A stretch of 30,152 bases of DNA, from positions 1-30,152 of the IMG/VR virus record IMGVR_UViG_3300042472_000148; one strand, given 5' to 3'. Both the position numbers and the translations under genes were made by a program. Below are positions 1 to 30,152 of this stretch, piece by piece. Each line of letters starts with the position of its first letter. Positions within the stretch are counted from its first letter, which is position 1. The stretch is from a virus. The notes beneath the pieces were generated by a model. That model did not search any database. It worked only from the letters and a program-made list of their open reading frames with translations, and was not told the origin of the DNA.

Positions 1-127
1 TCATGCGAGCAAGTACGTTTGAAGACGTGATAGCGTCAGTATACAAACCGATTACGTCATTGTCAGCACAAAGTTTTTTCATGTAACCATCACACAAAGA
101 CAAAACATCGTCTTCGCTTTCTGTGTC
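1..127. repeat. Terminal direct repeat, left copy (circular contig overlap)
   Basis: These 127 bases are identical to 30026-30152. The repeat lies inside the major capsid reading frame, which continues without a break when the two copies are merged. A length of 127 is a common maximum k-mer in short-read assemblers, so this is best read as the overlap of a circular assembly and not as a biological terminal repeat. The circular unit is 30,025 bp. Confidence 0.95.
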
Positions 128-541
128 GCCTTGCCAACGGATCAACTCTAGGTCGTTACCGATACGGTTAGCCATTTCGTTCCAATAGTAAGACATGAAA
201 GAAGCTACGGTAAAGTCGCCGTTTGAACCTTGGGACATTTGCAAAGCCAAGAAAGATTGCTCGAGGTCAAATTGACAAATTTGGCTCATGGCTGAAAGCG
301 CACATACGTCAATATCAATAGCATCAAGGCTATCACTAGGGGCAGAAAAGTTACAGTTAGACGGTGCAAGTAAGTTGCCAAAAGTAACGTTAGCCAATTT
401 AGTAGCTGACTTAATACCCGGCAATGTACGGTAATTGTCCGCAATGTCTTCGGTTAAATAAGCTTTTGAGTAGAACTCGTCTGGGTTAGGACACAGTAAC
501 GCGTTTGTTTCTACGTCTAGGTCAAATTTTAAATTTCTCAT
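1..541 (-). CDS. Major capsid protein, N-terminal part (gene cut by contig end)
   Basis: This part encodes residues 1-180 of a 308-residue protein beginning MRNLKFDLDVETNALLCPNP. The start codon (539-541) follows a run of eight A on the coding strand, a typical strong initiation context in Bacteroidota. The frame leaves at base 1 and continues at 30025 down to the stop at 29640. The protein should form the icosahedral shell (HK97 fold expected from family knowledge, not visible here). It lies directly after the protease-scaffold gene and is followed by a strong terminator, as expected for the most abundant virion protein. The N-terminal half is rich in Cys (residues 17, 63, 80, 88) and Met. 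The identification rests on resemblance to flavobacterial phage capsid proteins and on gene order. Confidence 0.75.
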   Translation of the reverse strand, partial: MRNLKFDLDVETNALLCPNPDEFYSKAYLTEDIADNYRTLPGIKSATKLANVTFGNLLAPSNCNFSAPSDSLDAIDIDVCALSAMSQICQFDLEQSFLALQMSQGSNGDFTVASFMSYYWNEMANRIGNDLELIRWQGDTESEDDVLSLCDGYMKKLCADNDVIGLYTDAITSSNVLARM

Positions 542-572
542 TTTTTTTTGGTTTTATTTTGTTTTTATTTAG

Positions 573-1538
573 TTACTTGTTTGATGCGCGGAACGCTTTA
601 AATTTATCGAACGCTGACATTTTAACGTCTTTTTCTAGTTCGATTTCTTCTTCATCTCTAGCTACGCCAATTTCCTCTACTTGATTTTTCAAGTCTGCGA
701 TCATGCCAATAATAGCGTTTACTTGTTCTTCGATGATAGGCATAACGACCGCTTTGATAGCTTCGGCGTCCGTAGCTGGGTCAACTGCCATAGCTACTTC
801 TTCTTCTACCACTTCTTCTTCGGTTACGCTAGTGTCTTCCATGGCTACTTCTTCGGTTTCTTCTTCTGTTACCTCGGCCATTTCTTCTTCGACTACTACG
901 TCTCTAATTTCGGTTACTTCTCCGTCTTTTACTACGTAGATTTTTCCGTCGATTGTGTGTTCTCCGTCTGGGAAATTCATATTATTTTGTTTTAAGTGTT
1001 TACTTAATTTCATTCCCAAAAAGCCCTCAATAGAAAAACCTATTTGTTCGTTTTTTACTAGCGTATTGTAATAGTCTACGTCGGTAACTTGGGCCGTAAG
1101 CATTAACGTTCCTTTAGGTACTTCAATACCGTAAGTTGTAAACGCTTTGTCTTGGGTTGGGTTTTCCACTATCCACGCTTCAAGAATGTACGCGGGTACT
1201 TCTTTTTCTGGATTGTGTTCTAGGTTAAAAACGTTTCGGTTCTGCAAGTCGCGCATAAACTTAACGTGTATTTGTTCGATTGTGTCCGTTTCAAATTGTA
1301 CATAGTAGTCGCCTTCTTCGTCGTCCTTACGGTAAATTTCCATAGGGATCATTGCGGGCGCCGTTACTCTATACTTTAACTCGTCGGCAAAGAAATGCTT
1401 TGTAACGTTTGAAAAAGCTAGGCCTTTTACTTTTATGGCTGGGTTTGAAGTGAACGCAATTTGTTCTATACCTAAATTCTCGCCGTCGGAATATTCCGGG
1501 TCGATTGTAATTTTGTAAATGGGTAAGTCGTTAACCAT
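573..1538 (-). CDS. Prohead maturation protease fused to scaffold (XkdF / S78_2-like)
   Basis: 321 residues. Residues 1-175 resemble the XkdF-like serine protease family: VFNLEHNP places a candidate catalytic His at 108, AWIVENPTQDKAF follows at 121-133, and GFSIEGF places a candidate Ser at 169. Residues about 210-255 are a very acidic Glu/Val/Thr repeat, followed by a predicted helix (about 260-290) and a basic tail. This matches a protease domain joined to a scaffolding domain that is removed when the shell matures. The gene sits 31 bp ahead of the capsid gene. The 44-bp gap on its other side separates it from a divergent plus-strand pair. The start at 1538 is supported by the leader AATATTGTTATG. 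The protease class is inferred from these motifs; the catalytic residues are not proven. Confidence 0.7.
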   Translation of the reverse strand: MVNDLPIYKITIDPEYSDGENLGIEQIAFTSNPAIKVKGLAFSNVTKHFFADELKYRVTAPAMIPMEIYRKDDEEGDYYVQFETDTIEQIHVKFMRDLQNRNVFNLEHNPEKEVPAYILEAWIVENPTQDKAFTTYGIEVPKGTLMLTAQVTDVDYYNTLVKNEQIGFSIEGFLGMKLSKHLKQNNMNFPDGEHTIDGKIYVVKDGEVTEIRDVVVEEEMAEVTEEETEEVAMEDTSVTEEEVVEEEVAMAVDPATDAEAIKAVVMPIIEEQVNAIIGMIADLKNQVEEIGVARDEEEIELEKDVKMSAFDKFKAFRASNK

Positions 1539-1557
1539 AACAATATTAAAAAAGTGC

Positions 1558-1565
1558 TATATTTG
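1558..1565 (+). promoter_or_regulatory. -7 box of promoter for the plus-strand gene pair
   Basis: TATATTTG matches the Bacteroidota -7 consensus TAnnTTTG perfectly and lies 17 bases before the start codon at 1583, so transcription would begin around 1570. No good -33 TTG is seen at the usual distance. The box sits in the 44-bp divergent gap. Confidence 0.55.
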
Positions 1566-1582
1566 TTCAAAAAATTATAGCT

Positions 1583-2122
1583 ATGGTAACCATTTTAAAC
1601 AAAGAAATTCCGAACGAATTAAACGAGTTGACTATCCAGCAATTCGAAGACATTACAGAAATTCACGCAAACCCAAAACTAGACCACGTAGAAAAACACC
1701 TAGAGGTATTTAAGTACATGGGCGTAGCAGAGGAAATAGAAGACGTAGACTTTGAAACATTTAAAGACTACATACAATTATTCAATACGGCAAAAGCCCC
1801 CGAAGGTATCTTATTAAAAAGGTTTGAGGCGGACGGGTATACATACCAAGCCTACGACGAGGAATGGAAGTTAAGCGCCAAAGAAACAAAGCTAATTGAA
1901 AAGATACTAAACAATAAACACAAAGGGTATATAAGCGAAGTGTTAGCGGTCTTGTTCAAACGCACGGACCTAACTAAAAACGAACACTACACCGACGCTC
2001 ATGTAAAATTAAAGTCCAAAATTATACGTGAACTACCAGCCGAGGTTGCCGTACCTTACCTAGTCGCCGTAGCCGAAACAATTAACAAACAAGTTCAAAG
2101 CTTAAATGAACCTACCGAATAG
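1583..2122 (+). CDS. Tail assembly chaperone candidate, first gene of an inverted pair
   Basis: 179 residues, acidic and helical, no membrane segment. It opens with IPNELNELTIQQFEDITEI, which parallels LPNSWHEVKLYQFKELRAL at the start of the next gene, so the two proteins share an N-terminal domain. A second domain (about residues 80-175) contains a YTYQAYDEEWKLS segment and ends in ELPAEVAVPYLVAVAE. Pairs of overlapping related genes near the tail genes are typical of tail assembly chaperones, but here they lie far from the tape measure and on the opposite strand. The gene overlaps its successor by 17 bases, in a different frame. The function is inferred from context; a head or neck role is also possible. 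Confidence 0.4.
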   Translation: MVTILNKEIPNELNELTIQQFEDITEIHANPKLDHVEKHLEVFKYMGVAEEIEDVDFETFKDYIQLFNTAKAPEGILLKRFEADGYTYQAYDEEWKLSAKETKLIEKILNNKHKGYISEVLAVLFKRTDLTKNEHYTDAHVKLKSKIIRELPAEVAVPYLVAVAETINKQVQSLNEPTE

Positions 2123-2888
2123 TTGGCACGAGGTTAAGCTATACCAGTTTAAGGAACTACGCGCACTTAAAGAATCTAGCGGGTTCTTTAATACACAACT
2201 AGAAACACTAGCTATTTTAGCGGACGTAAGTACGGACGAAATAGAGGAACTAACGCTAGAGGAAATAAGCGACTTATTTAGGTCGGTCAAGTGGGTGCTA
2301 CATGAGCCTAAAAAGGGCTTGTTTAACGAACTTTCGATAGGTAAGGAAACTTACCACTTACAACCTTTTAAGAAACTAACGCTAGACGAGTTTATAGACC
2401 TTGAATATTTCTTACAAAATGATTATCTAGTACATATTTCTCATATTGTTTCCGTGTTTTGGCGGCGTATAGACCATGACAAGTGGCAAAATGTACAATT
2501 TGAGCCGTATATATTTAGCCCGTTTGAGCGCCACGTACTATTTGACGACGTAGAAATAACAAAAGTCTACGGTATCTTAAATGAATACCTTAAATATCGG
2601 GAAAGTTTCATGCAAAAATACACGGCTTTGTTTAATTCAGACGACGAACCAGACGACGAAAAGCTAGACCCTAAAGACTTTGATAGCATAGCCGAATATA
2701 AAGACGAACTAAAGGCCCAAGAACAAAGTAAAAAGGCCCGCAAATGGGGGTGGGAAAGTTTAATTTACGACTTATGCGAGGGGGACTTTACAAAGATAAA
2801 AGCAGTGGGTGAACTGCCCTTAATTCTAGTCTTTAATATGTTAGCAATGCGTAAAGAACTAGGCTTAAACGAAACCTCTAAATTTTAA
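2106..2888 (+). CDS. Tail assembly chaperone candidate, second gene of an inverted pair
   Basis: 260 residues. The N-terminal part repeats the domain of the preceding gene (LPNSWHEVKLYQFKEL). The middle contains YHLQPFKKLTLDEFIDLEYF and ISHIVSVFWRR, and residues 175-215 form a charged linker rich in Asp, Glu and Lys. The start codon at 2106 overlaps the end of the upstream gene, with the sequence AAATGAA, so translation is probably coupled. A stop in this frame just before the ATG (2103-2105) rules out a frameshift fusion starting further upstream. The 3' end overlaps the convergent minus-strand gene by 24 bases. No enzyme motif is seen, and the chaperone role is a contextual guess. Confidence 0.4.
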   Translation: MNLPNSWHEVKLYQFKELRALKESSGFFNTQLETLAILADVSTDEIEELTLEEISDLFRSVKWVLHEPKKGLFNELSIGKETYHLQPFKKLTLDEFIDLEYFLQNDYLVHISHIVSVFWRRIDHDKWQNVQFEPYIFSPFERHVLFDDVEITKVYGILNEYLKYRESFMQKYTALFNSDDEPDDEKLDPKDFDSIAEYKDELKAQEQSKKARKWGWESLIYDLCEGDFTKIKAVGELPLILVFNMLAMRKELGLNETSKF

Positions 2889-3299
2889 AGCTGCGTTAAA
2901 GTCGCCGTCTATTGGTGCAAACGAATATATAATACTACGCTTGTCGCCTAAGATCCTAGCTACTTGTAAAATAGGATAGCGTTTTGTCATCCACTCGGTA
3001 TACTGCGCGTATATTTCGGCGGTCGTACCGTCGGCGTTTAGCCTATCGGTAAGCTTTGCACAAAGGTCGAAAGGTAACATATTAACCGTACCGTTATTTA
3101 GAAACCCAAAATAATACATAGCGTTTATTTGTATTTCTAGTTCGCCTAGCGCTGGTATTTGTGCGTTAATACGTATACTATCGTAAAGCGCCCCGGTGTC
3201 TATAAGGGCTTCCTCTGCAATTATGTTACGCAAAGTTCTTGCGATCTTATTACGTGTTTTGTATAGTACGTTGAATACGCCGTTATTCTTGTACGCCAT
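2865..3299 (-). CDS. HK97 gp10-like head-tail / tail completion protein
   Basis: 144 residues. A basic N-terminal helix is followed by IDTGALYDSIRI and AMYYFGFLNNGT. This combination of a DTG-x-L-x-x-S motif and a Y-x-x-F-x-N-x-GT motif is what I expect of gp10-like proteins that complete the head-tail junction or tail end. It overlaps the upstream gene by 17 bases and the convergent plus-strand gene by 24. It is the last minus-strand gene of the packaging-tail cluster, and no terminator is seen between the convergent genes. The assignment is moderate and based on short motifs only. Confidence 0.45.
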   Translation of the reverse strand: MAYKNNGVFNVLYKTRNKIARTLRNIIAEEALIDTGALYDSIRINAQIPALGELEIQINAMYYFGFLNNGTVNMLPFDLCAKLTDRLNADGTTAEIYAQYTEWMTKRYPILQVARILGDKRSIIYSFAPIDGDFNAALKFRGFV

Positions 3300-3648
3300 C
3301 TCCTAAAAATTGTGGTTCGTATGGAAATTCCTCGGTTGTTGCGTGTCCCGCAAATGCGTGTTTTGGGTTCTTTGGTTCTACCAAGTTTGCCCCGAAGTCG
3401 TATATCTCGGAACTCATTACATCGTAGTGGTAGCCATCAGCGTAAATAGGTGGGGTTACTATTTCCATTCCTTCCATTACGGGAGGAGTTAGCATAATCA
3501 AACCAATTTCTACAACTGCAGCTACTCCGTTTCCGTAGGCTTCGTGTTTTTCTCCGTTGAACTCAACCTCGATAAGTATGCCTTTGGCTTTAAGGTCTGC
3601 GAGTGCGGTGTCCTTGTTTTCGTATGTTAGTTTGAATATATTTTCCAT
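3283..3648 (-). CDS. Unknown protein downstream of the receptor-binding protein
   Basis: 121 residues starting MENIFKLTYENKDTALADLK. The start at 3648 is preferred over the upstream Met at 3702 because it lies 2 bases after the stop of the preceding gene and carries the A/T-rich leader TATATAACTATG. The longer version would run 52 bases into that gene. The protein has short hydrophobic strands, a Pro- and Met-rich middle (LTPPVMEGMEIVTPP) and an aromatic C-terminal half. I do not recognise it. Its place after a receptor-binding-type gene suggests a fibre accessory or small virion protein, but nothing in the sequence proves this. Confidence 0.65.
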   Translation of the reverse strand: MENIFKLTYENKDTALADLKAKGILIEVEFNGEKHEAYGNGVAAVVEIGLIMLTPPVMEGMEIVTPPIYADGYHYDVMSSEIYDFGANLVEPKNPKHAFAGHATTEEFPYEPQFLGDGVQE

Positions 3649-3650
3649 AG

Positions 3651-5366
3651 TTATATAGTTGTGAGCGTGGCTAATTGAGTATTCGTTAGGCGAGTTTTCC
3701 AAAGGGCAAAAGATTTTATTTTGCGAGTTGTATAGAAGTCATTAGTTGCCCTACCATTAAAACGAACCGCTGACATACTGCTCGGAATTGCAGATGTTGT
3801 TGATAGAATTTGAACTCCATTTCTATACATTACAAAAGTAGTGCCCGTATATGCAATAGCGATTTTGCCATCAGATGCAGAGGTTGTTGAAAGCGCCGTA
3901 ACAATAGTACCACTTGCAGCTAAAAATAAACCTAAATAACCCGTTCCAAATTCCCGATATAATACAATTCGGTTGTCATTTGTTCCGTTGTCGATAGTTA
4001 AACACGGAATATCTAATTCGATAAAATCTTCCAAGTCAACAAACAAAGTCCCCTCTGTTTGCCCTATAAGCGAACTAATACCAGTCTTTGATATAACATC
4101 TGCGTTTCGTGTTACACTTGCTGAGGTTGTAGGTATGTAGGAGGTAGGGTATGCGCCCGCTTCTATTTGTGCGCCCCAAAAGAATAAACTACCACCTGCT
4201 ATAGGAAAGCCAATTGATGCTTCAGCGTAAACTACAACGGGAATAGGTGCGGTAAGAATACATCTAAACCATCCATTATCTACGCTTTCAATTTTGCCAC
4301 TTGTTCCACTTCCACTAAATGGAGTAGCGGTTTGAGTTGTTAAATCAAAGTTTGCACCCCAAACTCCTACTGGAGTACCAATCAACATATTAAATGCACT
4401 TTGTGTGTCAGCTTTAGCGTAAACAGAATAACTAAACGAATTATTTGTAATAGCGGATACTACTGCGGTTGGATATATATATGAGTTTGTATTTGTAAAA
4501 GCAATTTTATCAGCTGACATAGTCCCGTTAGGTGCAGTTGTATTATTTGCGAATGCAGTTATACCTATCTTACCCCAGTCAGAATTATCAAAAGACGAAC
4601 TATAAGTAAGTAGGTTAGTCCTCTGCGGTTCTACTAACAAACTTGGACAAGTTCCATTTGAGTAGTCAAGACGTGGGATGTTAAGTCTTGTTTCCGTCTT
4701 TTGGTAGGGTTTGATTGTACCCTCGTTAAGTTGTGCGCCCCATAAAAACACGGAGGCACTCAAAGAGTTTGTTTCTGCTCTGCCCGCAGTTGAACTTGTA
4801 ACAAGACAAAAGTTTACATATTTAGAAGATGCTGAACCAACTACAAATGAGCAACGATACCAACCATTTCCTACGCTTTCAATAGACGAACTAATTACAC
4901 TTGAACCAACGCTACCCGTTGTGCCATTAGCAAGGTTAAAGTTTGCAAAGTCAGTGTTTACGAAGTCAGTATAAATCTGCAAAAAGTCATTTGTGTTCTT
5001 TTTAGCATAAACCGAAATTGTATTCCCCACACCAATTACGTCAGTTTGCCACAAAACAATGTGCAAGTCGCTCGCTCCGTTACCCGAAAAAGTGTCAGCG
5101 GTCAAAGTTCCATTTGGTGCAGTTGTAGTGTTTCCCGTTATTGTACTTGCTCCTTTCAGCCAAGATGCGTTTGTAAAGTCTTCGGAGTATCCAATCAAAT
5201 TATAAGGCACTAACTCAACCAACCCCGCAGAGTTTACTCTTGTTGCAGTTGTTGCTCTTACAACGGACATATCGCCCGAACCATCGGACGGAATAACGGA
5301 ATAAAGTTTGCCTTCTTTGTACCCGTTTGGTGTTACTATTAATGAAGCGGTATCTAATAGGCTCAT
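3651..5366 (-). CDS. Receptor-binding / tail fibre-type protein with duplicated domain and LamG-like C-terminus
   Basis: 571 residues, rich in Ser, Thr, Asn and Gly. Two copies of a carbohydrate-binding-like unit are visible. Copy 1 (about residues 60-225) and copy 2 (about 250-415) each contain N-x-S/D-W, TTTAPNGT or NTTAPNGT, SVYAK, a GNGWYRC or DNGWFRC segment, and FLWGAQLN or FFWGAQIE. Copy 2 ends AYPTSYIPTT. Residues about 440-571 resemble a laminin G or concanavalin-like beta sandwich (GTLFVDLEDF early, SFALWKTRLTNTQLATL at the end). Such proteins bind cell-surface glycans at the tail tip. The start at 5366 overlaps the preceding gene by 4 bases. Synonymous codon choice looks different from the neighbours, hinting at exchange of this module; this was judged by eye only. 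Confidence 0.6.
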   Translation of the reverse strand: MSLLDTASLIVTPNGYKEGKLYSVIPSDGSGDMSVVRATTATRVNSAGLVELVPYNLIGYSEDFTNASWLKGASTITGNTTTAPNGTLTADTFSGNGASDLHIVLWQTDVIGVGNTISVYAKKNTNDFLQIYTDFVNTDFANFNLANGTTGSVGSSVISSSIESVGNGWYRCSFVVGSASSKYVNFCLVTSSTAGRAETNSLSASVFLWGAQLNEGTIKPYQKTETRLNIPRLDYSNGTCPSLLVEPQRTNLLTYSSSFDNSDWGKIGITAFANNTTAPNGTMSADKIAFTNTNSYIYPTAVVSAITNNSFSYSVYAKADTQSAFNMLIGTPVGVWGANFDLTTQTATPFSGSGTSGKIESVDNGWFRCILTAPIPVVVYAEASIGFPIAGGSLFFWGAQIEAGAYPTSYIPTTSASVTRNADVISKTGISSLIGQTEGTLFVDLEDFIELDIPCLTIDNGTNDNRIVLYREFGTGYLGLFLAASGTIVTALSTTSASDGKIAIAYTGTTFVMYRNGVQILSTTSAIPSSMSAVRFNGRATNDFYTTRKIKSFALWKTRLTNTQLATLTTI

Positions 5367-5734
5367 ATATCAAATGAATTTAAAGTAATTTCTAAACAAG
5401 TTTCGGCCTCGAATACACCGCCATCGGTGGCTATCCTATCCATAAAGATTTCTATAAGGTCGGCGTTCGCTTCTATTTGTAATGCAAGGGCTTGAATCCA
5501 CGATCCATTAACGGGACCCGTTGCCCCAAAGTCTTCGGCTAACGCTTGTATCCATGCCTCGCCTACCTCTTTGTTTACATCAAAGAACTCGCACAAAGCC
5601 TCTAGCCAAGTGCCGTTTACTGTTTCCGTTATTCCGTAGTGCAAGCAAATAGATTGCCATAGGTTGGCGTCCACGTCTGGCGCTAGTAAGTCGTGCGCTA
5701 TTGTATGGAGCCATGATTGATTATAGATAGCCAT
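5363..5734 (-). CDS. Trp-repeat protein with C-terminal DGG motif, probable tail component
   Basis: 123 residues. Five imperfect repeats have Trp at residues 8, 26, 43, 61 and 79, a spacing of 17-18 residues. The clearest units read NGTWLEALCEFFDV, EAWIQALAEDFGATGPV and NGSWIQALAL. The C-terminus contains DRIATDGGVFEAETCL, which closely matches RVTTDGGTFEAPGCL at the N-terminus of the large tail protein encoded at 8237-11074. It starts at 5734 behind the recurrent leader AATATAGTTATG and overlaps the receptor-binding gene by 4 bases. Position and the shared motif suggest a tail tip or fibre-attachment role; no family name can be given. Confidence 0.65.
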   Translation of the reverse strand: MAIYNQSWLHTIAHDLLAPDVDANLWQSICLHYGITETVNGTWLEALCEFFDVNKEVGEAWIQALAEDFGATGPVNGSWIQALALQIEANADLIEIFMDRIATDGGVFEAETCLEITLNSFDI

Positions 5735-5747
5735 AACTATATTAAAT

Positions 5748-6197
5748 TTACTCTTCGGGTTGTTTTAGCGGTACGGCGCAGTCGGTCCAATTATTAACGC
5801 AGAACGTTGCCGACATAACCCAACCCGCTGCATAGTCTAGTAGGTCGTTATTAAGTGGGGTAAAGGTAGGGGCGTCCACAAAGTCAAAGTTATAATTTGT
5901 CGAATTTATAAAGTAAGTGAACAAGTCGTATAGTATTTGTTGGCAGTCGGACAAAATTACGTTAATGTTTGCACGGTCTTTTTGTATTATGTCGAAACAA
6001 AAAATATCTAGTACAAAGTCGTTCGTGTTTTCGGTGGCTAAAGCGCTTACTGGAACTATAAAAACAATAGGGTACTTTTCGTCTTTGGTAGCAAAGTTAG
6101 TCATTTGCTCTTGAAAGTCCGAACCGACCTTATGAACTTGAACATGGTTGTTATAAAAGTCCGTTATTTCGTTTATTAGTGCTTGGTAACTTGTCAT
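5748..6197 (-). CDS. Tail terminator-like protein (tentative)
   Basis: 149 residues, no signal peptide or membrane helix. The N-terminal part is helical (ALINEITDFYNNH), then strands with YPIVFIVPVSA, and the protein ends in DYAAGWVMSATFCVNNWTDC. A length near 150, a central hydrophobic strand and an AGWV segment before the C-terminal strand are reminiscent of tail terminator or tail completion proteins of other siphophages. It overlaps the tape measure gene by 4 bases (ATGA), which implies coupled translation. Without structure prediction the assignment stays weak, though the gene itself is clearly real. Confidence 0.4.
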   Translation of the reverse strand: MTSYQALINEITDFYNNHVQVHKVGSDFQEQMTNFATKDEKYPIVFIVPVSALATENTNDFVLDIFCFDIIQKDRANINVILSDCQQILYDLFTYFINSTNYNFDFVDAPTFTPLNNDLLDYAAGWVMSATFCVNNWTDCAVPLKQPEE

Positions 6198-8221
6198 AAT
6201 TCGGAGCCTTTTTTAATTTTATCTATTTTGTTTTGTGTGTTCGTTATGTCGCTTTCGCTTACGATAGCTTGCACAACTATGTTTTGTTGGGCGGTTACGC
6301 TTTGCGGTTGGCCTACGGTGTTTAATTGGTTGCCTTGTCCGAACATTTGCGTAGCTGGTGTTAAAGGTGTAACGCTAGTATTTGATGGCGACGAACCACC
6401 ACCACCGCCACCACTTACGGACCCGCTAGGGTTACTTAAGAGTTGCTTTGCCTTTACCATGTTAGTAGTAATTTGCAAAATACCGCTAGCAAATTGTGCG
6501 ACACCCGCTAGACCACCAGTTACGCCGTTTAATGCGTTAGACTGCGACGCGGCAACAAGTGAACTAATTGCTTTGGCCGTGTCTATTCCTATTTGAACAA
6601 GGGCGCTAGCTTTGTTTATCTTTTCTAGTTTCTTTTGGTCTTTAGTTACTAGGGTTGCTATGTTTGCAAATGCATTTGCGTAGTCGCCTACCATAGATAT
6701 TTTAGCGTCGCGTACTTGTTTGGCTTTTTCTATTTCATCTAGTGCCTTTGCTTTTGTGTCGGCCGCTACCTTGTCGTTTATAGCTTTTATTTCCGCTGCG
6801 CGTTTTTCCTCTAAAACTTTGGTGTCCATGCCGTATTGTTCGGCTAGTGCTATAAGTTCAAAATACTTTGTTTGTACGGCGTCTATTTCGCGTTCTGCGT
6901 CGGTCATTTTTAACTGGCGCATTTGCTCTTCGAAGTCTTCTTGTTTTTGTAGTTGCGTGTTTTCGTTGTCTTTAATTTTTTGCGTTATTTGTTCTTGTCG
7001 TTTAGCATCTGTTTCGGCTTGCGTTTTTGCGGCTTTATCTAGTTCGGCTTGTTTCTGGCTTTCGTACAATGCAGTTAAACGTACCTTTTCCTTACCGTTT
7101 AGGTTTTCGTTTTTCTTTACGTCTTCAATTAGGCGTGCGTACTTTTCGTTTAGTGTAGCTAGTTCGCGTTCGTCGTCGTTTGCAATCAATGCTATTTCAA
7201 TATCCTTTATACTGCGCTCGGCGTCTAATCTGTTCTTGGCGTAGTTCTTTGCGTTGTCCGTTCCTTTCGATGCGGTTTCTTTTTCTTTAGTTTCTTTTTT
7301 GGCGTTGGCGTCTATTTCTATAAGTTGGCGTTCCTTACGTCCGTCTTTTAATATTTTATTTTCAGCGTCTATTTGTTCGCGTAGTTTCTTACGGCGTTCT
7401 AGGTTGTCTTTGCTAGCTATCTTTTGTAGTGCTGCGTATTCTGCTCTTTGGTCTTTTAGTCGCTTGTCTGCCTCTTTACTTAAGGCTTTACTCTTTGCTA
7501 TTTCTAAAGCGCTTGTATCTTTGCCCGCCGCTTTCGCTTTGGCTATTTCTATGTCGTAACTATCCGCTATTTTTTCCGAACGCTTTTGTGAACTTGCCGC
7601 GGCCTTTTCGTTAGCCTTGGCCATTTTATCCGCGTTCTCTTGCGCGGCGTAATTGGTTAAACCCATATAGTCGGTAAGTTGTTTAAACCCGTCTATAATT
7701 GCGTTAATGGGTGCCATTAAAACTTGTAAGACTTTATCTAGTACGCCTATTTTATTTAGGAAAACACCGATACCTACTACTATGGCAGTAATAACGGCCG
7801 CCAATAAAAAGATAGGGTTAGCTAGAATTTGAACACCCAGCTTAACAAACGCACCGCCAACGGTTTTAACTACACTTGTAAGGCCTTTTAGTGCGCCGCT
7901 TATTTCGGCTTTACCTACGGACCCCAAGGTTTTAGCGAATACTTGCGCCTTTTCCGCTGCGCCCTCAAAGTCTAAACTAGCTAGGTCGGCTTGGATCATG
8001 CCAAATGAATTGCTTACCGCCTCAAACTTTGAACCCGCGTTAAATACGCTTACTTGTTCGTTTACGTCTTTAAGCTTATCGGCTAGTTGTCCCGCCTTTT
8101 GGGCTAGGGCTTGCATAGTTTCCGGGTCGGTTGCGTTGGCTATTGCACCTTTTACCGCTTTTAGTTCGGCTTTAATTTCGGATATGCCCGTAAGTTTTAG
8201 TGGTATCTCAACTGTATTCAT
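6194..8221 (-). CDS. Tail tape measure protein
   Basis: 675 residues, very rich in Ala, Lys, Glu and Gln. Residues 1-100 form amphipathic helices. About residues 120-165 are hydrophobic, with a transmembrane-like stretch ILANPIFLLAAVITAIVVGI. Residues about 190-520 form a long coiled coil, a second hydrophobic Ala/Gly-rich part lies near 545-610, and a poly-Gly/Ser linker (SGGGGGGSSPS) near 620 precedes the C-terminal tail. This architecture is diagnostic of tape measure proteins, which fix tail length and sit inside the tube. At the usual rule of about 0.15 nm per residue the tail would be roughly 100 nm. It starts behind the leader AATATAGTTATG at 8221. Confidence 0.85.
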   Translation of the reverse strand: MNTVEIPLKLTGISEIKAELKAVKGAIANATDPETMQALAQKAGQLADKLKDVNEQVSVFNAGSKFEAVSNSFGMIQADLASLDFEGAAEKAQVFAKTLGSVGKAEISGALKGLTSVVKTVGGAFVKLGVQILANPIFLLAAVITAIVVGIGVFLNKIGVLDKVLQVLMAPINAIIDGFKQLTDYMGLTNYAAQENADKMAKANEKAAASSQKRSEKIADSYDIEIAKAKAAGKDTSALEIAKSKALSKEADKRLKDQRAEYAALQKIASKDNLERRKKLREQIDAENKILKDGRKERQLIEIDANAKKETKEKETASKGTDNAKNYAKNRLDAERSIKDIEIALIANDDERELATLNEKYARLIEDVKKNENLNGKEKVRLTALYESQKQAELDKAAKTQAETDAKRQEQITQKIKDNENTQLQKQEDFEEQMRQLKMTDAEREIDAVQTKYFELIALAEQYGMDTKVLEEKRAAEIKAINDKVAADTKAKALDEIEKAKQVRDAKISMVGDYANAFANIATLVTKDQKKLEKINKASALVQIGIDTAKAISSLVAASQSNALNGVTGGLAGVAQFASGILQITTNMVKAKQLLSNPSGSVSGGGGGGSSPSNTSVTPLTPATQMFGQGNQLNTVGQPQSVTAQQNIVVQAIVSESDITNTQNKIDKIKKGSEL

Positions 8222-8236
8222 AACTATATTACCCTT

Positions 8237-11074
8237 TTAGTAGGTGCGTATTTCTAAAGTTGTGTTATTTAAAATGTCGTCGTTATGCTTGTGGTTTTGA
8301 GTGTCCGTAGTTTTAACTACTATATTACCGTCCGTGTTTATGTACGCACTATTCAAATGGTCGTGTTCATTGCTATTAATTACAACGTAGGTTGTTTGAA
8401 AGTCAAACGGGTTTATAGGCGTTCCTAGGTATTGCCCTTGCGATACTCTAGTCCATGTTATTACACCGACGTTATTAGCCAAAACGAGGGCCTTAGGGGC
8501 CGCCGTTCCTACTTGGGTAAGGTTAGCTATGTACGCAAAGTTTTGCGTTTGTATACCGTTAATTCTTGGCGTTATTAGTCCGTCTTCGTTTAGCGTTTTA
8601 TTGTCGCCTATTATTATTCCTTTAACCCCTTGCGCTACGGTGTTACTTTTTCCGTATACCTCAACGTTCGCACCCTCTAGAATTAAGTTGCCCGTTGCCA
8701 TTTTGGTAGTAAATACAGAACTTAATGCCACTTGCGTAATAACGCTAGGCGCGGGGGTTCCCGTGTTCGTTATGAAAGGCGCTAGTTCTAGTTCGCTATC
8801 TATGCTTATAAGTTCTACTTTGGTTAGCGTGTCCGTGTTTGCGTTATAATCAATTACACGGTTTATATTCCACCACGAATTATCTATGCGTACTTTGTCG
8901 TTTAGCTTTAAGTTATGAATGTCCGCCTCTGTTAACCTAAAGAACGCCGTAAGCATTTTGCCCTCGTTTATTTGGTTAATTGTACGGCGCCAGTATAGAT
9001 TGTATAGGTTGTTATTGGTTAGCGTTTGCGGTTGGTAAAAGTAAAAGTCGCACGTTCCAAAGTTAATATCAAAGCTTGGCGTATTCGCGTTGTCAAAGTG
9101 GGTAATAGCCGGGTAAGTAGTTACGCCGTAGGTACCGGTTAACCCGCCGTCGATTAGATTGTAGTTACCGCAAGTTTGCGCGCCACCATCGTACAATATT
9201 CTTAAATTGTTTTTAGGTGCTTGGCCGTCAAACATTGGTAGTATAGCACCAAATGTAGTTGAGGTTATGGGCGTAGGGCTAAAGATTAATTCTTTTGTAT
9301 CTATGTCTTTAACGTATTCCGAATTAAATATATATTCTTGTTGCCCGTATATTTCGCGGGTGGTGTCAAAATACAATTCATTGGCGCTGTCTTTGTCTTG
9401 TTTGTAGGTTAAGATTAGGCGCTTGTTTGTTACGTCTGGTAGGAACTCTAGATTTTGTTCGCGGTCTTTTGCTAGTTTATAGGTCCAATCTTTTTCTGCG
9501 CCGTTGTCGTAATACTCATCTCGGTGGGTTAAAATGATATTGTTAGGTTGTTCGGGGTTGACGTCCGCAAATAGGTTGTACATTGTAAATATAGACTTTA
9601 CAAAGTCGCTTTGCTTTACCTTGTCGGGTACGTATTCGTTCATCGTAACGTAGCCGCCTATTGGTTGGGTGTTACTGTTTGGCTTTATTTCTACCTTTAG
9701 GTCTATAATATCTAGGTTCACGTTTACTTGAGCCGCTACACCCGCCGCAGTTCGCCACGTAGTTAAGCCAAATTGCCAGTTTGATTGAATACCCGCAACC
9801 ATTTTTAACAAGTCGTTCGTGTTTATGTAACCCGTTGGGCTAGTTATTACAAGGTTTGCATAGGTTCCAAAGATTGAAAGGCCCGACGCTACAAAAGTGT
9901 TTACTACAATAGGCGTAAGTGAGGCGGTTGTGCCTTGGTTCGCTGGGTTTAAAGCCTTAACAAAAGGCGTAAACGTTATAGTTTCTGGGTCGTAGACACC
10001 CCCTATGCTGTCGAATACGTACGGTTGTACGGGACTAGCCGAGGTATTGAATACCTTAACTTCGTATTGTATAGTTATGTTAAATTCGTAACCTTGCGAG
10101 GCTGCGGGGTCCGTGTTTGTTGGTGCGGTATACACACCCGTTGCTGGGTTGAATAAGTTTTGCGGGTCTTGTATTTCCGTGAACCCCGTTAACAATTCTT
10201 GAAAGCCTATAAAGTTACCGTTTGTGGGTTGTGAAAAGGCGGTTTCATGGGTTACGTTGGCAACTACTTTAAAGTCGTTCCAGTCTATTTGGTTTTCGTC
10301 GCCGTTGTATGGTATTAACAACTTGTCGAACCTAGCGTTTTGTAGGTCGGCCCAAGTGTAGGAAAAGCCAGCGTTTGCAAAGATGCGATCAAAGTAAGTC
10401 TTTGCGTATATAGCGGGTTTAAGTTGGCGAACGTTTATAACGTTGGTTGGTTGGTATGGTAAGACGTACTTATAGCCGTTGGCTTGCGTAAAACCGTAAC
10501 TTGCTATTATGCTAGTAGAGTTTGAATAGTGGTTGAGGTCGCTAAAGTCTATGTCTGTAAGTTCGGCGTTTGTTATGGCCGTGAATAGTTCCGCTTTGGT
10601 GTCTTTTATTAACACTTCGTAGTTAGCAACTTGTTCGTATTGGTCCGTGTTTTGGGACTTATTAACACCAACCAACTGTAAGATTGCGTCTTCTAAAATA
10701 ACAACGTCGTTCTGCAATACTTGGCAATGCGTCAACTTCGTTAAGTCAAACGTTCCCGCCTCTACGTTTACGTCGTAGTAGTGGTTTAAAATACGGTTGT
10801 TATTGTCCGTCGCTGGTAGTACGATAGTCTTTGAAAAGGTACCCGTTCGCTTTGTAATATCTCTAATCTCGCCAACCGAAAAAGTAAGCGGGACATTTAC
10901 GTCGGGCCGTACGTCTAAAATACCGCCTATAAGTTCCTCGCCGCCTAACGACTTTAAGAACTCCGACAAACACCCAGGCGCCTCAAAGGTTCCGCCGTCC
11001 GTAGTTACTCTATTTTGAAAGCTACCTACTTGGCCACTTACCGACGTGCCACCGCCTATAACTATCTTAACCAT
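8237..11074 (-). CDS. Large tail tip / minor tail protein (945 aa)
   Basis: 945 residues, the largest protein of the phage. The N-terminus is Gly-rich and carries RVTTDGGTFEAPGCL (residues 22-36), shared with the Trp-repeat protein at 5363-5734. Residues about 60-170 include GEIRDITKRTGTFSKTIVLP and a VLIKDTKAELF segment, a pattern I know from large minor tail proteins of flavobacterial phages. The C-terminal 60 residues are rich in His and Asn (EHDHLN, NHKHND) and may be surface-exposed. It lies between the 476-residue tail protein and the tape measure gene, so a distal tail, hub or Tal-like role is likely. No lysozyme or peptidase motif was recognised. It overlaps the upstream gene by 8 bases. 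Confidence 0.6.
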   Translation of the reverse strand: MVKIVIGGGTSVSGQVGSFQNRVTTDGGTFEAPGCLSEFLKSLGGEELIGGILDVRPDVNVPLTFSVGEIRDITKRTGTFSKTIVLPATDNNNRILNHYYDVNVEAGTFDLTKLTHCQVLQNDVVILEDAILQLVGVNKSQNTDQYEQVANYEVLIKDTKAELFTAITNAELTDIDFSDLNHYSNSTSIIASYGFTQANGYKYVLPYQPTNVINVRQLKPAIYAKTYFDRIFANAGFSYTWADLQNARFDKLLIPYNGDENQIDWNDFKVVANVTHETAFSQPTNGNFIGFQELLTGFTEIQDPQNLFNPATGVYTAPTNTDPAASQGYEFNITIQYEVKVFNTSASPVQPYVFDSIGGVYDPETITFTPFVKALNPANQGTTASLTPIVVNTFVASGLSIFGTYANLVITSPTGYINTNDLLKMVAGIQSNWQFGLTTWRTAAGVAAQVNVNLDIIDLKVEIKPNSNTQPIGGYVTMNEYVPDKVKQSDFVKSIFTMYNLFADVNPEQPNNIILTHRDEYYDNGAEKDWTYKLAKDREQNLEFLPDVTNKRLILTYKQDKDSANELYFDTTREIYGQQEYIFNSEYVKDIDTKELIFSPTPITSTTFGAILPMFDGQAPKNNLRILYDGGAQTCGNYNLIDGGLTGTYGVTTYPAITHFDNANTPSFDINFGTCDFYFYQPQTLTNNNLYNLYWRRTINQINEGKMLTAFFRLTEADIHNLKLNDKVRIDNSWWNINRVIDYNANTDTLTKVELISIDSELELAPFITNTGTPAPSVITQVALSSVFTTKMATGNLILEGANVEVYGKSNTVAQGVKGIIIGDNKTLNEDGLITPRINGIQTQNFAYIANLTQVGTAAPKALVLANNVGVITWTRVSQGQYLGTPINPFDFQTTYVVINSNEHDHLNSAYINTDGNIVVKTTDTQNHKHNDDILNNTTLEIRTY

Positions 11075-12497
11075 TTATTACGTCGTTATTTGAAAGCTTA
11101 ACTACTACCGTTTGTTTGATTAGGTTCTTGTTTCTTTGTTTGAACACTTCGTAACTGTTCGTTACTAGAATAACCGGTACGTATTTCGTACTCGTTACCA
11201 GTATGCCGTCGGGACAAGTGTACGTTACGCGCTTCATGAATACTTGTGGGCTAGTTATAAGTTGTTCAAAGTACGTGGCCATTTCTTGGGTCATGTAGTT
11301 TGTATTCAATTCTAGCGTTTTTGTTGCGCTTACTTGAAACGTATTGTAGCCAAATTCGTAGGTATCGTATTTCCATTGCCCACCAGTTACAAAGCCCGTG
11401 ACGTCTTTGTTAAACTCGTCGCGTTGCACCTCGCCACGTTCGTAGTTTTTAAGTTGAAAAGCAAAGCTAGACATTGAACCCATACGATCCAAAAAGACTA
11501 GGTCCACCTCGTCGATGCTTTCACGTCGGTCTATATTTACGCGATACTTTACAGACTTTTGGCCGCTATCGTCGTACCAAAATTCATAGTACGTTGTGTC
11601 GTCTTTTATTAGGGGTAAAGTGCCAGACGTTACTGTAAGCGCTCCCTTGTTGTGAGGGCCTACGGCTACACCAACAATAGAACCAGTTGCCACCGTGTTT
11701 TTGTACAATATGTCGCCGTTGCTATTTTCAAACACTATCTTTTTACCCGGCTTGGCTTTGGCGTTTAACCAAAGGTCTTGGCCTAACGTTGCATAGAACC
11801 CCGTGCGCGGTTGGTCCGTTAACCAAAGCTTTGACGGGTTGTTAAGAACGTAATTTGTTTCGTCGTAGCTAGGCCATTGCGCCCACTTGAATACACCGTT
11901 ATAAGATTGCTTGGCGAAAGTTATTACGTCGTATACCGCTAGTTTACGGTTGTCCGCGTAGGTTACTACACCATCTATTGCCGCGTCGGTTACGCTAGAC
12001 CATGCCACCCCAATTTCGAACCATGTACTAGATGAGTTTGTAACTACGTGTAAGCCCTCAACTAAAGGGTTGTCTATACCGCCGTCCGCTTGTACTATGT
12101 TAATCTGGTCGCCTACTACAAACGTATTATTTACGTTGACGCGTACAAAGCCACCAGAGTTTGTAAGTGAACTAGTGTAGGTAAATTCGGCTAGGTATTC
12201 CTCGCCAGTCTTTAGCGTGAAACTAAAGTAACAATTTGAGGCGTCGTAGTCCGTGGTTACGTTGGGTTCAAAGTTCCACGAAAGGTAGCTAGTTAAGAAC
12301 CTACTTAAGTCAAGTTCGCCGTAGCCGTCAATTATTCGTGGTAAGACTTTGAAACGTCCTATTTGGGTTGCCCCGTCGTATACGTCAAAAATGTACTTGA
12401 ACCCGTCTAGGTTTTTGTTCGTCGAATCTATTAAGAACTTAACGGGGTTGAAAGCTGGTGTAAAGCTTTGGGGTTGTGCTATTGTAGTTTGTGCCAT
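11067..12497 (-). CDS. Minor tail / distal tail protein (476 aa)
   Basis: 476 residues, mostly beta-strand in appearance with many Thr, Asn, Tyr and Val. It opens MAQTTIAQPQSFTPAFNPVK, has FKYIFDVYDGATQIGRFKVL near residue 33, and later YERGEVQRDEFNKDVTGFV. No transmembrane or coiled-coil segment is seen. Its place between the large terminase and the 945-residue tail protein, and its general style, fit minor tail proteins of Bacteroidota siphophages. It starts behind the leader TTAATATAGTTATG, a clear case of this recurrent start signal, 30 bases after the terminase stop. Confidence 0.55.
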   Translation of the reverse strand: MAQTTIAQPQSFTPAFNPVKFLIDSTNKNLDGFKYIFDVYDGATQIGRFKVLPRIIDGYGELDLSRFLTSYLSWNFEPNVTTDYDASNCYFSFTLKTGEEYLAEFTYTSSLTNSGGFVRVNVNNTFVVGDQINIVQADGGIDNPLVEGLHVVTNSSSTWFEIGVAWSSVTDAAIDGVVTYADNRKLAVYDVITFAKQSYNGVFKWAQWPSYDETNYVLNNPSKLWLTDQPRTGFYATLGQDLWLNAKAKPGKKIVFENSNGDILYKNTVATGSIVGVAVGPHNKGALTVTSGTLPLIKDDTTYYEFWYDDSGQKSVKYRVNIDRRESIDEVDLVFLDRMGSMSSFAFQLKNYERGEVQRDEFNKDVTGFVTGGQWKYDTYEFGYNTFQVSATKTLELNTNYMTQEMATYFEQLITSPQVFMKRVTYTCPDGILVTSTKYVPVILVTNSYEVFKQRNKNLIKQTVVVKLSNNDVING

Positions 12498-12527
12498 AAC
12501 TATATTAAAATTCTAGTTCGTCTTTAT

Positions 12528-13679
12528 TTAGAACGCAAAATAGGCGTCGTCTGTATAGTATTGTTCTTTTATGTAGGTGGTCGCGTACCTTACGGCGTCC
12601 ATAGCGTCGTCCCATAGCTTAACCGGTTCGTCCGTTATTTGGTCGCCTATCTTTTTCCACTTGTAATTCTGGTATTCCTTTTCTAGATGCTTGTCGTTCA
12701 TAGCAAACACACCAAAGGTTTTTATGTTATCTATGCCCTTTTTCACTACCTTGTTAGCGTTGCGTACATTGTAGCCCGCGTTGTTCATTTCGGCGATGAT
12801 CTCGGGCCGTGCGTAGTCTGCTATTATTTCCGTTTCCTTTTCGACGTCTAGCGAGGCCATGCGGTCGATGAGGTTCGAGGTGGTTAGGTAGCTTTCGTAT
12901 ATTACGGGTTCTATAAATATATCTTTTTCGTGCCAGTACACGCGCATCAAAGCGGTAGGGTGGTTATAACCAAAGTCTAGCCCGTAGACAAATTGCGTGA
13001 ACCTAGCGGGTCGGTGTGGTAGGAATGTCCAATTTGAGTATATATTGCTTTTGCTTATAGCGTGTTCGCCTAGTGCGTAGATTTGGTATAGCGCCTCGTC
13101 GGTACGTTTTAAGTCTTCTATTTGTCGTTTGATAGTGTCGGGCAAAAAGGGGTTGTCCCTATACGTGGACTTAATTAGTATGCTTTCGTGTTTTGGTAGT
13201 TCGTAAAGCCAACTATTGCTATCGGACGGGTTGTAGTCAAAGATTAGCTTTTGTTCGGTACGCATATTTAACTGGGTAAAGTCGTCTAGGAATAGTTCGT
13301 TCGCCTCGTTACACCATGCTATGGACCTCTTGCGGCCCCTTATTTTCTGCTCGTCGTCTACACTAAAGAACTCTACTATTGAACCGTTGGGGAACGTGTA
13401 TATGTGTTCGCTCATATTATGGCTCGTCTTTTCGTAAATACCCGCCTCTTTAAGCACTTCTAAAAAGTCGCGCATAGCCGTGGCACGTAACGCTGGGAAT
13501 GTCTTACGAATTATGCTTACCACCTTGTTTGGGTTCTGTAAGCAATAGACCATCAATAGCTGGCAAAGCGAATACGTCTTACTTGAACGCGACCCACCCT
13601 CGTTAATGATAAAACGCGCCTCATGATTATAAAGCGCGTCGTAGTTACGTTCAAAAACTATGGTTGACTTTAGGTCCAT
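12528..13679 (-). CDS. terL: Terminase large subunit (packaging ATPase and nuclease)
   Basis: 383 residues. The ATPase domain has a Walker A motif GGSRSSKT at 28-35 and a Walker B region SIAWCNEANE at 119-128. The C-terminal nuclease domain has YGLDFGYNHPTAL with Asp at 235, IIADYARPE with Asp at 288, and LWDDAMDAVRY near the end with a further Asp pair. These match the RNase H-like metal-binding acids of phage terminases of the PBSX type. The enzyme drives DNA into the prohead and cuts the concatemer. Its start codon overlaps the stop of the small subunit (TAATG), so the two are translationally coupled. Confidence 0.93.
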   Translation of the reverse strand: MDLKSTIVFERNYDALYNHEARFIINEGGSRSSKTYSLCQLLMVYCLQNPNKVVSIIRKTFPALRATAMRDFLEVLKEAGIYEKTSHNMSEHIYTFPNGSIVEFFSVDDEQKIRGRKRSIAWCNEANELFLDDFTQLNMRTEQKLIFDYNPSDSNSWLYELPKHESILIKSTYRDNPFLPDTIKRQIEDLKRTDEALYQIYALGEHAISKSNIYSNWTFLPHRPARFTQFVYGLDFGYNHPTALMRVYWHEKDIFIEPVIYESYLTTSNLIDRMASLDVEKETEIIADYARPEIIAEMNNAGYNVRNANKVVKKGIDNIKTFGVFAMNDKHLEKEYQNYKWKKIGDQITDEPVKLWDDAMDAVRYATTYIKEQYYTDDAYFAF

Positions 13680-14110
13680 TACTCTAGTTCTTTGGTGTCG
13701 GGTCTAATTATGCTAATCTTAATTTCGTTTATGTTTTCGCCGTTGCTGGTTACGTCCGTCTTTTCGGTTAGGTTATTCAAACGTTGAGTTATTGACGGGT
13801 TGTACTGCCCAACCATGCCGCCTTCGATTTGATCCTGGCGAATTATTTTCTTTACGCGTTGGCAGACCCCGCAATACTCTTCGTATGCCTTATTCGTATT
13901 TCTGAAGTAGTGGTCTACTGTTACCCCTTGTTCGTAGCAGTATGTTTCAAAGCCCTCGTATGTTAGTGGTACTCGTAGCTTTTCTTGTACTACCTTACCG
14001 CTTTGTAAGGCTTTGTCTATTACCCTTGGGTTTTCTATGGTTCGTGTTTTGTAAGCTTCGAACATTTCCCATAGCTTTTCGGGGGTTTCTATGTATTTAT
14101 GTTTTCCCAT
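13679..14110 (-). CDS. terS: Terminase small subunit (gp3-type DNA packaging protein)
   Basis: 143 residues. The N-terminal half (YIETPEKLWEMFEAYK, then LTYEGFETYCYEQGVTVDHY) forms a helical DNA-binding domain. The segment EGGMVGQYNPSITQRLNNLT near residue 97 is the signature of gp3-like small terminases in Bacteroidota phages, followed by a polar tail with an IKISIIRP strand. The protein should form a ring that recognises the packaging site and regulates the large subunit. It overlaps the upstream small gene by 14 bases. Confidence 0.8.
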   Translation of the reverse strand: MGKHKYIETPEKLWEMFEAYKTRTIENPRVIDKALQSGKVVQEKLRVPLTYEGFETYCYEQGVTVDHYFRNTNKAYEEYCGVCQRVKKIIRQDQIEGGMVGQYNPSITQRLNNLTEKTDVTSNGENINEIKISIIRPDTKELE

Positions 14111-14291
14111 TTAGTTTCGTGTTTTTAAAGTGGTCTAAAAATTGGTCTTCGTTTAATTCCTCTACGCATAGTAGGGTTGGCATATCTGTTAGGTATAGAA
14201 TAATATGGTGTCCGTCTTTTTTTAGTTCCGTTTCTACGGCCTTACCTACCTCGCTCATCTTTTCGCCCATATCAATCATGTAAAAAGCCAT
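14097..14291 (-). CDS. Unknown small protein upstream of terminase
   Basis: 64 residues. The N-terminal half is an amphipathic helix (MIDMGEKMSEVGKAVETELK), followed by a strand (HHIILYLTD) and a charged tail. No family is recognised. It overlaps the small terminase by 14 bases and the upstream gene by 1 base, which supports real translation within the same operon. A possible packaging or virion accessory role rests on position alone. Confidence 0.6.
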   Translation of the reverse strand: MAFYMIDMGEKMSEVGKAVETELKKDGHHIILYLTDMPTLLCVEELNEDQFLDHFKNTKLNGKT

Positions 14292-14470
14292 TACTTTTTC
14301 TTTATAGACTTAACATAACGGGATAGGGCCTCGCGTGCGTGTGTTTCCCATACTCTATTACATACGGCGTAACGTTGGCTTTCGTCTGGGAACGAACCTA
14401 CGCTTTCCTCGTCGGCCATACAACGTTGAATGAACTTATCTTTACCCTCGCCTTTAATTGGTTGTGGCAT
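14291..14470 (-). CDS. Small basic protein of a widespread phage family, function unknown
   Basis: 59 residues if started at 14470 (MPQPIKGEGKDKFIQRCMAD). The longer reading frame to 14548 would overlap the upstream gene by 95 bases and is less likely. The pattern GEGKDKFIQRCM followed by PDESQRYAVCNRVW is one I recognise from small proteins or C-terminal tails in many phages (K-x-x-F-x-x-RCM, then QR-x-A-x-C-x-x-x-W). The two Cys could bind metal, but this is not shown. The C-terminus is basic (KSIKKK). Confidence 0.65.
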   Translation of the reverse strand: MPQPIKGEGKDKFIQRCMADEESVGSFPDESQRYAVCNRVWETHAREALSRYVKSIKKK

Positions 14471-14720
14471 CTTTTCGTCTTTTTCGTGTTTTCTTAACAA
14501 CTGGCTTTGGTTCCTCAACTGCATCTGCTTGCGCCACCTCATGATCAATGCCCGTGTAGCTAATTGTTTGGCTTTCCTTTTCGAATAAATAGCCCAAACC
14601 TATGCTGGTGTAATATGTAAAACGTTTCGGGTCTATTTTGTCAACCTCTATACGTCGTTCGCCTAAAACACTATCGTAGCTTATAAGCGTTTTTCCTTTG
14701 TATTCGTCTTTAATTTTCAT
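14454..14720 (-). CDS. Small protein with basic tail, function unknown
   Basis: 88 residues. The first 55 residues (YKGKTLISYDSVLGERRI, then FTYYTSIGLGYLFEK) form a compact domain of a kind common in Bacteroidota phages next to packaging genes. Residues 65-88 are a linker ending in the basic stretch KKTRKRRKD, which could contact nucleic acid. It overlaps its neighbours on both sides by 17 and 11 bases. No function is known to me. Confidence 0.65.
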   Translation of the reverse strand: MKIKDEYKGKTLISYDSVLGERRIEVDKIDPKRFTYYTSIGLGYLFEKESQTISYTGIDHEVAQADAVEEPKPVVKKTRKRRKDATTN

Positions 14721-14877
14721 GTTCGTTTTTTTCTATGGTTTCTACTATAATACCTATACCGCTAAAAGCAATAAACAAGCCCGTAATAAACAAAGCGTGT
14801 CGGTATTCGCATAGGGTAATTAGTACGCCTATCGAAATAACTATAAGGCCAGCGGCTATTTTGTTAGTCTTTTCCAT
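14710..14877 (-). CDS. Two-helix membrane mini-protein
   Basis: 55 residues starting MEKTNKIAAGLIVISIGVLI. Two hydrophobic segments (about residues 7-22 and 28-45) are separated by a short polar turn containing CEYRH, and the tail is charged. The size and layout resemble small holin-like or superinfection-related membrane proteins, but a dedicated holin candidate exists at 26312-26737. The start at 14877 is preceded by AATATAGTTATATAA, related to the recurrent start leader. It overlaps the sigma-like gene by 14 bases and its successor by 11. Confidence 0.6.
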   Translation of the reverse strand: MEKTNKIAAGLIVISIGVLITLCEYRHALFITGLFIAFSGIGIIVETIEKNEHEN

Positions 14878-15442
14878 TTATATAACTATATTCGATTTCC
14901 TTTATTCTTTGTTTCAATGCTTTGATCATGTAGTAGGCCGAGGTTCGCGGAATGTCGAAATAATCCGCCATTGCTCTAGATGTTTGGCATTTGTGCGTGA
15001 AATATGCGTCAGCTATCCGCTTTTCAACCGGGCTTATTAGTTCGTTAAGATACGTGTTTATGCAAGCCTTTCGTATGTTTATAAGTTCCTCGTGCTTTAG
15101 CTTGTCCGTGATTTCGTCGTCTTCGGGCTTGTCCGTAGCTATGTACTCCTGGCTATACACCTCGTCTTGTTTCCTACTTAAAGACGTAGGCCACCAAATT
15201 TGCATTTTGATTGTATTTAGTAGGTAGCTTTTTACCTTGTTTTCGTCGGCTTCGTGGTCGTCTATACCCGCTACGTGCAAATAGGCGTTGTTTATAACCG
15301 TGTCGGCCTTTAAATTTATGTAGTTTAGCTTTTTGCTTAACATCAAACGCTTCAGCATATAGTTAGTATACGTCCTAACCTCGCCATAATTTGCCGTTAT
15401 GTAGGCGTCAAGAATTTTTTTGATACCAGACAAGGAACTCAT
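14864..15442 (-). CDS. Sigma-factor-like HTH protein, possible late-gene activator
   Basis: 192 residues. The middle part (SYLLNTIKMQIWW near residue 90) resembles a sigma region 2 helix. The C-terminal part (LISPVEKRIADAYF, then SRAMADYFDIPRTSAYYMIK) resembles a sigma region 4 or ECF-type helix-turn-helix. An acidic linker lies between them. Size and order fit a divergent sigma-70-type factor or a DNA-binding regulator. It sits just ahead of the terminase and tail genes, which would suit a factor turning on late transcription. The match to sigma factors is by eye and not certain; a plain HTH regulator is the alternative. Confidence 0.5.
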   Translation of the reverse strand: MSSLSGIKKILDAYITANYGEVRTYTNYMLKRLMLSKKLNYINLKADTVINNAYLHVAGIDDHEADENKVKSYLLNTIKMQIWWPTSLSRKQDEVYSQEYIATDKPEDDEITDKLKHEELINIRKACINTYLNELISPVEKRIADAYFTHKCQTSRAMADYFDIPRTSAYYMIKALKQRIKEIEYSYINGKD

Positions 15443-15611
15443 TGTAAAAGGTTACGCGATCGCCAGCACCGCAAAGACATCTATTATCATTTTGGCCCGT
15501 AACTACGTTTTTAATCTTTTGTAGCTTTTTTAAATACATTTTGCTTAACCGGTTAGGGGTTAGCAACTCTAGTATTTTGGCTATTTCTATTTGTTGAGCC
15601 TCTGTAAGCAT
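15408..15611 (-). CDS. Small protein with CxC motif, function unknown
   Basis: 67 residues if started at 15611 (MLTEAQQIEIAKILELLTPN). The upstream Met at 15677 would give 89 residues but overlaps the previous gene by 91 bases. The first half is helical, the second half has NRCLCGAGDRVTFYNEFLVW. Similar C-x-C-x-x-x-x-R-x-x-F-x-x-x-F-x-x-W endings occur in small Bacteroidota phage proteins as far as I recall. The function is unknown. It overlaps the neighbours by 25 and 35 bases. Confidence 0.55.
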   Translation of the reverse strand: MLTEAQQIEIAKILELLTPNRLSKMYLKKLQKIKNVVTGQNDNRCLCGAGDRVTFYNEFLVWYQKNS

Positions 15612-15838
15612 AGGTCCAAAGTGTGGGCGGTTAAACTTATAAGGGTAGCCGTTAAAAATTCCCCAGTCAAAGCCCAACTAACCCAAAAGCCTACGCACTT
15701 CGGACAACCGAAAGCGGCGTGTATTGGTATTGTAAGACCGTTAATAGGTAAGCGGCTAAAGATAGCATCTAAAAGTATTTGCAATGGCTCAAAATTAACA
15801 AGCCACCATGCTAGACCGACGTATATTAGTATTTCCAT
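15587..15838 (-). CDS. Membrane protein with CPKC motif
   Basis: 83 residues. The N-terminal 25 residues are hydrophobic (MEILIYVGLAWWLVNFEPLQ), a CPKC motif follows within AAFGCPKCVGFWVSWALTGE, and a further hydrophobic stretch runs to about residue 76. Membrane proteins with a CxxC just before a G-F-W segment are widespread in phages of this type, but no role is established that I know of. The start at 15838 lies only 5 bases after a -7 promoter box, so the mRNA could be nearly leaderless. Confidence 0.6.
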   Translation of the reverse strand: MEILIYVGLAWWLVNFEPLQILLDAIFSRLPINGLTIPIHAAFGCPKCVGFWVSWALTGEFLTATLISLTAHTLDLCLQRLNK

Positions 15839-15842
15839 ATTC

Positions 15843-15850
15843 CAAAAGTA
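15843..15850 (-). promoter_or_regulatory. -7 box upstream of the middle region
   Basis: On the minus strand this reads TACTTTTG, a full match to TAnnTTTG. It lies after the terminator at 15887-15908 and immediately before the start codon at 15838, so it could start transcription of the middle and packaging genes. No clear -33 TTG is visible at 17-20 bases. Confidence 0.45.
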
Positions 15851-15886
15851 TAGGTTTTTATATTCGTGTTAATATAATTTTTCAAC

Positions 15887-15908
15887 AAAAAAGCCCCAAT
15901 TAAGGGGC
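15887..15908 (-). terminator. Rho-independent terminator after the HTH gene
   Basis: On the minus strand a 5-bp stem GCCCC/GGGGC with loop TTAATT is followed by six T. It lies 21 bases after the stop of the gene at 15929-16129 and ends the recombination gene unit. Confidence 0.8.
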
Positions 15909-15928
15909 CTCTAGTAGTAGTTTACCGT

Positions 15929-16129
15929 TTAAAGTTGGTGTCTTATTATGTACTCGTCTAGTTTTATAGCCGTACTTAACGAAACGTCTTTACCATCTAG
16001 GAAATTTTGTATTTGAAAGGGGTGGAACTTACCCGTTTTTTCTTTGATTTCCTCGGCTATTTGGTTACGTGTTTTCGACTTTAAAACCTCGCGCATCTTA
16101 TTACGCAATTCTATGTCGTTTATGTTCAT
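15929..16129 (-). CDS. Small helix-turn-helix DNA-binding protein
   Basis: 66 residues. RNQIAEEIKEKTGKFHPFQI followed by IQNFLDGKDVSLSTAIKLDE has the pattern of an XRE/Cro-type helix-turn-helix: first helix about 21-28, recognition region about 35-45, last helix 51-62. Such a small protein may repress or activate phage promoters. It is the last gene before a terminator and follows the SSB-tail protein by 6 bases. No partner repressor gene is found, so a lysogeny switch is not supported. Another possibility is a host-gene regulator. Confidence 0.6.
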   Translation of the reverse strand: MNINDIELRNKMREVLKSKTRNQIAEEIKEKTGKFHPFQIQNFLDGKDVSLSTAIKLDEYIIRHQL

Positions 16130-16135
16130 AACTTT

Positions 16136-16369
16136 TTAAAATGGTAGGTCGTCGTTAAGTGGTACGGGTGGATTTGTAGGTTCTTGGGCTACGTATGGTT
16201 CGCTAAAAGATGCTGAAAAATACTTTTCCCCCGTCTTTGTGTCCTTTACCCATAGGGCAATCTCCATTTCTTTACCGTTTACCATGCACTTACCTTTGTA
16301 GTCTGGGTGGCTTTCCGTCTTTTTGTAGTTGTTCTTAAAGATCGCACCCGCGTTGTTTTTTGTTTCCAT
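16136..16369 (-). CDS. DUF736-like mini protein with SSB-like acidic tail
   Basis: 77 residues. The core (HPDYKGKCMVNGKEMEIALW, then GEKYFSASFSEPY) has the strand pattern of DUF736-type small beta proteins. The linker is rich in Pro, and the last residues are PLNDDLPF. An acidic tail ending in D-D-x-P-F is the docking peptide of bacterial single-stranded DNA-binding proteins. This suggests a role in binding single-stranded DNA or in recruiting SSB partners such as helicases and nucleases, fitting its place next to annealase and exonuclease genes. The fold assignment is by eye. Confidence 0.6.
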   Translation of the reverse strand: METKNNAGAIFKNNYKKTESHPDYKGKCMVNGKEMEIALWVKDTKTGEKYFSASFSEPYVAQEPTNPPVPLNDDLPF

Positions 16370-16373
16370 TTGT

Positions 16374-16466
16374 TTAGTTGTTTAAGTACATATAAATCCT
16401 TGCAATAATAGACAAAATTGTTACGCCTATTAAAACCTTTAAATAAATTACTGTCTTGTTTTCCAT
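16374..16466 (-). CDS. 30-residue single-helix membrane peptide
   Basis: The frame starts MENKTVIYLKVLIGVTILSI and ends with a short polar tail. About residues 6-24 form one transmembrane helix. It sits between two coding genes with only 3-4 bases to each side, so the space is used fully, which supports translation. The function is unknown. Confidence is limited because very short frames arise by chance. Confidence 0.45.
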   Translation of the reverse strand: MENKTVIYLKVLIGVTILSIIARIYMYLNN

Positions 16467-16469
16467 TTG

Positions 16470-16598
16470 TTATATATTAAAAATTAAATTGATTACTAAA
16501 ATTAAGGCTATTACTGTTACCATTATCATTGTGCCAATAGCTGCCATCTCCGCTCGGCTTTTATCTTGGCGGGTTGGTTTATATTCTTTTTGTTTCAT
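16470..16598 (-). CDS. 42-residue single-helix membrane peptide
   Basis: The frame starts MKQKEYKPTRQDKSRAEMAA with a basic N-terminus, followed by a hydrophobic helix from about residue 20 to the end (ALILVINLIF). Basic N-terminus and C-terminal helix suggest an N-in membrane peptide. Its start codon overlaps the stop of the upstream gene (ATGA), the same coupling used by several gene pairs here, which makes it more credible than its size alone would. The function is unknown. Confidence 0.5.
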   Translation of the reverse strand: MKQKEYKPTRQDKSRAEMAAIGTMIMVTVIALILVINLIFNI

Positions 16599-16822
16599 AC
16601 GTTAAAATTTAGGTCGTTGTCTTTCATTACTTGTTGCAGCATCTCTCGGCATTGTGCGAATACTTCCAACTCGGTTTCGTTTAGGTCTTTGTTTCTACTG
16701 TATCCGTGTTTCACTATCCCCCTCAACTTTTGGTCAAGGTCGTAAATTGCATCGTGCCAGTCTTCGCCTTGCATTGCGTTAAGTGCTTCGGCTTTGTTGT
16801 CGAACTCTATTGTTACTTTCAT
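16595..16822 (-). CDS. Small acidic protein of a common phage family
   Basis: 75 residues beginning MKVTIEFDNKAEALNAMQGE. The start at 16822 lies one base after the stop of the upstream gene and fits the family pattern (a beta strand, then E-A-L-x-A). The alternative start at 16861 would overlap that gene by 38 bases. The remainder is helical (DAIYDLDQKLRGIVKHGY). Proteins of this design are widespread in phages and carry no known function that I can state. Confidence 0.65.
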   Translation of the reverse strand: MKVTIEFDNKAEALNAMQGEDWHDAIYDLDQKLRGIVKHGYSRNKDLNETELEVFAQCREMLQQVMKDNDLNFNV

Positions 16823-16823
16823 C

Positions 16824-17081
16824 TTATTTAGTTCTGTTTGTAATTGCTTCTCGGTAGCCATTGCTAAACGCTTCGACTTCTACTAGCGCTATGTCTTTTT
16901 TGATGCGCTCTAGATACAAGGTGGCGTCCATTAGTTCTTCTTGTAGGTGGTTTAGCCATTGTTCTAGCGTTAGGTCGTTTCGTGTTAACGGCGTGCCGTA
17001 TTTCTTTAGCCCCGTGTTTGAGCGTTCGACGTACTTCGCTAGCACGCTTTTTACTATCTGGTCTTCTACTTCTTGTTTCAT
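16824..17081 (-). CDS. MazG-like small helical phage protein (tentative)
   Basis: 85 residues, all helical. The segment GLKKYGTPLTRNDLTLEQWL followed by NHLQEELMDATLYLERIKK is a well-conserved pattern in many phages. The HLQEE-x-x-D arrangement is reminiscent of the metal-binding helices of MazG-type nucleotide pyrophosphohydrolases, but full catalytic motifs are not visible. It overlaps the exonuclease gene by 4 bases. A role in nucleotide metabolism is only a suggestion. Confidence 0.5.
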   Translation of the reverse strand: MKQEVEDQIVKSVLAKYVERSNTGLKKYGTPLTRNDLTLEQWLNHLQEELMDATLYLERIKKDIALVEVEAFSNGYREAITNRTK

Positions 17082-17758
17082 AGGAAATTGTATAGGGTGT
17101 TAAAATACTCGCGGCAAAGTTCTACGCGCTCTTTGATTTCGGCTATTACTTGTTCGTCTTTTTCTACTTTAAAGACCTTTACACGGCGCCCTAGCGGTAT
17201 ATGGTCGAACGTGTGGCGCTTTAACACCTCGTCGCGTAGTTCTTGGCTTTCGTCCATTAGTCTAGCGTTCCAGTGTGCGCGGCGCACTTCGTCTTCAATC
17301 ATGTCCGCGGGTGTGTTGACTAAACAGTAAACTAGTAGCGCTTCGGTCTTACCCGTTAATTCAAGGTAGCCTTGCAACTGGTAGTAATAGTCTTTGGTCG
17401 GTATTTCCGTAGCAAAAAACGGAAAAGTAGTAGCGTCCCAAGAACTTTTTACGTCTAAAAGTATGTCGTTCGTGTTTACGTCCGGGGTTCCCGTCAAGAA
17501 GTCGTTTGTAAAGTGTTCGTGGTTCTTATATAAGAAACCTATTTCTAGCGCGTTTGAGGCCATTTCTATGGCTTCGTCTTCTACTAGGTTACCTTTGTCT
17601 GTGTAACGGCTTGAAAACGTCTTAATGATGCCGTATTTCGCACGTAGCACCTCTTCTTCTATGTACGTCTTTGCGGTTTGGCTTAATAACTCCCCCTTGG
17701 TGCGGGGGTTAGTCATTATTTTACCTATGGCAGAACATCGAATTTTGAAAGCTTTCAT
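17078..17758 (-). CDS. YqaJ / lambda-exonuclease-like recombination nuclease
   Basis: 226 residues. The N-terminus (FKIRCSAIGKIM) is typical of this family. Candidate PD-(D/E)XK active-site residues are Glu 60 in GNLVEDEAIE, Asp 93 in GTPDV, and Asp 102 with Lys 104 in ILLDVKSSW. The later YYYQLQGYLELTG corresponds to the family Q-x-x-x-Y helix. The enzyme would resect double-stranded ends for the single-strand annealing protein encoded immediately upstream, with which it shares a 4-base overlap. Together they form a two-gene recombination system. Confidence 0.8.
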   Translation of the reverse strand: MKAFKIRCSAIGKIMTNPRTKGELLSQTAKTYIEEEVLRAKYGIIKTFSSRYTDKGNLVEDEAIEMASNALEIGFLYKNHEHFTNDFLTGTPDVNTNDILLDVKSSWDATTFPFFATEIPTKDYYYQLQGYLELTGKTEALLVYCLVNTPADMIEDEVRRAHWNARLMDESQELRDEVLKRHTFDHIPLGRRVKVFKVEKDEQVIAEIKERVELCREYFNTLYNFL

Positions 17759-18282
17759 AGGGCGTTAAGTATATCGGTTTGACCATCGGTTAATTCAAAA
17801 CTAGCCTCTAGCTTTTCGCGTGTATAGTCGCCTTTTTGTATGGCTACTACTGCGGATTGAAAACGTTTAGCGTCTATTGGCTTTTTCTTTGGTTCGTTTT
17901 TTACTTGTTCGCCGCTTGCGTCTGTGTCTTTGTCTGTAACAAGTCCTAGGCTACTAGCTAAAGCGTAACGACGGAAATACGTAACGCCAGAACCAAAGCT
18001 TTGATAGTCATTCATGCCTTTAAGGGTTACGCTAGGAATTGCTACCATGCTTTCCATATTCTCGCCCGACTCTACGTGAAAAATAATAGTACAAATGTAG
18101 TTTTCGCCGTCTTTAGTGTGTAGGTTTTGGGTAAATCCTAGACCGTGTTTAGCTAGTAACGGGTTAATTACTTTAAAAATTGCGGGTAGATCGCTATAAG
18201 AATAGCCAAACCCTTGCGTACCTTTGTGAATTACTGGTACTTCTTGCTGAAAAGCCGCAAGCGCTTTAAATAAATGTTTCAT
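17755..18282 (-). CDS. erf: ERF-family single-strand annealing protein
   Basis: 175 residues. The N-terminal FKALAAFQQEVPVIHKGTQG and the signature YQSFGSGVTYFRRYALASSL (residues 93-112), with GLVTDKDTDA following, define the ERF superfamily. The C-terminal part is a Lys-rich linker and a helical tail. It anneals complementary strands during phage recombination and replication. It is the first gene after a strong promoter at 18313-18342 and is coupled to the exonuclease gene by a 4-base overlap. Confidence 0.85.
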   Translation of the reverse strand: MKHLFKALAAFQQEVPVIHKGTQGFGYSYSDLPAIFKVINPLLAKHGLGFTQNLHTKDGENYICTIIFHVESGENMESMVAIPSVTLKGMNDYQSFGSGVTYFRRYALASSLGLVTDKDTDASGEQVKNEPKKKPIDAKRFQSAVVAIQKGDYTREKLEASFELTDGQTDILNAL

Positions 18283-18312
18283 AACTTGTTGTTTTTAAGT
18301 GTTAACTATATG

Positions 18313-18342
18313 CAAATATATAAAGATATTCCGATATACAAA
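18313..18342 (-). promoter_or_regulatory. Promoter for the recombination genes (TTTG-N18-TATATTTG)
   Basis: On the minus strand the -33 element TTTG (18339-18342) is followed after 18 bases by TATATTTG (18313-18320). Both match the Bacteroidota promoter consensus. Transcription would begin near 18307, leaving a short A-rich leader before the ERF start codon at 18282. Confidence 0.75.
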
Positions 18343-18346
18343 CTAT

Positions 18347-18829
18347 TTAAGTAAATTTTTTTATATTTTTTATTCTGGTGGTGTACGTGTCGCTTTTGAA
18401 TACCCAGTCGCCCCAGTCTATTTCGCCTTTTTTCTTTAGTTCAGCTATTTTATAAAATTCGTCTTTTGCTAGGTAGCCTATAATATATCCGTATTTCATG
18501 CTTTTAGAAACGCTACACCATAAATAGAAGTCTGTTTTTTGTCTAGTGTTACTTGCGTCTATATTGGCGTTGAAGTCGTTTGTAGGTTCTTTATCGGTTT
18601 GTATGGTCTTAACGTCTATTTTTTTTCCGTTTATTTCTAGGTCGTAGTCGTAACTACCTACGTATTGAACGGGTTTGTTTATGGATCTCAAAAAGTGCAT
18701 AGCTATTACCTCGCCTAGCGCACCGTATATTTGGCTTTCGCCTTGCGTTATTGAATTTGTTAACGCCTTAAAATTATAAAGCTTTCTAGCTTGTAAAATT
18801 TGTTCTTCGGTTATGTCTATTTTTATCAT
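18347..18829 (-). CDS. PD-(D/E)XK nuclease-like protein
   Basis: 160 residues. A restriction-enzyme-like active site is visible: Glu 40 in YGALGEVIAMHFL, Asp 63 in YDYDLEI, and Asp 72 with Lys 74 in KKIDVKT. The next strand is DFYLWCSV. This arrangement fits a small phage endonuclease or Holliday-junction-type resolvase acting in replication and recombination. The substrate cannot be told from the sequence. It overlaps the NinG gene by 4 bases. A 60-bp A/T-rich gap with the ERF promoter follows. Confidence 0.6.
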   Translation of the reverse strand: MIKIDITEEQILQARKLYNFKALTNSITQGESQIYGALGEVIAMHFLRSINKPVQYVGSYDYDLEINGKKIDVKTIQTDKEPTNDFNANIDASNTRQKTDFYLWCSVSKSMKYGYIIGYLAKDEFYKIAELKKKGEIDWGDWVFKSDTYTTRIKNIKKFT

Positions 18830-19350
18830 TGTATTTGGTTTATTTTTTGTTTGTATACTTTTATTAGTTCTTTAAGTTCCTCGACGTCCCAGCGTTTCTC
18901 TAGGTGTGCGCGGCCTTGTAATTCTACTAATTTGTCGGCGCCTATTCTTTGTTCTATGCCTATCTGGTAGTTAAGTAGGTTGCCGGATAGGAAAGTGTTG
19001 CAATGTTCGCACTGCAAATGCACGTTGTCTTCATCAAAACGAACGTTTGAGTGGCCGCCTTGGCTGTAATAGTGACCCGCGTTCTTTTTCTTGGGTGGTT
19101 GGTTGCAAGAAATGCACGGCTTACCCTCGTCGCGTTTACGTATGTAGGTATTAAATACTTTTTGTGCGTCTTTTAGCCAGTCGGTTGTTGTTTTTAGTTC
19201 GGTTGTCCATTTCTTTTTCGTGTTTTTCCATGATGCCGTTTTAACTTCTTCTACAAAAGCCTTAACGCATTCGTCTTTTAGGCAAAATTTATGGTTGAAA
19301 CGTATAGGTTCGAACTTGTCTTTGCAATTCTTACAGCGTGGCATAATCAA
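18826..19350 (-). CDS. ninG: NinG / Rap-like recombination protein
   Basis: 174 residues (172 if the second Met, MPRCKNC, is used). The N-terminal zinc finger has Cys at 6, 9, 23 and 28. The central part contains CISCNQPP, AGHYYSQGGHSNVRFDEDN and LQCEHCNTFLSGN, which is the typical HNH-like core of NinG. NinG/Rap proteins process branched DNA and promote recombination in lambdoid phages. The protein overlaps the following nuclease gene and the upstream coiled-coil gene by 4 bases each. Confidence 0.85.
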   Translation of the reverse strand: MIMPRCKNCKDKFEPIRFNHKFCLKDECVKAFVEEVKTASWKNTKKKWTTELKTTTDWLKDAQKVFNTYIRKRDEGKPCISCNQPPKKKNAGHYYSQGGHSNVRFDEDNVHLQCEHCNTFLSGNLLNYQIGIEQRIGADKLVELQGRAHLEKRWDVEELKELIKVYKQKINQIQ

Positions 19351-19637
19351 AAATTACTTGTTTGTATTTCCATTTCTAGTTCTTTAACCCTTTCTAGTAG
19401 GTCTATGTTTCGGCTAGCTAGTATGGTGTTTTCACGGCTTAAACTTACCGCATGTTCGTGTAGTCTACTAAAAAACGAAATAGCCTCTAGCAATTCTTGT
19501 TCGCTTTTTTCTGCGCCTTGTATATAGTCCTTTGCTTCGGGTCTTGTTTTAAGTATTTGTTCACGTGCGGTCTTTATTCTTTGCTGAATAGCCCAAAGGT
19601 TAGCCCGTGTTTTTATAATTTCTAGTCCTAGTTCCAT
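19347..19637 (-). CDS. Coiled-coil protein, function unknown
   Basis: 96 residues, almost entirely helical. Residues about 5-45 and 60-90 have heptad-like Leu/Ile spacing (LLERVKELEMEIQ at the end). No motif is recognised. It lies between the methyltransferase (2 bases after its stop) and NinG. A structural or partner-binding role within the replication region is possible. Confidence 0.6.
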   Translation of the reverse strand: MELGLEIIKTRANLWAIQQRIKTAREQILKTRPEAKDYIQGAEKSEQELLEAISFFSRLHEHAVSLSRENTILASRNIDLLERVKELEMEIQTSNF

Positions 19638-19639
19638 GT

Positions 19640-20506
19640 TTATGCTTTTTTGAACACTAAAATGTTTTGGTGTACTTTAACAAGTTTTCGTGTTTTCATA
19701 TTTCCGTTAGCGCGCAGCATTGCCGTTCCGTATGCGTTTACTAAAATAGCCTCATTGTAAAACTTCATGCCGCATTTTTCAAAAGCGCGTATGGTGTCTG
19801 GCACAAAGCCAATATAGTTGCCTTGTTTATTTCTAACCTCACCCACAACAAAACAAGCTAGTCCGTCGGTTTTTAACAAGTTACATGCTTTTGCTATAAT
19901 ACTTTCGTAAGCTTGCATAAATTCATTGTATGGCATATTCGAAATATCGCCTTTCAAGTCGCTATAAACCTCAAGGTCGGCGTATGGTGGGCAACTAAAA
20001 ACAAAGTCAAATTGTTTTGTAAATCTGTTTAAAACATTGTTGCTATCGCCTACGTACCATTGCGGCTGGTTTTCTAAATTTAAAATGTCTAGCGCTTGTT
20101 CGCGGTTACTATCTATTTGTTCTTGTCGTATGTCTATACCCGTGTATTTATAACCTAGTTTATTGGCTACTATACCACGAACAGAACCACCCGCAAAAGG
20201 GTCTAGTATTTCGCCGCCATCAATACAAAACCACTTGTATAGAACTTCGCACAAGGCTGGATCAAAAATACTAGTGTCTGACATTTTAACCTCTTTACCA
20301 GCAAACATATTTGTTTTACCTTTTGAATTAAATGTAGTTGCCGTTCTACCAAGTTCACTTTTTATACCTATCGAAAGCCATGCTTTTTTTCTATTTTGCC
20401 AGTTTCCACCTTTTGTATCTAGTATTGTAAATGGTGGTTCTATAAAGCGTTCGCGTAAAATTGGGTCGGTTACTATTTCGTTTCCGAATAAATCAAAATT
20501 TTTCAT
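19640..20506 (-). CDS. DNA methyltransferase (N6-adenine or N4-cytosine type)
   Basis: 288 residues starting MKNFDLFGNEIV at 20506. This start lies one base after the stop of the upstream gene; the longer frame to 20587 would overlap that gene by 80 bases. Motif I, LDPFAGGSVRG (residues 101-111), binds S-adenosylmethionine with GIDI following at 123-126. The catalytic motif IV is SCPPY at 171-175. The order I then IV fits the amino-methyltransferases of N6-adenine or N4-cytosine type. No restriction enzyme gene is seen nearby, so it probably protects phage DNA from host restriction. The target site cannot be read from the sequence. Confidence 0.8.
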   Translation of the reverse strand: MKNFDLFGNEIVTDPILRERFIEPPFTILDTKGGNWQNRKKAWLSIGIKSELGRTATTFNSKGKTNMFAGKEVKMSDTSIFDPALCEVLYKWFCIDGGEILDPFAGGSVRGIVANKLGYKYTGIDIRQEQIDSNREQALDILNLENQPQWYVGDSNNVLNRFTKQFDFVFSCPPYADLEVYSDLKGDISNMPYNEFMQAYESIIAKACNLLKTDGLACFVVGEVRNKQGNYIGFVPDTIRAFEKCGMKFYNEAILVNAYGTAMLRANGNMKTRKLVKVHQNILVFKKA

Positions 20507-20507
20507 T

Positions 20508-21476
20508 TTAAAAAGGTGTTTTTGTTTGGTGTTCTGGTTTGTAATAACTTCCCCTATTGGCGTAAACCCGGTTTCCTTTGTAGTCAAGCATATAATATTG
20601 GTATCGGTCTACGTCTAGAAACATTTTGTAAACTCCGTTTTTTGACACGCCTTTGGGTTTACTCTTTGCTACTTTCAAATGTACTTCGTTTTTTTCTGCG
20701 CCCGTTCCGTCGCTATTTGCTAGTCCGTAAGGTGGTCGCCATGGAATTAATACGCTTAAACCTTTTCTAAACCATACTTGACCCCCGGCAAAGTCGCGTG
20801 CGCTAGGTATAGGAAAATAACTTACGTCGGTTCCGGCTATGGTTTTACTTGTTACCATTGGTTGATCGCGAACGTGGTTTATAACGCAGTTGTGTCGGCC
20901 CGTTTTACGTGCGTTTTTACGAACTTGTCCTAATATCCTACTTAAATACTTGTCTTCGCGTCCTAGGTCGCTTTGTTGGTATTCTTCGCTTAACTCATTC
21001 CACGGGTCTATTGTAGTGGTGTGAATTTTAATCCCCTCTTTGCGTTCAATTTCGTCTACTAGGTCGTAGAATTTAGTTATAGTTAGGTCTTCGTAAATCG
21101 GATCAATAACAATAAAGTGTTCATTTACAAACATTTCGGCGCTTACTTGTTCGCCGTTTGTCATTGCGTTCTGGCCTTGAACGTATGGCTTACCTATAAA
21201 CTTGTAGCAAAGTTCGGCGTATATTTCCGCTGCGCTTCCCGTTTCTGGGCTAAATACTACGTGTCGCCAACCGTGTAAACACGAAAGGTTTATAAGAAAT
21301 TCAAACCAAAGTTCGGTTTTACCGCTTGCGGGTGCTGAACCTATGTAAGTCGTACAACCTTCTTTAATTGTAAAGGGTAACATATCCCAGTCCCAACCTA
21401 TGCCTTTTCCTTTTACGTCTTTTTGTAGGCGTATTTCGAACATTTCAGAATTTAAGTTTTGTAGTCTAGTGTACAT
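20508..21476 (-). CDS. RecA-fold ATPase, DnaB-type helicase-like
   Basis: 322 residues. Walker A GSAPASGKT is at 46-54. A Walker B-like strand ends in HTTTIDPWNEL near 155. RHNCVINHVRDQP near 200 suits the motif 3 sensor strand, and VWFRKGLSVLIP lies further on. The N-terminal part lacks the DnaB primase-binding domain. The most likely role is a replicative helicase or helicase-like ATPase. It directly follows the replisome-organizer-like gene (adjacent, no gap). A RadA/KaiC-type recombination ATPase is the alternative. Confidence 0.7.
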   Translation of the reverse strand: MYTRLQNLNSEMFEIRLQKDVKGKGIGWDWDMLPFTIKEGCTTYIGSAPASGKTELWFEFLINLSCLHGWRHVVFSPETGSAAEIYAELCYKFIGKPYVQGQNAMTNGEQVSAEMFVNEHFIVIDPIYEDLTITKFYDLVDEIERKEGIKIHTTTIDPWNELSEEYQQSDLGREDKYLSRILGQVRKNARKTGRHNCVINHVRDQPMVTSKTIAGTDVSYFPIPSARDFAGGQVWFRKGLSVLIPWRPPYGLANSDGTGAEKNEVHLKVAKSKPKGVSKNGVYKMFLDVDRYQYYMLDYKGNRVYANRGSYYKPEHQTKTPF

Positions 21477-22097
21477 TTATTCCCAAATTGGTGCTGGTTG
21501 TTTGTATATAGGTTTGCTTGCGTCTACTTGTTTTTGATTCCAGCGCTTTATTCGTAGTTCTAAATTAAAACTAGTTTGCTTTTCAAAGCGCATCTTTTTG
21601 TCTTTAGGTCCGTGTTCTGTCCAATACTCGTAAAACTGTCTTACCATTTCTTTTCCGTACAATTCTACAAAAGGAACTAGACTAGAGGCAAACATTTGTT
21701 TGCGCTCTTTAATACTATCTATTTCTTTATCTTTATCTACTTCTTTAATGCTAGAGCCTGGCTTTAGCGTCGCTTTAGCCTTGCTTAAGCCACCCTTACG
21801 ACCCGACTCGCTGAGTTTCAAACGTTTAGCGGTTATTTCTTTACGCTCTAAATCTAAAAAAGAAATTACTAAAAAAGTTTTTTTCGTCTTTAAATAATTT
21901 TTTTCAATCAATTTTTCAATTAATTCTGAATTTCTTAAGCGCAGCTTTGCTTCCTCTATGGTTAGGCAATTATTTCTATTCCAGTATTCAGCGCATACGC
22001 TTATAAAAGCGCCTTGCAACTCAAAACTTTCGTAGCTTATATTTCCCGTGATCCATTCGGTCGCGTTAAATTTAAAGAATGGTAGTTCTTTGCTCAT
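21477..22097 (-). CDS. Replisome organizer-like protein (DUF1376/DnaD-type)
   Basis: 206 residues. The N-terminal domain (LPFFKFNATEWITGNISYES followed by FELQGAFISVCAEYW) is the winged-helix type found in phage replication initiators. A Lys/Ser linker follows (about 105-135). The C-terminal domain with LVPFVELYGKEMVRQFYEYW and FEKQTSFNLELRIKRW resembles DnaD-like helicase-loading domains. With the RecA-fold ATPase next to it, an initiator-helicase pair is likely. The structured RNA at 22117-22206 ends 19 bases upstream of its start codon, which may be where it is regulated. Confidence 0.65.
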   Translation of the reverse strand: MSKELPFFKFNATEWITGNISYESFELQGAFISVCAEYWNRNNCLTIEEAKLRLRNSELIEKLIEKNYLKTKKTFLVISFLDLERKEITAKRLKLSESGRKGGLSKAKATLKPGSSIKEVDKDKEIDSIKERKQMFASSLVPFVELYGKEMVRQFYEYWTEHGPKDKKMRFEKQTSFNLELRIKRWNQKQVDASKPIYKQPAPIWE

Positions 22098-22116
22098 TGT
22101 TTAATTTTTAGGCAAC

Positions 22117-22206
22117 AAAAAAGCCTCATAAATCCATCGGGTCTCACTTCGATTTCATTATAAGGCTTCAATAATTCCTCTGGGTTCTATGGTGTGAGAC
22201 CGAACC
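22117..22206 (-). ncRNA. Putative structured RNA with kissing-loop complementarity and own terminator
   Basis: Minus strand, about 90 nt. Hairpin 1 is a stem GGUUC/GAACC (22202-22206 with 22183-22187) whose 14-nt loop starts with GGUCUCAC. Hairpin 2 is an 11-bp stem with one G-U pair (22158-22168 with 22121-22131). It carries an apical stem AUCG/CGAU and a loop holding GUGAGACC (22140-22147), fully complementary to GGUCUCAC (22194-22201). Six U follow hairpin 2, so it also has the form of an intrinsic terminator. The G-U pair is a mismatch on the other strand, which supports the minus strand as the transcribed one. A -7 box lies 5 bases upstream of hairpin 1. It could be a free small RNA, or an attenuator or riboswitch leader of the replication gene at 22097. 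I recognise no known RNA family. Confidence 0.65.
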
Positions 22207-22211
22207 ATGTA

Positions 22212-22219
22212 CAAATATA
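22212..22219 (-). promoter_or_regulatory. -7 box in front of the structured RNA
   Basis: On the minus strand this reads TATATTTG, a full TAnnTTTG match. Transcription would begin near 22206, exactly at hairpin 1 of the RNA. No good -33 TTG is visible at the expected distance, so strength is uncertain. Confidence 0.55.
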
Positions 22220-22223
22220 ACAT

Positions 22224-22649
22224 TTATTTTTCTAAAAGGTTGCTTTCAGCTAAAAGTTTTTCGTAAACACCTAGTTTAACACGTCGACGAATACGTTTAA
22301 AGTCGCGTATTGTTCTAGCATCTAATAGGTCCGTTTTTAAGTCGCGCACTTGTCTGGTTTCATTTGGGTAAATTATTACACTACCCTCTAGTTGTTCTTT
22401 TAACTGGTATGTTTCGTGTTTATAATCCTCGTCGCCGTAGCCCGTAAGGTCTTTATGCGTTCGCAAGCCGTGAATAATTGTAGAGTGGTGCTTACCGAAT
22501 ATCTCGCCTATTTGCGAAAGGCTAAAGCCACTAGTTCGTAGTTCATTGTATAGGTATGCGCGCTTGTAAATCAATCCGCGATCCCTACATTTGGTTGTTA
22601 AATCGTATGCCTCTATAAGTTCGTGTATTAATGCTATTCTATTTTTCAT
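22224..22649 (-). CDS. Stand-alone DnaA domain IV-like DNA-binding protein
   Basis: 141 residues. Residues about 30-68 (YLYNELRTSGFSLSQIGEIF followed by GKHHSTIIHGLRTHKDL) match the DnaA C-terminal DNA-binding domain, including the H-S-T-I-I-H-G signature loop-helix that reads DnaA boxes. The AAA+ ATPase domain of DnaA is absent. Residues 75-141 are a charged helical extension rich in Arg. The protein may bind an origin or compete with host DnaA. It is the last gene before the structured RNA and lies upstream of the replication genes, which supports a role in replication control. Confidence 0.65.
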   Translation of the reverse strand: MKNRIALIHELIEAYDLTTKCRDRGLIYKRAYLYNELRTSGFSLSQIGEIFGKHHSTIIHGLRTHKDLTGYGDEDYKHETYQLKEQLEGSVIIYPNETRQVRDLKTDLLDARTIRDFKRIRRRVKLGVYEKLLAESNLLEK

Positions 22650-22792
22650 ATTTCCGTTATTTTAAACTTGCCTAGGTTAAAGTTTTCCGTAAATAGTAGC
22701 TCCGACTTTGCAGCGTAGGCCATTGCTTTAGAGTAGAAACGCCAGCTTTGCACGGCTTTAGTTCCAACGTAGTAAGTTAGTAGGTATTTCAT
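22646..22792 (-). CDS. Small protein, function unknown (48 aa)
   Basis: 48 residues starting MKYLLTYYVGTKAVQSWRFY. The start at 22792 overlaps the previous stop in an ATGA arrangement and is preferred over the Met at 22840. The sequence has a strand-turn-helix look (AMAYAAKSELLF), then a final strand (KFKITEI). It overlaps the DnaA-like gene by 4 bases. No known family is recognised. Confidence 0.55.
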   Translation of the reverse strand: MKYLLTYYVGTKAVQSWRFYSKAMAYAAKSELLFTENFNLGKFKITEI

Positions 22793-23037
22793 AGCTTTTC
22801 GATTTCGTTTTTTACTTGTTCCCAATATAGCCCCTCGCATCTAAAAGCGTGGCCCGCTTTGTCACTTAAAAATTGAACTTCTTTTATAATTCGATTTTCA
22901 AATTCTATTGCCTCATCAACTGCAATCAATGCACATTGCTTTGCAGTAATTTTATGCCACCATCCATTAAACATTTTATGTGTTTTTACTTTCAAGTATC
23001 TTAATAATAATTCTTCTGCTTTTTCTTTTGGTGTCAT
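22789..23037 (-). CDS. Small phage protein with ALIAVDEAI motif, function unknown
   Basis: 82 residues starting MTPKEKAEELLLRYLKVKTH. The pattern of an N-terminal PKEKAEEL helix and a central AKQCALIAVDEAIEF is one I recall from many Bacteroidota phage and prophage genomes. The C-terminal part (YWEQVKNEIEKL) is helical. The function is unknown. Both ends overlap neighbours by 4 bases. Confidence 0.65.
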   Translation of the reverse strand: MTPKEKAEELLLRYLKVKTHKMFNGWWHKITAKQCALIAVDEAIEFENRIIKEVQFLSDKAGHAFRCEGLYWEQVKNEIEKL

Positions 23038-23345
23038 AGCTTATTTATTTTATACGTTTGTGTTCCGTCTTTTAGTTCTTTGTGTATTACCTTTCCTTCT
23101 TCTACAAGTTGTCCTAATGCTACAAAAAAAGGCGTTAAATTCCATTGCGGTATACCAGTAAGCATAAAATCATAATCCATTTTTCCTAATATGTCCCAGT
23201 CAAAGTCCGAAGGCGTTTTTATTTCACCGTCGCTCATATATTCAAGTAAGAATTTTTTAGCTGGTTCTATTAATCTATTTTCATTGCATTTTGTAGGCAT
23301 ATACTTTTTAACTTTTTTTATTGGTTTTAATGGTTGGCAGCTCAT
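23034..23345 (-). CDS. Unknown protein, possible winged helix
   Basis: 103 residues. The N-terminus is basic (KPIKKVKKYMPTK); a second Met at residue 16 is an alternative start. The rest, with EPAKKFLLEYMSDGE, FVALGQLVEEGKVIHKELKD and TQTYKINKL, has a helix-helix-hairpin order like a winged helix. No family is assigned. It overlaps the following gene by 4 bases. Confidence 0.55.
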   Translation of the reverse strand: MSCQPLKPIKKVKKYMPTKCNENRLIEPAKKFLLEYMSDGEIKTPSDFDWDILGKMDYDFMLTGIPQWNLTPFFVALGQLVEEGKVIHKELKDGTQTYKINKL

Positions 23346-23551
23346 ATCTCTTGCATTTTAATTTCACAAATTCGGTTGTATAAGCTTTCGTTAAAGTTAC
23401 CCCAAAAGCGGTATATTCGATAGCGGTTAAATGCCCCATTCAGCGTGGCCGTGGTCCTCGTACCATTCGCACATGTCGGACTGTAACAAGTCGTTACCGT
23501 ATTGGTTAAGTTCTTCGTATAGCTGGCTTTCAGTTTCTTTGGTGTTTTCAT
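23342..23551 (-). CDS. Uncertain small reading frame between two small genes
   Basis: The frame ends in an ATGA overlap with the gene at 23034-23345, as other real pairs here do, and its C-terminal part (NRYRIYRFWGNFNESLYNRI) looks protein-like. However its ATG at 23551 lies 125 bases inside the upstream gene, and the part encoded there looks like a shadow. The true start may be a non-ATG codon near 23440. A competing frame with an ATG near 23432 would give a 43-residue peptide. One of the two may be real. Confidence 0.3.
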   Translation of the reverse strand: MKTPKKLKASYTKNLTNTVTTCYSPTCANGTRTTATLNGAFNRYRIYRFWGNFNESLYNRICEIKMQEI

Positions 23552-23723
23552 AAATTTTTGTTATTTGATATGTTAATTCTTCGGTGTCTTGAACTCTATT
23601 ATAGCTTAATTCTACATAAACTTCGGCTAGTAGTTCGTCGCTATATGCGCTAAATATTAAGGCGTGCATTCCGCCGCCGTAATTAAAACCGCCTTGCGGG
23701 TCAATCCATATTCTACTGTTCAT
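23427..23723 (-). CDS. Unknown acidic protein (98 aa)
   Basis: 98 residues. The N-terminus IWIDPQGGFNYGGGMHALIF contains a Gly-rich loop and a strand. The middle is helical and acidic, and the end is aromatic and acidic (MCEWYEDHGHAEWGI). No catalytic motif was recognised. It overlaps the upstream membrane gene by 11 bases. Strong acidity leaves a DNA-mimic or host-inhibitor role open, but there is no direct support. Confidence 0.6.
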   Translation of the reverse strand: MNSRIWIDPQGGFNYGGGMHALIFSAYSDELLAEVYVELSYNRVQDTEELTYQITKIYENTKETESQLYEELNQYGNDLLQSDMCEWYEDHGHAEWGI

Positions 23724-23952
23724 TGCTTCTATTATAAACGCCTTGTGCGTATTGTTTGTATATACCTTTCAATTCGTAGCTACGTGTTTTAAACGTTTGC
23801 GGATCCGTAGTCGCATGGTGTAAACGTGGCGGGGTGTTTGTTGACATGAGCCAAATAAGTAGCGCAAAGCCAAATAAAGCTACAATGCCACAACCTAAAA
23901 TCTGGCGTTCGTCTGTGTTTAGGTCTGAGAATAAGAATTTAATTGTTTTCAT
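23713..23952 (-). CDS. Single-pass membrane protein (79 aa)
   Basis: 79 residues. One transmembrane helix spans about residues 19-36 (LGCGIVALFGFALLIWLM). The C-terminal 40 residues are polar with several Thr, His and Tyr and probably face the periplasm, since there are more Lys and Arg near the N-terminus. Its start overlaps the stop of the preceding small gene (ATGA). An early membrane protein could serve superinfection exclusion, but this is a guess. Confidence 0.55.
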   Translation of the reverse strand: MKTIKFLFSDLNTDERQILGCGIVALFGFALLIWLMSTNTPPRLHHATTDPQTFKTRSYELKGIYKQYAQGVYNRSNEQ

Positions 23953-24098
23953 ATTGCTTCGATTAAGTGTTTTAACATTTCATTATAAAGGGCAAAAGCT
24001 AGGCGGGTGTCTTTATGTCCGTACCCTAGCGCGTCGCGTTTTGTTACGTAGTCGTTCCAAAGCTTGTTTTCTGTTTCAATAATTAGTTGCGTTTTCAT
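23949..24098 (-). CDS. Small early protein (49 aa), first gene after the strong promoter
   Basis: 49 residues starting MKTQLIIETENKLWNDYVTK. It is mostly helical and carries no known motif. It is the first gene behind the promoter at 24121-24151, with a leader of only about 17 bases, and its stop overlaps the next start (ATGA). The coupling and the promoter distance support it as a genuine gene despite its size. First genes in early phage units are often host-takeover proteins. Confidence 0.6.
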   Translation of the reverse strand: MKTQLIIETENKLWNDYVTKRDALGYGHKDTRLAFALYNEMLKHLIEAI

Positions 24099-24120
24099 GT
24101 TGTTAGCGTTTTTGTATATG

Positions 24121-24151
24121 CAAATATATACACTTAATCGTTATTAACAAA
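24121..24151 (-). promoter_or_regulatory. Strong early promoter (TTTG-N19-TATATTTG)
   Basis: On the minus strand the -33 element TTTG (24148-24151) and the -7 element TATATTTG (24121-24128) are 19 bases apart, the ideal Bacteroidota arrangement, embedded in A/T-rich sequence. Transcription would begin near 24115 and read into the early gene cluster. Confidence 0.8.
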
Positions 24152-24243
24152 AAAAAGTTGCATTTTTTTAACATTATTTTTAAGATGCTAGTATTTACGT
24201 GGGTTACAGACGCAAAATATTTTTAGAAAATTTTTAGGAAAAC
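24152..24243. other. A/T-rich non-coding segment between terminator and early promoter
   Basis: About 90 bases with long A and T runs and no reading frame. It separates the end of the head and lysis unit from the early promoter. It could hold upstream promoter elements or an origin, but I see no iterons or DnaA boxes. Confidence 0.4.
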
Positions 24244-24268
24244 AAAAAAAGCCACCCGAACGGATGGC
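24244..24268 (-). terminator. Terminator of the head-lysis unit
   Basis: On the minus strand a 7-bp stem GCCAUCC/GGGUGGC with one U-G pair and loop GUUC is followed by seven T. It lies 34 bases after the stop of the metallophosphoesterase gene and insulates the early promoter downstream. Confidence 0.85.
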
Positions 24269-24301
24269 CTTAACAACTATGAAACGTGTAAAGTTAAGTA
24301 T

Positions 24302-25180
24302 TTAAAGCGGGAATTTTGTACTATCTATGTTTTTATAAACTTTTCTTTGTCCGTCTTTTTCTATACGATCACTTTCGAATATCAATATACGGCCGCCCGT
24401 TGGCTTAACTGGTGCGCCTCGTTCTACGTGCCAGCCTTTAGAACCGTCGCCGTATTCCTCTTTATAAGTTCCGGTTAACATTAAATGTATCTCTTTGTGT
24501 TCTTGGCGGTAACCTTGTTTGGCATTATAGCTTGTAGTGTCGCGTACGTCGTTACGTGAGGCGTTTTCGTGTATGTGGCCCATTGTAAATACGTCGAAGT
24601 CTTCGTACATTTCCAAAGCCCTAGTTAAATTCAAGGCGCCTTTTGTAACTACACCGCCACCACCGGAACCGTGAAAGTATTTGATTTTAAACGAGGTGTT
24701 TATATTCTCGCTAATATGTTGACGAACAACTAACCAACCACCATAGCCACCAGTATACACGCTTGAACCAGCTTTATAATTAAGTAGGTCCACAAAGCGT
24801 TGCAAAATGTCGGTTTCTTGCCATTTGATTATAGCCGTTTCGTGGTTGCCGTAACCTATTACCGTCAAAATATGAGCATACGGTAAAAACCATTCAACGG
24901 CGGTTTCTACTATACTATCTAAATACTTTGCATTGTTATGTTCGGGTCGTATGTCGGACTTATTACCGCGCCGATCGCCTTTACCTTGCATCAAACAAAA
25001 CATATCCCCGTTAATCATTACCGGTATGTCGTTTTCTTTGCAATAATCTAAGTCTTTTTTTAGTTGGTTCCAATCACATTTAGGGTTGTCCCAGTGAATA
25101 TCCGATAGCATGGCTATCTTTACCTTTTTACCGATTAGGTTTAATTCGTGTATGTTCTTTGCGTGTTTTTTTACAGTCAT
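24302..25180 (-). CDS. Calcineurin-like metallophosphoesterase
   Basis: 292 residues. The full motif set is visible: LSDIHWD (Asp 27, His 29), INGDMF (Asp 59), YGNHE (Asn 112, His 113), YFHGSGG (His 170) and MGHIHE (His 202, His 204). These ligands bind two metal ions and hydrolyse phosphodiesters or phosphomonoesters. The substrate is unknown: DNA ends, cyclic nucleotides or a host signal are possible. It is the last gene of the head-lysis unit, overlaps the spanin gene by 4 bases and is followed by a terminator. This late position is unusual for a nucleic acid processing enzyme. Confidence 0.85.
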   Translation of the reverse strand: MTVKKHAKNIHELNLIGKKVKIAMLSDIHWDNPKCDWNQLKKDLDYCKENDIPVMINGDMFCLMQGKGDRRGNKSDIRPEHNNAKYLDSIVETAVEWFLPYAHILTVIGYGNHETAIIKWQETDILQRFVDLLNYKAGSSVYTGGYGGWLVVRQHISENINTSFKIKYFHGSGGGGVVTKGALNLTRALEMYEDFDVFTMGHIHENASRNDVRDTTSYNAKQGYRQEHKEIHLMLTGTYKEEYGDGSKGWHVERGAPVKPTGGRILIFESDRIEKDGQRKVYKNIDSTKFPL

Positions 25181-25608
25181 AAGAAAAATTTAGAAAATTT
25201 AAGTAGCCAATTTGTAAGGAAACCAGCACCGAAACCTATTATAAAAAGCCAAAGGTTAGCTTTTTTTTTCTTATTACGTTCTGTTTTCCATTTAACTACC
25301 TCAACTTTTTCAATCATTCTTAAGGTGTCGCGTTTTAACTTATATCGAATCCTCTCTTGAAACCTCGTTAAAGGCACTTTAGATACGTTGTAACGAACTA
25401 TTGTATCTTTCTGAACAATTACCTTCTCCCAATAAATTGAGTCCCTTAAAACGTACGGAATTGAGTCTATTGAATTTATCACAAAAGTGTCTGCTACCTC
25501 CTCACAACGGTAACCCTTTTTAATTGCTTTACGTACGTGGTAATTTACCGAGCAAGATGTCGCAAGTATAGTAGATATTAGCGACAAAATAAGTAGCGAA
25601 CTTCTCAT
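25177..25608 (-). CDS. Probable unimolecular spanin (lipoprotein with C-terminal membrane helix)
   Basis: 143 residues. The N-terminal signal peptide ends in a lipobox LATSC, so Cys 19 would be lipidated and anchored in the outer membrane. Residues about 118-136 (NLWLFIIGFGAGFLTNWLL) form a C-terminal transmembrane helix for the inner membrane. The middle is charged and partly helical and could span the periplasm. This layout is that of a unimolecular spanin, which fuses the two membranes at the end of lysis. It follows the amidase by 3 bases. A basic cluster RNKKKK just before the helix is odd for the expected orientation. Confidence 0.65.
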   Translation of the reverse strand: MRSSLLILSLISTILATSCSVNYHVRKAIKKGYRCEEVADTFVINSIDSIPYVLRDSIYWEKVIVQKDTIVRYNVSKVPLTRFQERIRYKLKRDTLRMIEKVEVVKWKTERNKKKKANLWLFIIGFGAGFLTNWLLKFSKFFL

Positions 25609-25611
25609 AGA

Positions 25612-26259
25612 TTAAAGGTTTTTAAGCATATCAATCATTCTTGGACAAGGGTAAATGTCGCTTTTATCTTTACGTACTGAATTGTGGGTGTAAATTCCTT
25701 TCGTGTTTTTAAAGGCTTCCTTGTCAAGTCCGAATATTTCCGAACGGTATTCTTTGGGTATGTCGTAAGTTTCGCAAAGGTAAATAACTAACTGGCGAGT
25801 GCTTTCTATTTGTTCGTCGGTGTATTTAAACCAGTGCTTGTAACCTTTGTATGGTGTGTCTAAAGTTGTTACCATAGAATCCATAACGCGGCCACCTACA
25901 TAGTTGTAAAATTTACCGTCTTTTTCTTTTAAGTATCCCCAGTTGCAAACCTCAATTCCTACTGATGACTTGTTAAGGTTTGTATAAGGTACACCTTGGG
26001 CTTTAAATTCCTTATCGCCTATACCTAAATGCCAAGACCAGTGCTTAGACGAAAAGCATTGTACTATTAAACCGTTTTGTCCTATAATAAATGCCGTAGC
26101 TATTCTCTCCGTGTTTCCGTTCCAATACCTACTAACCGCCTCGGCATTGCCACCGCCCGCGGTATGGTGTAAATATATTTGGGTTTTGTTACTTTCCTCG
26201 GCAAAAAATTGCGTTTCTTTTAAACGTACTTGTTTAATTTTAGAAATATCTAGCTTCAT
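25612..26259 (-). CDS. Endolysin, N-acetylmuramoyl-L-alanine amidase (Amidase_2 type)
   Basis: 215 residues. IYLHHTAGG gives the first zinc-ligand candidate, His 31. HWSWHLG, SVGIEVCNWG and YTHNSVRKDKSDIYPCPRM follow, with His 192 and Cys 205 as the other likely ligands. The fold is that of T7 lysozyme-like amidases that cut the bond between N-acetylmuramic acid and the peptide stem. No signal peptide is seen, so release depends on the holin encoded just upstream. The start at 26259 follows the leader CAAGTTATG, and a hairpin at 26274-26299 separates it from the holin gene. Confidence 0.88.
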   Translation of the reverse strand: MKLDISKIKQVRLKETQFFAEESNKTQIYLHHTAGGGNAEAVSRYWNGNTERIATAFIIGQNGLIVQCFSSKHWSWHLGIGDKEFKAQGVPYTNLNKSSVGIEVCNWGYLKEKDGKFYNYVGGRVMDSMVTTLDTPYKGYKHWFKYTDEQIESTRQLVIYLCETYDIPKEYRSEIFGLDKEAFKNTKGIYTHNSVRKDKSDIYPCPRMIDMLKNL

Positions 26260-26273
26260 AACTTGTATTTAAA

Positions 26274-26299
26274 AGCGCAAATGTCAAGTTTTTTGCGCT
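26274..26299 (-). terminator. Hairpin between holin and endolysin genes (weak terminator or attenuator)
   Basis: On the minus strand an 8-bp perfect stem AGCGCAAA/TTTGCGCT encloses a 10-base loop and is followed by a short T run. It may reduce endolysin expression relative to the holin, or protect the upstream mRNA end. It stops 15 bases before the amidase start codon. Confidence 0.5.
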
Positions 26300-26311
26300 A
26301 TTTACGGGACT

Positions 26312-26737
26312 TTATTTAAGTTCCTCTAGTTGCTCTTTGCTACGCTTTACAAATTTTATAAACTTATCCCAAACATTAACACCAGTAACTGAAAAGTAGC
26401 TTTCGTTTATGCTTTTGATTTCGGTAACTACGCAAAAGAAAGTAAACATTTTTGTTAACACTAGATCCACCGCAACAAATTGCCCTAGTATGTCGGCTAC
26501 TATGTATTTTTCAAGTAAGAATATAAACACAATAGCACCGGAATACAAAAGGCTTTTACTAATTGTATGGCTCAAACGTCTAGAACGAATAGAGGTCCAT
26601 CCGTTTTTCTTTACGCTACGCCAAATACCAAAGGCGGTATCTAAAACAATAGCTAGAATAGCAATAAAAACAAGTGGCTTAACTGGCGCCAAAACGGCGA
26701 AAAGTGCAAAGGCTAATATTTGGGTTTTAGTTGTCAT
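26312..26737 (-). CDS. Holin (phage_holin_4-like)
   Basis: 141 residues. Hydrophobic segments lie at about residues 6-34 (a long stretch, perhaps two helices), 64-78 and 80-105. The loop VLDTAFGIWRSVKKNGWTSI followed by SRRLSHTISKSLLY is typical of holins of the toxin secretion/phage lysis family, in which a D-x-x-x-G motif is followed by a basic cytoplasmic loop. The C-terminus is charged. The gene overlaps the connector gene by 1 base and precedes the endolysin. Confidence 0.75.
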   Translation of the reverse strand: MTTKTQILAFALFAVLAPVKPLVFIAILAIVLDTAFGIWRSVKKNGWTSIRSRRLSHTISKSLLYSGAIVFIFLLEKYIVADILGQFVAVDLVLTKMFTFFCVVTEIKSINESYFSVTGVNVWDKFIKFVKRSKEQLEELK

Positions 26738-27294
26738 TAGAAAACCATTATAGAATTGTTATAACCGTTGTCGTCGTAACGTTGGCCACAACGTCCGTAA
26801 CAAGTACCTACACAATTACACGCGTCAATTTGTGGGCGTAAATCCGTGTCCCGGTTTTGTAAACTAGTAAATTCGGGAAACAAATTTTTATTAGCTAGCA
26901 ACCATTTAGACAAACGCATCTCAAAAAAACTAGCTTTTTGTGCGTAGTGTTCCATTGAAAAAGCAACCTCGGCACGGCTAACGCTATTTGAATAGTCGCC
27001 GCTTTGTGTTTGTAGACCTTTGTTTTTAAGTTGGTAAGATAGCCCGAAAACTGCATCCTCAGCCGAACGCCACGCTACAACGGGTTGTATAAACGTTACT
27101 AGGTCTTCTTCGTCTGGTGTTAACGTTTGATTATTGTAGGCGTCTAGTAGGTGGTTGTAAAACACGGACCCAAGAATAGGTTGTACCCTTAAGTCCGATT
27201 GCGTTTTTATGTACGGTGTTACGTCTGTAACGTCTACGTTCGCCGTTATTGGCGTGTTCGTCTTTAGATAGTTTTCGGTAATAAAGTAAATCAT
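26737..27294 (-). CDS. Head-tail connector / adaptor (DUF6712-like) with Cys cluster
   Basis: 185 residues. The N-terminal part (YLKTNTPITANVDVTDVTPY, then LRVQPILGSVFYNHLLDAY) and the AWRSAEDAVFGLSYQLKNKG helix are typical of a protein family that follows the portal gene in Bacteroidota phages and probably completes the head. The C-terminus carries a Cys cluster, CNCVGTCYGRCG (five Cys in 12 residues), which may bind a metal. It overlaps the portal gene by 4 bases. Confidence 0.6.
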   Translation of the reverse strand: MIYFITENYLKTNTPITANVDVTDVTPYIKTQSDLRVQPILGSVFYNHLLDAYNNQTLTPDEEDLVTFIQPVVAWRSAEDAVFGLSYQLKNKGLQTQSGDYSNSVSRAEVAFSMEHYAQKASFFEMRLSKWLLANKNLFPEFTSLQNRDTDLRPQIDACNCVGTCYGRCGQRYDDNGYNNSIMVF

Positions 27295-28604
27295 TTCTTA
27301 AATGTTTGGGAGGGTTCCGATTGTGCTACTACGTCGCCACCTTCAACTGGTGGTAAGCTTGCAAGCGCTCTAATTTCGTTCGGTGTCATGGTGTCAAGAA
27401 CTTTTGTGGCTACCAAAGGCGACATAGCGTTCAATGCGTCTTGGGTTTTACTAGCGTCGCCCTCAACCTCTACAATAGTTTCGTTTATAATCTGGAAATT
27501 CTTAATAGAAAACGTAGCAGTCAAACGGCAAACGTTTAATAGTTCTTGGAAAATTTCGGTAACTTGTTCACGTAACGGAATAACCACGTTTTTTTCGAAT
27601 ATTACGTAGGCTTGTTTAATGTCAGCACCACCACCTAGCGATCCCGTAGTACGAACACCCATTAATATAGGGTCTATTGTATGGGAAAAACAAATTTGTT
27701 CTGTATTCAAAGCGCTAGCTTCTTGAAACAGTTTGTCGTTTTGGTTTGTAGGTATGCTTTCGATTTTTGGTAATTGGTCTTGGCTATTAGCAAAGAAGGC
27801 CACACCTTTACCAGCATTGGCCGCGCCTTTCATACGGTCGATTGTGTCGCGTAGTACCTTCTTTTCTTCTTCGCTTTGTGGGCGTTTAGGGAAAAGCATA
27901 GCAAAAGACGGAAAAATAGAGTTCTGAATGTTCGACTTTGCGAAGTATGAAAGCTCCCCGGATAGGAAAGCAAAGTTTAAAGCGCTAGAATACTGCGGCA
28001 ATGGGTAGTAGTCTTGTCCAATACTAGGTAATTCGTAGGCCCATAGCTGGCACTTGTCCGAATTAAGTGGGTGGTAAGGTGTAACCGGTTCAACGTCTAT
28101 TCTTGACGACCAGTCGTCGCACAAATAGTAGCAGTTCTTTTTGTTATTGATCCGTACTTTTTCGGGGCTTACGTTTTCGATTGTTTTAACCTTTCCTTTT
28201 TCGTCAAAATACAACTTAAAATACACACGGTTGTGCATTACTAATTGTTTAGTAACGGCTTTAACCGACTTTGAAAGCTTCATTTTCTTTTCGAAAGTAT
28301 ACAAAGCTAGTTTTTCGTCTGGTGTAAGCTTGTCCGTTTTTAGTTCGTAGCCCGCACCGATTGCCGCATTAACTTTAAAGTCTACAATAGCACCGTGAAG
28401 TGGCGACATATAGTAAAGTTGGTTTAAAGTTTCCGGAAAAAGGTTGTCTTGTCCAAATGGCACATAGCCCGCCACTTGGTAGCGTCCGTTTACGTAAGGT
28501 AAAGTTAAGTTACCGCCACCAATTTTACCAAAAGGCGTACTAAAGCTTTGATAGCCCTCTAAAATTTCAGTCTTTGGTTGTTTGAATCTATCGAAAATTC
28601 CCAT
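27291..28604 (-). CDS. Portal protein
   Basis: 437 residues. It begins MGIFDRFKQPKTEIL, then has LYYMSPLHGAIVDFKVNAAI at about 63-82, typical of portal proteins (the core helix after an N-terminal wing). Later come GVRTTGSLGGGADIKQAYVI and LREQVTEIFQELLN in the stem and clip regions. It forms the dodecameric ring through which DNA enters. It stands after the capsid and tube genes, not directly after the terminase, which is unusual. It begins 3 bases after the upstream gene. Confidence 0.8.
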   Translation of the reverse strand: MGIFDRFKQPKTEILEGYQSFSTPFGKIGGGNLTLPYVNGRYQVAGYVPFGQDNLFPETLNQLYYMSPLHGAIVDFKVNAAIGAGYELKTDKLTPDEKLALYTFEKKMKLSKSVKAVTKQLVMHNRVYFKLYFDEKGKVKTIENVSPEKVRINNKKNCYYLCDDWSSRIDVEPVTPYHPLNSDKCQLWAYELPSIGQDYYPLPQYSSALNFAFLSGELSYFAKSNIQNSIFPSFAMLFPKRPQSEEEKKVLRDTIDRMKGAANAGKGVAFFANSQDQLPKIESIPTNQNDKLFQEASALNTEQICFSHTIDPILMGVRTTGSLGGGADIKQAYVIFEKNVVIPLREQVTEIFQELLNVCRLTATFSIKNFQIINETIVEVEGDASKTQDALNAMSPLVATKVLDTMTPNEIRALASLPPVEGGDVVAQSEPSQTFKK

Positions 28605-28607
28605 TTT

Positions 28608-28958
28608 TTAGTCGTATATTGAAGATACGGCAACACCAGCAACTACCATGCGGCCTTCTTCTATTAAATTTAAGTCTGTTTCGTCCGTGTTTTCGTCTAC
28701 TATTATAGCCGTAGGGCTTTCGTATACGCTATATTTATATTGGCCTTTGGTTAGTTCTACGTCTACGCCTTCTTCTAAAGTGAATAAGTTGTATCTAGTA
28801 GGCCAGTTGCTTAAATCGGTACCCGCCCAATAGATAGGCTCTACGGCGGTGTTATATTCGCCCTCAAACACGAACAAATAGTAGGGGTTTGTTAACGTTG
28901 TAACCTCGCTCAAAGTCAAAGCAAACGTATTTATTTCCCCTTTGTCTATGTAAATCAT
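28608..28958 (-). CDS. Small structural protein, function unknown
   Basis: 116 residues starting MIYIDKGEINTFALTLSEVT at 28958. The Met at 28997 would place the start inside the terminator; the leader TTAATATAGTTATG supports 28958. The sequence (NPYYLFVFEGEYN, RYNLFTLEEGVDVELTKGQY, YKYSVYES) is all-beta and of a kind I recall from many Bacteroidota phages next to head or tail genes. A virion component is likely, but the role is unknown. Confidence 0.65.
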   Translation of the reverse strand: MIYIDKGEINTFALTLSEVTTLTNPYYLFVFEGEYNTAVEPIYWAGTDLSNWPTRYNLFTLEEGVDVELTKGQYKYSVYESPTAIIVDENTDETDLNLIEEGRMVVAGVAVSSIYD

Positions 28959-28990
28959 AACTATATTAACTTTCAAAACCTTAACGTTCA

Positions 28991-29017
28991 AAAACACAAA
29001 ACCCCCATTAAAGGGGG
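28991..29017 (-). terminator. Terminator after the tail tube candidate
   Basis: On the minus strand a CCCCC/GGGGG stem with loop TTTAAT is followed by a T-rich tract (TTTTGTGTTTTT). A lower stem AACAC/GTGTT (29021-29025 with 28993-28997) could extend it. It separates the tube gene from the small structural gene and portal. Confidence 0.75.
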
Positions 29018-29045
29018 CTAGTGTTATTCGAATAAAAGGGCTTAA

Positions 29046-29561
29046 TTAAACAGTAAGACCAGCAATGATTGTAGGGTCTACTTCGTAAGCCAAAGTTTCG
29101 TTCTCCGCAAGTAGGGTTAACGAATATTTTGAACCATCCGCACGGGCCACTCCGGAACCTTCGCCGTATGCGCTAACTTGTAAGAATGGGAAATACCAAA
29201 ACTTACCGTTTGCATCTCCGATAACCGCGTTCAAGTATTGTTGGCCAGCGCCCAATACTTTAATAGCGCGGCTTTTTTCTTGGTCGCGTCGGTGGAACAT
29301 TAAGTTAACTGTTTGCGTAACGTAGCTAGAACCGTTAACTAAATCAATAGTTCCATCTTCGGTAAAGCTTCCAGTATTGCGTTTAAATTCTAAAGGCACG
29401 TAAGGTGCGGTGTGAGTAATTGCGGTTACCTCCCAGTTAGTACCGGTTTCGAGGGTTGTAATTCCCGTAATATTGTCTTGTTGGTTGATCAACAAAGTAT
29501 AAATTCCGCCCGAATTGTTCAAGCAGTCTTTTAGGATTTCTTCTAAAGTAGCACAAGCCAT
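29046..29561 (-). CDS. Probable major tail tube protein
   Basis: 171 residues. It opens MACATLEEILKDCLNNSGGI, then a strand-rich middle with VPLEFKRNTGSFTEDGTIDL and MFHRRDQEKSRAIKVLGAG, and SGVARADGSKYSLTLLAENE near the end. The D-G-S-x-Y-x-L-T-x-x-A-x-E segment is a typical feature of tail tube proteins of this type. Dedicated terminators before and after it suggest that its level is set independently, as for a high-copy virion protein. It is not next to the tape measure gene, so a head decoration protein is the alternative. Confidence 0.5.
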   Translation of the reverse strand: MACATLEEILKDCLNNSGGIYTLLINQQDNITGITTLETGTNWEVTAITHTAPYVPLEFKRNTGSFTEDGTIDLVNGSSYVTQTVNLMFHRRDQEKSRAIKVLGAGQQYLNAVIGDANGKFWYFPFLQVSAYGEGSGVARADGSKYSLTLLAENETLAYEVDPTIIAGLTV

Positions 29562-29584
29562 AATTTCTATTTTTTTTTAGTTAT

Positions 29585-29612
29585 AAAAAAGGGCGGCGTT
29601 TTATGGCCGCCC
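29585..29612 (-). terminator. Strong terminator after the major capsid gene
   Basis: On the minus strand a perfect 7-bp GC stem GGGCGGC/GCCGCCC with an 8-base loop is followed by six T. It lies 28 bases after the capsid stop and only 24 bases before the next start codon (29561). Confidence 0.85.
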
Positions 29613-29639
29613 CGTATACATTTATATTGTGTCTATTGA

Positions 29640-30152
29640 TTAGTCGAAACAAACGTTATAAACAACAATTTGTGAAGGGTTCGTATAGTGGAAACCAGCT
29701 TTCAAGTTCGCACGTGTACGGATATAAGGCTCAGCAACTGAATCAGAAAGGTTAACCGCTTTCAATGCTTTAGCGTCGCCCTCTGCGTCAAACGCATAGA
29801 TAAGGTCTGTCTTTAACGCGAGTACCATTGTGTTAACTGGTGCGCCAGATGCAAGAACAATTTTAATACCTAGGAAAGTAGGTGCTAAAGGTGCAGTAAC
29901 GAATGTTAAAGTGTTACCAGATGCAGCAGCAATTTGGTAGTTTACAAAAACGTCGCTAGAAACAAACAAACGAAGGTCGCCACGTAAAGCTTGTACAGCC
30001 GCTGGTGAACTTTGAAGTACCGTAGTCATGCGAGCAAGTACGTTTGAAGACGTGATAGCGTCAGTATACAAACCGATTACGTCATTGTCAGCACAAAGTT
30101 TTTTCATGTAACCATCACACAAAGACAAAACATCGTCTTCGCTTTCTGTGTC
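29640..30152 (-). CDS. Major capsid protein, C-terminal part (gene cut by contig end)
   Basis: C-terminal part of the capsid gene that starts at 541. Bases 30026-30152 duplicate 1-127, so the unique portion is 29640-30025 and the intact gene is 927 bp. Recognisable features are the segment reading ALKTDLIYAFDAEGDAKALK and the following TRANLKAGFHYTNP, a pattern I associate with the C-terminal half of capsid proteins from Bacteroidota siphophages. The first Met that remains in this fragment (30128) is internal to the protein and is not a real start. A perfect GC-rich terminator follows 28 bases after the stop. Confidence 0.75.
   Translation of the reverse strand, partial: DTESEDDVLSLCDGYMKKLCADNDVIGLYTDAITSSNVLARMTTVLQSSPAAVQALRGDLRLFVSSDVFVNYQIAAASGNTLTFVTAPLAPTFLGIKIVLASGAPVNTMVLALKTDLIYAFDAEGDAKALKAVNLSDSVAEPYIRTRANLKAGFHYTNPSQIVVYNVCFD
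30026..30152. repeat. Terminal direct repeat, right copy (circular contig overlap)
   Basis: Exact copy of bases 1-127. Removing it and joining base 30025 to base 1 restores one uninterrupted capsid gene across the junction. Confidence 0.95.

Follow-up and report, generated by a model that had tools for sequence, protein, structure and literature searches.

The two overlapping genes that run against all others in this phage genome, P1 and P2, are very probably the short (G) and long (GT) tail assembly chaperones of the phage, derived from a duplicated gene whose second copy, P2, was fused in one frame, with the pair inverted under its own TATATTTG promoter. The window in which they lie is the whole of IMG/VR record IMGVR_UViG_3300042472_000148 (30,152 nt). 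It carries a 127-nt terminal direct repeat (1-127 and 30026-30152), and the record therefore shows a complete circular genome of about 30.0 kb; the major capsid gene runs across the cut point. The list of coding sequences covers all but 1,180 of the 30,152 bases, and P1 and P2 are its sole plus-strand genes, the rest all lying on the minus strand, just as an earlier note on this DNA had described. The geometry given in that note was likewise reproduced at every coordinate: P1 and P2 overlap by 17 nt in different frames (2106-2122), a 44-nt divergent gap precedes P1, and the 3' end of P2 overlaps the minus-strand neck-like ORF by 24 nt (2865-2888). Both proteins also carry the motif I/L-P-N-x(3)-E-x(4)-Q-F (IPNELNELTIQQF; LPNSWHEVKLYQF) that had been read from their sequences. 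The features of the locus are collected in Table 1.

Table 1. The inverted gene pair and its surroundings in the window.
Feature	Position	Strand	Basis or remark
Prohead protease gene, divergent from P1	573..1538	-	Pfam Peptidase_S78_2, E = 1e-9
Divergent gap, 44 nt	1539..1582		separates P1 (plus) from the protease gene (minus)
TATATTTG, putative -7 box of a Bacteroidota-type promoter, then TTCAAA	1558..1565	+	in the 44-nt gap
P1, predicted short tail assembly chaperone (G form), 179 aa	1583..2122	+	hhalign to G and GT families
P2, predicted long tail assembly chaperone (GT in one frame), 260 aa	2106..2888	+	hhalign to conceptual GT
P2 N-terminal G-like part, residues 1-175	2106..2630	+	P2 N half against N part of GT, E = 9e-18
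P2 C-terminal T-like domain, KWGWES...FNMLAMRKEL, residues about 204-255	2715..2870	+	against T part, E = 1.8e-12
Convergent neck/tail-completion-like gene	2865..3299	-	phrog_5 (tail completion or Neck1), E = 0.006, weak
Tape measure gene	6194..8221	-	PHROG 339 (tape measure), E = 5e-6

P1 and P2 are not placed on the tape measure strand just upstream of that gene; they lie instead between the neck and protease genes, on the opposite strand and 3.3 kb from the tape measure gene, which bears out the earlier suggestion that, if chaperones, they have been uncoupled both from the tape measure gene and from the tail strand. A simple scan did not establish a terminator at the P2/neck junction, giving 5 sites in positions 1-6000 against 6.0 expected. 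The protease also matches PHROG 1530, labelled DNA methyltransferase, at 2e-8, a label that may be wrong for a protease domain. Elsewhere in the region, the minus-strand ORF at 3651-5366 matches the NCBIfam phage head spike fibre domain NF048003 (E = 1e-68) and gp10 of Nonlabens phage P12024S (E = 1e-71); it is 32-51% identical among near relatives, where it often goes undetected, and is likely a variable fibre locus.

The paralogy that had been proposed for P1 and P2 is supported. Although their direct similarity is modest, hhalign aligned them collinearly over 120 columns (E = 8e-5 in one direction and 3e-4 in the other), and the Foldseek hit lists of their predicted models (pLDDT 80.6 for P1 and 79.1 for P2) against a viral structure library overlap, the shared hits including P12024S protein I6R9M9, which at 175 aa has the length of gp38 of that phage. 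Foldseek of the P2 model against the PDB gave nothing below E = 4 and no convincing match, and the resemblance of the P1 model to the HK97 tail assembly chaperone 2ob9_B (VIA Z 3.0, 66 residues, rmsd 3.7) was tied with unrelated folds and did not rise above background. A sequence search of solved structures returned chance-level matches only, and profile searches of P1 and P2 against PHROGs, Pfam and NCBIfam returned nothing significant. No named tail assembly chaperone model in these three collections matches P1, P2 or the G and T proteins of the relatives described below, whose own matches are PHROGs 32199 and 38404, both labelled 'unknown function'.

The evidence that carries the chaperone assignment comes from distant relatives that encode the same protein once, near the terminase gene, as a G/T pair in which T is read in the -1 frame after a slippery T7. 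A scan anchored on the terminase gene (TerL) gave 80 IMG/VR loci, 71 of which have a downstream ORF of at least 150 aa; in two of these (L189 and L194) a K-W-x-W-like motif is missing. In a first test of reading frame, the 69 loci used had been preselected for such a motif in the -1 frame and were hence biased; they include one in which G was mis-called, the true G lying further down (L156), and one represented by a fragment only (L220). Within this set, an in-frame TTTTTTT is found in the G/T overlap of 68 of the 69 loci. Counted by codon position, such heptamers occur at 68 of 3,912 in overlaps against 3 of 35,814 elsewhere, and the P2 C-terminal profile matches the -1 frame in 68 of 69 loci, with no match in any other frame or in shuffled sequence. 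Because of the bias in the selection, the test was repeated on all 80 TerL loci, this time with a separate profile for each half of P2, N and C (E <= 0.01). Both halves were found in 63 of the 80, and in all 63 the two lie on the same strand, overlap, stand in the -1 relation and have an in-frame T7 in the overlap; the remaining 17 loci gave the N half only (6), the C half only (6) or neither (5). Matches to the GT profile are present in 77 of the 80 loci, none of them on the opposite strand. Frameshifting is a prediction for these relatives, and it is this hallmark that gives substance to the suggestion that P1 and P2 are tail assembly chaperones.

Comparison of profiles assigns the two window genes to the two products of such a gene. 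P2 aligns with the conceptual frameshift product GT over 236 columns, collinearly across the slip point (E = 7.4e-29), whereas against unshifted G it is aligned to column 161 only (E = 1.4e-15). P1 matches G (E = 1.2e-9) and GT (E = 2e-10), and its alignment ends at residue 162-163. When the profiles were split, the C half of P2 matched T (E = 1.8e-12) and P1 did not (E = 0.13). The controls, which were GT alignments either reversed or column-shuffled (five of the latter) and nine unrelated structural families of this phage, all gave E >= 0.01. As P2 matches GT through the slip point and P1 matches G only, P1 would be the short and P2 the long chaperone. The two thus have short and long forms with a common N-terminal part, and the T domain is present only in the long form. 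The window clade lacks a programmed -1 frameshift: P2 is encoded in a single ORF, and the homologous slip site has no in-frame T7 in any of 75 P1 and 77 P2 sequences, the only in-frame T7 in the clade being at P2 codon 26, in 9 sequences. Since relatives nevertheless have the frameshift arrangement, the pair is a variant of the G/GT chaperone pair and not its classical form. The uncoupling from the classical frameshift that the earlier note had envisaged is therefore upheld, and it is sharper than was proposed there, in that P1 corresponds to G and P2 to GT, as separate ORFs without a slip-site T7.

Among named phages, the distant relative P12024S illustrates the frameshifting form. It shares with the window homologues of the protease (5e-17), portal (2e-25), TerL (1e-32), fibre (1e-71), tube (2e-9), g8237 (5e-7) and g11067 (2e-7), and its gp38 and gp39 (L126:23136-23830; PHROGs 32199 and 38404) are homologous to the G and T halves. 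These two look like halves of one frameshifted chaperone: gp38 comes after TerL; gp39, an ORF of 55 aa, is read in the -1 frame and resembles the P2 C-terminus in sequence; and there is a T9 run where the two frames overlap. The annotation of gp39 as a hypothetical protein in its own right is probably wrong. Unlike P1 and P2, this is one gene, adjacent to TerL and on the strand of the tail genes, with T in the -1 frame and a T7 site. The link to gp38 came first from the structure search and then from the larger G family; gp38 was missed when P12024S, hattifnatt, 6H and PM116P4 were searched with P1 and P2 by hmmsearch, and the few weak P2-profile matches in those phages (best E = 3e-4) fall in ORFs that do not fit. 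Scans of genome contigs found no relatives, and tblastn against named phages gave no match for P2 and one weak match for P1. Two other candidates were set aside: 6H protein R9VW65 agrees with gp10 in length only, and hattifnatt gp66, which adjoins its tape measure gene, was found only in near-identical Flavobacterium phages and was not linked to P1 or P2.

Gene order points in the same direction as the profiles. In the relatives, the gene that follows G/T is homologous to window g5748 (best E = 3.5e-14; 56 matches at E <= 0.5), and further downstream are homologues of g11067, g8237, the tape measure gene (TMP) and the protease. In L156 the order is TerL, g5748, neck-like, G/T, g11067, g8237, TMP and protease, all on one strand and with the T7 site present; its neck-like gene owes that name to where it lies and to its sequence, and the match of the window neck profile to it reaches only E = 0.09. 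The order g5748-neck-chaperone is common to L156 and the window, where g5748, the neck gene and the chaperones come after TMP and the chaperones are inverted. L156 (11249-12889), with the window's order on a single strand and with the frameshift, is a useful intermediate arrangement. From the frameshift hallmark and this synteny we infer a chaperone function for P1 and P2. As a separate observation, P12024S has an opposite-strand block between its tape measure gene and protease (L126:32360-35572), made up of small hypothetical genes and a methyltransferase, at the same spot where the window has the inverted P1 and P2.

The inversion is a stable character of the clade to which the window belongs. 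Clade loci were pulled from IMG/VR by searching with P1 and P2, with alignments of them and with a distant member of the clade, each locus being fetched through one or other gene. Both genes are present in 196 of 200 loci (only one was found in L063, L079, L081 and L125), and the strand pattern is broken in none of the 196, which collapse to 111 distinct P1-P2 DNA sequences. P1 and P2 are in tandem with a frame offset of +1 in all 111, and where the flanking genes are present the pair lies opposite to the protease (109/109) and to the neck gene (105/105); the overlap between the two is 14-38 nt in 110 distinct sequences and 158 nt in one locus, and the divergent gap is short in 109 distinct relatives too. 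Three lineages can be distinguished: the window type; the L088 type, with 57-60% identity to the window in P1 and 39-41% in P2; and the L240/L241 type, with 46-49% and 47-50% identity to the nearest query in P1 and P2, respectively. A comparison of the inversion among related phages, as the earlier note had advised, therefore gives a divided answer, in which the opposite strand holds throughout the clade, and in distant relatives the gene shares its strand with the tail genes, which touches on the refuting condition set in that note. Those relatives, however, have a single gene with a frameshift; the inversion is thus a property of the clade, and their arrangement is not a refutation.

The pair also has its own box in the divergent gap, as claimed before. 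In 110 of the 111 distinct sequences, TATATTTG, which we take to be a Bacteroidota promoter element (-7 consensus), is located 19-26 nt ahead of P1, the exception being L231, where the P1 match starts at the contig end. Its core is invariant among the listed variants while the surrounding bases vary. The window holds six copies, four of them intergenic and in gene orientation; besides the copy ahead of P1, these are on the minus strand at 18313, 22212 and 24121 and are candidate promoters of other transcription units, and the two extra plus-strand copies sit within genes. On the minus strand, neither the gap nor P1 and P2 contain a conserved TANNTTTG site (best position 28/109), so that no conserved promoter for the protease gene is visible there. 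For this reason, the opposing late transcript probably runs through P1 and P2. Transcription from the P1 promoter may in turn produce antisense RNA against the tail unit, as the earlier note suggested.

Other explanations of the locus have to be weighed against these data. Phage regulators are often placed divergently with their own promoter, and the opposite strand and separate promoter of P1 and P2, together with the failure of any annotated chaperone profile to match them, would suit regulators or early proteins unrelated to tail assembly; we consider this very improbable, because the two proteins match no DNA-binding family in PHROGs or Pfam and have a full-length profile match to a G/GT frameshift pair located between the terminase and tape measure genes. 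That the inversion is an artefact of assembly or of a recent rearrangement in one genome might be thought of because the window is a single metagenomic record, but 111 distinct sequences, from three or more diverged lineages, share it, with P1 identity to the nearest query down to about 46%, and we regard such an artefact as practically inconceivable.

It is also improbable, in our view, that the frameshift of the relatives is real while P1 has diverged and is no longer G, leaving P2 alone as the working chaperone. P1 is indeed farther from G (E = 1e-9, against 1e-15 for P2), and between the window and the L088 type it is better conserved than P2 (57-60% against 39-41%), which suggests another constraint. 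However, P1 stops soon past the slip point, without T, as G should, and the two genes are together in 196 of 200 loci, even though the loci were fetched by one or other gene.

We therefore favour P1 and P2 as descendants of a duplicated G/T gene. In the frameshifting relatives, most ribosomes would produce G from one gene and a minority would slip -1 at TTTTTTT and add the T domain. In the window clade this gene would have been duplicated, P1 retaining G alone and P2 having G and T in a single frame, with the slip-point T7 site gone from both; the pair would have been inverted between neck and protease and would be driven by the conserved TATATTTG promoter, which is presumably active. By homology of form with lambda, P1 and P2 would both bind the tape measure protein, and P2 would in addition contact the tube protein with its T domain. 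Translation of the overlapping ORFs would fix the G:GT ratio, and this translation is perhaps coupled because the P2 start lies 14-38 nt before the P1 end. A more far-reaching proposal, which we hold to be doubtful, is that control of this ratio has passed from frameshifting to transcription and translation, such that in an independent inverted operon the promoter and the collision with the antisense head-tail transcript would set the dose and timing of tail assembly.

Most tailed phages obtain both chaperone forms from a single gene through programmed ribosomal slippage. The G/GT frameshift is among the most conserved recoding events in tailed phages, and its fixed ratio is thought important for tail assembly. 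In lambda the tape measure protein is bound by both the short and the long form, present at about 30:1, and the tube protein by T (PMC5009743). The window pair resembles lambda gpG/gpGT and other frameshifted tail assembly chaperones in having a short protein and a long form, rarer in lambda, with an added C-terminal T domain, and the relatives of the window phage use the same -1 slippery-site arrangement. It differs in being two ORFs with no slip-point T7, on the opposite strand, with their own promoter and away from the tape measure gene. Vladimirov, Gautam and Davidson reportedly described, in 2022, T4-like phages whose short and long chaperones have a gene each. One account likewise assigns separate short and long chaperone genes to some T4-like phages (PMC10885494). 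In arrangement, P1 as a short gene and P2 as an in-frame long gene replace the frameshift in the same manner, whereas the window genes overlap in tandem, are inverted and have directly identified frameshifting relatives. Some Microbacterium phages (cluster EA), with no evident frameshift, seem to express the ORFs separately, and the passage on them gives two ORFs and does not mention duplication of the G part or inversion (PMC7302621). The new part is the inversion with its own promoter, separate short and long genes being already known in T4-like phages; among titles and abstract openings, drawn largely from freely accessible papers, we found no report of chaperones inverted relative to the tail genes.

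Overall, the window clade provides a natural case in which the G/GT frameshift has been given up while identifiable relatives keep it, and it allows one to ask whether the G:GT ratio needs recoding or just two dosed proteins. A large group of aquatic, probably Bacteroidota, phages that lacks annotation also gains its apparent tail chaperones in this way.
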